Below, one piece after another: positions 1 to 64,000 of a DNA stretch of 64,000 nucleotides. The notes below the pieces were generated by a model that saw only the letters and a list, made by a program, of their open reading frames with translations, made no database searches and was not told where the DNA came from. The first letter of the stretch is position 1. Every line of letters starts with the position of its first letter. The translations under genes were made by a program, and so were the position numbers. The stretch comes from Anaeromyxobacter sp. Fw109-5 (GTDB lineage Bacteria > Myxococcota > Myxococcia > Myxococcales > Anaeromyxobacteraceae). The stretch covers positions 496,001-560,000 of the forward strand of contig NC_009675.1 of the NCBI RefSeq assembly GCF_000017505.1, read 5' to 3'.

Positions 1-1
1 G

Positions 2-721
2 GAGGACCCGCACCACGAGGGGCTGCTCCGCGCCCTGGCGGGCAACTTCACCCAGTATGCGTACGCCTTCGTCCAGGCGGACGCCGACCTGGCGGATCTG
101 CAGGGGAACCTGGACGCGGCGCGCGCCGGGCGCGAGCGCGCGCGCAAGCTGTACCTCCGCGCGCGCGACTACGGGCTGCGCGCGCTGGAGCAGCGGCACG
201 ACGGCCTCTCGAAGCGGCTGCGGGAGGGCCGCGACGTCGCGGGGGCCCTGAAGGCCGCCGAGAAGAAGGACGTCGAGGTCCTCTACTGGACCGCCTCGGC
301 GTGGACGCTCGCGATCGCCAACGGCAAGGGCGACATGGGGCTCGTGGCCGAGCTGCCGGTCCCGGTGGCCATGATGGAGCGCGCCCTGGCGCTCGACGAG
401 AAGTGGGGACAGGGTGCGCTGCACGAGTACTTCGTCTCCCTGGACGCGGCGCGCGGCGAGGTGGAGGGAGGCGGCCCCGCGCGCGCGAAGGCACACCTCG
501 AGCGCGCGCTCGAGCTCTCGATGAACAAGAAGCTGGGCCCGCGCGTCGCCTATGCGGAGGGCGTCCTCGTGAAGCAGCAGGACCGGGCGGCGTTCGAGCG
601 CGAGCTGGGGGTCGTCCTGCAGGCCAATCCCGACGAGGCGCCGGAGCACCGGCTCGCCAACATCCTGGCGCAGCGGCGCGCTCGCGCGCTGCTCGACCAC
701 GTGGACGATCTGTTCCTCTGA
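2..721 (+). CDS. TRAP transporter T-component (TatT-like) protein, 5' end missing
   Basis: The reading frame is open from base 2 to the TGA at 719-721, so the N-terminus lies before the window. About 239 residues remain. They are helix-rich and Ala/Leu/Arg-rich, as expected of the TPR-like helical-hairpin TatT fold, a periplasmic lipoprotein that trimerises and partners the substrate-binding protein of some TRAP transporters. Visible stretches such as YWTASAWTLAIANGKGD and the repeated 'ALALDEKWGQGALHEYFVSL' style fit that family. A TRAP substrate-binding protein gene follows 16 bp downstream, which is the main support. Permease genes (DctQ/DctM) are not in the window and may lie upstream. 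Confidence 0.75.
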   Translation, partial: EDPHHEGLLRALAGNFTQYAYAFVQADADLADLQGNLDAARAGRERARKLYLRARDYGLRALEQRHDGLSKRLREGRDVAGALKAAEKKDVEVLYWTASAWTLAIANGKGDMGLVAELPVPVAMMERALALDEKWGQGALHEYFVSLDAARGEVEGGGPARAKAHLERALELSMNKKLGPRVAYAEGVLVKQQDRAAFERELGVVLQANPDEAPEHRLANILAQRRARALLDHVDDLFL

Positions 722-737
722 TCCCAAGGAGAACCCC

Positions 738-1718
738 GTGAAGAAGCTCCTCCTCGCCGCGCTCTTCGCGGCGCTCGCCACCACCGCCCGCGCGCAGACC
801 GTGACGCTCAAGCTCGGCACGCTCGCGCCCCAGGGGTCGACCTGGCACGACATCCTCCGCGAGATGGGCCAGAAGTGGGAGCAGGCCTCGGGCGGGAAGG
901 TGAAGCTGCGGATCTACGCCGGCGGCGCGCAGGGCTCCGAGGGCGACATGGTGCGGAAGATGGGGATCGGCCAGCTCCAGGCCGCCGCCATCTCCAACGT
1001 CGGCATGCACGACGTCATCCCCGAGCCGCAGGCGCTGAGCGTCCCGTTCCTGTTCCAGAGCGAGGCGCAGATGGAGTGCGCCTTCGAGAAGGTCCGGCCG
1101 CGCATCGAGCAGGCCCTGGAGAAGCGGGGGCTCGTCGCGCTGCAGTGGAGCCGCATCGGCGCGATCCACCTCTTCTGCGACTCTCCGTTCAAGACGCCCG
1201 CGGAGGTGAGCCGCGCGAAGATCTGGGCGTGGGAGGGCGATCCCAAGAGCGTCGAGGCGTTCCGCGCCGCCGGGCTGCAGCCGGTCGTGCTGTCCGCGAA
1301 CGACATGTACCCCTCGCTCCAGACCGGGATGATCGACTGCGTCCCGAACGTCCCGCTCTACGTCCTCACCGCTCGCCTGTTCGAGAAGGCGAACCACATG
1401 GTGGACGTCTCGTGGGCGTACATGATCGGGGCGACCATCGTGCGGAAGGACGCCTGGGAGAAGATCCCCGCCGACGTCCGCCCGAAGCTGCTCGAGATCG
1501 CGCAGTCGCTCGGCCGGAAAGTCGACGACGAGGTGCGCCGCCTCAACACCGACGCCGTCACCGCCATGCAGAAGCAGGGGCTGCAGGTCGTGAAGGTGGA
1601 TCCCGGCCCGTGGCGCCAGGCGATGGAGAAGTCCTGGACGGTGGTGCGCGGCGGCGTCGTGCCGGCCGAGTTCTTCGACGCGGTGAAGTCAGCGCGCGAC
1701 GCCTGCCCGGCCAAGTAG
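738..1718 (+). CDS. dctP: TRAP transporter substrate-binding protein (DctP family)
   Basis: A 326-residue periplasmic solute receptor for a TRAP uptake system. It starts with GTG, preceded by AAGGAGA, and has a clear Sec signal peptide (MKKLLLAALFAALATTARAQ). The mature part opens with LKLGTLAPQGSTWHD, typical of DctP proteins, and the length fits the family. At the place where classical carboxylate-binding DctP proteins have an 'LKGxKIR' arginine, this protein reads SRAKIWAWEGD, so the usual carboxylate-clamping Arg seems to be absent. Together with the TatT gene just upstream, this suggests a TatT-linked receptor for a non-classical ligand. That last point is inference. Confidence 0.88.
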   Translation: MKKLLLAALFAALATTARAQTVTLKLGTLAPQGSTWHDILREMGQKWEQASGGKVKLRIYAGGAQGSEGDMVRKMGIGQLQAAAISNVGMHDVIPEPQALSVPFLFQSEAQMECAFEKVRPRIEQALEKRGLVALQWSRIGAIHLFCDSPFKTPAEVSRAKIWAWEGDPKSVEAFRAAGLQPVVLSANDMYPSLQTGMIDCVPNVPLYVLTARLFEKANHMVDVSWAYMIGATIVRKDAWEKIPADVRPKLLEIAQSLGRKVDDEVRRLNTDAVTAMQKQGLQVVKVDPGPWRQAMEKSWTVVRGGVVPAEFFDAVKSARDACPAK

Positions 1719-1726
1719 CGGGCCGA

Positions 1727-2653
1727 TCAGCCGGCCGCGACGAAGCGGGCGAGGTCGCGCCGGAGCGCGCGGCAGGCGAAGAGCAGGGTGAGGTGGCCGC
1801 GCGGGTAGCGCCGCGCGGCGGCTCCCCACGCGGCGGCGAGCCCGAGCGCGCCCGCGCCCAGCGCGATCCGATCGTCCGTCCCCACCGCCACGAGCACGCG
1901 CCGCGCGGTGGGGCGGCGCTGGTCGGCGCGAAAGGGCGCGAGCATGCGCGAGAGCGCGTCCGGCGGCGGCACCGGCGCGCCCGCGCGGCGAGCGAGGGAC
2001 AGGTAGCGGCGTCCGATCGGCGTCCCCGCGAACACGGCGGCGAGATCCGCAGGAGGCGCGACGAGCGCCGCGAAGTCGAGCGGCTCCGGCGCCGTGGCCG
2101 CGAGCGCCGCGCCGAGCGCGCCGAGCGAGAGCCCCACCACGCCCACCGTTCCGCCCTCGGCGCGCGCGAGCGTCACGAGGATCCGGATCTCGAGCACGAG
2201 CTGCTCGAAGGCCGCCCGCAGCGCGGGCAGGTCGGGCGAGACGAACCCCTCGCCGCTGCGGAGGCCCGGCGGCGCGCGATGGAGGTGGCGCGGCGGCACG
2301 AGCGTCCAGACGGCGTAGCCCGCGCGCGCGAGGAGCCGCGCGTAGCCCGAGACGGCCGCGAGGCGCGGGACCTTCCACGGAGGCACGAGGAGCGCCGTGC
2401 CGCGCCGCGGGCCGCGGGCCGCCTGCGCGTGGACGGCCATGGTCGCGTCTCCTTCGGCCGGACGCGGCGAGGGCGCGTGCCACGCGCCCTCGCGAGGAGG
2501 CCCTGCGGGCAGGACCGGCAGCGGCCCGAAGCAGTCGAGCGAAGCGGCGGGTGCCGGGCGGAAGCCCATCGGCTCTCGCGGGCGCCGATCCTCCATCCAC
2601 ATCGCGAGCCCGTCGATCGCGCGGTCGAGGAGCGGTGCCATCGGGCGGATCAT
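1727..2653 (-). CDS. alpha/beta hydrolase family protein
   Basis: 308 residues. The nucleophile elbow GLSLGA (G-x-S-x-G) is visible in the middle, after a hydrophobic strand (GTVGVVG). Upstream is an ALLVPPWKVPRLA strand and a YAVWTLVPPRHLH segment. A late GHLTLLF supplies a plausible catalytic His, and VAVGTDDR a plausible acid. The overall style resembles the ABHD18/DUF2048 group of alpha/beta hydrolases, whose substrate is unknown. The gene ends 8 bp from the convergent TRAP receptor gene and is followed upstream by a lone response regulator on the same strand. The first ATG is used; an ATG 12 bp further in is possible. No signal peptide is seen. Confidence 0.7.
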   Translation of the reverse strand: MIRPMAPLLDRAIDGLAMWMEDRRPREPMGFRPAPAASLDCFGPLPVLPAGPPREGAWHAPSPRPAEGDATMAVHAQAARGPRRGTALLVPPWKVPRLAAVSGYARLLARAGYAVWTLVPPRHLHRAPPGLRSGEGFVSPDLPALRAAFEQLVLEIRILVTLARAEGGTVGVVGLSLGALGAALAATAPEPLDFAALVAPPADLAAVFAGTPIGRRYLSLARRAGAPVPPPDALSRMLAPFRADQRRPTARRVLVAVGTDDRIALGAGALGLAAAWGAAARRYPRGHLTLLFACRALRRDLARFVAAG

Positions 2654-2695
2654 GACCCGGCGCGGGGCGGGACGCGCCGTCCGCGCGGGGGCGGG

Positions 2696-3076
2696 TCAGC
2701 AGAGCCGATGGATGGTGCTCATCAGCGAGTCGAGATCGAACGGCTTCGCGAGGAACGCATCCGGAGCGAGCTCCTCGGCGCAGCGGCGATCCGCGGAGTG
2801 GCTCGCCGACACCACCACCGTGGGGATCCGCGCGAGCCTCGGGTCCTCGCGCTGCGCGGAGCGGAACTTCCACCCGTCCATCACCGGCATGGCGAGATCG
2901 AGGAGGATGAGGCTCGGCGCCGCGGAGCAGGAGAGGTGATCGAGCGCTTCGGCACCGTTCGACGCGCAGGCCACCTCGAAGCCCTCGTCCGCGAGCAGCT
3001 CGGCGAGGGTCTGGCGGATGGCGACGTCGTCTTCGACGACCAGGATGCGGGCGGGGCGGGCAACGGTCGGCAGCAC
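2696..3076 (-). CDS. single-domain response regulator (REC)
   Basis: 126 residues forming one receiver domain: acidic pair in ILVVEDD (about residues 16-17), phospho-acceptor Asp60 in LILLDLAMPVMDGW, Thr/Ser region VVVSASHS, and the conserved Lys in FLAKPFD. No output domain is present, so it probably acts by protein contact (CheY/Spo0F-like) or as a phosphate sink. The start is GTG with AAGG upstream. It lies 42 bp upstream of, and on the same strand as, the alpha/beta hydrolase, without a linked kinase. The nearest kinase gene begins 3.7 kb away and need not be its partner. Confidence 0.85.
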   Translation of the reverse strand: MLPTVARPARILVVEDDVAIRQTLAELLADEGFEVACASNGAEALDHLSCSAAPSLILLDLAMPVMDGWKFRSAQREDPRLARIPTVVVSASHSADRRCAEELAPDAFLAKPFDLDSLMSTIHRLC

Positions 3077-3211
3077 GCACGCACCTTAAGCATGTCACCC
3101 ATGACAGGGAACCCATCCGCAGGGCGTGCCCCCAACCGAGACGCCGCGCGCTCCTCGAGGAGGGGCAGCCCGGGCCACCCGCGGCGCGCGCGGGTCGCCA
3201 TCCCGTGGCGG

Positions 3212-3241
3212 CGTTGACACCTGCGGCGACCGGAAGGTAAA
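3212..3241 (+). promoter_or_regulatory. candidate sigma-70-type promoter
   Basis: TTGACA (3212-3217) is followed after 18 bp by TAAACG (3236-3241), 38 bp before the ATG at 3279. A perfect -35 is rare in such GC-rich DNA. The -10 is weak. Confidence 0.4.
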
Positions 3242-3278
3242 CGCACCGGGCGCGCCGCGGGCGCCGGAGATCGCGAAG

Positions 3279-4211
3279 ATGGCAGAGAACGAGGGCAGCA
3301 GCGGCTCAGCGGCGGCGGTGTTCGGCCGCGCCCGCCCGCCCTCCGTCTCCCTGCCGGATCGCGGGGTGGTCATCGGCCTGCGCTGGAGCGGCGTCGAGGG
3401 CGCGGGCAACCAGATCCTCGCCGCCAAGATCGAGTGCGGACGGACGAAGGTGCGGCTCACTCGCCTGTGGCGCCCGTTCACCGACGCGCCCGGCCGCCGC
3501 GACGTGCACGTGCGCTTCGCCGGCTGGCTCGCGGAGGAGGCGAAGTGGGCGGAGGGCCGGCTCGTCGTCGGCGTGGACTTCGCCCTGTCGCTCTCGGAGA
3601 CCCACCTCCGCCAGCTCGGGCTGCTGCGCCAGGCGCTCCGCGGCCCGGCGGTCCTCGGCCGGAACCTCCACGAGCGGTTCGTGGGCGCGGGCGGCGACTT
3701 CACGGAAGGTGCAGCGCGGTTCCGGGACGAGCTCGGGAAGGATCGCCCGCGCGCGACCGACTGCTACCGCGGCGAGCTCGCCCCGCCCACGAGCGCGCGC
3801 ACCTACCGCCAGACGTTCTTCGGGCTCTGCACGCTCGCCCACGTGCAGGCGAGCTTCCTCCCCTGGGATCCGCCGCAGCCGGGCAGGCCGTCCATCGCGG
3901 AGGTGCGGCCCGCCCACGTGGCGCGCGTCCTCTGCGGCGTGTGCGGCTACCGCGACGACGACCGCGACGGCGTCGCGCGGGCCTCCACCCGGGCGGCCAT
4001 CCTGCGCACGCTGCGCAGCGCGGCGAAGCTCGAGTTCGAGATGGAGCAGGCGGCGCAGGTCGTCGAGGACGGCCGCGGGGAACACCTCGACGCCGTGCTC
4101 GCCGCCACGGGGGCGGCCGCCGCGTCGGAGGACGGGTTCCAGGGAGTCCCCTCGAACGTGCCGCGCTCGGAGGGATGGATCCACTCCGTGCGCGAGGAGC
4201 CGTGGCGCTGA
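3279..4211 (+). CDS. hypothetical protein, DUF429-like (predicted RNase H fold)
   Basis: 310 residues from the ATG at 3279; the reading frame is open further upstream, but those residues look non-coding. The segment VIGLRWSGVEGAGNQILAA near the N-terminus and LVVGVDFALSLSETHL about 70 residues later resemble the two acidic strands of DUF429-type proteins, a predicted RNase H-like nuclease family. I recognise this only by pattern, not firmly. The remainder is rich in Arg and Ala, with a conserved-looking YRQTFFGLCTLAHV. It overlaps the start of a uracil-DNA-glycosylase-like gene by 10 bp, so the pair is probably co-translated and may share a nucleic-acid role (inference). Confidence 0.55.
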   Translation: MAENEGSSGSAAAVFGRARPPSVSLPDRGVVIGLRWSGVEGAGNQILAAKIECGRTKVRLTRLWRPFTDAPGRRDVHVRFAGWLAEEAKWAEGRLVVGVDFALSLSETHLRQLGLLRQALRGPAVLGRNLHERFVGAGGDFTEGAARFRDELGKDRPRATDCYRGELAPPTSARTYRQTFFGLCTLAHVQASFLPWDPPQPGRPSIAEVRPAHVARVLCGVCGYRDDDRDGVARASTRAAILRTLRSAAKLEFEMEQAAQVVEDGRGEHLDAVLAATGAAAASEDGFQGVPSNVPRSEGWIHSVREEPWR

Positions 4212-4864
4212 GGGTGAAGGGGTCACGGCCGCGCAAGGCCTCGAGCGTCGTCGCCGCCCTGGAGGCGGTGCACCGCGACATCCAGGCGTTCCGGCCGGAC
4301 GGCTTCGGGCCGCCCGTTCACGGTCCGGCCGTCGCGAGCCGGATCCTGCTCGTCGGCCAGGCGCCGGGCCCCCACGAGGCGCGCTTCGGCAGGCCTTTCG
4401 CGTGGACGGCGGGGAAGACCCTGTTCCGCTGGCTGGAGCGCGCCACCGGCGCGGACGAGCAGACCGTCCGCGCGCGCGTCTACATCGCCGCCGTGGTGCG
4501 CTGCTTCCCGGGCAAGACGACGGGCGGGGGCGACCGGGTCCCCTCGCCGGAAGAGTGCGCGCTGTGGCGCGGCTTCCTCGCGCGCGAGGTGGAGATCCTC
4601 GCGCCGCGCCTCGTGATCCCGGTCGGCCGGCTCGCCATCCAGGAGGTCCTCGGCCACACGGAGCCCATCGCGGCCGTGGTCGGACGCACGCTGAGGACGC
4701 AGTTCCACGGGGTGAACGTGGACGTCCTGCCGCTGCCGCATCCGTCCGGGGCCTCGACCTGGTTCAAGATGGAGCCCGGGCGCACGCTGCTCGAGGACGC
4801 GCTGGCCTTGCTCGCGCGCCACCCCGAGGTGGCGCGCGCGTTCCCGCGGAGGGCGGCGAGGTGA
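4202..4864 (+). CDS. uracil-DNA glycosylase family protein
   Basis: 220 residues from a GTG that overlaps the upstream stop by 10 bp; a GTG 12 bp downstream is an alternative. Motif A appears as LLVGQAPGPHE and motif B as PLPHPSGASTW, the two base-recognition/catalytic loops of the UDG superfamily. YIAAVVRCFPGK and APRLVIPVGRLAIQEVLG fit family 4/5-like enzymes. The four-Cys iron-sulphur pattern of family 4 is not evident, so a clade without the cluster is likely. Expected role: removal of uracil or related lesions during base-excision repair. It shares GTGA with the rlpA start. Confidence 0.8.
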   Translation: MALRVKGSRPRKASSVVAALEAVHRDIQAFRPDGFGPPVHGPAVASRILLVGQAPGPHEARFGRPFAWTAGKTLFRWLERATGADEQTVRARVYIAAVVRCFPGKTTGGGDRVPSPEECALWRGFLAREVEILAPRLVIPVGRLAIQEVLGHTEPIAAVVGRTLRTQFHGVNVDVLPLPHPSGASTWFKMEPGRTLLEDALALLARHPEVARAFPRRAAR

Positions 4865-5289
4865 CGGCGCGCCGCTCCAGGCCGTTGGGGCGGGTCGCGC
4901 TCGCCGTGCTCCTCGGCGCGGTGGCGGCCTGCAGCCACGCGCCCCGGCACGCGCCCGACGAGTCTCCGCGCCGGCCGTCCGCGGAGGCGCCCGCGGCGTC
5001 GGGCGAGGTGGGGCTGGCGAGCTTCTACGGGAAGCGCTTCCACGGGCGCCGCACCGCGAGCGGGGCGCGCTACGACATGAACGCGATGACCTGCGCCCAC
5101 CCCCGCGCCCCGTTCGGCGCGAGGCTCAAGGTCACGGATCTCGAGAACGGACGGAGCGTCGTCGTCACGGTCAACGACCGCGGCCCCTTCAAGCGCGGAC
5201 GCGTCGTGGACCTGTCGAGGGCCGCGGCCCGCAAGCTCGGCATGATCGAGCGCGGGCTCGCGCGCGTCCGCGTGGAGCGCGCGGACTGA
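4861..5289 (+). CDS. rlpA: RlpA-like septal ring lytic transglycosylase lipoprotein
   Basis: 142 residues from the GTG overlapping the previous stop (GTGA). The N-terminus has a short signal with lipobox-like AVAACS, predicting a lipid-anchored envelope protein. The double-psi beta-barrel of RlpA follows: GLASFYGKRFHGRRTASG, then AMTCAHPRAPFGARL and VTVNDRGPFKRGRVVDLS, containing the conserved His and Asp of RlpA transglycosylases that cut glycan strands lacking stem peptides. It lacks a C-terminal SPOR domain, so septal targeting is not evident. The stop codon forms part of a long hairpin shared with the convergent kinase gene. Confidence 0.88.
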   Translation: MTARRSRPLGRVALAVLLGAVAACSHAPRHAPDESPRRPSAEAPAASGEVGLASFYGKRFHGRRTASGARYDMNAMTCAHPRAPFGARLKVTDLENGRSVVVTVNDRGPFKRGRVVDLSRAAARKLGMIERGLARVRVERAD

Positions 5290-5348
5290 ACGACGGACCA
5301 CGATCCGCGTGCACCGACGGTGATCGCGGGTCGCGCTCCGTCGTTCAG
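5286..5348. terminator. nested hairpin at convergent gene ends, probable bidirectional terminator
   Basis: A perfect 12-bp outer stem (CTGAACGACGGA, 5286-5297, with TCCGTCGTTCAG, 5337-5348) encloses an imperfect middle stem and an inner CACC-GAC-GGTG (5312-5322). Both flanking genes end inside it: the rlpA TGA is at 5287-5289 and the kinase stop is at 5345-5347. No T-tract follows. A related hairpin occurs at 49767-49826. Confidence 0.65.
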
Positions 5349-6811
5349 GCGGGACCGGAGTCCTCGAGCTCGGGCAGCTCCAGCACCGCGCGCGTCCCCC
5401 TGCCGGGCTCGCTCTCCAGCCAGATCGCGCCGCCGCTGCCCTCCACCACGCCGCGCGCGATGGCGAGCCCGAGGCCGCGGCCCCGCTCGTCGCGCCGGGT
5501 CGTGAAGAACGGGTCGAACGCGCGGCGGAGGACCTCGGGAGGCATGCCGGCCCCATCGTCGGAGACGGTGATGCGGACCGCGCCGGTGCGGCGCTCGGCG
5601 CGCACCTCCACCCGGCCGGCGCGGCCGTCCGGCACCGCGTCGGCGGCGTTGGCGAGCAGGCTCCCGAGCACGTGGACGACGTTCTCGGGGCGCGCGCGGA
5701 CGACCAGGCCCTCGGGGATCTCCTCCAGGATGCGGATCCGATCGCCGGCGCGGATGCGCGCGTCGGAGATGGTCGCGCGCACCGCCTCCCCCACCGCGGT
5801 GCGTCCGCCCGGCTCCACGGCGGCGGCGCCGCCCGCGTCGGCGAGGGCGCGCACGAGCGCGCCGAGCCGGTCGAGCGCCGCCAGGGTGTCGGCCAGGGCC
5901 TCGTGCGCCTCGGGGGCGGCGGCGTCCGCGCGGCGGAGCGCGTCCTCCAGGAGCCGCAGGTTCGTCGTGATCACCGCGGCGGGGTCGCGGATCTCGTGGG
6001 CCACCGCCGTGGCGAACCGGCCCAGGGCGGCGAGCTTCTCGGACTGGTGGAGCGCCGCCTGGGCGTCGGCGAGCGCGCGCGTGCGGGCCTCGACGAGCTC
6101 CTCGAGCCGCGCGCGCATCGAATGCAGGGCGCGGGCGTTGTCGGCGAAGCGCACGGTGAGGGTCCAGTAGACCGCGACGATCGGCACGATGAAGCCGGTG
6201 TCCAGGAGGTAGGGGAGCGGGACCTGGCCGGTGGTCGCGAGGGCGTCGTTCAGGCCGAAGAGGATGAGGGCGCCGAAGGCGACGGCGTGCACGCCCGCGT
6301 GGCGGACCCCGCCGCGCCAGGCGCGGAGGAAGCGGTACCAGGTGACGACGGACGCGACGAGGAGCGCGGCGAAGACCGCGTAGCCGAACGAGGTGGGCAG
6401 CGCGTCGCGGTAGACCGCGCCGAAGGCAGGGAACTCGTGGCTCACGACCCGGTCCGAGAAGACCACGCCCGGGAGGGTGGCGAGCGCCGCGAGGGCGAGG
6501 ATGCCACGCCGCACGCCCATCCGCAGGCGGTCCTCCCGCATCCCGACGAAGGTCGCGGAGTACCCGAGCCACGCCCAGAAGTGCGCGAGCGCGCTCGCCA
6601 CCTGGAAGCGCGAGGTGACCGTCACCACCGCGTCCGGCAGCCCGAGCGTGGTGGCGAGGTTGCACACGGAGTACGCGGCCGCCGAGAACGCGACGAGCGA
6701 GAAGCCCTGCTGGTCGCGCCAGCCGGGGGCGAACGACAAGCGCCGCGAGAGCGCCCCGGAGAGCACCGCCACGAGCGCGGCCGCCGCGGCGATGGCGGCG
6801 GCGACGTTCAC
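5345..6811 (-). CDS. integral-membrane sensor histidine kinase
   Basis: 488 residues from a GTG that overlaps the rpe stop by 4 bp (GTGA). Residues 1 to about 220 contain six or seven hydrophobic segments, forming a membrane sensor of unknown ligand with no recognisable PAS or extracellular domain. A short coiled coil (MRARLEELVEARTRALADAQ) leads to the H-box AVAHEIRDPAAV, with His near 272. The ATPase N-box is LLANAADAVPDG, G1 is VSDDGAGMPP, the F-box is DPFFTTRRDERG and G2 is GLGLAIARGVVEGSGG. The H-box has Asp-Pro where Asn-Pro is usual. No response regulator is adjacent. It is coupled to metabolic genes, which is unusual. Confidence 0.9.
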   Translation of the reverse strand: MNVAAAIAAAAALVAVLSGALSRRLSFAPGWRDQQGFSLVAFSAAAYSVCNLATTLGLPDAVVTVTSRFQVASALAHFWAWLGYSATFVGMREDRLRMGVRRGILALAALATLPGVVFSDRVVSHEFPAFGAVYRDALPTSFGYAVFAALLVASVVTWYRFLRAWRGGVRHAGVHAVAFGALILFGLNDALATTGQVPLPYLLDTGFIVPIVAVYWTLTVRFADNARALHSMRARLEELVEARTRALADAQAALHQSEKLAALGRFATAVAHEIRDPAAVITTNLRLLEDALRRADAAAPEAHEALADTLAALDRLGALVRALADAGGAAAVEPGGRTAVGEAVRATISDARIRAGDRIRILEEIPEGLVVRARPENVVHVLGSLLANAADAVPDGRAGRVEVRAERRTGAVRITVSDDGAGMPPEVLRRAFDPFFTTRRDERGRGLGLAIARGVVEGSGGAIWLESEPGRGTRAVLELPELEDSGPA

Positions 6812-7500
6812 CGCCGGGCTCCCCCCGCGCGCGCCGCCTCGGCGCCGGCGCGGAGCGCGGAGATGGCGGCCCGGTAGTCGGGCGCGCCGAACACCGCCGT
6901 CCCCGCCACGAGCAGGTTCGCGCCCGCCCCGGCGACGAGCCCCGCGCGCTCGGCGTTCACCCCGCCGTCCACCTCGATCTCCAGCGAGGGGTTGCGCGCG
7001 TCCGCCAGCGCGCGGAGCTGCCGGAGCTTGTCCGTGCACGCCTCGATGTAGCGCTGGCCACCGAACCCGGGGTTCACGGTCATGACGAGCACCATCTCGC
7101 ACTCCTCGATCACCCACTCGACCGCGGAGAGGGGCGTCGAGGGGTTGAGCGCGACCGCGGGGCGCGCGCCGGCGGCGCGGATCGCCTGCAGCGTGCGGTG
7201 GAGGTGGGGCGACGCCTCGGCGTGGACCGAGAGGAGGTCGGCGCCCGCCTTGGCGAACGCCTCCACGTACCGCTCCGGCTCGACGATCATGAGGTGCACG
7301 TCGATGGGGAGCTTCGTCACCTTCCGGACCGCCTCCACGACGAGCGGGCCGATGGTGATGTTCGGCACGAACCGCCCGTCCATCACGTCGACGTGCACCA
7401 CGTCGGCGCCGGCCGCCTCGATCGCCCGCACCTCCTCGGCGAGGCGGCCGAAGTCGGCGGACAGGATGGAGGGGGCGATCCGGATCGGCGGGAGGGGCAT
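6808..7500 (-). CDS. rpe: ribulose-phosphate 3-epimerase
   Basis: 230 residues; interconverts ribulose-5-phosphate and xylulose-5-phosphate in the pentose phosphate pathway. Family hallmarks: IAPSILSADFGRL, HVDVMDGRFVPN (metal and catalytic Asp), VHLMIVEPERY, MTVNPGFGGQRY and EVDGGVN (second catalytic Asp). Normal length for a (beta/alpha)8 Rpe. I chose the ATG at 7500 rather than the GTG at 7509, because a TAGACT -10 ends one base before that GTG and leaves 9 nt to the ATG, the same spacing as fmt and proS. It overlaps the downstream histidine kinase start by 4 bp. Confidence 0.95.
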   Translation of the reverse strand: MPLPPIRIAPSILSADFGRLAEEVRAIEAAGADVVHVDVMDGRFVPNITIGPLVVEAVRKVTKLPIDVHLMIVEPERYVEAFAKAGADLLSVHAEASPHLHRTLQAIRAAGARPAVALNPSTPLSAVEWVIEECEMVLVMTVNPGFGGQRYIEACTDKLRQLRALADARNPSLEIEVDGGVNAERAGLVAGAGANLLVAGTAVFGAPDYRAAISALRAGAEAARAGGARR

Positions 7501-7509
7501 GGGGGCCAC

Positions 7510-7515
7510 AGTCTA
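7510..7515 (-). promoter_or_regulatory. -10 element for leaderless rpe mRNA
   Basis: TAGACT on the minus strand, 9 nt before the ATG at 7500. There is no Shine-Dalgarno sequence between them. Confidence 0.45.
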
Positions 7516-7589
7516 CGCGAGAGCGGCCGGCGCCGGGGGCAGCGCGGAGGCGCGGCGGAGGTCCGCGGCGCGGACCTTGGCGCCGGGTC

Positions 7590-8909
7590 TCACCCGACCA
7601 GGCGAGCGGCGTAGAAACCGTCGGTGCCGTGGCGGTGGGGCAGGGTGAGGAGATCCCCCTCCGCCGTGAGCACGTCGGACGGCACCGCGCCGCCCCCGGC
7701 GCGCGCGAGGCCGCTCCGGAGCGCGGCCTCGACGACGCGAGGCCCCTCGACCCGCGACAGCGAGCAGATGGAGTAGGTGATCGGCGCGCCGGGGCGCGCG
7801 TAGCGCGCGACGCCCGCCAGCACGTCAGCCTGCAGGACGGCCATCCGGGCGAGGTCCTCGGGCACGCGGCGGAGCTTCAGCTCCGGGTGGCGGCGCAGCG
7901 TGCCGAGGCCGGCGCAGGGAGCGTCCACGAGCACGGCGTCGAAGGAGCCGGCCTCGAGCCCCGGGATCGGCCGCGCCGCGTCGGCGCAGACGACGCGAAC
8001 GCCGGCGAGGCCGCGCCGCGCCGCCTCGCGCGCGAGCTCCTCCGCCTTGCGCGGATGGAGCTCCACTGCGACGACCTCCGAGCCCGGCGCGAGCTGCTCG
8101 GCGAGGTGGAACGCCTTCCCGCCGGGCGCGGCGCAGGCGTCGAGCACGCGCGCGCGGGTGCCGCGCAGCCCGCCCGCCGCGTAGAGCGTCACGAGCTGAG
8201 CGGCCTCGTCCTGCACCTGGAAGGGGAGCCCTCCCGCCGCGCGGGCGAGCGCGGCGACCGAGGCGCCGGCGAGCAGGACTCCGTCCGGCGAGCGCCGGGT
8301 GGGCTCCGCGGCGAGGCCGGCGGAGCGGGCGCGCTCGACGAGCGCGTCTCGCGCCGGGGAGCGCACCGTGAGCGGCGCGGGCTGGTTCATGCCGCGCGCG
8401 AGGGCGAGCGCCTCCGCGGGCCCGAGCCACTCGACCCACTCCTCCGCGAGCCAGCGCGGCAGCGCCTCGGCGAGCGCGACGTGCCCGGCCGGATCGACCG
8501 AGAGCGGCGGCGGCTCGGGGAGCGCCGGCGCGCGGGCTAGGGCGCGCAGCACCGCGTTCACGTACCCCGCCGCGCGGCCGTGATCGACCGCCTTCACGAG
8601 GGAGACGGTCTCGCCGACCGCAGCGTGGGGGGGCTTCCCCATGAACAGCAGCTGATAGGCGCCGAGCCGGAGCGCCACGCGGGCGGGCGGGTCCAGCGCG
8701 CCGACGGGCCGTCGCGAGTGGGGCGCGAGGGCTGCGTCGAGCGTCAGCGAGCGGCGGAGCGTCCCGTACACGAGCTCGGTGGCGAGGCCGGCCTCGCGCG
8801 GATCGAGGGCGCCGGCTCCCGTCAGCGCGGCGTCCAGGGCGCGCGAGGCATACGCGCCGCCCTCGTCCACCCGGCGCAGGACCTCGAAGGCGATCTGGCG
8901 CGCGCTCAT
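7590..8909 (-). CDS. rsmB: 16S rRNA (cytosine-967-C5)-methyltransferase RsmB
   Basis: 439 residues. Residues 1 to about 140 form the NusB-like RNA-binding domain (ARQIAFEVLRRVDEGGAYA, YVNAVLRALAR). The Rossmann methyltransferase domain follows: SAM motif I ACAAPGGKAFHLAEQL, acidic VVAVELHPRKAEEL, motif IV DAPCAGLGTLRRHPEL and motif VI TYSICSLSRVEG, with the two catalytic cysteines. It methylates C967 of 16S rRNA. The ATG overlaps the fmt stop by 4 bp (ATGA), so fmt and rsmB are translationally coupled, the common fmt-rsmB arrangement. Confidence 0.95.
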   Translation of the reverse strand: MSARQIAFEVLRRVDEGGAYASRALDAALTGAGALDPREAGLATELVYGTLRRSLTLDAALAPHSRRPVGALDPPARVALRLGAYQLLFMGKPPHAAVGETVSLVKAVDHGRAAGYVNAVLRALARAPALPEPPPLSVDPAGHVALAEALPRWLAEEWVEWLGPAEALALARGMNQPAPLTVRSPARDALVERARSAGLAAEPTRRSPDGVLLAGASVAALARAAGGLPFQVQDEAAQLVTLYAAGGLRGTRARVLDACAAPGGKAFHLAEQLAPGSEVVAVELHPRKAEELAREAARRGLAGVRVVCADAARPIPGLEAGSFDAVLVDAPCAGLGTLRRHPELKLRRVPEDLARMAVLQADVLAGVARYARPGAPITYSICSLSRVEGPRVVEAALRSGLARAGGGAVPSDVLTAEGDLLTLPHRHGTDGFYAARLVG

Positions 8910-9847
8910 GTGCCGAACGTGAAGGTGCGGCGGCGAAGGCCGTTCGCGAAGTCCACCGCCGCCTGCGGGGGCCTCCCCTCGGGCTGCAGGCGGGTGACGA
9001 GGAGCGCGGTCCCGTCGCCGCACCGCACGGCGACGCCGCGGCCGGGCACGAGCGCGGCGGCGCCGGGGTCGGCGGCGAGCGCGCCCGCCGCCTCCGGCTC
9101 TTCGCGGACCTCCAGCAGCTTCACCGAGCGGCCGTCGAGCGTGGTCGTCGCCCCCGGCCACGGGGTGAAGGCGCGTAGCCGATCCCGGATCCTCCGTGCG
9201 CTCCGCGTCCAGTCCACCCGGCCGTCCTCCTTCTCGAGGATGCGCGCCAGCGTGGCGCGCGACGCGTCCTGCTTCACCGGCACGAGCCCGCCGTGCGGCA
9301 GCAGCGCGAGCGCCTCGACGAGCGCCTCGCCGCCGAGCGCGGCGAGCTTCGGGGCGAGGGACTCGGAGGTTTCGTCGGGCCCGATCGGCAGCACGCGCTG
9401 GAGCAGCACGTCGCCCGTGTCGAGCCCCTCGTCCATCTGCATGATCGAGACGCCCGTCTCCGCCTCCCCCTCGGCGATCGCCCACTGGATGGGCGCCGCG
9501 CCCCGGTACTTGGGCAGCAGCGAGCCATGCACGTTCAGGGCGCCGTGGGGCGCGAGCTGGAGGAGGTCGCTGCCGAGGATCCGGCCGTAGGCGGCCACCG
9601 CCAGGAGATCGGGCCGCAGCGCCTCGAGCTCGCGCGCGAGCCGTCCGTCGCGCACCTTCTCGGGCTGCAGCACCGCCACCCCGTGCGCGCGCGCCCAGAC
9701 CTTCGTGGCGGGCTCGCGCAGCGCCTGGCCGCGCCCGGCCGGCCGATCCGGCTGCGCCACCACCGCCGCGACCTCGTGGCCCGCGCGGGCGAGCGCGTCG
9801 AGCGGGGGCACCGCGAAGGCGGGAGTTCCCATGAAGACGATGCGCAT
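8906..9847 (-). CDS. fmt: methionyl-tRNA formyltransferase
   Basis: 313 residues. The N-terminal formyltransferase fold shows RIVFMGTPAFAVPPLDAL, the formyl-tetrahydrofolate-binding HGSLLPKYRGAAPI with the catalytic Asn-His-Asp set (LNVHGS, MDEGLDTGDVL), then a linker and the C-terminal OB-like tRNA-binding domain (RIRDRLRAFTPWPGA). It formylates initiator Met-tRNA. The first residues of the open frame upstream are encoded by GGTCGA repeats, so the ATG at 9847 is the credible start. No Shine-Dalgarno sequence precedes it, but TATACA sits 9 nt upstream. First gene of the fmt-rsmB-rpe-kinase series. Confidence 0.95.
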   Translation of the reverse strand: MRIVFMGTPAFAVPPLDALARAGHEVAAVVAQPDRPAGRGQALREPATKVWARAHGVAVLQPEKVRDGRLARELEALRPDLLAVAAYGRILGSDLLQLAPHGALNVHGSLLPKYRGAAPIQWAIAEGEAETGVSIMQMDEGLDTGDVLLQRVLPIGPDETSESLAPKLAALGGEALVEALALLPHGGLVPVKQDASRATLARILEKEDGRVDWTRSARRIRDRLRAFTPWPGATTTLDGRSVKLLEVREEPEAAGALAADPGAAALVPGRGVAVRCGDGTALLVTRLQPEGRPPQAAVDFANGLRRRTFTFGT

Positions 9848-9856
9848 GAGGGGGTC

Positions 9857-9862
9857 TGTATA
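9857..9862 (-). promoter_or_regulatory. -10 element for leaderless fmt mRNA
   Basis: TATACA on the minus strand, separated from the fmt ATG by nine pyrimidine-rich bases (GACCCCCTC) with no ribosome-binding site. Confidence 0.5.
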
Positions 9863-9904
9863 GGCGGGGTCGAGGGCGCGGTCGAGGGGGGACGGTGCGG
9901 CCCA

Positions 9905-9926
9905 GGTCGAGGTCGAGGTCGAGGTC
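9905..9926. repeat. GGTCGA hexamer repeat
   Basis: Three and a half tandem GGTCGA units upstream of fmt, with degenerate copies just before (9869-9890). Same GGTCGN family as the arrays at 11798, 12929, 24929 and 45955. Confidence 0.7.
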
Positions 9927-10123
9927 CTTGTCATTCGTCACATCGGCTCGCGCTGGACTCGGGACGAGGTGCCGACCGCGCGCCCGCGGTGGGCACGCGC
10001 GAGGGAGCAGTACGAGCCAGGGAAAGCGGCCTACGAGGGGGCCGGAGGGCCGGCGTCGCCGCGCGTCCGCCGCGTCGCCGGAAGACGCTGCGGTCGGCTT
10101 TGCTCCCGTTCCGCCGACCGCGG

Positions 10124-11289
10124 TCACGTTGCCCACAAGCCCTGCTGAATGGCAGCTGGCGCGGTGCCGGCATGCCCCGTCCGCTCGGCGAGGTTTCCGC
10201 GCCGGAAGCGGTCCATGTGCTCGCGCCCGTAGGTCTGTTCGGCGTGCAACAGGTTGTGCGACCTGCAAGCGACCCGAAGATTGTCGCGCGTCGAGAGACC
10301 CCCGAGAGCCTGCGGGTGGATGTGGTCGAGCTCCAGCTGCCAGCGGCTGTCGCAGCGCCGCCCGTCCGGAGCGACCCAGGCGCAGCGTCCGCCGTCGCGC
10401 TTCCAGACCTCGCGCCGCACTATCGCCGGGATCGTGCTCGTGGGCGCGGCGGACTCGGTGGAGGGACGTGGCTCCCGGTCGGCCTTCCGCTGCCGCTCCG
10501 GCGCGATCGCGCCCTTGCGCTTGCCGTGCTTCTCGACGGCGCAGCGGATGGCATCCCGGAGCACCGCCGCGAGATCGCCGTCCGGGAACTCGTGCGAGAG
10601 CAGCGCGGTGAGCGTCTCGAGGTCCTCCTTGCAGGACGCGTCGATGGTGACCCGCAGCGACCAGCCGCTCTCGCTCACCGCACGGGTCTCCGCCCGCGCC
10701 TTCGGGCGAGGTTGGTCGGGTGGGGCGGAAACCGTGGCCGGCGACCCACCAGCAGCCGCCGGCGGCGCGGGGATCGCCTCCTGCGGCTCGGCAGGTCCGG
10801 CAACCACTGCCGCCAGCGGCAGCGCCGGGGCGCTCGCGGCTGAGGCGCGGTCGGGCAGCTTGCGCACGCCCGCCCGCGGAGCGGTGCGCGCCTGGAGCGA
10901 GGCGACGAGGTGATCCACCTCGGCCTTGGTGCGGTAGGCGGCCCGGGCGACGAGGTCGGGCAGGTTCTCCTCGGTCAGCACCTGGCCGAGCAGCTGGACG
11001 GTGGAGATGCAAAGGCGGCCATCTCGCAGGGCGTCCTCGAGGCTGGGAACCGGCGCAGCACCCGCATCGCCTGGATGCGTCGCCCCGCCGCGCCCTCGCG
11101 CAGGTGGAGCACCTCCAGGCAATACGCCCAGAGCGAGGGGTACCCGGCGTCCACGTACGCGCGGCGGCGATCGAACTCCTCGAGGTGGAGGAGGAACTCG
11201 ACCTGGACGTCGCGCTCCTCGCCGGCGAGCTCGCGCAGGCGCTGGGCGAGCAGGGTCGAGTCGAGGGCGGAAGGGGCGATCGCGGGCAT
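10124..11289 (-). pseudogene. HNH endonuclease gene with a single-base frameshift
   Basis: The N-terminal part (MPAIAPSALDSTLLAQRL..., ending MRVLRRFP) reads in one frame from the ATG at 11289. The continuation (SLEDALRDGRLCISTVQLL onward) reads in another frame to the stop at 10124. The break lies in a G run at 11045-11047 (C run on the coding strand); one extra base there restores RRFPSLEDALRDGRL. The C-terminus has an intact HNH domain: REVWKRDGGRCAW, LELDHIHPQALGG and NLRVACRSHNLLHAEQ. Full length would be about 388 residues. Either a true frameshift or a sequencing error in a homopolymer. A second, more decayed family member lies 0.5 kb away. Confidence 0.75.
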
Positions 11290-11295
11290 GGTGCA

Positions 11296-11301
11296 CCTCC
11301 T
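11296..11301 (-). promoter_or_regulatory. strong ribosome-binding site of the HNH gene
   Basis: AGGAGG on the minus strand, 6 nt before the ATG at 11289. It fixes the start of the frameshifted HNH gene. Confidence 0.7.
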
Positions 11302-11736
11302 GTGCACCCTTCGTAACACGCGATTTCCGCACCTCCTGAGACGCGCCAGATCGCGCCTGCGCCGCTTTCCGGGCCCGCCCCTTCGCCGTCCACGCGGCGC
11401 GCCGGACGCGCACGGCGCGCCCTGCCTGCGCTCGCGAGGAGCGTGTTCCCGACGCGCCGAAGACGTGCGAACGCGCGTCGCGGCGAACCACGTCAAGAGG
11501 GCGACGTTCACCCACCGCAACTGGGACTCGCGTGGCTCGCAAGAGCTATCGCTGGAGATAGCAGGGACTATTAGTGAACGCCGGCATGGGCGGAGACGTG
11601 CGCGCAACTTCCTCGGACCTGCTCTGCCCGCTGCCCAGTCACCGCGCCGACGCCGGTGAAGACGCACCGCGTGATGGGCAGAGGCGCGCCGGCGCGAGCG
11701 CTTCTCCCCTCGATGCCCGAGCCCCGTCTGCGTACG

Positions 11737-11776
11737 GGCGACGGCACACGACCTCCCGCATGCGTGTGCTGTCGCC
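11737..11776. repeat. inverted repeat with 14-bp arms
   Basis: GGCGACGGCACACG (11737-11750) and CGTGTGCTGTCGCC (11763-11776) pair with one mismatch around a 12-nt loop. No T-tract. It could be a terminator, a protein-binding site or a relic transposon end. Confidence 0.5.
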
Positions 11777-11797
11777 GTGGGATGTGATGAATCGAGA

Positions 11798-11825
11798 GGT
11801 CGAGGTCGGGGACGGGGTCGGGGTC
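11798..11825. repeat. GGTCGA/GGTCGG hexamer repeat
   Basis: Short tandem GGTCGN array directly upstream of the truncated HNH paralogue, ending 8 bp before its first recognisable codon. Confidence 0.6.
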
Positions 11826-11833
11826 TGATCATC

Positions 11834-12388
11834 CCTCACAAGACGGGCGGCCGGATCGCGAAGGTGCTCACCCCCGAGAACCGCGCGGAGGTGCTGCCCC
11901 GGTTCTTCGGTCGCTCGCGCCGCGAGGCGGAGGCGGTCGCCGTGTCGCTCCGGCCGGCCGAGGTGGTGCCCACCCGCGAGGTCGTCACCGCGTTCCGGCC
12001 GGCCGCCATCCGAGCGGCCACGGTCCAGGCCGCGCTCCTGGCACCCTCGCCCGAGTCGCCGGCGCTTCGAGTCCACCCGGATGAACCGACCACTCCCGTC
12101 ACGGTCGCTGCCCCGAGGCCCCTGCCCACTCCGCCGCCACCCCGCGAGTCCGTGGAGCGGCTCGACGCCGAGCTCGCCCGCGTGCACGTCACCGTCTCCC
12201 GCCGCTTCCTCGAGAAGCTCGAGGCCGCCACGGACGCGCTCGGGCATGCCTGCCCGGAAGGCAACGCGGCGGAGATCCTCGAGCGCGGCCTCGACCTCAT
12301 CCTCGCCCAGCACGCGAAGCGCCGCGGTCTCGTCGAGAAGCCTCGGAAGAGCCGCGGAGGGTCCCGCCGCGACACGATCCCTGCCGAG
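11834..12388 (+). pseudogene. truncated HNH endonuclease paralogue (middle part only)
   Basis: Reads PHKTGGRIAKVLTPENRAEV, RFFGRSRREAEAVAVSLRPAEVVP, then ARVHVTVSRRFLEKLEAA and EILERGLDLILAQHAKRRGL. From memory this is the central region of the multi-copy HNH endonuclease family of this lineage. The N-terminal helical part is missing, and the frame runs into a GGTCGN repeat instead. The C-terminal HNH motif is missing too: after RRDTIPAE the frame continues with unrelated, low-complexity residues to 12526. No start codon with a ribosome site is seen, so it is very likely non-functional as a nuclease. Confidence 0.6.
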
Positions 12389-12928
12389 CCATCGCGCCCT
12401 GCTCCTCACGGAGAAGGCGGACGAGGTGGGTTCGTGAGCTCGCGTGCGGTGGACATGTACGCAGTGTCTCATGCGAATTTCGGCCGTCCCCAGGCTCGCG
12501 AGAACGGCGCGAGGCGCGACCGATGACCAGGGGTGCCGCGCCCCCTCCCGCGCAGCTCCGGCGCCCTCCGGGTGGCCCGCGAACGCTGCGAGGCACGCGT
12601 TCTCGGGCTGCTCGCGCCGCGGAAAGCGAGCTGCAAGACAACCGTGTCAACGGTTACCGTCGGGCAAATGGGTTGCTCTGGCCATGGCCGGAAGCGCCCT
12701 GGCTCACCTACAGTGAAATGGCCTGGCTCCTCGGGAGTTCCGCGCCTCCAAGCACGCCCGTGCCGCGTCTCGCCCTCGGGTTTCTTGTTAGCCGATCGCG
12801 CGGCGACGGTTCCGGTCCTCGGTAGCGCTTCGGCCGGTCCCTCTCGTCTCGAGCCAGCTCGGGACCGCCCGCCTGGCGGATACAGCCGTTTCCGGGCAGA
12901 ACCGTCGCCGACTTGTGATGGATGATGA
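12389..12928. other. gene-free stretch after the HNH remnant
   Basis: Frames are open by GC bias, but I see no family signature, no good ribosome site and no consistent codon pattern. It is less GC-rich in places (around 12640-12700) than neighbouring genes. Confidence 0.45.
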
Positions 12929-13081
12929 GGTCGAGGTCGAGGAGGTCGGGGGTCGGGGCCCTTCGACTTCGCGCCGCGGCTGACGCCGCGTCGCTACGCT
13001 CAGGGTGGTCGGCCTCAGGAGATCCGACGGGGGCCGAGGTCGCGGTCGGGGTGTCGCGGTCGACGTTGAGCTCGAGGTCGG
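12929..13081. repeat. composite interspersed repeat: GGTCGN arrays flanking a palindromic core
   Basis: GGTCGAGGTCGAGG leads into a core (about 12959-13025) with CCTTCGACTTCGC, GTCGCTACGCTCAGGGTGG and GGCCTCAGGAGATCC, then more GGTCGN units run to the stop of the glycerate kinase gene. The core matches elements at 31886-32002 and 45881-46034. Confidence 0.65.
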
Positions 13082-13084
13082 TCC

Positions 13085-14359
13085 CTACTCCACCGCCACC
13101 AGCACCAGATCGCACACGTGCGTCCCGGTCTCGAAGCGCGGGATGGCGACCCCGAGCGCCGCGCAGGCCGGGCCCGAGCGCGCCTCGGCGAGCGCGGCAT
13201 CGAGGTCGACGCCGGCGGCGGCAGCCCCGGGAGCGGTCTCGCCGTCCACGACGGCGCCGGCGTGCTCCGTCGGGCCGTCGCGGCCGTCGGAGCCGGCGGC
13301 GAGCGCGGCGGCGGGGAGCCCCGCGAGCTCCTTCGCGGCGAGGAGCGCGAGCGCCTGCGCGCGGCCGCCGTCGGGGTGGGCGGCGGCCGGGACGCTGATG
13401 GTGGGCTCTCCGCCGAGGGCGAGCAGCCGCGGGCCGCGGCCGGCGTTCGCGCGCGCCCACGCGCCGAGGCGCGCCGCGACCGCGGCGACGTCGCCGGTGA
13501 GCGGCGCGGGATCCGCCTCGGCGGAGATGCCCCGCTCGGCGGCGGCCTCGGCGGCGGCGCGCGCGAGCTCGGTAGGCCCGGCGAGGAGGCGGTGCGCGAT
13601 CGTGGCGAAGCGAGGGTCGCCCGGCTTCGGCGTCTCGCGGCCCGCCGCCGACTCCGCCTCGACGAAGGCGCGGACCGCCGCCGGCAGCGCCCCGCGCGTG
13701 CGGGTGCGGTCGAGGACCGCGCCCACGTCCGCCCAGGTGGTGGGGTCGGGCACGAGCGGACCCGAGGCGATGGTGGAGAGGTCGTCGCCGGGGACGTCGG
13801 AGAGGACGAGGACCCGCACCGGCGCGGGCGCGAGCCGGGCCCCGAGGCGGCCGCCCTTCAGGTCGGACAGGTGCTTGCGGACGGCGTTCAGCTCCTGGAT
13901 GGTCGCGCCTGCCCGCATGACGGCGGCGAGCGCGTCGGCCTTCTCCTCGAGGGAGAGCCCCGCCGCGGGCGCCACCGCCAGCGCGCTGCCGCCGCCGGAG
14001 AGCAGGACGAGCGCCGTCGCACCCCCGTTCGCGTCGGCCCAGGCGCGGATCGCCTCGCCCGCCGCGAGCGAGCCGCGCGTCGGCCGCGGGTGGCCCGCCG
14101 CGATGGCACGCGCGCCCGCGGGGGGGCGCGTTCCCTCCGGGTGGACGCAGAGCGGGTGCCGCGCGCGGTCGCCGAGCGCGGCGAGGGCCGCCTCGATCAT
14201 TGGGGTAGCAGCTTTCCCGAGCGCCAGCACGCGCACCGGGCCCGGCGGCAGCGGGGAGCTCGCGAGCTCCGCCGCGACGCGTCGGGCCGCGTCGAGCCGA
14301 TGGAGGGCTGCGCGGTAGATGTCCTCACAGGTGGACGCGAGTGGGCGTCGGGCTTGCAT
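13085..14359 (-). CDS. glycerate 2-kinase (MOFRL family)
   Basis: 424 residues from the ATG at 14359, preceded by GGGAGGTGAC. The N-terminal DUF4147 domain has VRVLALGKAATPMIEAAL, AGHPRPTRGSLAAGEAI, LVLLSGGGSALAVAP and NAVRKHLSDLKGGRL. The C-terminal MOFRL domain has LLALGGEPTISVP and AAGSDGRDGPTEHAGAVVDG. This is the GckA/TtuD type, which phosphorylates D-glycerate at the 2-position in glycerate or serine-pathway metabolism. The gene is divergent from a membrane-protein gene. Its 3' end meets the composite repeat. Confidence 0.9.
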   Translation of the reverse strand: MQARRPLASTCEDIYRAALHRLDAARRVAAELASSPLPPGPVRVLALGKAATPMIEAALAALGDRARHPLCVHPEGTRPPAGARAIAAGHPRPTRGSLAAGEAIRAWADANGGATALVLLSGGGSALAVAPAAGLSLEEKADALAAVMRAGATIQELNAVRKHLSDLKGGRLGARLAPAPVRVLVLSDVPGDDLSTIASGPLVPDPTTWADVGAVLDRTRTRGALPAAVRAFVEAESAAGRETPKPGDPRFATIAHRLLAGPTELARAAAEAAAERGISAEADPAPLTGDVAAVAARLGAWARANAGRGPRLLALGGEPTISVPAAAHPDGGRAQALALLAAKELAGLPAAALAAGSDGRDGPTEHAGAVVDGETAPGAAAAGVDLDAALAEARSGPACAALGVAIPRFETGTHVCDLVLVAVE

Positions 14360-14384
14360 CGTCACCTCCCGTGCGGCAGCGTCG

Positions 14385-14412
14385 TTGCGGTGCGAGGGGC
14401 AAGCGATAGAAT
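14385..14412 (+). promoter_or_regulatory. candidate promoter of the HAMP-like membrane protein gene
   Basis: TTGCGG (14385-14390), a 16-bp spacer and TAGAAT (14407-14412), about 42 bp before the ATG at 14454, in the divergent gap shared with glycerate kinase. Confidence 0.4.
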
Positions 14413-14453
14413 CGCCTGTCCCCGGCGACGCCGGGCCGAGAGGGGAGCATCGC

Positions 14454-15101
14454 ATGGCCGAGGCATCCGCCGCTGCCGACGCGCCGGGGGCCGGGCATCA
14501 CCGGCGCCGGTACCTCGTCGACCGCGGGTTCCAGCTCAAGTACGCGCTCCTCATGGCGGGCGCCGGGCTGGCCGTTGCGCTCGTGTTCGGCCTGTGGCTC
14601 CACCAGGCGCACGTCCAGGCGACGGCGCTGCTCGCGTCGGACCCCGAGACGCGCGCCCTCGTGGCCCGCAGCGATCGCGTCCTGCTCGGCGCGTTCGGCG
14701 CGATCGCGCTGCTCCTCGCCGGCGCGCTCGGGCTCCTCGGCGTGGTCGTCACCCACCGCGTCGCCGGCCCCGTGTTCGTCATGGGCCACTACGTGCGCGT
14801 GCTCTCCGAGGGGCGCTTCCCGCGCATGCGGACGCTGCGCAGGAGCGACGAGCTCAAGCCCTTCTTCCGCACGTTCATCCAGGCGGTCGAGGCGATGAAG
14901 GCACGCGAGGCGCGCCACGCGGCGGTGCTCTCCGACGCGCTGCAGCGCATGTGCGCCGCCTCCGCGCGCTCGCCGGAGCTCGCCCCCGCCATCGAGGCGC
15001 TGACCGCCGCCCTCGCCGAACGCCACAGCGCCCTCGCGCTCGACGACTCCGAGCCGACGCCCATCGCCGTCCCCGCGCCGCAGCGGCGCGCCCTGCCGTA
15101 A
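14454..15101 (+). CDS. two-helix membrane protein with HAMP-like region
   Basis: 215 residues from the ATG at 14454, with AGGGGAG upstream. After RRRYLVDRGFQLKYALLM come two transmembrane helices (about residues 27-46 and 74-98) separated by a short loop, then HRVAGPVFVMGHYVRVLSEG, which resembles the start of a HAMP or HAMP-related linker. The rest is a helical cytoplasmic tail (AVEAMKAREARHAAVLSDAL). There is no MCP signalling tip, kinase or GGDEF domain. Similar short proteins are common in Myxococcota, but I know no defined role. A HEAT-repeat lipoprotein gene follows 17 bp downstream, so an operon is likely. Confidence 0.65.
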   Translation: MAEASAAADAPGAGHHRRRYLVDRGFQLKYALLMAGAGLAVALVFGLWLHQAHVQATALLASDPETRALVARSDRVLLGAFGAIALLLAGALGLLGVVVTHRVAGPVFVMGHYVRVLSEGRFPRMRTLRRSDELKPFFRTFIQAVEAMKAREARHAAVLSDALQRMCAASARSPELAPAIEALTAALAERHSALALDDSEPTPIAVPAPQRRALP

Positions 15102-15118
15102 CCCCCGAGGAGCACGAC

Positions 15119-16660
15119 ATGCGAACCCTCCCCGCCGTCCTCGCCTGCCTCGCCCTCGCCGCCTGCGGGAGCCCCAGCGATCCGGAGGGCTGGGCGAAGC
15201 GTGCCGCAGGCCGCAGCCGGCTGGACGAGAAGCTCGAGGCGCTCTCGCACGTCCGCAAGGTCCAGGGGGACCGCCGGGCCGCCGTCCCGCACCTCGTCGC
15301 CGTGCTGAAGCAGGCGCCGCGGGCGCGCGCCGAGGCCGCCCTCGCCCTCGGCGAGATCGGCGATCCCGCCGCCGCCGCGCCGCTGCTCGCCGCGCTCGAC
15401 CCGGCGCCGAAGGACCGGGACACGATCGACGCGAACCGCCGCATCGCCGAGGCGCTCGGGGCGCTCCGCGCTCGCGAGGCGGTCCCCGCGCTCCAGGAGC
15501 TGACCGCGTCCCCCGACGGCTACACGCAGGTCGCGGCGGTCGACGCGCTCGGCCGCATCGGCGATCCGGCCGCGGTCGACACGCTCGTCGCCATCGCCAC
15601 GGGCGATCGCGTCGAGCCGTTCACCGCGAAGAAGGCGCTCCTCGCGCTCGGCTCGATCGCCGATCCGCGCGCGGGGAAGGCCGTGCTGCGGATGCTCTTC
15701 GAGGAGCGGCCCGGCGTCTCGTTCTTCCCGGAGGCCGCGTTCGCCGCCTCCCAGATCGGCGCGCCCATGACGGCGCCGCTCCTCGCGGTGCTCGAGGGGC
15801 GCGACGCGGAGCTCGCAGGCTGGGCGCGCCAGCGCGGCGTCGTGCCGGGCGCGCTCTTCGCGAAGTCGGCGCAGCTGCTCGGCGACGTCGCCGGTGCGGA
15901 GGCCGTCCCGGCGCTCGTGCAGAAGCTCTCGTACCAGGACGCCGATCCCCGCCTCGCGCTCTACGTGCGCGTGTTCGCCGCCGAGTCGCTCGGGCGCATG
16001 CGTGCGCAGGAGGCGGTCCGGCCGCTCGCGAGCCTCCTCCCGCGAGAGCGGGATCCCGACGTGCGCGACCGCTATTGCGACGCGCTGGCGCGCATCGGCG
16101 ATCCGGCGGCGCTCCCGGCGCTGCGGGCCGCCTCGGGGTCCCCCGACGCGCGGCTCCGCGACGGCGCGCTCGCGGCGCTGTCGCGCATCGGCGGCGCGGC
16201 GGAGCGCCCGGTCGTGGAGGCGGCGGAGCAGCGCGCCTGCGCGGGCGGCTGCGACGCCGCCCGGAAGGCGGCGTTCGCGGGCAGGACGGCCCGGCTGGAC
16301 GCGGCGGCGGCTTGCGGCGTGGACCCGGCCTGCTGGGCGGGCAAGCTCGCGGATCCCATCGCCGCGGTGCGCGACCGCGCCGCGCTCGAGGTCGGCCGGA
16401 GGGGGAGCGCGCGCCACGCCGCCGCGCTCACCGACGCGCTCGTCCGGCCAATCGAGCAGGACGCCGACGTCGCCGCCCGTTACCACGCGGTGCTCGGCCT
16501 CGGCTGGCTGGCCTCGCGGGAGAAGCTCGGCGCCGCCGGCGCGGACCTCGCGGGGAAGATCGACGGCATGATCGCCCACGACCGCGGCCGGACCCTCACC
16601 GCGCGGGTGAACGAGGACGCGCTGCGGCTCGCCGCGCGCCTCCGCCGCGAGGCGCGGTAG
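15119..16660 (+). CDS. HEAT-repeat lipoprotein
   Basis: 513 residues from the ATG at 15119, preceded by GAGGAG. The signal peptide ends in a lipobox (ALAACGS), so Cys is probably lipidated. Nearly all the mature protein is tandem HEAT/PBS-type repeats with the recurring signature '[11 protein letters not shown]' (examples: [52 protein letters not shown]). This scaffold usually binds other proteins. Four Cys occur near residues 375-405 ([18 protein letters not shown]) and may form disulphides. Envelope location is inferred. Partner unknown; the upstream membrane protein is a candidate. Confidence 0.85.
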
Positions 16661-16679
16661 CGCCCCTCGCGCAGCCCCC

Positions 16680-16691
16680 GGGCGATCGCCC
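16680..16691. terminator. palindrome between convergent genes, possible terminator
   Basis: GGGCGATCGCCC is a perfect 12-bp palindrome, followed by a second GGGCGGTCGCC arm, in the 64-bp gap between the HEAT and LETM1-like genes. Confidence 0.35.
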
Positions 16692-16724
16692 TCGGGCGGT
16701 CGCCTCGCGAGCACGGCGCCGGCT

Positions 16725-18095
16725 CTACCTCGCGACCTGCTTCCGCTTCGACTCGGCGGGCTTCTCCCACGCGCTCGGGAGGAGGTTGAACGGCAGCAGC
16801 TTCGCGAGGAGCGGGAGGAGCAGCATCCCGCCGGGCGCGGCGAAGATCGCGAGCGCCGGCACCGCCTTCGCGAGATCGATGAGCTGCGCCTTCACCTTCT
16901 TCTTCTCGTCGCGCGAGAGCGCGCCGCCCGACGCCGCCCGGGCGAGGAGCTGTCCGAGCTCGCCGGTCTCGCGGATCTCGGTGACGAGCGCCTCGAGGTT
17001 GTCGGTCACCGCCACCGTCACCCGCTCGACGACCTCGTCCGTGGCGACGTCGAGGTCCGACGCGAGGCCCTGCCAGGCGCGGGGGCCGTCGCCGAGCGCC
17101 TCCAGCCAGTCCGCGTGGTCCGCGTGCTGCGCCGCCGCCTCGATCTCCGCGCTGGCGATGGCCTGGGCGTCGAGCCCTGCCGCCCGCACGAACCGCTCGA
17201 CCCACGCCGCGGGCTCCTCCTCCACGAGCTTGAGGCCGAGCTGCGCGAGCCGGAGCTGCTCGAGGAGGAACCCGCGCACGCGCTCCGGCGCCGCGTCCGC
17301 GATCGCCTCGGGGTCGCGGGGCGCGACGATGGCGCGGCGCGCCTCGCGCGCATCGGCGCGGCCCAGCCCGAGCCTCGCGATCTGCCGCTGGCGCAGGACG
17401 CGGACCGCCGCGCCGTCGCCGTCGCCGGCGGCGCCGAGGAGCCCGGCGAGCGCCTCGACGAGGAGCAGGGTCTCGCGGGCGGCGTAGGCGCCGTGGCGCG
17501 CCAGCGCGGCGCCCACGAGGCGGCCGTCGCGGTGGTACCCGCTCACCACGCGCGCGAGGCGGCGGCGGAGCACCGCGACCTTGCCGGCGTGGAGCGGCAG
17601 CGCGTGAGCCGGCTCGGCGGGCGGATAGAACCGCGCGTGGAGCGCCTCGGCCGCGCCGCGCACCGCCCGCTCCACGGCCCGGTCGCTGGCGCCGCCCGGC
17701 TGCTCCGGCTCCGCCTCGATCGCCAGGGCGTGCTCGCCGGCGGCAGCGGCCAGCGCGGCGGCGATCTCAGCACGGCGCCGGGCCCGCACGAACGGATCGC
17801 CGCGCAGCAGGGCGAGGTCGAGCGCGAGACCGATGTGCGCGCGGACCTCGTCGAGGAACACGTCTCGCGCAGAGGCCGGGCGATCCGCCCCCTCGCCCGG
17901 AACGCGCACCGCGACCCGCCGGCGCAGCGAGCGGGCCACGAGCAGGTTCGCCGCCGGCGCGAGATCGAGGGGAGTGGATGCCGCGGCACGCACGTCGGCG
18001 GGAAGCCGCGCGCGGGCCTGGTGGGGATCGTGGCCGAGCAGCTCCTCGTCCAGGAGCTGCTCGAGCCAGCGTCTGTCGCTGAGCCGTCTCGGCAC
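16725..18095 (-). CDS. LETM1-like domain protein
   Basis: 456 residues from the GTG at 18095; an ATG at 18188 would add a 31-residue Arg/Pro-rich extension that looks non-coding. The body is helical, Ala/Arg-rich and unassigned. The C-terminal 80 residues ([22 protein letters not shown], then [28 protein letters not shown]) resemble the ribosome-binding-like region of LETM1, with one hydrophobic segment. In eukaryotes LETM1 is a mitochondrial inner-membrane protein linked to ion homeostasis; the role of bacterial versions is unclear. The gene sits directly downstream of recA on the same strand. Confidence 0.55.
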
Positions 18096-18200
18096 GGGGC
18101 GTCCGGGGCGGCGAGTGTAGCGTGCCTGGCAGGGGCCGCGCTCGCCCGTCCGGGCGCAAAGGGGGGAGGGGCGGGGGCGTTCGCCCAAGTGTCCGGAAGA

Positions 18201-19277
<1,077 letters not shown>

Positions 19278-19375
19278 GGTCCTTCCTCTCCTTGCGGGGA
19301 ACGCCTCGCGCGCTCCCGGCCATGCGGCGGTGGAGGTCTCTCTAGCAACACGCCCTGACAGGCGCCGCCGTCGGA

Positions 19376-19397
19376 CCTGAACAAGTGGATACTGAAC
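19376..19397 (-). promoter_or_regulatory. LexA-like box upstream of recA
   Basis: On the minus strand GTATCCACTTGTTCAGG (19392-19376) matches 15 of 17 positions of the myxobacterial LexA motif as I remember it (CTRHAMRYBYGTTCAGS). A second GTTCAG lies 15 bp upstream (19397-19392), giving two in-phase half sites. It predicts DNA-damage induction of recA. Confidence 0.5.
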
Positions 19398-19474
19398 GGA
19401 TGCTCGGTCGTCAAGGAGACGGCCCGGCGCACGATCCCGGGCCTGCGGCGGGCGTCCTCGCTCCTTGCGCATGC

Positions 19475-19624
19475 GTCGCTCGACTCCAGCCCGCTTCGCG
19501 GGCTTACGCTCGGGACGAGCGGGACATCGAAGGCGCCTCGGCGCGCGTCGCTGCGGGTGCCCGCCTCGGGTCCATTCATCCCGAGCGTAGCTCGCGCGCT
19601 CGCGCGCGAGCGAAGTCGAGGGAC
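19475..19624. repeat. two palindromic repeat cores (CTCGACTCC / GAGCGTAGC type)
   Basis: First copy about 19475-19530: GCTCGACTCCAGC, CGCTTCGCGGGCTTACGCTC and GGGACGAGC. Second copy 19576-19624, inverted: TTCATCCCGAGCGTAGC and GAGCGAAGTCGAGGGA. They share the core words of the composite repeats elsewhere but lack GGTCGN arrays. Confidence 0.55.
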
Positions 19625-19667
19625 TGGCTCCTGCGCCTTGTGAACGCCGCCGAGGCGTAGCCGCCAG

Positions 19668-20267
19668 TCAGGCAGACGCGCCGCCGCCGCCTACCAGGAA
19701 ACCGCCCGGCTCCAAGCCCAGCCGGCGGACCGCCGTCTCCCAGCGCTGCTCGAGCGGCACGTCGAACACGAGATCGCTGCCCTCGAGCTCGAGCGGCACC
19801 CACGCGCCGGCGGCCACCTCCCGCTCGACCTGCATCGGCGCCCAGCCCGCGTAGCCGAGGAGGAGCAGGAACGGGTCGCCGCGCGGCGCGCGCACCAGGG
19901 CCTCGAGCAGCTCGCGCGAACCTCCCAGGGACAGGCCGTTGCCGACGGGCACCGCTCCCTCCGCGTCCGCGCCGATGCCGCCCGGGCGGAAGAGGATCCA
20001 GAGGCGCTCGGGCTGGACCGGCCCGCCCACCAGCACCGGCGCGCCGGCGCGCCCGTTCGCCTCCGCGGCGCGGCGGAGATCCTCGTCCACGCTCGCGAGC
20101 ACCTCCGCGACCGTGACCGGGCCTGGGCGGTTCACCACGAACCCCAGCGCGCCCTCGCCGTGGTGCTCGGCCATGAGCACGAGCGAGCCGGCGAAGTTCG
20201 GGTCGCCCAGGGCGGGCGCTGCGACGAGGAAGCCGGGGGCGAGGCCGGAGGGCGCGGGGCTCGGCAT
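19668..20267 (-). CDS. YqgE/AlgH family protein
   Basis: 199 residues from the ATG at 20267; residues upstream in the open frame look non-coding. The family signature is clear: GLAPGFLVAAPALGDPNFAGSLVLMAEH near the start, then GALGFVVNRPGP, PVLVGGPVQPERLWIL, LLLLGYAGWAPMQVEREV and VPLEQRWETAVRRLG. The family (UPF0301/DUF179) adopts a compact alpha/beta fold of unknown biochemical function, and AlgH affects alginate regulation in Pseudomonas. Nothing here suggests a specific target. The next gene on the same strand is an HPF-like fusion, 120 bp upstream. Confidence 0.9.
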   Translation of the reverse strand: MPSPAPSGLAPGFLVAAPALGDPNFAGSLVLMAEHHGEGALGFVVNRPGPVTVAEVLASVDEDLRRAAEANGRAGAPVLVGGPVQPERLWILFRPGGIGADAEGAVPVGNGLSLGGSRELLEALVRAPRGDPFLLLLGYAGWAPMQVEREVAAGAWVPLELEGSDLVFDVPLEQRWETAVRRLGLEPGGFLVGGGGASA

Positions 20268-20387
20268 GGTGTCTCCGCGGCCGCGCCGACGGGCGGGCCA
20301 CCCCCAGATCTCTCGCGACGGGGCGCTCCGCGCAACCCGCGTCGCGGACGGGCCCCCGCCGGTCACAGGCGAGCTCGGGACAGCCCC

Positions 20388-20981
20388 TCAGCGCGCCGGC
20401 GCGGGGGCGGGCGTCGCCCGCCGGCGCGCCGGGAGCGGATCCACCGTGCTCGCCTGCGGTCCCTCGTCGCCGCGCGTCTCGACGAAGCGGACCGCCCGGC
20501 CGACGCGGAGCCGCGAGAAGAGCCCGCGCAGCACGGCGTTCGCGTGGAAGTACACGTCTCGCCCGTCCGCCGTGCGGAGGAACCCGTAGCTCTCCTCGGG
20601 GAGGAGGCGGGCCACCACCGCCTCCTCCGCCGGCGGCGCGTGGGACTTCACGCGGCCGTCGATGCGCCGCACGCGGTCCTCGAGCTGCCGGCGCGCCTCG
20701 CGGAACGCCTGCTTCACGACGGCGTAGAGATCGGCGTGGGTATCGGTCCGCGGCGGGTTGCGCCCGACCACGATCTTGCCGCGCGGCACCGAGACCTCCA
20801 CGCGGACGCGGTACTGCGAGCCGCTGTGCCGGTGGTGGCGGCTGGGCGCCTCCAGCTTCACCGAGCACCCGACGATCCGGTCCGACGCGCGCTCCAGGCG
20901 CGCCGCCTCGTCGCGGATGAGCGCCGACACCGCGGGCGAGGGCGCCACGTTCCTCCAGCCGATCTCGATGGGCTTCTGCAT
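20388..20981 (-). CDS. HPF/RaiA-like ribosome-associated protein fused to a cold-shock domain
   Basis: 197 residues from the ATG at 20981. Residues 1 to about 110 match the S30EA/HPF fold: IEIGWRNVAPSPAVSALIRDEAARLER, then VKLEAPSRHHRHSGSQYRVRVEVSVP and HADLYAVVKQAFREARRQLED. Residues from about 125 form a cold-shock-like OB domain: EEAVVARLLPEESYGFLRTADGRDVYFHANAVL with the RNP2-like VYFH, and VRFVETRGDEGPQAS. Such fusions would couple ribosome-surface binding to RNA binding during stress or stationary phase. The C-terminus is Ala/Pro-rich. Confidence in both domains is high; the exact function is inferred. Confidence 0.85.
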   Translation of the reverse strand: MQKPIEIGWRNVAPSPAVSALIRDEAARLERASDRIVGCSVKLEAPSRHHRHSGSQYRVRVEVSVPRGKIVVGRNPPRTDTHADLYAVVKQAFREARRQLEDRVRRIDGRVKSHAPPAEEAVVARLLPEESYGFLRTADGRDVYFHANAVLRGLFSRLRVGRAVRFVETRGDEGPQASTVDPLPARRRATPAPAPAR

Positions 20982-21041
20982 CGCTCGCCTCCCACTTCCC
21001 ACTTCGTCCCGTCCCGGGCAGCGCCCCGGCGTCCGCGCGCC

Positions 21042-22802
21042 TCACCGCGAGCTCCCGCCGTGGGCTCGGTCCGGCGCCCGCGTGACGCGGGCGAGTCGAC
21101 GGGCGAGCCCCTCGAGCGGCAGCGTGTTCAGCACGTCCTTCGCCTCGAGCCACCCGCGGCGCGCCACCCACACTCCGTAACGCAGGTTCGCGAGCTGGGC
21201 CGCGTCGTGCGCGTCCGTCGAGATCACCACCGGCACCCCCGCCGCCCCGGCGGCGCGGCACCCGGCGTCGGTGAGGTCGAGCCGCTCGGGCATCGCGTTC
21301 ACCTCGAGCGCGACCCCCTCCTCGCGCGCCACGGAGAGCAGGCGCTCGAGGTCCAGCGGGTAGGCGTCCCGCAGGCCGAGCTCCCGGCCGGTGGGGTGCG
21401 CGAGCACGTGGACGACGCCGCTGCGCAGCGCGCGCTCGAGGCGCTCGGTGGTGCGCGCGGACGAGTCCCCGAAGCGCGCGTGGACGCCGGCCACGACCAG
21501 ATCCATGTCGGCGAGGACGTCCTCGGGGAGGTCGAGCGCGCCGGAGGGCAGCACGTCCACCTCCACCCCGGCGAGGAGCTGCGGCTCGCCGCCGAGGCGC
21601 GCGTCGAGGGCGCGGACCTCCGCGGCGTGCGCCCGCAGGCGCTCGGCGTCGAGGCCGAGCGGGCGGGAGCGGGAGTGGTCGGTCACCGCGAGGTAGCGGC
21701 GCCCGAGCGCGCGTGCCGCCCGGGCGAGCTCCTCCAGGGTGGAGCGCCCGTCGCTCGAGGCGCGGGAGTGGACGTGCAGGTCGCCGAGGAGCTCCGACTC
21801 CTCGACCAGGCGCGGCAGCCGCCCCGCCTCGGCGGCCTCGAGCTCGCCTGACCCCTCCCGCAGCTCGGGCGGGATGAACGGCAGCCCGACCGCCCGGAAG
21901 ACCTCGATCTCCTCGGCGCCGCCGAGCCGCCGGCCCTCGCGGTCGAACACCCCGTACTCGGAGAGGTCGAGGCCACGCTGGGCGGCGCGCCTCCGGATCG
22001 CGACGGTGTGCTCCTTGCTGCCGGTGAAGTGGTGCAGCGCCGCGCCGAAGCAACCGGGCGGCAGGACCCGCAGGTCCGCCCGGATCCCCGCGCGCAGCCG
22101 CGCCTTGGCCTGGGTGGTGGTGGTCGCCTGCCCGAGCACCGGCTCCACGCCGGGGAGCCCGCAGAAGGCGCGGAGCACGGGCGCCGCGTCGTCGGCGGCG
22201 ACGAGGAGTTCGAGATCGTCCACCGTCTCCGTGCGGCGGCGGAGGCCGCCGGCCACCTCGGCGCGGCGCACCCCGGGGACGGTGCGCAGCCGCGCGAGGA
22301 TGCCCTCGGCGTACTCGAGGGCGCGGTGGAGCGGCATCCGTCCCGCCCGCGCCCGGTGACGCGCGATCGCGGCGAGCAGCGCGCGCGCCCGGGCCGGACC
22401 CATGCGCGTCGCCGCCAGGATGCGCCCCGAGCGGCAGGCGTCCTCGAGGGCGGCCAGATCGGTGACGCCGAGCTCCTTCCAGACGGCGGCGACCGCCTTC
22501 GGCCCCATCCCCTCGAGCCGCAGCATGGCGAGCACGCCGGGCGGCACGCCCGCGGCGAGCCGGCCGTGCTCGCGGCACTCTCCGGTCTCGACCAGCTCGC
22601 CGATCCTCTCGGCGAGGTGGGCGCCCACCCCGTGCAGCTCCCCCGCGCGCCCCGCCCGCCACAGCTCCGCGACCGAGGCGGGGTGGAGGTCCACCGCCTG
22701 CGCCGCGCGCCGGTAGGCGCGCACCTTGAACGCGTTGCCTTCTGAGAGCTCGAGGAGGTCGGCGATCTCCGAAAGGACCCGGGCGATCTCGGCGTTCTCC
22801 AT
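21042..22802 (-). CDS. polX: family X DNA polymerase / PHP 3'-5' exonuclease (PolX), polymerase site altered
   Basis: 586 residues from the ATG at 22802. The 8-kDa-like and HhH region comes first (EIADLLELSEGNAFKVRAYRRA, LHGVGAHLAERIGELV, LEGMGPKAVAAVWKELGV). In the palm, the usual GS pair reads GG (185-186), and the metal triad that is normally D-x-D plus D reads D196-L-E198 and D243. The C-terminal PHP domain is intact: GDLHVHSRASSDG, AVTDHSRSRPLG, GVEVDVLPSG, VVAGVHARF, HVLAHPTGRELG, STDAHDA. The exonuclease/AP-processing side should work. Polymerase activity may be weakened by the Asp-to-Glu change. Role: base-excision and gap repair. Confidence 0.9.
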   Translation of the reverse strand: MENAEIARVLSEIADLLELSEGNAFKVRAYRRAAQAVDLHPASVAELWRAGRAGELHGVGAHLAERIGELVETGECREHGRLAAGVPPGVLAMLRLEGMGPKAVAAVWKELGVTDLAALEDACRSGRILAATRMGPARARALLAAIARHRARAGRMPLHRALEYAEGILARLRTVPGVRRAEVAGGLRRRTETVDDLELLVAADDAAPVLRAFCGLPGVEPVLGQATTTTQAKARLRAGIRADLRVLPPGCFGAALHHFTGSKEHTVAIRRRAAQRGLDLSEYGVFDREGRRLGGAEEIEVFRAVGLPFIPPELREGSGELEAAEAGRLPRLVEESELLGDLHVHSRASSDGRSTLEELARAARALGRRYLAVTDHSRSRPLGLDAERLRAHAAEVRALDARLGGEPQLLAGVEVDVLPSGALDLPEDVLADMDLVVAGVHARFGDSSARTTERLERALRSGVVHVLAHPTGRELGLRDAYPLDLERLLSVAREEGVALEVNAMPERLDLTDAGCRAAGAAGVPVVISTDAHDAAQLANLRYGVWVARRGWLEAKDVLNTLPLEGLARRLARVTRAPDRAHGGSSR

Positions 22803-23202
22803 CCCCGCCTCACCGCGCGCCGCCACCCGCTCCATCCTGGCGCGGCGATCTCATGCTACGCCCGCGCGCCGGCGCGCCGGCCGATGCGATGCGGGGCGCT
22901 TCCGACGGTGGTCCCCGGGCGAGCGCGAGGCGCCCCCCGGCCGTACGCCCCGCGTGCACGCGAGCGCGCGCGCGGGTGTGGACGGCCCGCCTCCCGGGCG
23001 GCGCGGCGCGCGCCCTCTACCGCCGCCCTCGAGCGAGACCGCCAGGCTCGCGCCGCCCGCGGCCCACCTGCGCGGTTGCCGCGCGGCGTGCCGCGGCGGA
23101 TCCTGCGGGCGTTGCCGGGACCGCCGGCGGCTTCGAGCGGCTCCGGCCCGCGTCGCGCGACGGAACGCGGCCCGCCTCGCCGCGGGCCGGGAGGTCGAGG
23201 CC
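22803..23202. other. divergent intergenic region, polX / DUF6600-type gene
   Basis: 400 bp, extremely GC-rich. I see no gene family in any frame, no clear promoter hexamers apart from TAGCAT (minus strand, near 22856), and no strong inverted repeat. Confidence 0.4.
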
Positions 23203-24228
23203 ATGGCGGCCAAGACGGTGGGAGCCCTCGTCGGTGCGCTGCTCCTCTTCTGTGGAGCCGGTGCCGCTCCGGGGCGCGCCGCGGCGCAGGCCGGAGGGGC
23301 CGCGGTCTCCTTCGAGGTGTTCGAGAGCGGGCTGGCGCCGTACGGCGAGTGGGTGGTCGCGGGGAGCTACGGCCGCGTCTTCCGTCCGTCCGGCGTCGCC
23401 CCGGGCTGGCGTCCGTACACGCAGGGTGAATGGGTCTGGACGGTCGAGGGCTGGTTCTGGGCGAGCGACGAGCCCTGGGCGTGGGCGGCCTACCATTACG
23501 GCCGCTGGATCTTCGATCCGTGGCTCGGGTGGATCTGGGTCCCTGGGTACGACTGGGCGCCGGCCTGGGTCGCCTGGCGCGTGGGGGGCGGGTACATCGG
23601 GTGGGCGCCGCTCCCGCCCGGCGTGGTGACGTGGTGGGTCGAGCCGGTGCCGATCGTGGTGACGAGCTGGGTGTTCGTGCCGGTGCGCCGCTTCGTGGGT
23701 CACCCCGTTCACCGCGCGCTCGTGCCGCCCGCGCGCGTCCCCGAGCTCGTCCCCAGGACGCGGCCGGCGCCACCGCGCAGCGCGGGCGTGGCGCCGGCGC
23801 CGCCGCGCGGGGGGCCCCCGAGGCCACTCGTGGAGGCGGAGATCGGCCGACCGGTGCGGCCAGCGCCCATCGTGGCGGTCCCGTCTCCCGACGCGGCCCG
23901 CCGGCGGAGCGGCGACGCGGTGCCTGCCTTCCGGCCCGCCGCGAAGCCGGCGCCGGCGCCTGCGAAGGCGCCCGCGCCCTCCACGGCTCGCGAGCGCCGG
24001 CCCGAGCCGGCTCCGGCGCCTGCGACGGGGGCAAGAGCCCCCGCGTCTCCACCCTCCGGCAAGGCCGAGACTGCGCCGCGCGCCGCGCCGGGGTCCGCGC
24101 CGGCCGCGCCCGCACCCGCACCCGCGCCGAAGGGAGGGGAGGCGAGACCGGCTCGTCCGCCGGAGGCGAACAGCGGGGCGACGGCTCCGTCGCCCGCACC
24201 CGCTCCCGCACCCGCGAGGCGCCCCTGA
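23203..24228 (+). CDS. secreted Trp-rich, Pro/Ala-tailed protein (DUF6600-like)
   Basis: 341 residues from the ATG at 23203, with GGGAGG upstream. A signal peptide (VGALVGALLLFCGAGAAPGRAAAQA) is followed by a Trp/Tyr/Gly-rich domain: FESGLAPYGEWV, GRVFRPSGVAPGWRPYTQG, WVWTVEGWFWASDEPWAWAA, YHYGRWIFDPWLGWIWVPGY and IGWAPLPPG. This fits the DUF6600 pattern of exported proteins with WxP repeats. From about residue 175 the protein is a disordered Pro/Ala/Arg tail (long PAPAPA runs), probably spanning or binding the envelope. No enzymatic motif. Function unknown. Confidence 0.75.
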   Translation: MAAKTVGALVGALLLFCGAGAAPGRAAAQAGGAAVSFEVFESGLAPYGEWVVAGSYGRVFRPSGVAPGWRPYTQGEWVWTVEGWFWASDEPWAWAAYHYGRWIFDPWLGWIWVPGYDWAPAWVAWRVGGGYIGWAPLPPGVVTWWVEPVPIVVTSWVFVPVRRFVGHPVHRALVPPARVPELVPRTRPAPPRSAGVAPAPPRGGPPRPLVEAEIGRPVRPAPIVAVPSPDAARRRSGDAVPAFRPAAKPAPAPAKAPAPSTARERRPEPAPAPATGARAPASPPSGKAETAPRAAPGSAPAAPAPAPAPKGGEARPARPPEANSGATAPSPAPAPAPARRP

Positions 24229-24258
24229 GCGCGAGGTCGGAGCCGGACGCGCGCGCCG

Positions 24259-24846
24259 TCAGGCGCCGAGGGCGGCCTGGACGATGGGCTCGTAGCGCGG
24301 GCCCTTCGGCGAGAGGTGAGACTCGACCAGCACCAGCTCGCCGGCGCGCCACGGGATGCCGTCCTCCTGCGCGCGCGCGACGAGCGCCCCGCCGAGCCCC
24401 GGCGCGCCACGGGGATCGCGCGCGCGACCCAGGGTGAGGTGGGCGGCCCAGGGGCGCGCCTCGGGCGCGAAGCCCAGCGGCGCGAGCCGGCGGCCCACGT
24501 CCGCGACGAGCGCCCGCGCCGCCTCCACGTCGCCCTCCAGCCCGAGCCAGATGACGCGCGGCCGGCGCGCGTTCGGGAAGCCGCCCGCGCCCTTCACCTC
24601 GAGCGCGAGGGGCCGCGACGCCGCCGCCGCGGCGCGCACCCCGTCGGCGACCGACTCCACGCGCTGCTCGGGGACGGCGCCGAGGAACTGGACCGTGAGG
24701 TGGAGGTTCTCGACGGGGACCCAGCGCACGTCCTCCGCGTGTCGGCCGGCGGCCTGGCGGAGCGCGGCCGCGCGCGCGCCGATCCGCCGGCGAACCGCGT
24801 CGGGCGGCTCGAGCGCGACGAACAGGCGGTGGGTCTTGCCCTCCAC
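24259..24846 (-). CDS. thpR: RNA 2',3'-cyclic phosphodiesterase (ThpR, 2H family)
   Basis: 195 residues from a GTG at 24846. The two H-x-T/S-x motifs of 2H phosphoesterases are present: HLTVQFLG and HLTLGRARD. The N-terminus, THRLFVALEPPDAVR, and the family segment AEDVRWVPVENLHLTV are typical. It opens 2',3'-cyclic phosphates on RNA ends, as in tRNA 2'-5' ligase-like proteins. No Shine-Dalgarno sequence is seen; a weak TACACC hexamer lies 7 nt upstream, so the mRNA may be leaderless. The minisatellite at 24929 begins about 80 bp upstream. Confidence 0.88.
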   Translation of the reverse strand: MEGKTHRLFVALEPPDAVRRRIGARAAALRQAAGRHAEDVRWVPVENLHLTVQFLGAVPEQRVESVADGVRAAAAASRPLALEVKGAGGFPNARRPRVIWLGLEGDVEAARALVADVGRRLAPLGFAPEARPWAAHLTLGRARDPRGAPGLGGALVARAQEDGIPWRAGELVLVESHLSPKGPRYEPIVQAALGA

Positions 24847-24928
24847 GGGGGGAGGTGTACCGGACCGGAACGCGGATGGCGAGCGGGGAGAGGGGGGCCG
24901 AGGGCGGCGCCGCGGACACGACGGGAGC

Positions 24929-25219
24929 GGTCGAGGTCGGGGTCGGGGTCGGGGTTCGCGGTCGCGGTCGCTGGTCGCGGTCGCGGTCGCGGGTCGCGGG
25001 TCGCGGTCGCTGGTCGCGGTCGCGGGTCGCGGGTCGCGGTCGCGGGTCGCGGGTCGCGGTCGCGGTCGCGGTCGCGGTCGCGGGTCGCGGTCGCGGTCGC
25101 GGGTCACGGTCGCGGTCGCGGGTCGCGGGTCACGGTCGCGGTCGCGGGTCGCGGGTCGCGGGTCGCGGTCGCGGGTCGCGGTCGCGGGTCGCGGTCGCGG
25201 TCGCGGTCGCGGGTCGCGG
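24929..25219. repeat. GGTCGC minisatellite (about 290 bp)
   Basis: Tandem 6- and 7-bp units GGTCGC and GGGTCGC fill the gap between thpR and the glmS stop. The array begins with GGTCGAGGTCGGGG units and includes GGTCGCT and GGGTCACGG variants. It can be read through in several frames as Arg/Gly/Ser or Arg/Pro/Asp repeats, but no gene is supported. It is the largest of the GGTCGN arrays in the window and is a likely site of length variation. Confidence 0.9.
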
Positions 25220-25229
25220 ATCGAGCCGC

Positions 25230-27065
<1,836 letters not shown>

Positions 27066-27103
27066 GGGGATTCGCCTTCTACCACGGGGGAGAGCCCCTT
27101 CCG

Positions 27104-28567
27104 CTAGCTCGCTCGCCCGCCGCGCGGGCTGTCGGCCGGGGACGGCGCCGGCGCGGCCTCGGCCGCCCCTTTGTTCTGCGCCTCCGCCTTCCTCCTGGCC
27201 ACCCACCCCTCCTTCGTCACTTGCTTCGCGCGCCCGAGGGCCAGGGCGCCCGGGGGCACGCTCTCCGTGAGGGTGGAGCCCGCGGCCACGTAGGCGCCGG
27301 CCCCGATCTCGATGGGGGCGACCAGGATCGAGTCGGACCCGATGAAGGCGCCTTCGCCGATGGTCGTCGGGTGCTTCTTCTCCCCGTCGTAGTTGCAGGT
27401 GATCGTGCCGGCGCCGACGTTCGCGCCCGCGCCGATGGTGGCGTCGCCGAGGTAGGTGAGGTGGTTCGCCTTCGCGCCCTTGCCGAGGCGCGCCTTCTTG
27501 GTCTCGACGAAGTTCCCGACGTGCGCCTCCTCGCCGATGTCGCTCCCCGGCCGCAGGCGGGAGAACGGGCCGAGGATCGCGCGGGCGGCGACGGTCGCCT
27601 CCTCGATCACCGTGTACGGCTTCACCGTCACGCCGTCGGCGAGGACGGCGTCGGTGAGGATCGCGCCCGCCCCGAGCCGGCAGCCGGCGCCGATGCGCGT
27701 GCGCCCCTTCAGGCGGACGTTCGGCTCGATCACCGCGTCCGCTCCGATCTCGACGCCCTCGTCGCAGTCGAAGCGCTCGGGATCCTCGATCGTCACGCCC
27801 GAGCGCATGAGCTCCGAGGCCCGGCGGCGCAGGAGCACGCGGCCGGCGCGGGCGAGCTCCTCGCGGTCGTTCACGCCCGACGCCTCCTCGGGCGGCACCG
27901 GCACCGCGACCACGCCGCCCGCGCGCGCCGCCATGGCGACGAGATCGGTGAGGTAGAACTCGCGCTGCGCGTTGGCGCTCCCCACCTTCGAGAGCGCCTC
28001 CCACAGGAACGCGGCGTCGGCGCAGTACAGCCCGGCGTTCACCTCGTCGAGGGCGCGCTCCGCGTCCGTCGCGTCCTTCTCCTCGACGACGCGGGCCGGG
28101 GTCCCCGCGGGATCCCGGACGATGCGGCCGTAGCCGTGCGGGTCGGCGAGCCGCATCGTCGCGAGCGAGAGCGTGGCGCCTGCCCGGGCGGCGACCACGC
28201 GCGAGAGGGTCTCTGCCCGGAGGAGCGGCGTGTCGCCGGACAGGATCAGGACCGCGCCCTGGTAGCGCCCGAGCGCCTCGCGCGCGGAGAGGACGGCGTG
28301 GGCGGTCCCGAGCTGCTCGCGCTGCACCGCGAAGCGCAGCGGCGCGCCGGGCAGCGTCGCCGCGAGCGCGGCCTCCACCGCCTCCGCCTGGTGGCCCACG
28401 ACCGCCACCACGGGGTTCGCGCCGATCTCCAGCGCGCGCCGGGTCGGGAACCATGCCAGCGGGCGGCCGCCGACCTCGTGGAGCACCTTCGCCTTCTGAG
28501 ACTTCATCCGGGTGCCCTTGCCGGCGGCGAGCACGATCGCGGCGAGGGGTGTGGGGGAATGGCTCAT
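27104..28567 (-). CDS. glmU: bifunctional UDP-GlcNAc pyrophosphorylase / GlcN-1-P acetyltransferase
   Basis: 487 residues from the ATG at 28567. The N-terminal pyrophosphorylase has IVLAAGKGTRMKSQKAKVLHEVGGRP, QREQLGTAHAVL, ILSGDTPLLR and NAGLYCADAAFLWEAL. The C-terminal left-handed beta-helix acetyltransferase has FSRLRPGSDIGEEAHVGNFVETKKARLGKGAKANHL, GDATIGAGANVGAGTITCNYDG and GAFIGSDSILVAPIEIG. It performs the last two steps of UDP-GlcNAc synthesis. An Ala/Pro-rich C-terminal tail of about 30 residues is added. No ribosome site is seen; a TAGGGT hexamer is 8 nt upstream. Confidence 0.97.
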   Translation of the reverse strand: MSHSPTPLAAIVLAAGKGTRMKSQKAKVLHEVGGRPLAWFPTRRALEIGANPVVAVVGHQAEAVEAALAATLPGAPLRFAVQREQLGTAHAVLSAREALGRYQGAVLILSGDTPLLRAETLSRVVAARAGATLSLATMRLADPHGYGRIVRDPAGTPARVVEEKDATDAERALDEVNAGLYCADAAFLWEALSKVGSANAQREFYLTDLVAMAARAGGVVAVPVPPEEASGVNDREELARAGRVLLRRRASELMRSGVTIEDPERFDCDEGVEIGADAVIEPNVRLKGRTRIGAGCRLGAGAILTDAVLADGVTVKPYTVIEEATVAARAILGPFSRLRPGSDIGEEAHVGNFVETKKARLGKGAKANHLTYLGDATIGAGANVGAGTITCNYDGEKKHPTTIGEGAFIGSDSILVAPIEIGAGAYVAAGSTLTESVPPGALALGRAKQVTKEGWVARRKAEAQNKGAAEAAPAPSPADSPRGGRAS

Positions 28568-28575
28568 GTCGCGGC

Positions 28576-28581
28576 ACCCTA
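28576..28581 (-). promoter_or_regulatory. -10 element for leaderless glmU mRNA
   Basis: TAGGGT (TANNNT) on the minus strand, 8 nt before the glmU ATG, with no Shine-Dalgarno sequence between. Confidence 0.4.
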
Positions 28582-28619
28582 GGCCCCCCCTGCCGCGGTG
28601 ATCAAGCCCGAGGGACGGG

Positions 28620-30326
28620 GTGACGGCCCGAAAAAGGCGACGCCGGTGGTACACGACGTGGATGCCGGTCCTGCTCGCGCTCGTCCTCTCCGCGACCGCC
28701 GTCTCCAGCCGGGGGGCGGTGGCGACCGCTCACCCGCTCGCGAGCGAGATCGCCGCGGACGTGCTGCGCGGCGGCGGCAACGCCGCCGACGCGGCGGTCG
28801 CGGCGGCGCTCGCGCTCGCGGTGGTCGAGCCGCAGTCGTCGGGCATCGGCGGGGGAGGGTTCGCGCTCGTCTACGACGCGCGCGCGCGGAGGGTGCACGC
28901 CCTCGACTTCCGCGAGGTCGCGCCCGCCGCGGCGACCCCGGACATGTTCGCGCCGTCGCCCGGCGCGCCCGGGGCGCCGCCCCGCTCGCTCGACGGAGGC
29001 CTCGCGGTGGCGGTGCCCGGCGCCGTGAAGGGGTACGCGGAGCTCGCGCGCCGCTTCGGCTCGCGGCGGTTCGCGGCGCTCGCCGCACCCGCGGCGCGCC
29101 TCGCCGAGCGCGGGTTCCCCGCCTCGCCCTCCTACTCCGACGCGGCGCGAGCTCGCCTCGCGTGCCTCGCCGCCCGGCCCGCGGCGGCGAGGGAGTTCCT
29201 CGCGAAGGGATCCGACGGCCGGCCTGCCGCCCCCGGTCCGGGCGATCGCGTCGTGCGCCGCGAGCTCGCCCGCACCCTCCGGCTCCTGGGCCGGGATCCG
29301 GACGCCTTCTACCGCGGGCCGCTGGCGGAGCGGATCGCCCGGGCCGCCCGGGACGACGGAGGCGTCCTCGCGGCGAGCGACCTCGGGCGCTACCGCGTTC
29401 GTGAGCGCCCGCCGGTCGAGGGTCGCTACCGCGGACACCGCGTCGTGTCGATGGGCCTGCCCTCCGCGGGCGGCGCGATCGTGGTCGGCGTCCTGCAGGC
29501 GCTCGAGCGCGAGACCCCGCGCGCCGGCGGGTACCGGCCCGTGCGCTTCCTGCACGCGATGGCGGAGGCGGAGAAGCGGCTCTTCGCGCGCCGCGCCGCC
29601 CTCGGGGATCCGGCCTTCGCACCGGGCGCCGCGGCGGTGGTCGACGAGATGGTCTCTCCCCGGTACGCCGCCCGGCTCTCCGCGGAGGTCGGCGAGCGCG
29701 CGCTGCCGGTCGCCGCCGAGGCGCCGCCGCAGGGCGAGGACAAGCACACGACGCACGTCTCGGTGGTGGACGGGGAGGGGAACGCCGTCGCGATCACGAC
29801 GACCGTGAACTACCTGTTCGGCGCCTGCGTGGTGGTGCCGGGGACGGGGATCCTCCTGAACGACCAGATGGACGACTTCGACGCCGCCGCGGGCGTGCCC
29901 AACGCGTACGGGCTGGTGGGCACCGGCGCGAACGCCCCGGCGCCGGGGAAGACGCCGCTCTCCTCGATGGCGCCGACGCTGGTGTTCGAGCCGGGTGGGG
30001 CGCTCTGGCTCGTCCTCGGAGCACCGGGCGGCTCGACCATCCCGACCACCATCGCGCAGGCGATCTCCCACCTCGTGGACGACGGTATGACCCTGGAGCA
30101 GGCGCTCGCCGCCCCGCGCCTGCACCATCAGTGGCAACCGGACGCGCTGCGGGTGGAGCCGAACGGCCTCGAGGCGGAGACCGCCCGCGCCCTCCAGGCC
30201 CGGGGGCACCGGCTCCAGGTGTCGGAGCGGCCCTGGGGCAACGCCCAGGCGGTCCGCCGCAGGCCCGACGGGCGGTGGGAGGCCGCGAGCGACCCCAGGT
30301 ACGACGGGGTCCCCTCCGCCCCCTGA
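28620..30326 (+). CDS. ggt: gamma-glutamyltransferase
   Basis: 568 residues from a GTG preceded by GAGGGA; an ATG at 28662 is an alternative start. A basic N-terminus and one hydrophobic stretch (WMPVLLALVLSATAVSS) suggest export. The fold begins GAVATAHPLASEIAADVLRGGGNAADAAVAA, then SSGIGGGGFALVYDA. The autoprocessing/nucleophile Thr is in EDKHTTHVSVVDGEGNAVA; the oxyanion and lid region is LLNDQMDDFD, and APTLVFEPGG and LGAPGGSTIPTTIAQ follow. It cleaves glutathione and other gamma-glutamyl compounds in the periplasm. It is divergent from glmU with a 52-bp gap. Confidence 0.93.
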   Translation: MTARKRRRRWYTTWMPVLLALVLSATAVSSRGAVATAHPLASEIAADVLRGGGNAADAAVAAALALAVVEPQSSGIGGGGFALVYDARARRVHALDFREVAPAAATPDMFAPSPGAPGAPPRSLDGGLAVAVPGAVKGYAELARRFGSRRFAALAAPAARLAERGFPASPSYSDAARARLACLAARPAAAREFLAKGSDGRPAAPGPGDRVVRRELARTLRLLGRDPDAFYRGPLAERIARAARDDGGVLAASDLGRYRVRERPPVEGRYRGHRVVSMGLPSAGGAIVVGVLQALERETPRAGGYRPVRFLHAMAEAEKRLFARRAALGDPAFAPGAAAVVDEMVSPRYAARLSAEVGERALPVAAEAPPQGEDKHTTHVSVVDGEGNAVAITTTVNYLFGACVVVPGTGILLNDQMDDFDAAAGVPNAYGLVGTGANAPAPGKTPLSSMAPTLVFEPGGALWLVLGAPGGSTIPTTIAQAISHLVDDGMTLEQALAAPRLHHQWQPDALRVEPNGLEAETARALQARGHRLQVSERPWGNAQAVRRRPDGRWEAASDPRYDGVPSAP

Positions 30327-30366
30327 TCGCGGCCGGCGTGGGTTCGACGGGCGAGCGAGCGTCCGC

Positions 30367-30372
30367 TATCCT
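30367..30372 (+). promoter_or_regulatory. -10 element of the chemosensory operon
   Basis: TATCCT, 11 nt before the GTG of the first cheW, with no Shine-Dalgarno sequence between. A leaderless or near-leaderless mRNA is likely. Confidence 0.45.
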
Positions 30373-30383
30373 GCTCGCGCACC

Positions 30384-30959
30384 GTGACGACGAGGCCCGA
30401 ATCCAGCGCCGCCACGGGCGGCCTCCGTCCGCCGCGCGCCGCCCTGACCGCGGAGGTGCGCCGGCTCGAGGAGGAGCTCGGTCGCGCCCAGCGCGAGCTG
30501 CTCGCGCAGGGCGGCGACGTCCTCCCCGGCCTGCACCTCCTCGTCGAGACGGTGGGCCTGCGCGCGCTGCTCGGCGCGGGGCGGGTATCCGAGGTGGTGC
30601 GGCTCGTCTCCACCGTCCCGCTCGCCGGCGCCGGGCCCCACGTGCTCGGCACGTTCGTCTGCCGCGGCACCCCGGTCGTGGCCGTGGACCTGGCCGCGCT
30701 GCTCGGGATCGCGCGGGAGCCTTCCCTGGACGCGCAGATCGCGGTCGTCCCCGGCGCTCCGACGATCGGGCTCGTGGTGGACCGGGTGGACCGGCTCGTC
30801 GACGGGCCGCGGCTCTTCCATGGGGACGCGCAGGCGGGCACGCCCGACGCCTGGAGAGGGTCGCCGCTCGTCGCGGGGCTCTGCCTCCACGGAGGCGAGG
30901 TCGTGCCGCTGATCGATCCGGGGCCGCTCGCCGCTGGGCTCGCGGAGCCGCGGTCGTGA
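30384..30959 (+). CDS. cheW: CheW-like coupling protein (first of two)
   Basis: 191 residues from a GTG. An N-terminal helix (LTAEVRRLEEELGRAQRELLAQGGD) precedes one CheW domain: LHLLVETVGLRALLGAGRVSEVVRLV, HVLGTFVCRGTPVVAVDLAALLG, QIAVVPGAPTIGLVVDRVDRLVDGP, LCLHGGEVVPLIDPGPL. CheW proteins tether CheA to chemoreceptors. It opens the six-gene operon and overlaps cheR by GTGA. It is divergent enough from the second CheW to be a distinct adaptor, perhaps for a different receptor class (inference). Confidence 0.85.
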   Translation: MTTRPESSAATGGLRPPRAALTAEVRRLEEELGRAQRELLAQGGDVLPGLHLLVETVGLRALLGAGRVSEVVRLVSTVPLAGAGPHVLGTFVCRGTPVVAVDLAALLGIAREPSLDAQIAVVPGAPTIGLVVDRVDRLVDGPRLFHGDAQAGTPDAWRGSPLVAGLCLHGGEVVPLIDPGPLAAGLAEPRS

Positions 30960-32434
30960 CCGCGACCGGCGCTCCCTCCGCCGCCGGCGTCGAGGACGTC
31001 GAGCGGGCGCTGCGGGACGCCTGCGGCATCACGCTGACCGAGGGGCTCCGCACGACCCTCGCCGAGGCGCTCCGGCGCGCCGCGCGGGCGACCGGGCTCG
31101 ACCCCGACACGTTCAGGGCGCGGCTGCGCGCTCGGGATGCGCGCTGCGTCGCCGAGCTCGTCGAGGCGGCGGTGGTGGGGGAGACCTACTTCTTCCGCCA
31201 CCCGGAGCAGCTCGAGGTGGTGCGCCAGCTCGTGCTGGAGCGGGCTCCCCGCGAACGCCCCCTGCGCATCTGGTCGGCGGGGTGCGCCACCGGAGAGGAG
31301 CCGTACACCCTCGCCATGCTGCTCCGCGACGCCGGGCGCGCCGGCTGCCGCGACCGGATCCTCGCGACCGACGTGTCGGTGCGCGCGCTGGCAGTGGCCG
31401 CGGAGGCGACGTACGGCCCGTGGTCGCTCCGGCGGCTCGACCCCGTCGCCCGCGCCCGCCACCTCGCGGGAGAGATGCCGGTCGTGCGGGTGCGCGAGGA
31501 GGTGCGCGCCGCGGTCGAGCTGCGGCGGCACAACCTGTTCTCCGAGCCCGCCCCGCCCGGCCCGTTCGATCTCGTCGTGTGCCGGAACGTGCTCATCTAC
31601 TTCGACCCCGAGACGGCGCGAGCGATCGCCGCGCGGCTGCTGGAGGCGGTCGCGCCGGGAGGGTTCCTGCTGCTCGGTCCCGTGGAGGTGCCGCTCGCCG
31701 AGCGGCTCGAGGCGGAGCGGATCGAGGTGGGCGGCACGACGCTGCTCCGGCGCATGGCGGAGGGGGAGCGGGCCGGAGAGCGCGTCGCGCCGAAGCCGGC
31801 GCGGGGCAGGGCGAGGAGCGGGAGCGGCGCGAGCCCGACCGCGAGCCGAACCCCGATCCGGACCCGGACGCCGGTCCCGGGACCACCTGAGGCCGGTCAT
31901 CCCGAGCCCTTCGACTCCGCGGCCTGCGGCCGCTACGCTCAGGACAGGCTGCGCTCCGCCGCACCGGCGGCGGAGCGGAGTCGAGGGACCCCGACCCCGA
32001 CCGCGTCGGCAACCCCCACCCCCGCCCCCGGCTTCGAGCAGGCGCGCGACGCCGCGCGGCGCGGGGACGTCGAGTTCGCGGAGCAGCTCGCGCGCGAGGT
32101 GGCGGAGCGTCACCTGTGCCCGGAGTCATTCCTGCTCCTCGCCATGGCCGCGGACGCGCGGGGTGATCTCGCCGGGGCCATCGACGCGCTCCGGCGCGCG
32201 CTCTACCTCGAGCCGGGGCTGGCGATGGCCCACGCCGCGCTCGTGCCGCTCTACGCGCGGGTGGGGCGACACGACGAGGCCGCGCGCGCGCGCCGGAACG
32301 CGCTCGAGGCCGTCGAGGGGCTCGACGACACGGCGCCGCTGCGCGGCGTCGAGCCCATCACCGTGGGCGCGCTGCGCAGCGCGCTCGGGGCCGTGCACCG
32401 ACCGCAGGCTGGGGCCGGAAGGAGCGAGGCATGA
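30956..32434 (+). CDS. cheR: CheR-type chemoreceptor methyltransferase with C-terminal TPR region
   Basis: 492 residues from a GTG overlapping the previous stop. The N-terminal helical domain is followed by the SAM-binding domain: VGETYFFRHPEQLEVV, LRIWSAGCATGEEPYTLAMLL, ILATDVSVRALAVA, RRHNLFSEP, FDLVVCRNVLIYFDPETA. Residues from about 360 contain a TPR-like tail (ARDAARRGDVEFAEQLAREV, AIDALRRALYLEPGLAMAHA). Between them is a roughly 70-residue Pro/Thr/Arg-rich linker encoded by a copy of the composite interspersed repeat (31886-32002), a striking in-frame insertion. The TPR may mediate receptor or CheY interaction, as in FrzF-like proteins. Confidence 0.9.
   Translation: MTATGAPSAAGVEDVERALRDACGITLTEGLRTTLAEALRRAARATGLDPDTFRARLRARDARCVAELVEAAVVGETYFFRHPEQLEVVRQLVLERAPRERPLRIWSAGCATGEEPYTLAMLLRDAGRAGCRDRILATDVSVRALAVAAEATYGPWSLRRLDPVARARHLAGEMPVVRVREEVRAAVELRRHNLFSEPAPPGPFDLVVCRNVLIYFDPETARAIAARLLEAVAPGGFLLLGPVEVPLAERLEAERIEVGGTTLLRRMAEGERAGERVAPKPARGRARSGSGASPTASRTPIRTRTPVPGPPEAGHPEPFDSAACGRYAQDRLRSAAPAAERSRGTPTPTASATPTPAPGFEQARDAARRGDVEFAEQLAREVAERHLCPESFLLLAMAADARGDLAGAIDALRRALYLEPGLAMAHAALVPLYARVGRHDEAARARRNALEAVEGLDDTAPLRGVEPITVGALRSALGAVHRPQAGAGRSEA
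31886..32002 (+). repeat. composite repeat core lying in frame inside cheR
   Basis: Contains CTGAGGCCGGTCATCCCGAG, CCCTTCGACTCCGC, CCGCTACGCTCAGGACAGGC and GGAGCGGAGTCGAGGGACC, then CCCGACCCCGACC. Inverted, these are the words of the intergenic element at 45881-46034. The reading frame is preserved through it. Confidence 0.75.
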
Positions 32435-32805
32435 AGGTGCTGCTCGTGGACGATACCCGGACGCTGCTGTCGCTCATCCAGGTCTACCTGATGGGCTGGC
32501 AGATCGAGTTCGTGGAGGCGAAGGACGGCACGGAGGGGCTCGCGCGGGCGCGCGAGCACCGTCCGGACCTCGTCATCACGGACGTGCGGATGCCCGGCAT
32601 GGACGGCTTCGAGCTGTGCGCGGCCATCCGCGCGGACACCGTCCTGCACAAGACCCCCATCGTCCTCCTCACCTCGCTCGCGGACGACGCGAGCCGCAAG
32701 AAGGGCAAGCTCGTCGGCGCGACCGCGTTCCTCACCAAGCCCGTGTCGGTCGAGGAGCTCCGGAACACCGTGGGCGGCATCTTGCGGCTCCCGGCGAGGA
32801 GGTAG
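32431..32805 (+). CDS. cheY: CheY-like response regulator
   Basis: 124 residues from an ATG overlapping the cheR stop (ATGA). One REC domain: LLVDDTRTLLSL, phospho-acceptor Asp51 in LVITDVRMPGMDGFELC, IVLLTSLADDAS and conserved Lys in AFLTKPVSVEEL. It lacks an output domain and probably carries the CheA signal to a motility or regulatory target. No flagellar or pilus genes are in the window. Confidence 0.92.
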   Translation: MKVLLVDDTRTLLSLIQVYLMGWQIEFVEAKDGTEGLARAREHRPDLVITDVRMPGMDGFELCAAIRADTVLHKTPIVLLTSLADDASRKKGKLVGATAFLTKPVSVEELRNTVGGILRLPARR

Positions 32806-32806
32806 C

Positions 32807-33367
32807 GTGGCGCTCGGGTCGCGAGACACGCGGGAGCCCGCGCCGCGCGCGCCGGCCGACCCCCGGGCCGGGCTCGACGTGGCGCCGTCGCCCGAGGAGC
32901 GCCGGCGCGTGCTCGACGAGCGGGCGCGCGCCATCGCGCCAGCGCGCGAGACGGCCGCCGTCGCCACGCTGCCGGTGGTCGCCTTCGCGCTCGGAGGCGA
33001 GCGCTACGGGATCCCGGTGGAGGACGTCTTCCAGATCCTCGACGCGGGGACGCTCTCCCCGCTCCCGGCCGTGCCGGCCTGGCTGGTCGGCGCCGCGGTC
33101 TCCCGCGGCCGCATCGTGCCGGTCGTCGATCTGCGGCAGCTCCTGGGGCTCGACGGCGGCGGCATGAGCGACCTCGCGAAGATCGTGGTGGTCGAGCATG
33201 GCGCGGACGCCTTCGGGCTCGCGGCGGAGGTCGTCGAGGGGCAGCTGGAGCTCCCGCGCGCCGGGCTCTCCCCGGTGACCGCCGGGCCGTTCGCCTGGAT
33301 CGCGCCCGACCGGCTCGCGGTCCTCGACCTCGGCAAGCTGGCCGCCCCGGCGGCGCTGGGCGGATAG
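32807..33367 (+). CDS. cheW: CheW-like coupling protein (second)
   Basis: 186 residues from a GTG one base after the cheY stop. A helical N-terminal extension (APSPEERRRVLDERARAIA) is typical of many myxobacterial CheW proteins. The CheW domain follows: PVVAFALGGERYGIPVEDVFQIL, PLPAVPAWLVGAAVSRGRIVPVVDLRQLLG, IVVVEHGADAFGLAAEVVEG, WIAPDRLAVLDLGKLAA. It ends 3 bp before cheA, so it likely forms the core CheA-CheW complex. Confidence 0.92.
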   Translation: MALGSRDTREPAPRAPADPRAGLDVAPSPEERRRVLDERARAIAPARETAAVATLPVVAFALGGERYGIPVEDVFQILDAGTLSPLPAVPAWLVGAAVSRGRIVPVVDLRQLLGLDGGGMSDLAKIVVVEHGADAFGLAAEVVEGQLELPRAGLSPVTAGPFAWIAPDRLAVLDLGKLAAPAALGG

Positions 33368-33370
33368 CGC

Positions 33371-35863
33371 ATGGATCGCGAGCTCTTCCGGCAGATCTGG
33401 CCCGTCTTCTCCGCCGAGGCGCGCGAGCACCTCGAGGGGATAAGCGCGGGCATCCTCGAGCTCGAGCGCGATCCGGGCCGCCCCGTGATCGACGGCGTGC
33501 GCCGCATCGCGCACAGCCTCAAGGGCTCGGCGGGCAGCCTCGGCCTCGCCGACCTCGAGCGGCTCGCGCACGCGCTGGAGGGATCGCTCGCGGGCTACGA
33601 CCCCGCCGCCGGGCTCTCGCGCGCGGCCGTGCAGGCCGCGCTCGAGGCCGTCGAGGCGATGGAGGCGGCTCTCGCCTCGGGCGATGCGGGAGGCGTCGTC
33701 GAGGTGCCGGCGGTGGACGCGCTCCTCGTCGGGCTCGGCGCGGCCGCTCGGATCGGCCAGGGCCCCGGCACCGCCGCGCGCGACGAGGCGACCCTTGGGC
33801 CGACGGGCGCGGCCGCCGCCTCCGCCGACGTGCTCGCCGGCATGGACGCGCTCGAGGCGGCGCTCGAGCAGCTCTGCGCGCCCCTCGAGCCCGACGCTCG
33901 CCGGGCGGTCGCCGGCGGCGCCGCGCGTGGCGCGCTCCACCTCGCCGCCCTCGCCGCGCCCGGGGTGGCGGCGCTCGCGCGCCGCGCGGCCGACGCGTTC
34001 ACGCTCCTGGCGGAGGGAGGGCCCGACGCGCCGCGCGCCACCGCCGCCCTCGCGGGGGACCTCATCGACCTCCGCGAGGCGCTCGCGCGCGCGCCGGTGG
34101 CCCCGGCGCCCGCGGAGGCCGGACCGACCGGCGCGGCGGCGGCCGCGAAGGCGCGCGGCGAGCGCTCGATCCGCGTGCTCGCCTCGACCCTCGACTCCAT
34201 CGGCCGCCAGTTCGAGCTCCTCGCGCTCGCCGAGGCCCGCCGGGCCCGGCGCGCGCGCGACGTGCTCGGCCACGCGGAGGCCGTCCGCGGCGCGCTGCAG
34301 TCGCTCGACCACGCGACCAGGAGGCTGCGCGGCGCCGGGATCGAGACCGGCCGGGCCGAGCTCGACTCCGCCTCGACCCGGCTGCGGGAGGTCGCCGCCG
34401 CCCTCGGCAGGGTGGCGCTGGAGGCCCAGCGCGAGGCGGAGGCGCAGCGGCTCGCGGGCACGGTCCTCCGCGAGGATCTGCGCGGCCTGCGGATGGTTCC
34501 GGCCGCGCTCGTGCTCGAGCCGCTGCGGCGCGCGGTGCGCGACGTCGCGGGGCGGCTCGGCAAGGAGGTGGAGCTCACCGTGGAGGGCGGGGAGGTGCGG
34601 CTCGATCGCCAGATCGTGGACGCGCTGCGGGATCCGCTCCTGCACCTCGTGCGCAACGCCGTGGACCACGGCATCGAGGCGCCCGCGGCGCGGCGCGACG
34701 CGGGCAAGCCGACCGGTGGCCGGATCGCCGTCCGCGTCGAGCCGCGCGGCGCACGCGTGGCCATCGTCGTCGAGGACGACGGGCCGGGGCTCGACGTCGG
34801 GGCCATCCGCGCCGCCGCGGTGCGCAAGGGGCTCCTCACGACCGAGGAGGTCGATCGCCTCACCGACGCCGAGGCGGCCCGGCTCGTCTTCCACGCCGGC
34901 GTCTCCACCGCGCGCGCCGTCACCGAGATCTCCGGCCGCGGCGTCGGCATGGACGTGGTCCTGGAGACGCTGGCGCGGCTCCAGGGCACGATCGACGTGC
35001 GGTGGGAGGCGGGGCGCGGCACCCGCTTCGATCTGGACGTGCCGCTCGCGCTCTCGGCGTCCGCGGCGCTCGTGGTCCGCGTCGGGCGCGACGTCGTCGC
35101 CGTGTCGGCGGACCCGATCGAGCACGTGGTGCTGCTCCGCGACCAGGACCTCGGCACCGTGGCCGGCCGCACCACCGTCCTCGTCGCCGGCGAGCACGTG
35201 CCGTACGCGCCGCTCGCCCGGCTGCTGCGCTCGGAGGAGGGAGGCGGACCGGCGCGCCAGGCCGTGGCGCTGGTGCTCGCGCACGGCGGCGCGCGCGTGG
35301 CGGTCGGGGTGGACGAGCTCGTGGGCCAGCAGGAGCTCGTGATCTCCTCTCTCGGCGGGCTCGTGGCCCAGATCGCGCACCTCGCCGGGGCGGCGGTGCT
35401 CGACGACGGCCGCGTGGTGGGCGTCCTCTCCGCGCCGGAGCTCCTCCGGCGCGCGCAGCCCGGCGCCGCGGCGGCGCGCGCCCGCGAGGGCGGGCGGCGC
35501 GTGCTGGTCGCCGACGACTCGCTCACCACCCGCTCCGCCATGAAGGCGCTCCTCGAGCTGGCCGGGTACGCGGTGCTGCCGGCCGCCGACGGCGAGGAGG
35601 CGCTCCAGCTGCTGCGGGAGGCGGGCGCGGACCTCGTGGTGTCCGACGTCCAGATGCCCCGCCTGGACGGCTTCGGCCTCGCGCGCAAGGTGAAGGCGGA
35701 TCCGCGCCTGCGCCGCACGCCGGTGATCCTCGTCACCTCCCTCGACGCCCCGGAGGACCGGGCCACCGGCCTCGCGGCCGGCGCCGACGGCTACCTCGTG
35801 AAGCGCGAGGTCGAGCGCGGCAAGCTCCTCGACCTCGTCCGCCAGCTCCTGCCCCGCGCATGA
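33371..35863 (+). CDS. cheA: hybrid chemotaxis histidine kinase CheA with C-terminal receiver domain
   Basis: 830 residues. The P1/HPt domain carries phospho-His48 in RIAHSLKGSAGSLGL. A second helical, Ala-rich segment (about 140-240) follows instead of a classical P2. Then P3 dimerisation (SIRVLASTLDSIGRQFEL), P4 ATPase with N-box LHLVRNAVDHGIEAP, VEDDGPGLDV and ISGRGVGMDVV, P5 CheW-like domain (SAALVVRVGRDVVAVSADPIEHVV), and a REC domain from about 705 (VLVADDSLTTRSAMKALLELAG, Asp in LVVSDVQMPRLDGF, Lys in YLVKREV). This FrzE-like layout allows internal phosphotransfer. It overlaps cheB by ATGA. Confidence 0.95.
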   Translation: MDRELFRQIWPVFSAEAREHLEGISAGILELERDPGRPVIDGVRRIAHSLKGSAGSLGLADLERLAHALEGSLAGYDPAAGLSRAAVQAALEAVEAMEAALASGDAGGVVEVPAVDALLVGLGAAARIGQGPGTAARDEATLGPTGAAAASADVLAGMDALEAALEQLCAPLEPDARRAVAGGAARGALHLAALAAPGVAALARRAADAFTLLAEGGPDAPRATAALAGDLIDLREALARAPVAPAPAEAGPTGAAAAAKARGERSIRVLASTLDSIGRQFELLALAEARRARRARDVLGHAEAVRGALQSLDHATRRLRGAGIETGRAELDSASTRLREVAAALGRVALEAQREAEAQRLAGTVLREDLRGLRMVPAALVLEPLRRAVRDVAGRLGKEVELTVEGGEVRLDRQIVDALRDPLLHLVRNAVDHGIEAPAARRDAGKPTGGRIAVRVEPRGARVAIVVEDDGPGLDVGAIRAAAVRKGLLTTEEVDRLTDAEAARLVFHAGVSTARAVTEISGRGVGMDVVLETLARLQGTIDVRWEAGRGTRFDLDVPLALSASAALVVRVGRDVVAVSADPIEHVVLLRDQDLGTVAGRTTVLVAGEHVPYAPLARLLRSEEGGGPARQAVALVLAHGGARVAVGVDELVGQQELVISSLGGLVAQIAHLAGAAVLDDGRVVGVLSAPELLRRAQPGAAAARAREGGRRVLVADDSLTTRSAMKALLELAGYAVLPAADGEEALQLLREAGADLVVSDVQMPRLDGFGLARKVKADPRLRRTPVILVTSLDAPEDRATGLAAGADGYLVKREVERGKLLDLVRQLLPRA

Positions 35864-36927
35864 TCCGCTGCCTGCTGGTGGACGACTCGCGGTCGTTCCG
35901 CGCCCTGCTGCGCGCGCTCCTCGAGCGCGCCGGCATCGACGTGGTCGGGGAGGCGGCGGACGGCGACGCCGCCGTCGCGAAGGCGGTCGCCCTCCGCCCC
36001 GACGTCGTGACGATGGACGTGCGCATGCCCGGAAAGGACGGGCTCGCAGCCATCGAGGAGATCATGCGCGTCGCGCCGACGCCGGTGGTGGTGGTCTCCG
36101 CGGAGGCGGGCCCGGAGCGGCAGGAGCTCGCGTTCTGGGCGCTCGAGCTCGGCGCGGTGGAGGTGCTCGCGAAGCCGCGCGCGGTGGACGCCGCGCGCTT
36201 CGACCGTGAGGTCCAGGCCATCCGCGACGCGGTCCGCTCGGTGGCGGGGCTCAAGGTCGTGACTCGCCACCGTCGGCGCGCGCTGCCGGCGGCCGCCCCG
36301 CGAGCGGCGCCGGCGCCGCCGCCGCGCGGCGCGTCCCCCGCCCACGCGCCCCGGGTCCTCGGGATCGCCGCCTCGACCGGCGGCCCTGCGGCGATCGCGC
36401 GGATCCTCCGGGCCTTGCCGCGCGAGTTCCCCGCGCCCATCCTGGTGGTGCAGCACATCGCCCCGGGGTTCGAGGCGGGGCTCGCCCACTGGCTCGGGAG
36501 CGAGACGCGCCTCTCGGTGAAGCTCGCGCAGGACGGCGAGCTGCTGCGCGCGGGCACGGTCTACGTGGGCGCCGATGGACGGCACCTCACCGCGCGCGCG
36601 GATCGCGTGAGGCTCGTGGACGCCCCTCCGGTGCGCGGCTTCCGGCCGTCCGGCACGACGCTGCTCGAGTCGCTGGCGCGCGAGTACGGCGGCGCGGCGG
36701 CCGGGCTGGTCCTGTCGGGCATGGGGGACGACGGCGCCGACGGCCTCAGGTCGGTGCGCGAGCGCGGCGGCTGGACGGCGGCGCAGGGGCCTGCCTCCGC
36801 GGTGGTGTTCGGCATGCCCGGCGCCGCGATCGAGCGGGGCGCCGCCCTCCACACCCTCGAGCTCGACGACATCGCCCCCGCGCTCCTCAGGCTCGCTCGC
36901 GCCCCCGCCCTCGCCCCCCGCGCGTGA
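35860..36927 (+). CDS. cheB: chemotaxis methylesterase/deamidase CheB
   Basis: 355 residues from the ATG overlapping the cheA stop. The N-terminal REC has CLLVDDSRSFRALLRALLERAG, Asp53 in VVTMDVRMPGKDGL and Lys in VLAKPRAV. An Ala/Pro linker follows, then the esterase with its Ser-His-Asp triad: IAASTGGPAAIARIL, VVQHIAPGFEAGLAHWL and LSGMGDDGADGLRSV. It removes methyl groups from receptors, opposing CheR. The presence of both R and B implies methylatable receptors encoded elsewhere in the genome. Confidence 0.95.
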   Translation: MIRCLLVDDSRSFRALLRALLERAGIDVVGEAADGDAAVAKAVALRPDVVTMDVRMPGKDGLAAIEEIMRVAPTPVVVVSAEAGPERQELAFWALELGAVEVLAKPRAVDAARFDREVQAIRDAVRSVAGLKVVTRHRRRALPAAAPRAAPAPPPRGASPAHAPRVLGIAASTGGPAAIARILRALPREFPAPILVVQHIAPGFEAGLAHWLGSETRLSVKLAQDGELLRAGTVYVGADGRHLTARADRVRLVDAPPVRGFRPSGTTLLESLAREYGGAAAGLVLSGMGDDGADGLRSVRERGGWTAAQGPASAVVFGMPGAAIERGAALHTLELDDIAPALLRLARAPALAPRA

Positions 36928-36952
36928 TGGCGGCGCCGCGTCGCGCGCGGTG

Positions 36953-36958
36953 TAGGTT
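36953..36958 (+). promoter_or_regulatory. -10 element of the TatD-like gene
   Basis: TAGGTT (TANNNT), exactly 9 nt before the ATG at 36968, with no good Shine-Dalgarno sequence in between. Confidence 0.45.
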
Positions 36959-36967
36959 CGGGGCGAG

Positions 36968-37792
36968 ATGTGGTTCGACGCGCTCCTGCACGCGCGCGCG
37001 CTCCGGACGCGCGACCTCGACGACCTCGCCTTCTTCGGCGTCTCGGGGGCCCTCGTCCCGTCGGACGACACCGTCGTGCCGGCCACCGCGTCGGCCATCC
37101 GCGCCGGCTGGGACGAGACCGCGGCCGCGGCGCGCCGGCTGCGCCGCGCCGGCCTCGACGGGCACGCGGCCGTCGGCATCCACCCGCGGTGCATTCCGCT
37201 GCGCGGCCTCGAGGCGCTGCTGGCGGAGCTGCCCGTCGCGCTCGATCGGCCGGAGGTGACGGCCATCGGCGCCGTCGGCCTCGCCGGCGGGGGCGAGCTC
37301 GAGGAGCGCGTCTTCGCCCGGCAGCTCGCGCTCGCGCGCGAGCTGCGCCGCCCCGTGCTCGTCGCCACGCCGTGGCGCGCCAAGGAGCGGATCACCCGGC
37401 GGGTGCTCGCCCTGCTGCGCGAGGCGGAGCTGGATCCCCGCCGCGTGCTCGTCACGGGCGCCGATGCGCGAACCGTCCGCGCGGTGCGGGCGTGCGGCTA
37501 CCTCGCCGGCCTCTCGCTCTCCGCCACCGGCGCGCCACGCGGGCCGATCGCGGAGGCGGTGCGGCTCGTGCGCGCGCTCGGGCCGGAGGGGCTCGTGCTG
37601 GGCTCGGACGCCGGCGTGGCGGGCGCCGATCTGCTCGCCCTCCCGCTCGCGGCGGACCGGCTCGCGAAGGCGGGGCTCTCCGAGGCGGTGGTGCGGCGGG
37701 TGTGCGGCGGCAACGCGCGCGCGTTCCTGGGCCTCGGGGCGGAGCCGCGGGGTCGGCGCGCCCCGGCCCGGCGGGAGGGCGGTGCGCGCTAG
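36968..37792 (+). CDS. TatD-related TIM-barrel hydrolase-like protein with incomplete metal site
   Basis: 274 residues. The opening MWFDALLHARAL aligns with the DxHxH entry of TatD hydrolases, but only one His is kept. AAVGIHPRCIPL, AIGAVGLAGGG, VLVATPWRAKERITRRVL and LVLGSDAGVAGADLLALP follow the order of TatD motifs (usual 'GxHP', 'GEIGLD', 'HxR', 'SDxP'), with the middle metal ligands replaced: Val-Gly for Glu, and Trp in place of His in the TPWR stretch. The C-terminus VRRVCGGNARAFLGLG matches the family 'GNArrlF' ending. A deoxyribonuclease or metal hydrolase role is therefore uncertain. It overlaps moaC by 4 bp, tail to tail. Confidence 0.7.
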   Translation: MWFDALLHARALRTRDLDDLAFFGVSGALVPSDDTVVPATASAIRAGWDETAAAARRLRRAGLDGHAAVGIHPRCIPLRGLEALLAELPVALDRPEVTAIGAVGLAGGGELEERVFARQLALARELRRPVLVATPWRAKERITRRVLALLREAELDPRRVLVTGADARTVRAVRACGYLAGLSLSATGAPRGPIAEAVRLVRALGPEGLVLGSDAGVAGADLLALPLAADRLAKAGLSEAVVRRVCGGNARAFLGLGAEPRGRRAPARREGGAR

Positions 37793-38259
37793 CGGCTGCG
37801 GCGACGGCGGGGACGCGCCTCGGCGTCCTCGCGCTTCCAGTGGCCGCTCCGGCCGCCCTTCTTCTCCACGAGCTCCAGCCCCTCGATGCGCATGCCCTTC
37901 TCGTACCGCTTCAGCATGTCGTAGATCGTGAGGCAGGCGGCGGCCACCGCCGCGAGCGCCTCCATCTCGACGCCGGTCCGGTCGACGGTGCGCACCGTCG
38001 CGGTCACCGCGACGCCGCGCGGTCCCGGCTCCACCTCCGTCTCCACGCCGGAGAGCGCGATGGGGTGGCAGAGCGGGACGAGGTCGGGCGTCTTCTTCGC
38101 GGCCATGACCCCGGCGAGCCGGGCGGCGGCGAGGACGTCGCCCTTCTCCACGTCCCCCCGCTCGACCCGCGCGACGGTCTCCCGCGACATGGCCACGAAG
38201 CCGCGCGCGATCGCCACCCGCTCCGTCCTCGGCTTCGCGCCGACGTCGATCATCTTCAT
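37789..38259 (-). CDS. moaC: cyclic pyranopterin monophosphate synthase
   Basis: 156 residues. MIDVGAKPRTERVAIARGFVAMS, then GDVLAAARLAGVMAAKKTPDLVPLCHPI with the conserved catalytic Lys and the KTPDLVPLCHP signature, VRTVDRTGVEMEALAAV and ACLTIYDMLKRYEKGM. It completes cyclic pyranopterin monophosphate formation in molybdenum cofactor synthesis. The C-terminus adds a basic tail (RPRRRRSR). It starts 4 bp after the trxB stop and is probably co-transcribed. No other mo-genes are nearby. Confidence 0.95.
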   Translation of the reverse strand: MKMIDVGAKPRTERVAIARGFVAMSRETVARVERGDVEKGDVLAAARLAGVMAAKKTPDLVPLCHPIALSGVETEVEPGPRGVAVTATVRTVDRTGVEMEALAAVAAACLTIYDMLKRYEKGMRIEGLELVEKKGGRSGHWKREDAEARPRRRRSR

Positions 38260-38263
38260 CGGG

Positions 38264-39208
38264 CTAGTCCCAGGTCTCCGTCGTGTGCTCGCCGAGGAAG
38301 CGCTCGGCGTCGATGGCGGCCATGCAGCCGGACCCGGCGGCGCTGATCGCCTGGCGGTAGCTCGGGTCGGCGACGTCGCCCGCGGCGAAGACGCCCGGGA
38401 CGCTCGTGGCCGTCGAGGGCGACCTCACCTCGAGGTAGCCCACGTCGTTCATGGCGAGCTGGCCCTTGAAGATGCCGGTGTTCGGCTCGTGGCCGATGCC
38501 CATGAAGACGCCCTTGAGCGGCACCTCGCGCAGCGATCCGTCCTTCGTGGAGCGGAGCCGCACGCCCGTGACCGCCTTGCCGTCGCCGAGGATCTCGTCC
38601 ACCACCGACTCGAGCACGAGCTCGACCTTCGGGTTCTTCTGCGCGCGCTCCTGCATGATCTTCGACGCGCGCAGCTCGGAGCGGCGGTGGATCACGTAGA
38701 CCTTCGTCGCGTACTTGGTGAGGAAGATCGCCTCCTCCATCGCGGTGTCGCCGCCGCCCACCACCGCCACGTCCACGCCGCGGAAGAAGAACCCGTCGCA
38801 GGTCGCGCAGGCGGACACGCCGCGCCCCTGGTACTGCTTCTCCGAGGCGATGGCGAGCCACTTCGCGGACGCGCCGGTCGCGACGACGACCGCGTCGGCG
38901 GTGAAGAGCCGGTCCTCCTGCCAGAGCTGGAAGGGGCGTCGCGTGAAGTCCACCCGCGTCACCTCACCCAGCTCGAAGCGCGTGCCGAACCGCTCCGCCT
39001 GCTTCTTCATGAGCTCCATGAGCTCGGGCCCGAGGATGCCCTCCGGGAAGCCGGGGAAGTTCTCGACCTCGCTCGTGATGGTGAGCTGCCCGCCCGGCTG
39101 CATCCCCTCGAACATGAGCGGGTTCAGGTTCGCGCGCGCGGCGTACAGGGCGGCGGTGTAGCCGGCGGGGCCGCTACCGATGATGACGAGCCTCTCGTGC
39201 TGGGCCAT
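38264..39208 (-). CDS. trxB: thioredoxin reductase (NADPH)
   Basis: 314 residues from the ATG at 39208, with GAGGGAA upstream. The FAD-binding GSGPAGYTAALYAARA is near the start, the redox CATC motif in SACATCDGFFFRG, the NADPH-binding GGGDTAMEEAIFL, and the C-terminal FAD segment VPGVFAAGDVADPSYRQAISAAGSG. It reduces thioredoxin in the cytoplasm. The nearby lipoprotein DsbA-like gene and peroxiredoxin are other redox genes, but they are not in the same transcription unit. Confidence 0.96.
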   Translation of the reverse strand: MAQHERLVIIGSGPAGYTAALYAARANLNPLMFEGMQPGGQLTITSEVENFPGFPEGILGPELMELMKKQAERFGTRFELGEVTRVDFTRRPFQLWQEDRLFTADAVVVATGASAKWLAIASEKQYQGRGVSACATCDGFFFRGVDVAVVGGGDTAMEEAIFLTKYATKVYVIHRRSELRASKIMQERAQKNPKVELVLESVVDEILGDGKAVTGVRLRSTKDGSLREVPLKGVFMGIGHEPNTGIFKGQLAMNDVGYLEVRSPSTATSVPGVFAAGDVADPSYRQAISAAGSGCMAAIDAERFLGEHTTETWD

Positions 39209-39259
39209 TGGGTTCCCTCGATTGAGCGGACGGTTGTCTATCCTCTCGGAGCCCGGGTG

Positions 39260-40093
39260 TCATGGGGAAGGTTCGATCCCGGGGGCGCCGCCGGCACGGC
39301 CGCTCGGGCCCGGCGGCCGCCGCGCCCAGAGGAAGACGCGGCGGTAGGTGTAGAGGAAGGGGCGCTCGTCCGGCAGCTCCGCGAGCAGCCGCTCGCGGTA
39401 CCTCGCCAGGAAGCGCGCGTACGCCTCGGGCGAGAGGCGCCGCTCGTAGTCGGTGAGGAGCGTCCCGCGCACCCACTCGATCACCGCGGCCGGCTCGGGC
39501 AGGGGGTGCGCGTAGATCTCCACCCGCACCCGCTGGCGGGAGACGCCGAGGCTCCACAGGACCCGCGCGTACGCCTCGGGCGCGAGCACCGGGCTCTGGC
39601 GCACGAAGCCGGCCAGGGCGGCGGCGAGGTCCGGCTCGCGGGCCACCTCGCGGGCGACCGCGTGCGACGGGTGCTCCTCGTTGGCCGGGATCTGCAGCGC
39701 GAGCTGCCCGCCCGGCGCGAGGAGCGCCGCGAGCCGCGGCAGGAGGGCCGCGTGGTCGGGCACCCAGTGCAGGGCGGCGTTGGAGAGGACGAGGTCGTAC
39801 GGCCCGTCGTCCACCGCCGCGAGATCGCCCTGGCGGAAGGCGAGCCCGCCGCCCGCGTGCGCCGCGGCGCGCGCCAGCATCGCCGCGGAGGCGTCCACGC
39901 CGACGGTCTCGCGCGCGCCGAGCCGCTCGTGCGCGAGGCGCGTGAGCTCGCCCGAGCCACAGCCGAGATCGACGATCCGCATGCCCGGCCGCGGCTCGAT
40001 GGTGGCGAGGAGATCGAGGAACGGCGCCCGCCGCTCGCCGGCGAAGCGGGCGTAGCGATCGGGGTTCCAGACGTCGCGCTCGGCGGTGGGCAA
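39260..40093 (-). CDS. tam: trans-aconitate 2-methyltransferase-like SAM methyltransferase
   Basis: 277 residues from a TTG at 40093; GGGGAGG lies 9 nt upstream and supports this rare start. WNPDRYARFAGERRAPFLDLLA and the SAM motif RIVDLGCGSGELTRLAHERL are followed by GVDASAAMLARA, LVLSNAALHWVPDHAALLPRL, LAPGGQLALQIPANEEHPSH and the late YRERLLAELPDERPFLYTYRRVFLWARR. This matches Tam, which methylates trans-aconitate, a spontaneous aconitase inhibitor. Substrate assignment is by similarity. Confidence 0.85.
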   Translation of the reverse strand: MPTAERDVWNPDRYARFAGERRAPFLDLLATIEPRPGMRIVDLGCGSGELTRLAHERLGARETVGVDASAAMLARAAAHAGGGLAFRQGDLAAVDDGPYDLVLSNAALHWVPDHAALLPRLAALLAPGGQLALQIPANEEHPSHAVAREVAREPDLAAALAGFVRQSPVLAPEAYARVLWSLGVSRQRVRVEIYAHPLPEPAAVIEWVRGTLLTDYERRLSPEAYARFLARYRERLLAELPDERPFLYTYRRVFLWARRPPGPSGRAGGAPGIEPSP

Positions 40094-40181
40094 AGGCGTT
40101 GACCTCCCCGGCGATTTGGCGGAATCTCGCCCGCGTTCAGATTATCCCCCCGAGCCTTTCCTCGTCCGGAGCCTCCGCCCC

Positions 40182-41246
40182 ATGAAGAGCCGTCACCTCG
40201 TCGTCGCCGCGCTCGCCCTCGCGCTCGCGGCGTGCCAGTCCCCTCGCCCGGCGCAGCAGGCCTCGAACGGCCAGGCGCAGAAGCAGGATCCCAAGGCGCC
40301 CGTGGCCAAGATCGGGGCCCAGACGATCACCGCCGGTGAGCTCGACGAGCTCGTGAAGAAGGACCTCGACCAGCTCGAGCAGCAGTACCAGGAGCAGCGC
40401 TACCAGCTCCGGCGCCAGGCGCTCGAGGCGATGATCCGCAAGCGCATCGTCGAGGAGAAGGCGAAGGCCCAGAACCTCTCGCCGGAGGAGATGGTCCAGC
40501 GGGACATCGGCGCCAAGGTCGCGGAGCCGTCCGAGGAGGAGCTGAAGGCGCTCTACGATCGCGCCAAGGCCGGCGGCCAGCAGCTCCCGCCGTACGAGCA
40601 GGTGAAGCCGGACATCGCGCGCTTCGTGAAGAACCAGAAGGCGCAGGGGCTCCTCGCCGAGTACTACGAGGAGCTCAAGAAGGACGCGAAGGTCGAGGTG
40701 CTCCTCCCCGCGTACGAGCCGCCCAAGGTGGAGGTCGCGGCGACCGGCCCGTCGAAGGGCCCGCAGGGCGCGCCGGTGACGATCGTCGAGTTCTCCGACT
40801 TCGAGTGCCCGTACTGCGTGCGCGCCGAGGACACGGTGAAGCAGGTGCTCGCCGCCTACCCGGACAAGATCCGGCTCGTGTACCGCGACTTCCCGCTGCC
40901 CATGCACGCCCGCGCGCCGAAGGCCGCCGAGGCGGCCCACTGCGCCGGCGATCAGGGGAAGTACTGGGAGATGCACCAGCGGCTGTTCGCCTCGAGCAAC
41001 GCGATCGACGTCCCCGATCTCAAGAAGTACGCGGGCGAGCTGAAGCTCGATCAGGCCAAGTTCGACAAGTGCCTCGACTCCGGCGAGAAGACCCAGGTGG
41101 TCGAGGAGCACAGGAAGGCAGGCGAGGAGGCGGGCGTGAGCGGCACGCCGGCGTTCTTCATCAACGGCCGGATGCTCAGCGGCGCCCAGCCCCTCGACGC
41201 GTTCAAGAAGGTGATCGACCAGGAGCTGGCGAGCGCGGGCAAGTAG
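40182..41246 (+). CDS. lipoprotein DsbA-family oxidoreductase with SurA_N-like front domain
   Basis: 354 residues from the ATG at 40182. The lipobox ALALAACQS predicts a membrane-anchored envelope protein. Residues about 40-170 (VAKIGAQTITAGELDELVKK, RRQALEAMIRKRIVEEKAKAQNL, EEELKALYDRAK) resemble the helical N-domain of SurA/PpiD chaperones without a rotamase domain. Residues about 190-350 are a DsbA/thioredoxin fold: APVTIVEFSDFECPYCVRAEDTV with a CPYC active site, RLVYRDFPLPMH, AAEAAHCAGDQGKYWEMHQRLF, and the cis-Pro loop SGTPAFFINGR. It probably combines unfolded-protein binding with disulphide exchange in the periplasm. Confidence 0.85.
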   Translation: MKSRHLVVAALALALAACQSPRPAQQASNGQAQKQDPKAPVAKIGAQTITAGELDELVKKDLDQLEQQYQEQRYQLRRQALEAMIRKRIVEEKAKAQNLSPEEMVQRDIGAKVAEPSEEELKALYDRAKAGGQQLPPYEQVKPDIARFVKNQKAQGLLAEYYEELKKDAKVEVLLPAYEPPKVEVAATGPSKGPQGAPVTIVEFSDFECPYCVRAEDTVKQVLAAYPDKIRLVYRDFPLPMHARAPKAAEAAHCAGDQGKYWEMHQRLFASSNAIDVPDLKKYAGELKLDQAKFDKCLDSGEKTQVVEEHRKAGEEAGVSGTPAFFINGRMLSGAQPLDAFKKVIDQELASAGK

Positions 41247-41458
41247 CGAGTCGACGTCGCACCGCCCCCGGACGGCAGCACGGACGTCCGGTTTGCATCG
41301 CCGGCGGTCCCTCGAGCTCGCGCGGCCTCGCCACTCGCGGGGCCGCGCTGCGCTCGGGATCACGCGCCCTGCCGCGGGGGCAGCGACGGGGCGCGTGGCG
41401 GGTTACATATGCGGCCGGCCGCCTCGCCTCCTTCGGGGCGCCGGGAGGACCTCGACGC

Positions 41459-42577
41459 ATGGGCGGCTACGGGCAGGGCGCGGCGGCGACGCTGGGTGAG
41501 CGGCGGAAGACGCGGGGCATCCGCCTCGGCAACGTCCCCATCGGCGGCGGCGCCCCCATCGCCGTGCAGTCGATGACCACCACGCAGACGTCCGACGCGC
41601 CCGCGACGCTCGCGCAGATCCGCGCGCTCGCGGAGGCGGGCGCGGACGTGGTGCGGGTCGCGGTGCCCGACCGAGACGCGGCGGCGGCGCTGCCGGCCAT
41701 CGTGCGCGCCTCGCCGGTGCCGCTCGTCGCCGACATCCACTTCGACTACCGGCTGGCCCTCGCCGCGCTCGAGGCGGGCATCCACGGCATCCGCCTGAAC
41801 CCGGGCAACATCGGCGCGCGGGAGCGGGTGCGGGAGGTGGTCCACGCGGCGCGCGAGCGGCTCGTGCCGATCCGCATCGGCGTGAACGCGGGCTCGCTCG
41901 AGAAGGACATCGTGGAGAAGCACGGCTGGCCCACCGCGGAGGGCATGGTCGAGAGCGCCGAGCGCCACATCCGCTTCCTCGAGGACGAGGGCTACCGCGA
42001 GATCAAGGTGTCGCTGAAGGCGCACGACGTCGCCATGACGGTGCAGGCGAACCGGCTCTTCTCGCAGCGGTTCGAGTACCCGCTGCACCTCGGCGTCACG
42101 GAGGCGGGCACGCTCCTCGCCGGCACCGTGAAGAGCGCCGCCGGCCTCGGCATCCTGCTGGGGGACGGGATCGGCGACACGATCCGCGTCTCCCTCACCG
42201 CCGACCCGGTCGAGGAGGTCCGCGTCGCGCGCCTGCTGCTCAAGTCGCTCGGCCTCAAGTTCGGCGGCGCCACGATGACCTCCTGCCCGACCTGCGGCCG
42301 CTGCTCGGTGGACATGATCCCCATCGCCGAGCGCGTGGAGAAGCGGCTCGCGACGCTGAAGGGCGAGGTGGCGGTGGCGGTGATGGGCTGCGAGGTGAAC
42401 GGCCCCGGCGAGGCCGCGGCCGCCGACGTGGGCGTGGCCTACGGCCACAACGGCGTGGGCCTCCTCTTCCGCGGCGGCAAGATCGTGAAGCGGATGAAGG
42501 CCGAGGAGCTGGAGGACGCCGTGGTCGCCGAGGCGATCAGCATCGCCTCGAGCCGCACGCCGGGCGAGCGCGACTAG
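41459..42577 (+). CDS. ispG: 4-hydroxy-3-methylbut-2-enyl diphosphate synthase (flavodoxin-type)
   Basis: 372 residues from the ATG at 41459, with GGGAGG upstream. Signature segments: [98 protein letters not shown]. The 4Fe-4S ligands are in [12 protein letters not shown], with the late [10 protein letters not shown]. This is the penultimate step of the MEP isoprenoid pathway. It is convergent with, and overlaps by 4 bp, a small cytochrome gene. Confidence 0.96.
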
Positions 42578-42909
42578 TCGCTGCCCTCGCCCATCGCCGA
42601 GAGGTACACGGCGAGCGCGCGCCGGTCCTCGTCGCTGCCGTGGAACTCCGGCATGACCGGGTAGAGCTGGGGCAGCCGGCCGATGGCGTCGTAGGCCCGC
42701 TCCGCGGTCCACCCCGCCACGCGCCGCGCGAGCGGTACGTCGCCGTGGCAGTGCAGGCACTTCGCGCGGAACACCCGCTCACCCCGCGCGAGGGCCTCGG
42801 GAGTCCCCACCAGCGAGGGCCGGCCGCGCGGCGCCGCCGCGAGCGCGATCGCCAGCGCGACCGCGACGGCGGCCACGGCGAGGGCGGCGAGGCGGGCGCG
42901 GCGGGTCAC
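42574..42909 (-). CDS. small membrane-anchored c-type cytochrome
   Basis: 111 residues. The N-terminus is a signal anchor ([20 protein letters not shown]). One haem-binding motif, CLHCH, follows in [23 protein letters not shown], and the distal Met ligand is likely in [24 protein letters not shown]. This is a class I, cbb3-subunit-like monohaem cytochrome for periplasmic electron transfer; partner unknown. It overlaps the ispG end by 4 bp, tail to tail, and is divergent from proS. Confidence 0.85.
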
Positions 42910-43008
42910 TGCGCCTCTCTATCCGGAACGTCCCGGGGCCGCCAGCGCGGCGCCGCGTCCCGCGTCCACGGCGCGCGGCGGGCGCTGCGAGCGCCGCGGC
43001 GGGCGGTG

Positions 43009-43014
43009 TATAAC
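43009..43014 (+). promoter_or_regulatory. -10 element for leaderless proS mRNA
   Basis: TATAAC, 9 nt before the proS ATG, separated by CGCCGGACC with no Shine-Dalgarno sequence. Confidence 0.5.
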
Positions 43015-43023
43015 CGCCGGACC

Positions 43024-44751
43024 ATGCCCGTCGTCAGACTCAGCCAGGCGTTCGTCCCCACCCTGAAGGAAGCCCCCGCCGACGCCCAGGTCGCGAGCCA
43101 CAAGCTGCTCGTCCGCGCCGGCTTCATCCGCCAGCTCGGGGCCGGGATCTACGACTACCTGCCGCTCGCGAAGCGCACGCTCGCCAAGATCGAGGCCATC
43201 GTCCGCGAGGAGATGGACGCCATCGGCGGCCAGGAGTTCTACCTGCCCGCCCTCCACCCCGCGGAGATCTGGAAGGAGTCCGGCCGCTGGGAGGTGATGG
43301 GCGACAACATGTTCCGGCTGAAGGACCGCAAGAACGGCGACTACTGCCTCGGCATGACGCACGAGGAGATCTTCACCGCCATCGCCCGCGACGAGCTCCG
43401 CTCGTACCGGCAGCTCCCGCAGGTCTGGTACCAGATCCAGACCAAGTTCCGCGACGAGCCGCGCCCCAAGTCCGGCCTCCTGCGCGTGCGCCAGTTCACC
43501 ATGAAGGACGCCTACTCCTTCGACGTGGACCGCGCCGGGCTCGACAAGAGCTACGAGGACCAGCGCCGCGCCTACGAGCGCATCTTCACCCGGTGCGGCC
43601 TCGACTTCGTGGCGGTGCAGGCGCACTCCGGGGCGATGGGTGGCAGCGAGTCGTCCGAGTTCATGGTGCGCACCGACGCGGGCGAGGACCTCGTGGCGGC
43701 GTGCCCCAGGTGCCGCTACGCCGCGAACACCGAGACCGCCACCTCCCGGCTCGCGTCCGAGCAGGACGGCGCGGGGCTCCCGAAGCCCGAGAAGTTCGCC
43801 ACCCCGGGCGTCGTGACCATCGAGGCGCTCGAGCAGCCGCCCTACGGCGTCGCCGCGAGGCGGCAGCTCAAGACGCTCGTCTACGTCGCCGACGAGAAGC
43901 TGGTCGTCGCGGTGGTGCGCGGCGACCAGGAGCTGAACGAGGCGAAGCTCCAGACGGCGACCGGCGCGCAGGTGATCCGCCCGGCGCACCCCGAGGAGAT
44001 CCCGTCGCTCATGGGCGCGCGCGCGGGATCGCTCGGCGCGGTGGGCTTCTCCAGGGCGAAGGTGTTCGTCGATCCCTCCCTCGCCGACCGCAAGGACATG
44101 GTCACCGGCGCGAACGAGGACGGCTTCCACCTGCGCGGCGTGGAGGTGCGTCGCGACGTGCTCACCGGCCCGCACGCGACCGTCGCCGAGCTGCGCACGG
44201 TCCGCGCCGGCGAAGGCTGCCCGCGCTGCGACGGCACGCTCGACGTCTTCAAGGCGCTCGAGGTCGGCCACATCTTCAAGCTCGGCACCAAGTACTCGGA
44301 GTCGATGAAGGCGACCGTGCTCGACGCGGACGGCAAGGCCGTCCCCATCGTGATGGGCAGCTACGGCATCGGCGTCGAGCGCATCATGGCCGCGGCGATC
44401 GAGCTGCACCACGACGAGCTCGGCATCCGCTGGCCGCCCGCCATCGCGCCGTTCCAGGCGACCGTGCTCACCCTCGGGCCCGAGCCGGAGCTGAAGAAGG
44501 CCGCCGACGAGCTCGTGAAGGCGCTCTCGGACGCCGGGCTCGAGGTGCTCCACGACGATCGCGAGGAGCGCGCGGGCGTGAAGTTCAAGGACGCCGACCT
44601 GGTGGGCATCCCCCTGCGCATCTCGGTCGGGAAGAAGGGGCTCGCGGAGGGCAAGGTGGAGTGGAAGCTCCGCGGGGACAAGGCGGTCGAGCTCGTGCCG
44701 CTGGCCGAGGTGGCGCGCCGCGCCGCCGAGCACGTGCGGGCGGGGAGGTAG
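43024..44751 (+). CDS. proS: prolyl-tRNA synthetase (bacterial type with editing domain)
   Basis: 575 residues. Class II motifs: [27 protein letters not shown] and [14 protein letters not shown], motif 2 in [28 protein letters not shown], and motif 3 in [13 protein letters not shown]. The INS/YbaK-like editing domain lies between (about residues 225-400; [32 protein letters not shown]), so it can clear mischarged Ala-tRNA(Pro). The C-terminal anticodon-binding domain has [23 protein letters not shown]. The mRNA seems leaderless. It ends 6 bp before a DUF4388 gene. Confidence 0.97.
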
Positions 44752-44757
44752 CCGGGC

Positions 44758-45879
44758 GTGCGCGCGCGGCTCTCGGTCGGGCGCGACGGCGAGGTCCTCG
44801 TGCCGCCGCGCGAGGCGGAGGCGCTCGGGCTCGGCGGCGGCGGGGAGGTCGACCTCGTCTCCGCCCGCGGCGCGTTCGCGCTGCTCGTGCCCGCCCGCGG
44901 GGACGAGGCGCCGCGGGCCTGGTTCGCGGGGTCGCTCGCGGCCCTCACCGTGCCGGAGGTGATCCAGTTCGTCTTCACCTCCCTGAAGACCGGCGTGCTC
45001 CTCCTCGCCTTCGGCGAGGACGCGGCCCGCGCCGCGCCCGACACGCCCGACCGGCTGCGCCGCAAGAGCATCTACTTCCGCGACGGGCAGGTGGTGTTCG
45101 CCTCGTCGAGCGACCCCTCCGATCGGCTCGGGCCGGTCCTCCTGCGCGAGGGGCTCGTCGGGGAGGAGGAGCTCGCGCGCTGCGCCCGCCTCGCCCGCGC
45201 CGGGCGCCCGCTCGGGCAGGTCCTCGTGGACGAGGGCGTCCTCGGGCCCGGCCAGCTCTACGAGGGCGTCACGCGGCAGGTCCGCGAGATCGTCCTCGGC
45301 GCGTTCGCGGAGCTGACCGGCGAGTTCGCGTTCCTCGAGGGCCCGGTGGACGACGCCACCGCGGTGAAGCTGCCGGAGCGGACCCGGGAGCTCCTCCTCG
45401 CGGGGATGAAGCGCCTCGAGGAGGCGGAGGCGGCGCGCGCCGCCGCCACCACCCCCGGGCCGGGCGAGCCCGAGGTCACCATCGAGATCGCGCCGCCCGA
45501 GCCCGCCGCGCCCGCGCGCGCGAGCGGGCCCTTCGAGACCTACCGGCGCATCTTCCGGCGCGTGCACGCGGCGCTCGCCGCGGTCACCCCCGACGCCGCG
45601 GATCGCCTGAACGGCTACCTGGCCCAGCTCCCGGACAAGCGCCGCGCCCCGTTCGCGGGGGTGCACGTCCAGCACGACGGCGACCTCGACGTCGCGCAGG
45701 TGCTCGGGAACGTGAGCGCGGCCGGTGCCCACCGCGGGGCGGCGGCGCGGGCGCGGGCGCTCGAGGCGCTCGACGAGCTGCTCGCGTTCGCGCTGTTCGA
45801 GGCCAAGAACCGGCTGCCGCGCGAGGAGGCCGAGCGGCTCCTGCGCGAGGTGGGCCGGATGCAGGTGGGGAAGGGGTAG
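44758..45879 (+). CDS. DUF4388 (PATAN-like) domain protein
   Basis: 373 residues from a GTG. The first 45 residues look like a small swapped-hairpin/AbrB-like unit (SVGRDGEVLVPPREAEALGL, VDLVSARGAFALLVPARG). The DUF4388 core follows: WFAGSLAALTVPEVIQFVFTSLKTGVLLLAF, SIYFRDGQVVFASSSDPSDRLGPVLLREGLV, GQVLVDEGVLGPGQLYEGVTRQVREIVLGAF. Such proteins are frequent in Myxococcota near chemosensory and polarity genes and probably act as protein-interaction adaptors. The C-terminal 110 residues are helical and unassigned. The stop codon abuts a composite repeat. Confidence 0.8.
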   Translation: MRARLSVGRDGEVLVPPREAEALGLGGGGEVDLVSARGAFALLVPARGDEAPRAWFAGSLAALTVPEVIQFVFTSLKTGVLLLAFGEDAARAAPDTPDRLRRKSIYFRDGQVVFASSSDPSDRLGPVLLREGLVGEEELARCARLARAGRPLGQVLVDEGVLGPGQLYEGVTRQVREIVLGAFAELTGEFAFLEGPVDDATAVKLPERTRELLLAGMKRLEEAEAARAAATTPGPGEPEVTIEIAPPEPAAPARASGPFETYRRIFRRVHAALAAVTPDAADRLNGYLAQLPDKRRAPFAGVHVQHDGDLDVAQVLGNVSAAGAHRGAAARARALEALDELLAFALFEAKNRLPREEAERLLREVGRMQVGKG

Positions 45880-45880
45880 G

Positions 45881-46034
45881 TCGGGGTCCCTCGACTCCGC
45901 TCCACCGCGGGGCGGCGGGGCTACGCTCGGGATGACCGGCCTCAGGAGATCCAGGTCGGGGTCGGGGTCGGGGTCGGGGTCGAGATCGACGTCCGGAAGT
46001 GGTTCGCTCGCCCTGAGCTTGTCGAAGGGCGAGC
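45881..46034. repeat. composite interspersed repeat between the DUF4388 gene and pyrF
   Basis: Starts directly at the upstream stop codon: GGTCGGGGTCCCTCGACTCC, CGGGGCTACGCTCGGGATG, ACCGGCCTCAGGAGATCC, then a GGTCGG hexamer run (45955-45981), and ends with CCCTGAGCTTGTCGAAGGGC. The inverse of its core is found in frame in cheR. Confidence 0.75.
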
Positions 46035-46097
46035 GGCCGAGCTCGGCGGCCGAGGGCCGCGGGCGCCATGGGTCGTTCACACGGAGGAGCCAACCGC

Positions 46098-46781
46098 ATG
46101 CAGCCCAAGGACCGCATCTGCGCCGCCATCGACTTTCCGTCCTGGTCCGCCGCCGAGCCGTTCGCGCGCGCGGTGGCGCCCGAGGTCGGCATGCTCAAGG
46201 TCGGCCTGGAGCTGTTCGTCGCCGAGGGTCCGCCCGTGGTGCGCGCCGCCGCGGCGCTCGGGAGGCCCGTGTTCCTCGACCTGAAGCTCCACGACATCCC
46301 CAACACCGTGGAGGGCGCGGCCCGCTCGGCGGCGGCGAGCGGCGCGTCGCTCCTCACGGTGCACGCCTCCGGGGGCGCGGAGATGGTCCGCGCCGCCGTG
46401 CGCGGCGCGGGCCCGGGCGTGCGGGTGCTCGCGGTGACGGTGCTCACGAGCCTCGACGCGGCCGCGCTCGACGCGATCGGCCTCGCCGGTCCGCCCGAGG
46501 ACGCGGTGGTGCGGCTCGCGAGGCTCGCGGTCGGGGCCGGTGCCGGCGGCATCGTCTGCTCCCCGCACGAGGTCGCCGCCGTCCGCGCGGCGGTCGGCGC
46601 CGGCCCGCTCCTCGTCATCCCCGGCGTGCGCCCCGCGGGCGCCGCGAAGGGCGATCAGGCCCGCGTCGCGACGCCCGCCGAGGCGGTGCGCTCCGGCGCG
46701 GACGTGCTCGTCATCGGCCGCCCCCTGCGCGAGGGTGGCGATCCCGGCGCCGCGGCGCGGGCGATCGCGGGGACGCTGTAG
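46098..46781 (+). CDS. pyrF: orotidine-5'-phosphate decarboxylase
   Basis: 227 residues from the ATG at 46098, with GGAGGAG upstream. [31 protein letters not shown], the catalytic Asp-Lys-Asp set in [68 protein letters not shown] and [13 protein letters not shown]. It makes UMP in pyrimidine synthesis. Normal length for the short bacterial type. It stands alone, after a repeat and ahead of a hydrolase gene with its own promoter. Confidence 0.96.
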
Positions 46782-46837
46782 CGGGCGCTCGAATCGCGTC
46801 GGGCGGGGACGCCACGGTGCGCGCTCGCGCCGCCGAT

Positions 46838-46843
46838 TATCCT
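46838..46843 (+). promoter_or_regulatory. -10 element of the dehalogenase-like gene
   Basis: TATCCT (extended GATTATCCT), 6 nt before the ATG at 46850, with no Shine-Dalgarno sequence. Leaderless transcript likely. Confidence 0.4.
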
Positions 46844-46849
46844 CGGCGC

Positions 46850-47761
46850 ATGCCCGAGCTCTTCCCCGGCTTCACGGTCCACGATCTCGAGACCCGCGGC
46901 GCGCGGATCCACGCGCGGGCCGGCGGGAGCGGGCCGCCGGTGCTCCTGCTCCACGGCTACCCGCAGACCCACGCCATCTGGCACCGGGTGGCGGGGCCGC
47001 TCGCCGCGCGGTTCAGCGTGGTCGCCGCCGATCTGCGGGGCTACGGCGACAGCGGGAAGCCCCCGAGCGCGCCGGACCACGCTCCGTACTCGAAGCGCGC
47101 GATGGCGCAGGACCTCGTGGAGGCGATGGGCCTGCTCGGCTTCGAGTCGTTCCACGTCGTCGGCCACGACCGCGGGGCGCGCGTCGGGCACCGGCTCTCG
47201 GTCGATCACGCCGCGCGCGCACGCTCCCTGACCGTCCTCGACATCGCGCCGACCCTCGCCATGTACGAGCAGACCGACATGGACTTCGCGAGGGCGTACT
47301 ACCACTGGTTCTTCCTCATCCAGCCCGAGCCCTTGCCGGAGCGGCTCATCGGCGCGGACCCCGGGTTCTTCCTGCGCGAGAAGCTGCGCGGCTGGAGCCA
47401 GGGCCGCTGGCCGTTCGAGGCCGCCGCCTTCGCCGAGTACCTGCGGTGCTTCGAGGACCCCGCCACGATCCACGCGTCGTGCGAGGACTACCGCGCCGCG
47501 GCGACGATCGACCTGGAGCACGATCGCGCGGACCGGGACGCCGGACGCCGGGTGCGCTGCCCGGTGCTCGCGTCGTGGGGCGAGCGCGGAACCGTCCATC
47601 GATGCTTCCGGCCGCTGGAGGAGTGGCGGCGCGTGGCCGACGGGGACGTCGGCGGCGGCCCGCTGCCCTCCGGCCACTACCTGCCGGAGGAGGTGCCGGA
47701 GCTGCTGCTGCGGGAGCTGCTGCCGTTCCTCGAGCGCGCGGAGACGGCTCCGCGCGCTTGA
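46850..47761 (+). CDS. alpha/beta hydrolase, haloacetate dehalogenase / epoxide hydrolase type
   Basis: 303 residues. LLLHGYPQTHAIWHRVAGPLA (oxyanion region), DLRGYGDSGKP, then the nucleophile elbow VVGHDRGARVGHRL with Asp instead of Ser, which marks epoxide hydrolases and fluoroacetate dehalogenases. YYHWFFLIQPEPLPERLIG closely follows the fluoroacetate dehalogenase style, CPVLASWGERGTV carries the acid region, and SGHYLPEEVPELL the catalytic His. It probably hydrolyses a haloacid or epoxide; the substrate is not decided by sequence. A halide-binding Trp (WHRV) is plausible. Confidence 0.82.
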   Translation: MPELFPGFTVHDLETRGARIHARAGGSGPPVLLLHGYPQTHAIWHRVAGPLAARFSVVAADLRGYGDSGKPPSAPDHAPYSKRAMAQDLVEAMGLLGFESFHVVGHDRGARVGHRLSVDHAARARSLTVLDIAPTLAMYEQTDMDFARAYYHWFFLIQPEPLPERLIGADPGFFLREKLRGWSQGRWPFEAAAFAEYLRCFEDPATIHASCEDYRAAATIDLEHDRADRDAGRRVRCPVLASWGERGTVHRCFRPLEEWRRVADGDVGGGPLPSGHYLPEEVPELLLRELLPFLERAETAPRA

Positions 47762-47934
47762 CGCGCTCGGACGTCGCCCGGCGCGGCGCGGGCGTCGAAT
47801 CGCTCTCACACTCGGCTGACCTGCACCCCCTGGGACGATCCGCCGGCGCGCTCCAGCGTCGAGGCGGCCCACCTTCGCGCGGCGCGCGCGGGCGCCGCGA
47901 TTACCACCCGCCTGCGATCGAAAGGAGCCTGACG

Positions 47935-48597
47935 ATGCCCCTCCGAATCAACGACGAGGCGCCGAACTTCACGGCGCAGACCACCCAGGGCCCGATCGAC
48001 TTCCACCAGTGGATCGGGAACCAGTGGGTGATCCTCTTCTCTCACCCCAAGGACTTCACGCCGGTGTGCACCACGGAGCTCGGCTACATGGCGCGCATCA
48101 AGCCCGAGTTCGACAGGCGCAACACGAAGGTCATCGGCCTGAGCGTGGACTCCGTCGCGGACCACGCGAGGTGGGCGCACGACATCCAGGAGACCCAGGG
48201 CGCGGCGCCCAACTACCCCATCATCGGCGACGCCGACTTCGAGGTCTCGAAGCTCTACGACATGCTGCCGGCGACGGTCAGCGGCGACGCCAAGGCGCGC
48301 ACGCCGGCCGACAACCAGACGGTGCGCACCGTCTTCCTCATCGGGCCGGACAAGAGGATCAAGCTCATCCTGATGTACCCGATGACCACCGGTCGCAACT
48401 TCGACGAGGTGCTCCGGGTCCTGGACTCCATCCAGCTCACGGCCAAGTACCGGGTGGCGACTCCCGCGAACTGGCATCAGGGCGACGACGTCATCATCGC
48501 CGGCTCCGTGAGCGACGAAGAGGCGAGGAGGCAGTACCCGGAGGGCTGGCGCGCCCCCCGGCCTTACCTCCGCTTCGTTCACCAGCCGACCCGGTAG
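47935..48597 (+). CDS. 1-Cys peroxiredoxin (Prx6 type)
   Basis: 220 residues from the ATG at 47935, with AAAGGAG upstream. NDEAPNFTAQTTQGPIDFHQ and the peroxidatic site SHPKDFTPVCTTELGYM (PxxxTxxC, with Cys46 or close), IGLSVDSVADHARWAHDI, YPIIGDADFEVSKLYDML and the long C-terminal domain (GRNFDEVLRVLDSIQLTAKYRVATPANWH) are typical of Prx6. It reduces H2O2 and alkyl peroxides in the cytoplasm. The resolving Cys of 2-Cys enzymes is absent. Confidence 0.95.
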   Translation: MPLRINDEAPNFTAQTTQGPIDFHQWIGNQWVILFSHPKDFTPVCTTELGYMARIKPEFDRRNTKVIGLSVDSVADHARWAHDIQETQGAAPNYPIIGDADFEVSKLYDMLPATVSGDAKARTPADNQTVRTVFLIGPDKRIKLILMYPMTTGRNFDEVLRVLDSIQLTAKYRVATPANWHQGDDVIIAGSVSDEEARRQYPEGWRAPRPYLRFVHQPTR

Positions 48598-48740
48598 TCC
48601 TCCAGGCGCGTCCGCGACCCCGCCATCCACCTCATCGAGCGCCGCGGCGAGCATCCGCACACGCTCGGTGTCGGCGTGAGGCGAGCGCGGGCGCTCGGTC
48701 CTTGCTTGCACGGCCGACACGCGGCCCGGCCGCGTCGGAG

Positions 48741-49145
48741 CTATGCGCCCAGCGCCGCCCCGAGACGCTCGAGGATCGCGGGCCAGCCTCCCTTCATCCC
48801 CTCCCAGGCGCCACGGGCGAGGGGCGAGTCGAGATCGAACCCCTCGTGCGTGAGGGACAGACGAGTGCCCTCGCCCTCCGCGGAGAGGCGCCACGTGACG
48901 GTGGTGTCGAGCGAGCCGGTCGCGAACCGGTAGCTGAACAGCCGCTCGTGCTCGACCGCGGTCACCTCGCACGGCTGCTTTCCGAACCTGCCCATGTCGA
49001 GCGTGAAGCGGTGGCCGACCACGGGGCGCACGTCGCCGGCGGCCCACCACCTCGCGTGGAGCTCGGGGTCGGTGAGGGCGCGCCACACCGCGGCCGGTGG
49101 GTGGGGATAGACGTGCTCGAGGTGGATCATCCCGGGGGTGCTCAT
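48741..49145 (-). CDS. SRPBCC (AHSA1-like) domain protein
   Basis: 134 residues from the ATG at 49145 that overlaps the arsR stop (ATGA). IHLEHVYPHPPAAVWRALTDPELHARWWA, GHRFTLDMGRF, CEVTAVEHERLFSYRF, TTVTWRLSAEGEGTRLSLTHEGFD and GWPAILERLGAAL trace the AHSA1/START-like ligand-binding fold. ArsR-SRPBCC pairs are common in bacteria; the SRPBCC protein is thought to bind a hydrophobic ligand or work with the regulator. Function unproven. Confidence 0.9.
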   Translation of the reverse strand: MSTPGMIHLEHVYPHPPAAVWRALTDPELHARWWAAGDVRPVVGHRFTLDMGRFGKQPCEVTAVEHERLFSYRFATGSLDTTVTWRLSAEGEGTRLSLTHEGFDLDSPLARGAWEGMKGGWPAILERLGAALGA

Positions 49146-49459
49146 CGCGTCTTCTCCTTGTCGAGGACTTCGCCGAGGGCCACGAGCCGGCGCTCCCAGT
49201 AGCGCGAGAACGCCTCGAGCCACGTGTCCACCTCGGAGAGGGGACGGGGATCGAGGTGGTAATACCGCTCGCGTCCGCGCGGCTCCTCGCGGACGAGCCG
49301 CGCCTGGCGCAGCACCTGGAGGTGCTCCGAGATGGCCGGCCGCCCCACGTCGAAGCCGGCGGCGAGGTCCTTCACGGCGCGAGGACCCTTCCGGAGCTGC
49401 ATCAGGATGTTTCGGCGGACGGGATTCGCGAGCGCCGAGAACACGTCGGGCTGCGGCAT
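49142..49459 (-). CDS. ArsR-family winged-helix repressor
   Basis: 105 residues using the ATG at 49459. VFSALANPVRRNILMQLRKGPRAVKDLAAGFDVGRPAISEHLQVLRQARLVREEPRGRERYYHLDP is rebuilt from adjoining segments, here noted as the helix-turn-helix 'RPAISEHLQVL' and wing 'GRERYYHL'. No metal-binding Cys pair (ELCVCDL type) is present, so it is not a classical metal sensor. An ATG 12 bp upstream lies inside the predicted -10 and is unlikely. It is probably autoregulated from the palindrome in its own promoter and co-transcribed with the SRPBCC gene. Confidence 0.9.
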   Translation of the reverse strand: MPQPDVFSALANPVRRNILMQLRKGPRAVKDLAAGFDVGRPAISEHLQVLRQARLVREEPRGRERYYHLDPRPLSEVDTWLEAFSRYWERRLVALGEVLDKEKTR

Positions 49460-49466
49460 GCAGGGA

Positions 49467-49512
49467 AACATAGGTCGGGAGATCCCGACGCGTCAACAGA
49501 ACCCGACGCGTC
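49467..49512 (-). promoter_or_regulatory. arsR promoter with a palindromic operator in the spacer
   Basis: Minus strand: TTGACG (49496-49491), 18-bp spacer, TATGTT (49472-49467), then 7 nt to the ATG at 49459. The spacer contains the perfect inverted repeat GTCGGGA-TC-TCCCGAC (49489-49474). CCCGACGCGTC on the plus strand is repeated at 49484-49494 and 49502-49512, which suggests a second operator. Confidence 0.6.
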
Positions 49513-49886
49513 GCTCCGCGGCCGCTCCGCTCTTGCTCCGGGGCGGGCGCGCGAGCCCGGCGCTCGCCGGGGAGCCGCGCCTGGACAAGCGTCGGTCGAG
49601 GGTCTAAACGACCGTGCGCGATTCGGAAACAGCGCGCCGAAGCCGCGCCCGCGGGACGGCGCGCGAGCCCCGAGGGGCGAAGCGCGCCCGGGCCCCGCGT
49701 AGCAGGGGTGGGGCCCCGACGAGCTTCGCTCGGCGGGGCGGGGGCGCAGCCCCCGTCAGGACATGGCTAAACCATGGCGTGATTCGCGACACCGAAGGTG
49801 ATCGCGAGTCACGAACCATGGTTTAGTACGGAGCGTGCATGGTCCGCCGGCAGCGGCCGTGCGAGGCCGCGGGGAGGCGGCCTGCC
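49513..49886. other. gene-free region before the glycosyltransferase
   Basis: No credible gene. It contains GC-rich palindromic words (GAGCCCCGAGGGGC, GGGGCGCAGCCCC) and the long nested hairpin at 49767-49826. A ribosome site (GGGGAGG) for the glycosyltransferase lies at the right end. Confidence 0.45.
49767..49826. repeat. long nested hairpin, second copy
   Basis: CTAAACCATGG + CGTGATTCGCGA + CACC-GAA-GGTG + A + TCGCGAGTCACG + AA + CCATGGTTTAG folds into a stem of about 27 pairs with one mismatch and a 2-nt bulge. Its core matches the hairpin at 5286-5348. It ends 60 bp before the glycosyltransferase start. Confidence 0.7.
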
Positions 49887-51194
49887 ATGCGCATCGCGCT
49901 CCTCACCGCCGGCTCCCGTGGCGACGTCCAGCCCTACCTCGCGCTCGCGCGGGCGCTCGCGCGGTCCGGCCACGCCTGCACGCTCGTCACGCAGCGCGTG
50001 TTCGCACCGCTCGCGGCGGAGTACGGCGTCACGTTTCACGCAGCGGGCGGCGACGACTGGCCGACACCGGAGAGCGTCCGGGAGCGGGTGCGCAATGGCG
50101 AGCTCGCGGAGCTCGCGGGCAAGAGGAACAGCTTCTCCCAGCTCTCGCTCGTCGCGGCGCTCTTCGCGCGACACATGACGCGGTTCACGGCCGACGCGCT
50201 GCCGGCCTGCGAGGGCGTGGACGCGGTGGCGTTCGCGCCGATGGCGGCCGTCGCGGGCCACTCCCTCGCCGAGAAGCTCCGGGTCCCCTTCGTGCCGGCG
50301 CTGCTCGCGCCGGCCTTCTCCACCCGCGAGTTCCCGAGCGTCCTGTTCCCCCCGCGCGCGAGCTTCATCCCCGGCTACAACCGCCTGAGCCACTGGGCGG
50401 CGGAGCGCCTCCTGTGGCGCCTCAACCGGGAGAGCGCGATCCGGCTGCGGCGCGACGTCCTGGGGCTCCCCCCTTACCCGCGCTCCGCCTTCGAGCTCAT
50501 GCATCGAGCCGAGCCGCCGGTGCTCGTCGGCGTGAGCCCGAACGTCGTGCCGCGGCCGCGGGACTGGGCCCCGTACCTGCACCTGACCGGCTACTGGTTC
50601 CTCGACGAGCCGTCCGGGTGGAACCCGCCGGCGAGGATCGCTCGGTTCCTCGCGTCGGGCTCGCCGCCCGTCTGCGTCGGCTTCGGCAGCATGGTGAGCG
50701 AAGATCCGAGGGGCGACGTCCGGATCGTCGCGGAGGCGCTCGATCGTGTCGGTCGACGCGGGATCCTCCTGTCCGGCTGGGCCGGCCTCGACGACCACGC
50801 CGCGGACCTCCCGTCGAGCATCCTGCCGCTCGACTCCATCCCTCACTCCTGGCTGTTCCCGCGCGTCGCCGCAGTCGTGCACCACGGCGGCGCCGGGACC
50901 ACCGCGGCTGCCCTCCGCGCCGGGGTCCCGCAGGTCGTCGTGCCGTTCATCACCGATCAGCCGTTCTGGGGCGACCGGGTGCGGCGCCTGGGCGTCGGAC
51001 CGGCGCCGATCCCGCGTGCACGCCTCACGGCGGAACGACTGGCCAGGGCGATCGCGTGCGCCCTCGAGCGCGGGGCGATGACGGCGCGCGCGCGGGACCT
51101 CGGCCACACGATCCGCGCGGAGGACGGCGCGCGCCTCGCGGTGGAGATCCTCGAGCGGGAGCTGGGGCGCGGGCGGCGCCGGGCGCCCGGATGA
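49887..51194 (+). CDS. UGT/MGT-type glycosyltransferase
   Basis: 435 residues from the ATG at 49887, with GGGGAGG upstream. RIALLTAGSRGDVQPYLALARALARSGH is the GT-B N-terminal nucleotide-sugar signature seen in GT1/GT28 and sterol-glucosyltransferase-like enzymes. The donor-binding C-domain has PVCVGFGSMVS, ILLSGWAGL, and the PSPG-like HHGGAGTTAAALRAGVPQVVVPFITDQPFWGDRV. It probably glycosylates a lipid, sterol-like or secondary-metabolite acceptor. No biosynthetic cluster is adjacent, so the acceptor is unknown. Confidence 0.88.
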   Translation: MRIALLTAGSRGDVQPYLALARALARSGHACTLVTQRVFAPLAAEYGVTFHAAGGDDWPTPESVRERVRNGELAELAGKRNSFSQLSLVAALFARHMTRFTADALPACEGVDAVAFAPMAAVAGHSLAEKLRVPFVPALLAPAFSTREFPSVLFPPRASFIPGYNRLSHWAAERLLWRLNRESAIRLRRDVLGLPPYPRSAFELMHRAEPPVLVGVSPNVVPRPRDWAPYLHLTGYWFLDEPSGWNPPARIARFLASGSPPVCVGFGSMVSEDPRGDVRIVAEALDRVGRRGILLSGWAGLDDHAADLPSSILPLDSIPHSWLFPRVAAVVHHGGAGTTAAALRAGVPQVVVPFITDQPFWGDRVRRLGVGPAPIPRARLTAERLARAIACALERGAMTARARDLGHTIRAEDGARLAVEILERELGRGRRRAPG

Positions 51195-51319
51195 TCACGT
51201 GCGGGCTACGCCCGCCCCGTCGATCTCACGGTCGGGCACGGCTGCGTGGGCTCCACTTCGTCGTGACCTTGGCGTACCACGCTCGCCGGGCGCGCCGCCC
51301 GCCCGGCCGCGGTGGTCGC

Positions 51320-53650
51320 CTACAGGCGCCTCGCGGGCTTCGGCTCCCCGCGATCGCCGCGGGCGCGAGGCGAGCGGTCCTCGAGCGGACCGGCTCCCCT
51401 GCCGTAGACGTGACGATACGCCCCGTAGCTCCCGAGGACGCGCTTCACGTAGTCCCGCGTCTCCGTGATGGGGATCTTCTCGACCCACACGTCGACGTCC
51501 TCGTCCGGCCTCGCCCGCACCCATCGCCACACCGCGACCGGGCCCGCGTTGTAGGCCGCCACCGCCCGGACCATCGAGCCCTCGTACTCCGAGAGCAGCT
51601 CCGCGAGGTAGGCCGCGCCCAGGCGGATGTTGAGCGCAGGCCGGTGCAGCATGCCCGGGTTCACGCGGCCGAGCTTCAGCCCGCGCGCCACGTCCTGCGC
51701 GGTGCGCGGCATCAGCTGCGTGAGGCCGCGGGCACCGGTCGCCGAGCGCGCCCACGGGTTGAAGCGGCTCTCCTCCCGCATCAGCGCCTGCAGGAGATCC
51801 GGATCGACGCTCGAGGCCTTCGCCCATCGCTCGACCAGGCTCCGGAAGGGCAGCGGGTACGTCGCGCGCCAGACGTCGGCGGTGCGATCGTCGATCCCGC
51901 CCGTCAGCGTGCGCCCGAGCGTGGTGCGCGCGACGTAGGCGGCGGCCGCGGAGCTCCCGCTTCGCTGCAGGGCTTCCACGAGCAGGCGCGCCGCGTCCTC
52001 GGGCAGGCTGCGCCGATCGATGGCGAGCAGCTCGGCCGCGCCGTCGGGCAGCTGCATCCGCAGGAGCTCCACCCCCGCGAGGAACCGCGGGTCGTCCCCC
52101 AGCGGCCCCGCCTCCAGCGGCCACACCGTCGCCGCCGCGTAGGACGACGCCGTGCGGTGGGACGCCACGAGCGGCGCGAGGTCGGGGAGCCGCGCGCGGG
52201 CGAGCAGGCCGTACCACTCCGCGGGGTGATCGGCGGCCAGCGCGGCGAACGCGGGCGCGGCCGCGGCGTCGCCCTTGTCCGCGAGCGTGCGCGCCCGCCA
52301 GTAGCGCGACCGGAGGCGCTGCTCGCGCCCGAGGCCGGGGAGGCGGTCCAGCCGGTCGAGCGCGGCGAGCGCCTCCTCGTGCGCGCCGGCCGTCCGGTGC
52401 TCCCACGCGAGCCGGAAGAGCGCCTCGGGAGCGAAGTTGCCCGTGGCGTAGCGGGCGGCCACCTGCTCGAGTCGCTCCAGCGCGACGGCCCGTCGTCCGC
52501 CGCGCAGGTCGAGCTCGGCGGCGAAGAACAGCGCGTCGTCGGCGAAGGCGTGGCCGGGGTACTCGTGCGCCAGCGCCTCGTAGGTGCGCACCGCGTCCTG
52601 CCCGATCACCGACTGCGAATACCCGAGCACGTACATCGCCTGAGGCCGAAGCTCGGAGCTCTTGCACGCCTCGACCATCGGTCCGAGCTCCGCGGCTGCC
52701 TTGCGGTGCTGCCGCTCCTTCCGGAGCGCGTTGCCGATCACGAACGACGCGGTGCAGGCGTGCTCGTCGGGCAGCGGGGTCTTCACCTGCCGCGCCAGCC
52801 GCAACGCCTCGAGGTTGTCGTGGAACGCGAGGAACGACTCGGCTCGCCGCAGCCGCCATCGGTTCGGGATCGGGAGCTCCTTCAGGCGTTCCCAGACGAC
52901 CTTCGCCTCGCGCGAGAGCGGGCTCGTGGCCCACAGCTCGAGCATGGCCCGGTGCTCGCACGGGTAGTCGCCCTTCTTCTGGCACAGCCGCGCGGCGGCG
53001 AGCAGCGCCTTCCGTCTCACCGCATCGTGGCGAGGGATGGCCGGCAGCTCGCGCAGCGGGACGAGCGCGTCGAGCGCCCCGTCGAGATCCAGCCCGCGCT
53101 CGAGCACCCGGGAGCGCCCGAGCCGGGCCTCGGCGTAGAGCGTGGAGCCGGGGCTCACCTGCGCGTAGACGTCGGCGGCGGCGCGGCGCTTCCGCAGCCG
53201 CTCCAGGGCGCGTGCCGCGTGGAAGAGGCAGTGGTCCCGCATCCGCGGGTAGTCGTCGGCGAGGGCCCGGAGCTCGACGACCGCCGAGGCGGGGGCGTCG
53301 CGCAGCGCGGACACGGCGCGCAGGTACCGCACCGGCGGCTGCTCTCCACGCAGCCGCGCGCGTGCGCGCGCATGGCTGCCACGGTCGAAGAGCGCCTTGG
53401 CCTCGGCGAGCTCGCCCGAGGCGAAGTAGGGCGCGAAGTCGCCCTCCGTGTAACGGCGGGTGACCCCCTGCGAGCGCGAGGCGCTCTCCAGCAGGTCTTC
53501 GAGCTGACTCTCCGCGACGGGAGCGTCGCCCTCGGCCTCCTGCGCGGGAGCTGCCGTCGCCCACATGGCCCCGACGAGCACGGCGAGCCAGCGACACCCG
53601 GATCGCGTGCGGAGCCGGCGCGAGCCGGTATGCCTCGTCACTCGATGCAC
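51320..53650 (-). CDS. Slt70-type soluble lytic murein transglycosylase
   Basis: 776 residues. A signal peptide (WLAVLVGAMWATAAPAQ) and a long superhelical TPR-like region (about 60-590; repeats such as ALFDRGSHARARARLRG, AYVARTTLGRTLTGG) precede a C-terminal goose-lysozyme-like SLT domain: LMREESRFNPWARSATGARGLTQLMPRTAQDVA with catalytic Glu, ALNIRLGAAYLAELL and VAAYNAGPVAVWRWV. It cleaves glycan strands with 1,6-anhydro product formation in the periplasm. Longer than E. coli Slt70 by about 130 residues, in the helical part. The C-terminal 25 residues are Arg/Pro-rich. Confidence 0.92.
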   Translation of the reverse strand: MHRVTRHTGSRRLRTRSGCRWLAVLVGAMWATAAPAQEAEGDAPVAESQLEDLLESASRSQGVTRRYTEGDFAPYFASGELAEAKALFDRGSHARARARLRGEQPPVRYLRAVSALRDAPASAVVELRALADDYPRMRDHCLFHAARALERLRKRRAAADVYAQVSPGSTLYAEARLGRSRVLERGLDLDGALDALVPLRELPAIPRHDAVRRKALLAAARLCQKKGDYPCEHRAMLELWATSPLSREAKVVWERLKELPIPNRWRLRRAESFLAFHDNLEALRLARQVKTPLPDEHACTASFVIGNALRKERQHRKAAAELGPMVEACKSSELRPQAMYVLGYSQSVIGQDAVRTYEALAHEYPGHAFADDALFFAAELDLRGGRRAVALERLEQVAARYATGNFAPEALFRLAWEHRTAGAHEEALAALDRLDRLPGLGREQRLRSRYWRARTLADKGDAAAAPAFAALAADHPAEWYGLLARARLPDLAPLVASHRTASSYAAATVWPLEAGPLGDDPRFLAGVELLRMQLPDGAAELLAIDRRSLPEDAARLLVEALQRSGSSAAAAYVARTTLGRTLTGGIDDRTADVWRATYPLPFRSLVERWAKASSVDPDLLQALMREESRFNPWARSATGARGLTQLMPRTAQDVARGLKLGRVNPGMLHRPALNIRLGAAYLAELLSEYEGSMVRAVAAYNAGPVAVWRWVRARPDEDVDVWVEKIPITETRDYVKRVLGSYGAYRHVYGRGAGPLEDRSPRARGDRGEPKPARRL

Positions 53651-54017
53651 GGGTGGCGGTCAGTGTACCGATCGAGCGGCGCGCGTCACTCCCACAGCCC
53701 GCGCCGAGCGCGGTGAAGCGCGTACATCGGCGACTCACGCCAGGGCCGCGCGGGGACGAATACGGGGCCGGCGCGCTCGGGCGCGGCATGGCGCCGGCGA
53801 TGTGACCGTCGGTGCAGGGGCACGCGAGGTGTCTCCGCGCCGGCACATCGGCGGCGCCCGCCGTCGCCGCGACGGTCGCGCCGCACCGCGGGGGCTCTCG
53901 CCTTCGGGTGCGATGCAGCGGGACCTCGAGCACGGCCCGGGCGAAAGACGCAAAGCGAAGGCGGGTGGCACGCGCCGCGGCGAGCGCACATCGTGACCGC
54001 CGGAGAGGAGAGAGCCG
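53651..54017. other. divergent gap, Slt / secreted hypothetical
   Basis: 367 bp, no gene. The last 80 bp carry GCGAAAGACGCAAAGC (53941-53956), which resembles part of a c-di-GMP-I (GEMM) riboswitch core, but the rest of the consensus is not found. GGAGAGGAGAG at the right end is the ribosome site of the next gene. Confidence 0.4.
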
Positions 54018-54554
54018 ATGAACACCAGAAGGCTTGCGGTGATGGCCGCGCTCGTGGCTGCCACGACGGCGCGAGCTCAGAGCGGCGGCTCGGCGGCCGA
54101 TCCCGCGGAGAGCGGGGCGAGCCGCGATTCGGCCAGTCAGGCGGCCGCCCAGCAGCAGGCGCCGAGCGTGACGAGCACCGAAGGGCCCGGTGGCAGCAGC
54201 CCGCGGCCCGTCACGCAGGGGCAGGGGGAGAACAGGCGCTTCGGCAACGAGCCGGCGGCCACGCCGGGGATCACGGGGAGGAGGGCGAACGAGCCGGGGA
54301 GGACCGGCGCCTCACAGAATCAGGTGTCCGGGCGCGTGGCGCTCGTGAACCCGAGCGAGCGCGAGATCGCGATCGACGCGGGCACCGCCACGATGCAGTT
54401 CAAGGTGGCCCCCGACGCGAAGATCACGATCGATGGGGAGAAGGCGTCGTTCGAGGACATCGCGAAGGGCGCCGAGGTCCGCGCGTCGCTCGACCGGAGC
54501 GGCGGCGAGTTCCAGGCGAAGCGCCTCGAGGTCACCTCGACCGGGAAGAAGTGA
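54018..54554 (+). CDS. secreted hypothetical protein with C-terminal beta domain
   Basis: 178 residues from the ATG at 54018, after GGAGAGGAGAG. Signal peptide MNTRRLAVMAALVAATTARAQ, then a low-complexity Ser/Gly/Ala/Gln stretch (about 22-95), then a compact beta-rich domain: VSGRVALVNPSEREIAIDAG, MQFKVAPDAKITIDGEKASFEDIAKGAEVRASLD, AKRLEVTS. The alternating pattern is like the small OB/DUF5666-type domains of exported proteins, but I cannot assign it firmly. Periplasmic location is inferred. Confidence 0.7.
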   Translation: MNTRRLAVMAALVAATTARAQSGGSAADPAESGASRDSASQAAAQQQAPSVTSTEGPGGSSPRPVTQGQGENRRFGNEPAATPGITGRRANEPGRTGASQNQVSGRVALVNPSEREIAIDAGTATMQFKVAPDAKITIDGEKASFEDIAKGAEVRASLDRSGGEFQAKRLEVTSTGKK

Positions 54555-54761
54555 AGGAAGGGAGCCCCGGTCGCCGGCAGGGTGACCGGGGTTCGCGACT
54601 CGCCCCTGCACGGCGCCCGCGCGCTTGGGCGCTGCTCTGGAGCGCGGGAGGCGGTCGAGGGTGGGGGCGGGCGGGCGCGCGCCCGCGCTGGCCGCCAGCG
54701 GAGGTGAGGCCGGGCGTAGGAGGGAGCCGGACGCTATGGTTCTGGTCGAGGAGGGAGCGAC

Positions 54762-54932
54762 ATGAAACGTCAGGACCGTGGAAACGCCAGACCCGAGCCC
54801 GAGACTCGGAGCGATGACCGCGAGACGCGGGAGCGCACCGTCGCTCCGCCGATCGAGCGAGAGCACGAGACGCAGAAGGGCGTCTTCGAGGAGGAGGAGG
54901 AGGAGAAGAAGCGCGAACCCGAGCGCCGCTGA
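54762..54932 (+). CDS. small highly charged hypothetical protein (56 aa)
   Basis: ATG preceded by GAGGAGGGAGCGAC, a good ribosome site. The product is hydrophilic and rich in Glu and Arg (MKRQDRGNARPEPETRSDDR..., a run of six Glu, ending KKREPERR), with no hydrophobic core, so it is probably disordered. It stands alone between a secreted hypothetical and a convergent oxidoreductase. I recognise no family. The ribosome site and clean stop argue for a real gene; conservation is unknown. Confidence 0.5.
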   Translation: MKRQDRGNARPEPETRSDDRETRERTVAPPIEREHETQKGVFEEEEEEKKREPERR

Positions 54933-54978
54933 CCTCCTCCAGCCGATTGCCCTGAGACCCGGCCGAGCCGGGCCGGGG

Positions 54979-55935
54979 CTAATGAATCCGCAGGGCGAGC
55001 TTGCCGAGGTGGTGCCGTCCGATCTCGCGGTGCGCCCGCGCCGCGTCGTCGAGCGCGTACACCCGCCCGATCTCGACGTGGAACGGGCCGGCGCCGATGA
55101 GCCGGTTGAGCTGCTCGAACGCGTCGCGGCCCGGCTGGCCGTCGTAAGAGAGCAGGGTCACCCCGGGAGGCGCGGTCGGCGCCGGCTCGACGCCGTTGGG
55201 GTGCGCGACGCGGCCGCCCTTGCGCATCGCGGAGAGCGCGGGGTCGAGGCTCTCGCCGTGGACGAGCACGAGCGCGGCGTCCAGACCGGCAGGCGCGAAG
55301 TCACGCGCCGCCCGCGCGACGTCGTCCCGCTTGCCGTCCACGGCCGCGTCCGCCCCGAGCCTCCGGACCAGCTCGACGCCGTCCCGCCCGGAGGCGACCG
55401 CGAGGACCCTCGCGCCCATTCGCTTCGCGAGCTGCACCGCCAGGTGCCCGATCCCGCCGCTCGCGCCGTACACCAGGAGCGTCTGTCCCGGCCCGAGGTG
55501 CAGCTGATCGTCCAGGCCGCGCACCGCCGTCACGCCGTCCGCGCCGAGCACGCCCGCCTCCTCGGCGCTCAGACCGCGTGGGATCTGCGCGACCTCGTCC
55601 TCGTTCACCGCGACGTACTCCGCGTAGAACCCGGCGTCGAAGGAGTACGCGTAGACGCGATCGCCGATGCGGAACCCGCGCACGCGATCGCCCACCGCGA
55701 CCACCTCGCCCGCTCCGTCGTTGCCGATGACGCGCGGAAACCCGCTCGGACCGAGCTCGACCTCCCCGGACCGGAGGTAGGGATCCCAGGCGCCGATGCC
55801 GGCCGAGTCCAGCCGGATGAGGACCTGGGTCGGCCCCGGCTGCGGCACCGGGAGCGTCTCGGTGTGGAGGACCTCCGGGCCGCCGTACCGATCGAATGCC
55901 GCTGCTCTCATCTGCGCTGGAACGGACGCTTGCAT
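54979..55935 (-). CDS. NADP-dependent zinc-free MDR oxidoreductase (quinone oxidoreductase-like)
   Basis: 318 residues from the ATG at 55935, after GAGGAGGAG. MRAAAFDRYGGPEVLHTETLPVPQPGPTQVLIRL, GIGAWDPYLRSGEV, GNDGAGEVVAVGDRVRGFRIGDRVYAY, cofactor site LLVYGASGGIGHLAVQLAKRMGARVLAVAS, then LNRLIGAGPFHVEIGRVYALDDAARAHREI. The catalytic and structural zinc ligands of alcohol dehydrogenases are absent, as in QOR/zeta-crystallin-type reductases. It probably reduces quinones or enones with NADPH. It is divergent from the ECF sigma gene; a shared stress regulon is possible but not shown. Confidence 0.88.
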   Translation of the reverse strand: MQASVPAQMRAAAFDRYGGPEVLHTETLPVPQPGPTQVLIRLDSAGIGAWDPYLRSGEVELGPSGFPRVIGNDGAGEVVAVGDRVRGFRIGDRVYAYSFDAGFYAEYVAVNEDEVAQIPRGLSAEEAGVLGADGVTAVRGLDDQLHLGPGQTLLVYGASGGIGHLAVQLAKRMGARVLAVASGRDGVELVRRLGADAAVDGKRDDVARAARDFAPAGLDAALVLVHGESLDPALSAMRKGGRVAHPNGVEPAPTAPPGVTLLSYDGQPGRDAFEQLNRLIGAGPFHVEIGRVYALDDAARAHREIGRHHLGKLALRIH

Positions 55936-56022
55936 GGCAGCTCCTCCTCGCTGGTACGACCCCGCAGCCATAACGCGAGCGGGCACCGGCGCACGGCCCC
56001 GGGGCGGGCCCGACTGGACCCG

Positions 56023-56052
56023 TGTAACCACCCGTCGGCTCGCGCATCGAAT
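56023..56052 (+). promoter_or_regulatory. candidate ECF-type promoter of the sigma gene
   Basis: TGTAACC (56023-56029), 15-bp spacer, CATCGAAT (56045-56052), 20 bp before the ATG at 56073. Same form and spacing as the element at 56794-56823. Confidence 0.6.
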
Positions 56053-56072
56053 GGGAAGGGAACGAGGATCCG

Positions 56073-56765
56073 ATGGCACAGGACGCTGGTTCGGCGAGGG
56101 GCTTCCAGGCGGGCGGCGCCCCGGACGAGGCCGTGGTCCACCGCGTACTCGCGGGGGACACCGCGTCGTTCGAGCTCCTGATGCGCCGCCACAACCAGCG
56201 CGTGTACCGCACCATCCGCGCGGTGCTGCGCCGGGACTCGGCGGACGTGGAGGACGCGATGCAGCAGACCTACCTGCACGCCTACCGGGCCCTCGCCGCG
56301 TTCGAGGGGGCGTCCTCGTTCGGTACGTGGCTGACGCGGATCGCGCTCAACGTCGCGCTCGGCTTCGTGCGGAGGCAGCGCGTCGCCGGCGTGGAGCTCT
56401 CGGTGGAGGTGGACGAGATGACCCGCGGCGCGCGCGACGAGGGGCCCGAGGACGGAGCGGCGAGGAGCGAAGCCGCCGCGCTGCTGGAGCGAGCGGTCGC
56501 CCAGCTGCGCGACGAGCACCGCATCGTGTTCGTGCTGCGGGAGGTCGAGCAGCTCTCCACCGCCGAGACCGCGGAGGCGCTCGAGCTCTCGGAGGAGAAC
56601 GTGAAGGTGCGGCTCCACCGGGCGCGCCTCGCGCTGCGCGAGATCCTCGCCGGGGAGGTCGGCCAGTCCGCGCCGCAGGCGTTCGCGTTCCTCGCTCCCC
56701 GCTGTGACCGGGTCGTCCACTCGGTGCTCTCCTCGATCGGCGCCCGACCGCGGACGAGCGGATAG
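56073..56765 (+). CDS. ECF-family RNA polymerase sigma factor
   Basis: 230 residues. Sigma region 2: DTASFELLMRRHNQRVYRTIRAVL, DVEDAMQQTYLHAYRALAAFEGASSFGTWLTRIALNVAL. Region 4: QLRDEHRIVFVLREVEQLSTAETAEALELSEENVKVRLHRARLALRE. A 35-residue C-terminal extension (APQAFAFLAPRCDRVVHSVL) resembles the RCDRVV tail of some ECF groups. No anti-sigma gene is adjacent on either side, which is unusual. It is probably autoregulated through the TGTAACC promoter and drives the cytochrome gene downstream. Confidence 0.93.
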   Translation: MAQDAGSARGFQAGGAPDEAVVHRVLAGDTASFELLMRRHNQRVYRTIRAVLRRDSADVEDAMQQTYLHAYRALAAFEGASSFGTWLTRIALNVALGFVRRQRVAGVELSVEVDEMTRGARDEGPEDGAARSEAAALLERAVAQLRDEHRIVFVLREVEQLSTAETAEALELSEENVKVRLHRARLALREILAGEVGQSAPQAFAFLAPRCDRVVHSVLSSIGARPRTSG

Positions 56766-56793
56766 CGCGCGGGCGAGATCGTCCGGCCCCCGC

Positions 56794-56823
56794 TGCAACC
56801 CCCGGCGCGCTGGCGCGTCCAAT
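56794..56823 (+). promoter_or_regulatory. candidate ECF-type promoter of the di-haem cytochrome gene
   Basis: TGCAACC (56794-56800), 15-bp spacer, CGTCCAAT (56816-56823), 25 bp before the ATG at 56849. The GTG at 56825 would be at the transcription start and is not a credible start codon. Confidence 0.6.
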
Positions 56824-56848
56824 CGTGAGTCAGCATCCGGAGGACGTC

Positions 56849-58225
56849 ATGGCGCTTTCCAGGGGCAGGGATCGATCGAAGCTCACCAGGATCATGGGGA
56901 TCTCGCTGACGTCGCTCGGCGCGCTCGCGTCGGCGGCGGTGATCGCGGGGACCGGGCAGCCCGTCGCGGCCGCGAAGGGCGACGACACGCTCGAGCGCCT
57001 CGCCAGCGAGCCGGTCGCGCGGGCCGCCGCGAAGGCGTTCCTCGAAGGGCGGGAGACCTTCCGGTTCGACACCTTCGGCGACGAGGCGTTCTGGGGCGGC
57101 CAGCTCCGGCTCCACGAGGCGATCGCCGGCTCCGCGAACGGCGGCGTCGGCGAAGGCGTGAGCCCGCGCGCCGCGCTGGCGGTGGGTCTCAAGGTCGACG
57201 CCGACGGTCTGCCGGCGAACCTTCGCCAGCAGCTCCGCCGGGGCGAGGTCGACCTCGACGACCCGGCCACGACGCTGGCGCTCCTGAAGCTCGGCGCCGT
57301 CGTCGGCGTGAAGGGCGTCTTCGAGGGCGACCGGCTGACCTCGGCCGGCATCACCTGCGCCCTGTGCCACTCGACCGTCGACGACTCGCTCGCGCCGGGG
57401 GTCGGCCGCCGCCTCGACGGGTGGGCGAATCGCGACCTCGACGTGGGGACCATCGTGGCGCTGGCGCCGGACCTGTCGCCCTTCACCACGCTCCTCGGCG
57501 TCGACGACGCGACGGTGCGCTCGGTGCTGCGGAGCTGGGGGCCGGGGAAGTTCGACGCCGAGCTCGTGCTCGACGGCAAGGCGTTCCGCCCCGACGGCAA
57601 GCCGGCCGCGACGCTCCTCCCGCCGGCCTACGGCCTCGCCGGCGTGAACCTGCACACCTGGACCGGCTGGGGATCGGTCACGCACTGGAACGGGCTCGTC
57701 GCGAACCTCGAGATGCACGGGCAGGGCACGTTCTTCGACCCGCGCCTGGACGACGCGGCGAAGTTCCCCATCGCCGCCCGCGAGGGCTTCGGGAACGTGC
57801 GGAACACGCCGGACCTCGTCACCGCGAAGCTCCCCGCGCTGCACCTCTACCAGCTCGCGCTCCCGGCGCCGGCGCCGCCCGACGGCAGCTTCGACCGCGA
57901 GCTCGCGGCGCAGGGGAAGGCGCTGTTCGAGGGCAAGGCGAGGTGCGCGACCTGCCACGTCCCGCCGCTGTACACGGAGCCCGGCTGGAACCTGCACACC
58001 CCCGAGGAGATCGGGATCGACTCGTTCCAGGCCGACCGCTCGCCGGACGGGCGCTACCGCACCGCGCCGCTGAAGGGCCTCTGGGCGCACCAGAAGGGCG
58101 GCTTCTACCACGACGGCCGCTTCGCGAAGCTCGAGGACGTGGTGAACCACTACGACGAGCACCTCGACCTCGGCCTCGACGCGGGCGAGAAGGCGGCGCT
58201 CGTGGAGTTCCTGAGGTCGCTGTGA
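56849..58225 (+). CDS. di-haem cytochrome c, cytochrome c peroxidase / MauG-like
   Basis: 458 residues from the ATG at 56849, after CGGAGGAC. Signal peptide: SKLTRIMGISLTSLGALASAAVIAGTGQPVAA. Two haem c motifs: CALCH (about residue 170) and CATCH (about residue 370). The C-terminal half, FEGKARCATCHVPPLYTEPGWNLH, APLKGLWAHQKGGFYHDGRF and LEDVVNHYDEHLDLGL, follows the high-potential haem domain of the CcpA/MauG family. GEKAALVEFLRSL is the usual ending. Periplasmic peroxide reduction or a related oxidation is likely. Predicted target of the neighbouring ECF sigma factor. Confidence 0.85.
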   Translation: MALSRGRDRSKLTRIMGISLTSLGALASAAVIAGTGQPVAAAKGDDTLERLASEPVARAAAKAFLEGRETFRFDTFGDEAFWGGQLRLHEAIAGSANGGVGEGVSPRAALAVGLKVDADGLPANLRQQLRRGEVDLDDPATTLALLKLGAVVGVKGVFEGDRLTSAGITCALCHSTVDDSLAPGVGRRLDGWANRDLDVGTIVALAPDLSPFTTLLGVDDATVRSVLRSWGPGKFDAELVLDGKAFRPDGKPAATLLPPAYGLAGVNLHTWTGWGSVTHWNGLVANLEMHGQGTFFDPRLDDAAKFPIAAREGFGNVRNTPDLVTAKLPALHLYQLALPAPAPPDGSFDRELAAQGKALFEGKARCATCHVPPLYTEPGWNLHTPEEIGIDSFQADRSPDGRYRTAPLKGLWAHQKGGFYHDGRFAKLEDVVNHYDEHLDLGLDAGEKAALVEFLRSL

Positions 58226-58249
58226 TCGCGCCGGTCGTCCCCGCCGCAC

Positions 58250-58875
58250 TCAGCACTCCACCGCGTACCGCCGGACGGCGTCCCCGTCCCAAGCGAGGCC
58301 GTTCCCGGGCACTTCGCGCGGGTGGATGAACCCGTCCTTCACGAGGAACGGCTGCCCGAGCACCGGGTGCGCCCAGTCCTGCCACTCGATCCAGTGCGCC
58401 GTCGGCGTGACGCGCATGAGGTGGCTCGAGATCTCCGGGTACAGGTGCGAGGACAGGTCGATCCCCCACGCGGCCGCGAGCGCGGCCGCGCGCAGCCAGC
58501 CCGTCACGCCACCGATCCGCATGAGGTCGGGCATGACGAGGTCGCACGCCTGCGCCGCGAGCGCGTGAACGAGCGTCGCGCGGCGTCGCCGTTCTGCACC
58601 GGCGCCACCCGGGCCGCCCGCGAGCCTCGCGCCGAGGTCGCGGACCATCGGCGCGAGGTACTTCAGCGATCGCGGCAGGTAGGGCGCGAGGTATCCGCGG
58701 CCGGTGACGCCTTCCTCCGTGAGGAGCTCCACGAGCAGCAACGGCCACTCGCCGAACGACCCGACACGGTCGAGACCGGCCGCCCGAGCGGCACCACCAC
58801 GCCGCGGGCGGTGACCTCTCGCACCGTGAGCCTGGAAAGGGTCGCGCCGTTCGCACCGCCCTGAAGGAGTGGCAT
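58250..58875 (-). pseudogene. mandelate racemase/enolase-superfamily gene, frameshifted and internally deleted
   Basis: From the ATG at 58875: MPLLQGGANGATLSRLTVREVTARGVVVPLGRPVSTVSG in segments, then a frameshift near 58765 into FGEWPLLLVELLTEEGVTGRGYLAPYLPRS and APMVRDLGARLAG. The frame then jumps to ALAAQACDLVMPDLMRIGGVTGWLRAAALAAAWGIDLSSHLYPEIS and the normal C-terminus (WIEWQDWAHPVLGQPFLV). About 170-200 residues of the barrel, including the catalytic Lys and two of the three metal ligands, are missing at about 58560-58625. Intact family members have about 360-380 residues. Clearly non-functional. Confidence 0.8.
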
Positions 58876-59012
58876 GGCGCGCCTCCCGCGTCGGTCGCCG
58901 CCTGCGCGTGATAAGCGCGGCGAGCGGCGACCGCACGGCGAGCGGAGGCGCGCCCTCGGGGGGAAGCGCCGCGGCCGAGCTCCGCAGGGGAGAGAGGTCC
59001 TGCCCTGGACCG

Positions 59013-59474
59013 CTACTTCGCCGCCGCGGCCTTCCGCACGATGGGCGGCCTCGCCTTCACCACGCGCTCGGTCTTCGCGGGCGCGGCGGGCGCCTGCGCG
59101 GGCTTCGCGTGCGGGAGCGGCTTGCCCTTCGCGAACGCGGAGTTCGCGCCGAAGCGGGCGACGATCTGCTTCTTCGTGTCGAGGCCGGTCGCCTCGATGA
59201 CGAAGGTCGGGACGCGGCGCGCGCGCTGGTCCGCGACCCAGCGGGTGATCTCGCCGGCCCGCGGCACCGCCACGTTCCGGCGCGCGGTCCGCGCGGGCGC
59301 GGCGGGGACGGGGGTGCGGGCAGCGACGCGCGCGGAGGGCTTGCCCGCGCGGACGCCCGCCGCGACGGCGGCGTCGATCGCCCGCCGCAGCGAGGGGAGG
59401 GCGCGCGCGACGGCCGCCTCTACCGCGGCGTCGATCGCGTCGCCGATGGAGTGCTTCGCCGGGATTGCAGCCAT
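59013..59474 (-). CDS. basic Ala-rich hypothetical protein
   Basis: 153 residues from the ATG at 59474, preceded by GAGGAGAG. The N-terminal 45 residues form an amphipathic Ala-rich helix pair (AIDAAVEAAVARALPSLRRAI). A middle segment (EITRWVADQRARRVPTFVIEATGLDTKKQIVARFGANSAF) looks like a small folded unit, and the rest is Lys/Pro/Ala-rich (KTERVVKARPPIVRKAAAAK). The high pI and histone-H1-like tail suggest nucleic-acid binding, but I recognise no family. Confidence 0.6.
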   Translation of the reverse strand: MAAIPAKHSIGDAIDAAVEAAVARALPSLRRAIDAAVAAGVRAGKPSARVAARTPVPAAPARTARRNVAVPRAGEITRWVADQRARRVPTFVIEATGLDTKKQIVARFGANSAFAKGKPLPHAKPAQAPAAPAKTERVVKARPPIVRKAAAAK

Positions 59475-59592
59475 GTCTCTCCTCGCGCAGCCGAAGGGGC
59501 GTGCGCATTCGAGGAATATGCCGGCCGTTGCAGGATGACAATGGACTCGCGGCGAATGCGACGGCGCCGGGCGCGCCTCGCCGAGTCCCGGG

Positions 59593-60255
59593 TCATCGCC
59601 CGGGACGCCGCAGGAGCACGTAGATCGCCCCTGCGCCGCCGTCCACCGGTCGCGCGGAGGCGAACGCGAGGACGTGGCGCGCGAAGCGGCCGGTGGCGAG
59701 CCAGGTCTTCAGGGCGTCCTTGAGGACCGGGAGCTGATCCTTCGAGTGCAGGCCGCGGCCGTGCACGACGAGCACGCAGCGCTTCCCGGCCTGGCGCGAG
59801 CGGCGCAGGAAGTCCTCCACCGCGCCCTTCGCCTCGTCGCGCGTCATGCCGTGGAGGTCGACGTGCCCCTGCACCGCGAACTCGCCGCGTCGCAGCTTGC
59901 GCGCGAGGTTCGCGTCGAGGCCGGCCGCGCGGCCCTCGATGAACTCGTCGGTGTCGGAGAGGTCGAACGGCGCGTCCCCTGCGACGAGCGCGCGCAGCTC
60001 GTCGATCGCCTCCAGGTCTGGGTGCCAGAACGGGCCCGCGGCCGGTGGAGGCGGCGGCGGCGCGGCCACGCCGGGGCCGCGGTCGAGCGGGCGCACGCCC
60101 GACGTCGCGCTCTCCCACAGCTCCTCCTCCGTCACCTCGTGGGCAGGAGTGGGAGGCGGGGGAGGGGGCGGCGGCGAAGAGCGCGGCTGTGCGGGGATCG
60201 CCTTCGCGCGCTCCTTCAGCTTGTCGAACGGATTGTTGAAGGGCTTCTTGCCCAC
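59593..60255 (-). CDS. Smr (MutS2-like) domain protein
   Basis: 220 residues from the GTG at 60255 (GKKPFNNPFDKLKERAKAIP follows). A Pro-rich linker (two runs of 6-8 Pro) separates the short N-terminus from the Smr domain: VQGHVDLHGMTRDEAKGAVEDFL (HGxT-like), CVLVVHGRGLHSK, LKDALKTWLATG and VLAFASARPVDGGAGAIYVLL. Smr domains are nicking or RNA/ribosome-acting endonucleases in MutS2/SmrB proteins. The stand-alone form here resembles SmrA/SmrB-type proteins of proteobacteria. The start is only 24 bp from the divergent CPXCG gene. Confidence 0.88.
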   Translation of the reverse strand: MGKKPFNNPFDKLKERAKAIPAQPRSSPPPPPPPPTPAHEVTEEELWESATSGVRPLDRGPGVAAPPPPPPAAGPFWHPDLEAIDELRALVAGDAPFDLSDTDEFIEGRAAGLDANLARKLRRGEFAVQGHVDLHGMTRDEAKGAVEDFLRRSRQAGKRCVLVVHGRGLHSKDQLPVLKDALKTWLATGRFARHVLAFASARPVDGGAGAIYVLLRRPGR

Positions 60256-60261
60256 CCGTCG

Positions 60262-60269
60262 ACTATAAC
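60262..60269. promoter_or_regulatory. symmetric bidirectional -10 element (ACTATAAC)
   Basis: Plus strand TATAAC (60264-60269) is 10 nt before the CPXCG GTG; minus strand TATAGT (60267-60262) is 6 nt before the smr GTG. No ribosome site exists on either side, so both mRNAs would be leaderless and start from opposite ends of one A/T patch. Confidence 0.5.
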
Positions 60270-60279
60270 GGCGGGCGCC

Positions 60280-60462
60280 GTGGACATCGAGATCCAGTGC
60301 CCCTACTGCGGCGAGTGGGTCGTCGTCTTCGTCGATCCCGGCGGTGGTGCGGAGCAGACCTACGTCGAGGACTGCCCCGTCTGCTGCCGGCCGTGGATCG
60401 TGCACGCGCGCGAGGAGGAGCCCGGCGGGTTCGCCGTGGGCCTCGCGCGGCAGGACGACTGA
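60280..60462 (+). CDS. CPXCG-motif cysteine-rich small protein
   Basis: 60 residues from a GTG. IQCPYCGEWV and YVEDCPVCCRPW give two CPxC pairs, which probably bind one zinc or iron. EIQCPYCGE near the N-terminus and VDPGGGAEQTYVEDCPVCC are characteristic of the CPXCG family of short conserved proteobacterial proteins of unknown function. No Shine-Dalgarno sequence; TATAAC lies 10 nt upstream. Divergent from smr. Confidence 0.8.
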   Translation: MDIEIQCPYCGEWVVVFVDPGGGAEQTYVEDCPVCCRPWIVHAREEEPGGFAVGLARQDD

Positions 60463-60576
60463 TGAGGGCGACCGCGGGGGCGCTCGCAGGATTCACGGAT
60501 TCACACTCCCGCAACATGGTCCGTGTCAGAATGCTCCCCCGCCGCGGACCGCAGCCGCGGCAGATTGGAACGCTTC

Positions 60577-61289
<713 letters not shown>

Positions 61290-61290
<1 letters not shown>

Positions 61291-63428
61291 TGGCCGAGCG
61301 CCGCGACGCGGTGCGGGTGCTCCTCCGCATCGCCTTCCGCAACCTCGCCGCGAGCCCGGTGCGCACCGCCATCCTGGGCGCCATCGTCCTCGTCGGCTCG
61401 CTCATCGTGGTGGTCGGCTCGTCGGTGCTCGACTCGATCGACCGCGGGATGCGCACCTCGATCCAGGGCAGCCTCGGCGGGCACCTGCAGGTCTACGACG
61501 CGCGCTCGGAGGGGGCGCTGGAGCTCTACGGCGGGCTGCGCGGCGAGTCCCTCCTCGAGCCCATCGAGGACTTCGCGCGGGTGAAGGAGGTCCTCTCGAA
61601 GGTCCCGAACGTGCGGCAGGTCGTGCCGATGGGGATCGACCAGGCGATGGTCGCGACCGGCAACACGTTCGACGTCGCCCTCGAGCGGCTGCGGGAGGAC
61701 GTGCGCCGGCTCGAGGCGGGCGCGGACGACGCCGAGCTCCGCCGGGCCTACGCGGCGCACCAGTCGCACGTGCGGCGCATGGTCCAGCTCCTGCGCGAGG
61801 AGATCTCCCAGGCCCGCGAGATCGTGGATCCCGGCGGGCGCGAGGGTGCGGAACGCCGGCAGGAGTGGGAGGCGCTCCAGCGCGCCGCCACCGACGGGTT
61901 CTGGGACGGCTTCGACCGGGACCGCTACGGCAGCCTCGAGTTCCTCGAGAACCGGGTCGCGCCGCTCGCGATGGACACCGCCTTCACGTTCCTGCGCTAC
62001 GTCGGGACGGACGTGGACGCGTTCTTCGAGGCCTTCCCGCTCGCCGAGGTGGTGAAGGGCGAGCGGATCCCCAGCGGTCGCCGCGGCGTGCTCGTGGGGG
62101 GGCAGTTCGCGGAGGAGTGGCTGAAGCTCAAGAACGCGCGGCGCCTCGACCAGATCAAGGACGCGCGCGACCGCCGCGGAAAGCGGATCGCCGAGGACGA
62201 GGAGCTGCAGCGCTGGGTCCGCGAGAACGGGAGCGGCATCCGCGAGATCCTGCTGCAGCTCGACCCGGTGCGCGCGGACGAGCTCGCGGCGGAGCTCCGC
62301 CCCGCGCTGGGCGCGCCCGCGGGCGAGGCGCTGGAGCCCCTGCTCGCGCGGCTCTTCGCCACCACGGACGAGAGCTTCGACCGGAACCACCGGATCTTCT
62401 ACGACCTCGTCGCCCCCAAGGTCCGCCTCTACCGGGTCGACGTGGGGGACGTCATCACCATCAAGGCGCCGTCGAAGAGCGGCTACTTCAGCTCGGTCAA
62501 CGTGAAGGTCTACGGGTTCCTGCAGTTCAAGGGGATCGAGCGCTCCGGCATCGCCGGGATGATGAGCGTCCTCGACCTCATGAGCTTCCGCGATCTCTAC
62601 GGCTACCTCACCGCGGAGAAGGCGGCGGAGATCCGGCGCCTGCAGGAGTCGATGGGCGTGCGCGAGCTCGATCGCGAGCGGGCGGAGGCGGAGCTGTTCG
62701 GAGGCGGAGGAGGGCTCGTGGGAGAGGCGCGGGCCGCCGAGATCGACGAGGGGGCCCTCGTGGCGGGGCGCGAGGAGGACCGGGCGAGCGCCGCGGACCT
62801 GGCGGCGCGCGTCTACTCGCGCGAGGAGCTCGAGCGCGGCGTGGCGCTCAACGCGGCGCTCATCCTCGAGGACCCACGCCAGCTCGACCGCACCCGGCGC
62901 GACGTCGAGGCCGCCATCCGCGACGCCGGGCTCGGGCTGAAGGTGGTGGACTGGCAGGAGGCGGCGGGGCTCGTCGGGCAGTTCGTGACGCTGCTGCGCG
63001 TCGTCCTCTTCACGGCGGTCGTCATCTTCTTCGCCATCGCGCTCGTCATCATCAACAACGCCATGGTCATGGCGACCCTCCAGCGCGTGAAGGAGATCGG
63101 GACCATGCGCGCCATCGGCACGCAGCGCCGCTTCGTGGTGACGATGCTCCTCGTCGAGATCGCGACGGTCGGGGTGGTGTTCGGGATCGCGGGCGCGCTC
63201 CTCGGGGGGGTGGTGGTGTGGGGCATCCGGGCGGCGGGGGGGATCCCGGCGGTCACGGACCTCCTCTACTTCGTGTTCTCGGGCCCCGCGCTCTTCCCGC
63301 GCCTGGGCGCGCTGGCGGTGGGCGGCTCGCTGGTGGTGGTGCTCCTCGTGGCGATCCTCTCCGCGCTCTACCCGGCGGTCATCGCGATGCGCGTGACGCC
63401 GGTCGAGGCGATGGCGACGGAGGACTGA
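61290..63428 (+). CDS. FtsX/MacB-like ABC transporter permease, large periplasmic domain
   Basis: 712 residues. TM1 is near the N-terminus (RTAILGAIVLVGSLIVVVGSSVL), followed by a long periplasmic part (about 60-560) with charged helices (RVKEVLSKVPNVRQVVPMGIDQ, RDRRGKRIAEDEELQRWVREN). Three C-terminal TMs form the FtsX domain (VLFTAVVIFFAIALVIINNAMVMATLQRVKEIGTMRAIG, VGVVFGIAGALLGGVVVWG, VVVLLVAILSALYPA). The ending, MRVTPVEAMATED, contains the usual MacB/LolC/E 'PxEAL' motif. The periplasmic insert is about twice that of LolC/E. It works with the upstream ATPase and the next permease. Confidence 0.9.
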
Positions 63429-63429
63429 C

Positions 63430-64000
63430 GTGCTCGGCGTGGACCTCCAGATCGCGGGACGCAACCTCGCGCGCCACACCCGGCGCAACCTCTTCCTGGG
63501 CGGCGCGCTCGCCGCCGTCACCGCCCTCCTCGTCCTCCTCGGCGCCCTCACCGCCGGCATGGAGTCGTCGATGATGCAGTCCGCCCTGACGCTCATGACG
63601 GGCGACGTGAACGTGGGCGGGTTCTTCAAGGTGACGAGCGGGAGCGCCGCCCCGCTCGTGTCGCAGTACCCGCGCGTGCTCGAGACGGTGCGCGCCACGG
63701 TCCCGGAGGTGGAGTACGTCACCATGCGCGGCCGCGGGTGGGCGAAGGCGGTCTCGGAGAGCGTGTCGATGGACCTCGTCCTCGCCGGCGTGGACGTCGC
63801 GAACGAGCCGACCTTCCGGAGCGTGCTCCGCGTGGTGGACGGGGACCTCGAGGCGCTCGCGCAGCCCGGGACGGTGTTGCTCTTCGAGGGCCAGGCCGAG
63901 CGCCTCAAGGTGCGCGTGAACGACGTCGTGACCCTCTCGGCGCCGACGGCCCGGGGCGTGAACAACACCGCCGACGTGCGCGTCGCGGCCATCGCGCGGA
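63430..64000 (+). CDS. second FtsX/MacB-like ABC permease, 3' end outside the window
   Basis: 190 codons are present, from a GTG one base after the previous stop. The N-terminus, IAGRNLARHTRRNLFLGGALAAVTALLVLLGALTAGMES, is TM1 of the FtsX-like permease family. Then GDVNVGGFFKVTSGSAAPLV and YPRVLETVRATVPEVEYVTMRGRGWAK start the periplasmic domain. Paired with the previous permease, it would form a LolCDE-like heterodimer with the ATPase. Confidence 0.85.
   Translation, partial: MLGVDLQIAGRNLARHTRRNLFLGGALAAVTALLVLLGALTAGMESSMMQSALTLMTGDVNVGGFFKVTSGSAAPLVSQYPRVLETVRATVPEVEYVTMRGRGWAKAVSESVSMDLVLAGVDVANEPTFRSVLRVVDGDLEALAQPGTVLLFEGQAERLKVRVNDVVTLSAPTARGVNNTADVRVAAIAR

Follow-up and report, generated by a model that had tools for sequence, protein, structure and literature searches.

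RpoE8 of Sinorhizobium meliloti, the described sigma factor nearest to the one analyzed here, is classified as ECF29, a group with the published promoter consensus GGGAAC / GCATCCAA; the ECF29 motif is present at its mapped transcription start, and a second copy of the motif lies between rpoE8 and the next gene (PMC6180224). According to the available excerpts of the same paper (Lang et al. 2018), no ECF29 sigma factor had been studied in detail, none had a candidate anti-sigma factor, the regulation of RpoE8 "remains a mystery," and overexpression of RpoE8 activated no detectable target. The motif is therefore no proof of activation in S. meliloti, unless the protein needs a signal. ECF29 is listed in a table of PMC8999054 among the ECF groups that have no anti-sigma factor but carry an extension, with the mechanism given as "Others." An Azospirillum protein also named RpoE8, which we leave without a group, is reported in the excerpted text to activate its own promoter (PMC12826043). 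We found no demonstrated ECF29 target or regulon in the open literature searched; the classification paper fell outside that search, and its gene-context notes may overlap with what follows.

The sigma factor considered here lies in a 64-kb stretch of the Anaeromyxobacter sp. Fw109-5 genome, called the window below, where it is encoded on the plus strand at 56073 to 56765 and is 230 amino acids long. A previous sequence-only reading had called it an ECF sigma factor, and the domain searches bore this out: ECF-type sigma2 and sigma4 domains are present (Pfam Sigma70_r2 and r4_2), and the NCBIfam model NF008888/PRK11922 matched at 257 bits against a cut-off of 204. Among the models shown, PRK11922 was the only equivalog above its cut-off, and the next-best family reached 109 bits, which is below its own. 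In a tree of 105 sigma factors built without the C-terminal tail (sigma2-sigma4 part only, quick method, no bootstrap), the Fw109-5 protein grouped with S. meliloti RpoE8, the 59 tail-bearing sigma factors were set apart from the rest by a single branch (SH-aLRT 85), and the tail mapped to one change. The RpoE8 copy of S. meliloti strain RCAM1115, taken as such by its neighbors (acylphosphatase, DUF4142, and cupredoxin), scored 322.6 bits to PRK11922. Sequence comparison thus places the sigma factor in group ECF29. Because the PRK11922 match and the RpoE8 clade put it there, its promoter type is probably one already known; the observation at this locus is real and was correctly read, and it concerns a member of a known but uncharacterized sigma group.

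The same reading had proposed that matching elements with identical N15 spacing precede the sigma gene and the adjacent cytochrome gene. Pattern searches found both on the plus strand, 771 bp apart: promoter 1, TGTAACC-N15-CATCGAAT, at 56023 to 56052 upstream of the sigma gene (predicted autoregulation), and promoter 2, TGCAACC-N15-CGTCCAAT, at 56794 to 56823 upstream of the cytochrome gene. The genome scan that it had suggested, with the consensus TGYAACC-N15-CRTCSAAT, gave exactly two matches in the whole 5,277,990-base single-contig genome, both at this locus, and 0 matches when the pattern was run backwards. This consensus was itself drawn from promoters 1 and 2, and we therefore derived a matrix solely from other genomes, some of them of the same genus, using 18 sites that precede ECF29 sigma genes. 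Over both strands of the window, this matrix ranked promoter 1 first (29.0 bits) and promoter 2 second (16.4 bits), with the third-best site at 8.2 bits; promoter 2 also exceeded the maximum from 25 random Markov-1 windows (13.7 bits). No third match to the consensus was present in the window at up to three mismatches, a threshold at which shuffles gave 2.17 expected matches, so that a loose match alone means nothing. Relaxed patterns were also run forwards and backwards across the Fw109-5 genome (GNAACSN{15,16}CRTCNDAY, five sites, three of them beyond the pair, versus four; up to two mismatches, 26 sites versus 18); they point to no target beyond the pair, and thus no larger regulon is visible there.

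Each promoter ends about 20 to 25 nt upstream of a start codon with a stretch that resembles a ribosome-binding site, if the cytochrome starts at ATG 56849. This start is more likely than GTG 56825, since it lies 25 nt past the -10 and has GGAGG before it, whereas GTG 56825 lies only 1 nt past the -10. The zinc-type alcohol dehydrogenase/quinone oxidoreductase gene on the divergent side, outside the promoter pair (54982 to 55935, minus strand; Pfam), had been read as having no such element, and neither the search at up to three mismatches nor the matrix found an ECF29-type site on that side. Two other features of the window are recorded here as side observations: an enolase-superfamily open reading frame (58250 to 58936, minus strand) matches only the C-terminal half of MR_MLE in Pfam and is possibly a gene fragment, and a small exported-looking protein (54018 to 54551, plus strand) has no Pfam or NCBIfam match.

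Set against the published ECF29 consensus, promoters 1 and 2 agree in the AAC core, the spacing, and the CATC/CGTC of the -10; their -35 reads TGYAACC. A -35 of the TGYAACC type also occurs in many tail-bearing relatives, with the TGTAACC variant present in Bacteroidota and in further Myxococcota. The pair is a predicted ECF29 promoter with another -35 flavor, TGTAACC. Both sites of the RpoE8 locus were recovered in strain RCAM1115 (locus L170, at 3903 and 4638, each with N15), one before rpoE8 and another just past its stop, before the DUF4142-cupredoxin genes. Caballeronia and Paraburkholderia have one site, upstream of DUF4142-cupredoxin-sigma, and Methylosinus has two divergent sites; ECF29 genes with the motif occur in Bacteroidota, Alpha- and Betaproteobacteria, and Acidobacteria. 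The core AAC-N15..17-CATC was found within 150 bp upstream of 25 of the 59 ECF29 sigma genes, compared with 1 of 59 for the backwards pattern and 6 of 46 for non-ECF29 genes. As only 25 genes have the core there, autoregulation by the motif is not universal; 34 do not, and in operons such as that of Caballeronia the site precedes the first gene.

The gene behind promoter 2 (56849 to 58225, plus strand) encodes an exported di-haem c-type cytochrome with a peroxidase/MauG-like C-terminal part, as judged from NCBIfam, PDB profile matches, and an alignment of the CxxCH motifs. These motifs are CALCH (residues 170 to 174) and CATCH (residues 366 to 370), and their C, C, and H are invariant in all 16 aligned cytochrome sequences. 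Pfam gave no family for the protein, the NCBIfam match to a di-haem peroxidase type was below cut-off and covered the C-terminal part only, and the PDB profile matches start only at profile position 263 onward; a di-haem cytochrome c peroxidase/MauG domain over the whole cytochrome was thus not seen with Pfam, NCBIfam, or PDB profiles. The term "peroxidase-like," used for it earlier, has partial support, from the two invariant motifs and from the C-terminal part, the only part that matches di-haem peroxidases.

Next, we looked at the regulon across nine Anaeromyxobacter genomes (G000, which is Fw109-5, to G008). The pattern GNAACSN{15,16}CRTCSRAT, whose design drew on sites known from the same nine genomes, gave 26 matches in eight of them and 0 backwards. 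Seventeen of the matches were assigned, to sigma genes (four), cytochrome genes (six), cupredoxin genes (three), type III polyketide synthase (PKS) genes (three), and a DoxX-like gene (one); the other nine are unassigned or probably chance matches. The match G006:C17, which adjoins an open reading frame that we take to be pilus-ATPase-like, was rejected as a target and regarded as chance. A homologue of the cytochrome is present in eight genomes, with no match in G008 (66% complete). The motif precedes the cytochrome gene in six of these eight (G000, G001, G002, G003, G005, and G006), and the same six genomes carry it before an ECF29 sigma gene. In all of them except G000, the motif-bearing cytochrome gene is away from the sigma gene, on another contig or megabases off (3.0 Mb in G002). 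G004 has neither an ECF29 sigma factor above cut-off nor a cytochrome motif, G007 has the motif before neither gene, and the strict motif was absent from the cytochrome homologues of these two genomes and from those outside the genus. Since the cytochrome motif is missing where an ECF29 sigma factor above cut-off is absent (G004) or its gene is motif-less (G007), control of the cytochrome gene is supported. The earlier prediction of autoregulation plus direct control of the cytochrome gene thus gains support from comparison, with the motif before both genes in the same six of nine genomes.

Other genes share the motif in part of the genus, and in G002 the predicted target sites number five. 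A motif-bearing cupredoxin gene (copper-bind family) is convergent to the sigma gene in G001, G002, and G005, and cupredoxin homologues with weaker sites occur in G003 and G006; the homologue in Fw109-5 itself (56% identity, G000:1882074) has no site. A DoxX-like gene with the motif was found in G001, G002, and G003 and, unlinked, in G006, where DoxX-like and cupredoxin genes stand together on contig 1 (about 295788 to 296992; L153/L186) with the ECF29 sigma gene on another contig, and the DoxX-like gene keeps the motif. Chalcone-synthase-type (type III) PKS genes carry an ECF29-type promoter in G002, G005, and G001 (L126, L128, and L130); the gene is present in all 12 genomes examined, the site in only these three, and the homologue in Fw109-5 is without one. 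The promoter-bearing PKS genes are a lineage-specific addition, through which a lipid or quinone product might be tied to the response.

We performed a similar survey of the wider group. For 59 distinct ECF29 sigma genes, we searched the surroundings up to 2.5 kb away and counted DoxX-like genes at 26, cupredoxin at 12, DUF4142 at 9, and di-haem cytochrome at 6, with none of these four partner families at 18. The counts come from home-made profiles, include cut contigs, and are lower bounds, as at least L078 and L158 were missed (the DoxX-like gene lies inside a long stop-to-stop sigma frame). Some loci in the motif and neighbor listing repeat one genome region; the tree, upstream-motif, and neighborhood counts use distinct rows. 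DUF4142 and cupredoxin neighbors were verified on examples by Pfam, and DoxX was matched in L079 (27.8 bits against a cut-off of 23.6), while two Bacteroidota examples had a subthreshold MauE match or none. Single examples of neighbors include a catalase (L073), a CCP_MauG protein (L019), a CDGSH protein (L012), and a ferritin-like protein with a cytochrome c (L175). In L073 (G012 contig 23), the ECF29 sigma gene is flanked by the catalase gene and a two-frame cytochrome homologue, and a type III PKS gene lies at a distance of about 1.9 kb. A plasmid-borne member in Planctomyces adjoins nitrite/sulfite reductase genes instead. From the gene families involved, the common theme of ECF29 neighbors appears to be envelope redox and metal handling.

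The promoter pair is thus conserved in sequence together with a predicted regulon, and we infer that both promoters depend directly on the sigma factor. In the explanation that we prefer, the ECF29 sigma factor would guide RNA polymerase to promoters of the AAC-N16-C[A/G]TC type, driving its own gene in positive feedback as well as the gene for the exported di-haem cytochrome, and in relatives the group would drive cupredoxin, DUF4142, and DoxX-like genes. Given these targets in relatives, the response would most likely supply periplasmic electron-transfer and metal-handling proteins under envelope oxidative or metal stress. The activity of the sigma factor would most likely be set inside the protein, by a short tail with an invariant F-x(4)-C-x(6)-V. 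We regard the promoter and regulon part of this explanation as highly probable and the whole, in which ECF29-driven promoters are combined with tail-set activity, as fairly probable.

The C-terminal extension noticed by the sequence-only reading is present, at about residues 197 to 230 (56661 to 56762, plus strand), and consists of a loop and a predicted helix (residues 208 to 223). F206, C211, and V218 are each unchanged across all 57 distinct sequences; the sigma protein has one Cys in all, and the second most frequent Cys column has a Cys in 17 of the 57. These counts cover all distinct sequences with an HMM score of at least 200 (HMM from 14 tail-bearing seeds) and were made without a Cys-motif filter, since the first locus filter demanded [RK]C[DENS] and would have made the Cys count circular. 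In the structure model, helix residues 211 to 220 have a mean pLDDT of about 72, and the loop at 199 to 207 is below 50. None of the solved ECF chains that the profile retrieved (19 distinct sequences) extends into the tail; profile matches end by position 180 of 206. No anti-sigma family was found by Pfam or NCBIfam among the sigma factor and its four neighbors, in agreement with the earlier statement that no anti-sigma gene adjoins it. The lone conserved Cys would fit redox or metal sensing and also a structural role. Because there is no linked anti-sigma gene and the Cys is invariant, tail-based sensing is our best guess for how the sigma factor is controlled, although we hold it only tentatively. 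More speculative, and on balance doubtful, is the broader idea that ECF29 proteins are one-component sensors, in which the tail Cys would respond to an intracellular thiol-oxidant or metal signal and switch on a periplasmic redox/copper regulon, with the promoter kept from Bacteroidota through Myxococcota to Proteobacteria and the cargo (cytochrome, cupredoxin, DUF4142, and DoxX-like) swapped by lineage. Separately, five loci (L099 to L103, in G004, G008, G022, G016, and G014) hold sigma factors of another type, with a tail RC[DE]xxRxxLxxC and two cysteines; they score far below the ECF29 members and are a possible second cysteine-tailed sigma group.

Alternatively, the sigma factor could always be competent, with its level set by transcription alone and the loop started by another regulator or by leakiness. 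Two promoters of one type with no linked anti-sigma gene speak for this reading, and transcriptional control is a mode listed for ECF sigma factors without an anti-sigma factor in the excerpted part of PMC8999054. However, the invariant tail would be left unexplained, and the null result of RpoE8 overexpression suggests control at the protein level in at least S. meliloti (PMC6180224, as excerpted), so we judge this reading to be rather unlikely. It is quite improbable that an unlinked partner holds or activates the sigma factor, a part that in relatives could fall to the divergent DoxX-like four-helix membrane protein. Its gene neighbors the sigma gene in both Bacteroidota and Myxococcota, usually divergently, and carries the motif in some Anaeromyxobacter; yet it has no match in the Fw109-5 genome at E 1e-8 and is therefore not an obligate partner here, its model shows a helix bundle, for which the closest solved structure, the NACHO/TMEM35A assembly factor, is reached only at E 0.013, and DoxX genes elsewhere are reported, in the portions available, as ECF sigma targets (PMC7907618 and PMC3511200). 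Equally improbable is that both elements serve a different ECF sigma factor or are a functionless relic of the lineage: the genome has other ECF sigma factors (six matches at E 1e-30) and the TGTAACC -35 resembles the GTAACC box of SigF, but the SigF spacing is GTAACC-N16-CGAA versus N18 here (PMC3511200, as excerpted), the motif tracks ECF29 genes across distant phyla, and within Anaeromyxobacter the cytochrome gene has the motif only where an ECF29 gene with the motif exists.

What is new is a conserved predicted regulon for ECF29 and the exact tail residue to test. The group thereby gains a searchable promoter and a specific residue to mutate, and Anaeromyxobacter, with two promoters so close together and few other sites, offers a compact place for testing.

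Three other assignments had been considered for the sigma factor and were rejected: ECF26, a first guess whose promoter and linked anti-sigma do not fit; ECF16, to which we take Caulobacter SigF to belong, considered for the GTAACC box but off by 2 in spacing; and the CorE type, whose cysteine-rich C-terminal domain is absent from this protein. The likeness to Caulobacter SigF consists of the -35 GTAACC and of a DoxX gene in the SigF regulon; the locus shows N18 rather than the GTAACC-N16-CGAA of that group (excerpts of PMC3511200), and among the equivalog models shown the sigma factor is above cut-off only for PRK11922. The ECF26 proteins RpoE1 and RpoE4, which respond to sulfite, resemble it in a small regulon of periplasmic redox proteins including cytochrome c and pseudoazurin but differ in a -35 of GGAAT, a -10 of CGTC, and a cotranscribed anti-sigma factor (excerpts of PMC3511301 and PMC6527743); neither a linked anti-sigma gene nor a GGAAT/CGTC promoter was found at the locus.

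CorE of Myxococcus xanthus (formerly ECF44 and now either ECF238 or unclassified) is similar in having no anti-sigma factor and a Cys-containing C-terminal extension, and we count its action on periplasmic metal genes as a further likeness, but its cysteine-rich domain has four invariant Cys versus the one Cys of the ECF29 sigma factor (excerpts of PMC3107203 and PMC8999054). A separate CorE-like protein, Anae109_4009, is listed for the same strain in the available part of PMC3107203. RpoE8 of S. meliloti differs from the Fw109-5 sigma factor in its -35 (GGGAAC versus TGYAACC) and in the genes downstream, which are DUF4142 and cupredoxin there and the di-haem cytochrome here. The two nevertheless share a clade when the tail is left out, the PRK11922 family, the N15 spacing, a -10 of CATCCAAT, and a second site just past the sigma stop, and the excerpted text of PMC6180224 names no anti-sigma factor for RpoE8 either.

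Follow-up and report, generated by a model that had tools for sequence, protein, structure and literature searches.

A conserved, compact two-way promoter predicted in the 24-bp gap between divergent smr and CPXCG genes of Anaeromyxobacter sp. Fw109-5

Results

The smr and CPXCG genes lie head to head across 24 bp

The window, the whole 64,000-nucleotide stretch of DNA that we analysed, covers C1:496001-560000 of the complete 5,277,990-base genome of Anaeromyxobacter sp. Fw109-5, which has a G+C content of 73.7% in the sampled part. The smr gene (59593..60255, minus strand), which encodes a 220-aa Smr-domain protein, and the gene for a 60-aa cysteine-rich small protein, CPXCG (60280..60462, plus strand), are divergent and are separated by a gap of 24 bp (60256-60279). 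The protein identities proposed in a first-pass annotation of this DNA stand (PF01713, E=2e-24, for smr; Cys_rich_CPXG, PF14255, E=2e-18, for CPXCG); in NCBIfam, the Smr protein scores under the cut-offs for both SmrA and SmrB. The sequence also confirms the geometry given there, with GTG starts at 60255-60253 for smr and 60280-60282 for CPXCG and -10 hexamers 6 and 10 nt from these starts.

By direct reading of the sequence, we found an eight-base putative promoter core, ACTATAAC, at 60262-60269 that can be read in both directions. On the minus strand, TATAGT (60262..60267) lies 6 nt before the smr GTG and scores 8.2 with a PWM for this genome, placing the predicted +1 on the first base of the GTG. 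On the plus strand, TATAAC (60264..60269) lies 10 nt before the CPXCG GTG and scores 7.6, with a predicted +1 at approximately 60275-60277. The minus-strand hexamer is the better of the two, as the important T at its final position (-7) is present in TATAGT but not in TATAAC. These hexamers had been described as one shared symmetric -10. A shared core is supported by its conservation, by genome-wide statistics and by the absence of other good -10 matches nearby; however, the hexamers do not coincide but overlap by four bases, the self-complementary TATA at 60264..60267. When we used this genome's upstream base composition to estimate how often a random 24-bp gap would have, in each direction, a -10 that scores >=7.6 and lies 5-11 nt before the start, we obtained P = 2.5e-4.

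The core holds the only good -10 matches near either gene

The only TA dinucleotides within 59900-60280 are the two in ACTATAAC. When we scanned approximately 360 nt upstream of each start for good -10 matches (PWM >=5), we found only TATAAC for CPXCG and TATAGT for smr, with the exception of a marginal match, TCCAAT, 308 nt ahead of smr. We rejected a separate CPXCG promoter inside smr, as the ~360 nt upstream have no other TA dinucleotide. For smr, there is a weak -35-like CTCGAT (60286..60291, minus strand, spacer 18) within the first CPXCG codons; its score of 4.7 ranks near the 90th percentile of the leaderless promoters of this genome under a noisy PWM. For CPXCG, there is no recognisable -35, and the best score (-0.7) is below the 10th percentile of the leaderless set by the same noisy PWM. 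Because smr has a weak -35 and CPXCG has none, smr should be the stronger direction. Given its low -35 score and a last T that is absent in all relatives, the rightward direction could have only a weak or minor promoter. The CPXCG codons that contain the smr -35 are also constrained by the protein, and the conservation of this site cannot be put down solely to the promoter.

Leaderless promoters appear common in this genome

To place the two hexamers in the context of the genome, we used 1698 starts predicted in 2.06 Mb by a home-made codon-usage gene finder that is blind to promoters. TANNNT is found 6-11 nt before 170 starts compared to about 24 expected (4.0 per position; 2.06 Mb). The count is 9 at 5 nt and rises sharply to 53 at 6 nt, a spacing that puts the first transcribed base on the start codon; outside ~6-11 nt it is near background. 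Behind a set of 120 TANNNT sites, we found a TTG-type -35 at a spacer of 16-18; since the -35 signal played no part in picking these sites, its presence identifies them as promoters of the ordinary kind. TATAAC or TATAAG is present 6-11 nt before the start of nine genes, CPXCG included, where 0.04 per position would be expected. Taken together, the TANNNT enrichment at 6-11 nt and the TTG-type -35 point to leaderless promoters that are common in this genome. Leaderless genes were reported in 8 of 33 delta-proteobacterial genomes, with a mean of 15.8% of genes in those (Zheng et al. 2011, PMC3160421), and in the literature that we searched there was no leaderless start map for Anaeromyxobacter or any myxobacterium. 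As a separate observation, GTG starts are over-represented where the strongest -10 sites lie exactly 6 nt before the start (18 GTG and 16 ATG, compared to 575 and 1079 overall; 2.06 Mb).

We then compared both genes with this pattern, as two leaderless mRNAs had been proposed. For smr the proposal agrees with the genome-wide peak: TATAGT is a TANNNT with a 6-nt gap, the spacing found in 14 of 17 family junctions, and the predicted +1 is the start codon. For CPXCG it does not, since TATAAC is at 10 nt and lacks the final T, and the predicted leader is ~3-5 nt rather than zero.

The core is conserved in the family and the gene behind it can change

To see which bases of the gap are conserved, we aligned 17 family smr junctions, leaving out the near-identical G005. 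We found that the core is kept across the family and that the remaining gap is variable. ACTATA, the plus-strand form of the smr hexamer, is present in 16 of the 17 junctions, with AGTATA in the remaining one, so that five columns are invariant and the sixth is 16/17; no flanking gap column is invariant, and the TATA shared by the hexamers is invariant in all 17. Of 18 family junctions, 17 have TATAGT or TATACT as the smr -10; the exception, G012, has both genes but a decayed element (CATACT) in a 21-bp gap. The distance from the smr -10 to the GTG is 9 nt in the three junctions, all from genus g6, that do not have exactly 6 nt. The plus-side hexamer of the relatives is TATAAC, TATAAG or TATATC, at 8-11 nt from the start, or, in G017, TATAGC, with a range of 6-11 nt over all of them, and in none of the 17 aligned junctions does it end in T. 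Because the aligned junctions are related by descent, these conservation counts are not independent events.

In a sister genus, g6 (G013, G018 and G021; L134, L135 and L136), an ABC-transporter ATPase gene lies behind the same GTTATAGT/ACTATAAC and CPXCG was not found in any of the three genomes. The ATG of this gene is 8 nt after TATAAC, and its product resembles that of the gene next after CPXCG in the window. In G017 (L128), CPXCG is apparently a short N-terminal remnant, and smr keeps TATACT at 6 nt. In a second family, f7, TANNNT lies exactly 6 nt before the smr start in L052, L054, L058 and L060, with different upstream sequence. The g6 exchange, the G017 remnant and the f7 sites suggest that the core belongs in the first place to smr and that its partner gene can be exchanged.

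These same data bear on whether the rightward direction is used at all. TATAGT could be the -10 of smr only, the rightward likeness being a by-product of a palindromic TATA, with CPXCG transcribed from elsewhere or as noise. Such a one-way promoter would account for invariant bases that are exactly the smr hexamer, for a CPXCG hexamer that lacks its last T in all relatives and has no -35, for the loss or erosion of CPXCG at least two times and for the f7 genomes in which smr keeps its site and spacing behind other upstream sequence. It does not account for base 60268, which is just outside the smr hexamer and is A in 15 of 17 junctions, or for the 360 nt upstream of CPXCG that offer no alternative TA-containing -10. 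In addition, TATAAC/TATAAG is enriched genome-wide at a CPXCG-like distance, and in g6 the same TATAAC lies 8 nt before another gene. We consider a one-way promoter unlikely, though it is the strongest of the alternatives.

A proposed two-way promoter with smr as its main side

We consider it probable that the gap holds a compact two-way sigma70-type promoter whose two directions overlap on TATA, with smr leaderless and stronger and CPXCG weaker with a ~3-5-nt leader. RNA polymerase would bind in either orientation over the one self-complementary TATA. Leftward, with TATAGT as the -10, transcription would begin on the initial G of the smr GTG and give a truly leaderless smr mRNA; rightward, with TATAAC, it would begin ~3-5 nt upstream of the CPXCG GTG. 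Each direction would have its -35 region within the coding sequence of the opposite gene. The element would be primarily the smr promoter, and the gene on the back side (CPXCG, or the ABC-transporter ATPase in one genus) would make use of its symmetry. Counting against this reading are the predicted distance between the starts, which is not a preferred one in E. coli, the decayed element of G012 beside two retained genes, the low -35 score and missing last T of the rightward promoter, and GGAG-like sites near the CPXCG start in three relatives.

With the best-scoring registers, the predicted starts are 21 bp apart. The rightward -10 could instead be read in the GACTAT register, in which the A at -11 of one direction pairs with the T at -7 of the other; this would put the starts 18 bp apart and give a CPXCG start at ~60273 with a 7-nt leader. 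Such a layout is the most frequent one in E. coli and Salmonella, and the A and T concerned are invariant; however, GACTAT scores only 2.7 with the PWM of this genome compared to 7.6 for TATAAC, and its 13-nt distance from -10 to start is one at which the genome-wide signal is at background level. We find this register improbable.

The smr frame is open upstream, as the first-pass annotation had said, to 60405, where there is a GTG. A start there, which that annotation had named as grounds for refuting its proposal and which would make the genes overlap and the element internal to smr, is very hard to sustain even though the frame is also open far upstream in many high-GC relatives, because there is no ATG, GTG or TTG in the smr frame between 60405 and 60255, G010 and G016 have in-frame stops upstream of the smr start, and f7 orthologues, whose surroundings are unrelated, begin at the same position, in several cases only a few codons after a stop. 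Directly after the smr start codon is a KKPFNNPF motif that is conserved across the order, including f7; a homologue match table whose query begins at the smr GTG is no evidence on this start. CPXCG relatives begin with ATG, GTG or TTG at the same place, and G010 and G016 have a stop just upstream. We also looked for a conserved ribosome site for CPXCG and rejected it: a GGAG-like sequence is present just upstream in three relatives only (G011, G016 and G020), and it would fall outside a 3-5-nt leader. If the two-way reading is right, it cautions annotators that open upstream frames in GC-rich genomes are no ground for extending starts across such gaps.

Predicted two-way leaderless gaps recur but are rare

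A first scan for two-way leaderless gaps covered 241 divergent pairs in 2.06 Mb; among 289 divergent pairs in 2.46 Mb, there are two, smr/CPXCG and rarA/nadK. The rarA and nadK (NAD kinase) genes, which we named from their sequences and not by family search, diverge across ~26 bp, and TTATATAATG would serve both directions (C1:880966; L184). The rarA/nadK core is conserved in most of the family (relatives L185-L206). It is split in g3 genomes (L192 and L196), where each of the two genes has a separate -10 at 6 nt before its start. The two-way leaderless design is recurrent but rare. Where a partner is replaced, a partner is eroded or an element is split, these natural experiments allow us to ask which direction holds the element fixed.

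We also observed that in G027, a genome of another family (L021, ~1473), CPXCG faces an aldo/keto-reductase-like frame across GTTATATAC. There, one start has a -10-like hexamer at 6 nt and the other at 9 nt; TATATA is the one 6 nt from the aldo/keto-reductase-like ATG.

Discussion

We describe a gap, ACTATAAC and its surroundings, that reads as a real, conserved and compact two-way promoter with predicted start sites. Symmetric -10 bidirectional promoters account for 19% of E. coli RNAs according to PMC12825309 and PMC10268837, which place their starts 7-25 bp apart, with 18 bp commonest and 10 and 23 bp also found; this literature allows small variations in the preferred distance. The opposite-strand hexamers of smr/CPXCG overlap, share the TATA at 60264-60267 and are conserved. 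With the bidirectional promoters of Warman et al. 2021, as these two papers describe them, the likeness lies in overlapping -10s on opposite strands, divergent genes and predicted starts within 7-25 bp. In contrast to that type, here the predicted start distance is 21 bp with overlap on TATA, not 10, 18 or 23, both mRNAs are predicted to be leaderless or nearly so, and the -35 regions lie within the opposite coding sequences. The word 'leaderless' is absent from both papers.

Leaderless genes are known to have TANNNT ~10 bp upstream of their starts (Zheng et al. 2011, PMC3160421), and -10 elements adjacent to ORFs are described in Deinococcus-Thermus (PMC12340547), in a paper from which the words 'bidirectional' and 'divergent' are absent. 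The likeness is that TANNNT sets the transcription start at or next to the start codon, as is common here; the difference is that here one element would serve two divergent genes. EcoRV-type restriction-modification promoters (PMC5333194) are also divergent with overlapping RNA polymerase sites; however, EcoRV has a controller protein and a controller transcript that is not leaderless, and no regulator is evident at smr/CPXCG. The ingredients, symmetric -10 promoters and leaderless mRNAs, are known, and their tight combination within 24 bp is unusually compact. A limited literature search found no description of the combined arrangement.

The shared element had also been said to force competition between the two genes, and this we cannot support. 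In the only direct tests that we found, none of five E. coli bidirectional promoters was strong enough at basal level to show measurable competition, and it appeared only when one direction was strongly activated (PMC12825309). Because these direct tests at basal level were negative, competition is unproven at smr/CPXCG, although the geometry would exclude RNA polymerase in both orientations at once.

If the two-way reading is true, a 24-bp gap without a ribosome site joins symmetric -10 promoters and leaderless mRNAs, and, with both cores and almost no leader in 24 bp, two divergent genes would share a control region close to the minimum size possible. More tentatively, and with somewhat less than even confidence, we suggest that in leaderless-rich Myxococcota one self-complementary TATA may be a complete ~24-bp control region for two genes, its main side leaderless, and that the core may stay fixed while the genes are exchanged (CPXCG and the ABC ATPase, with rarA/nadK as an independent case).
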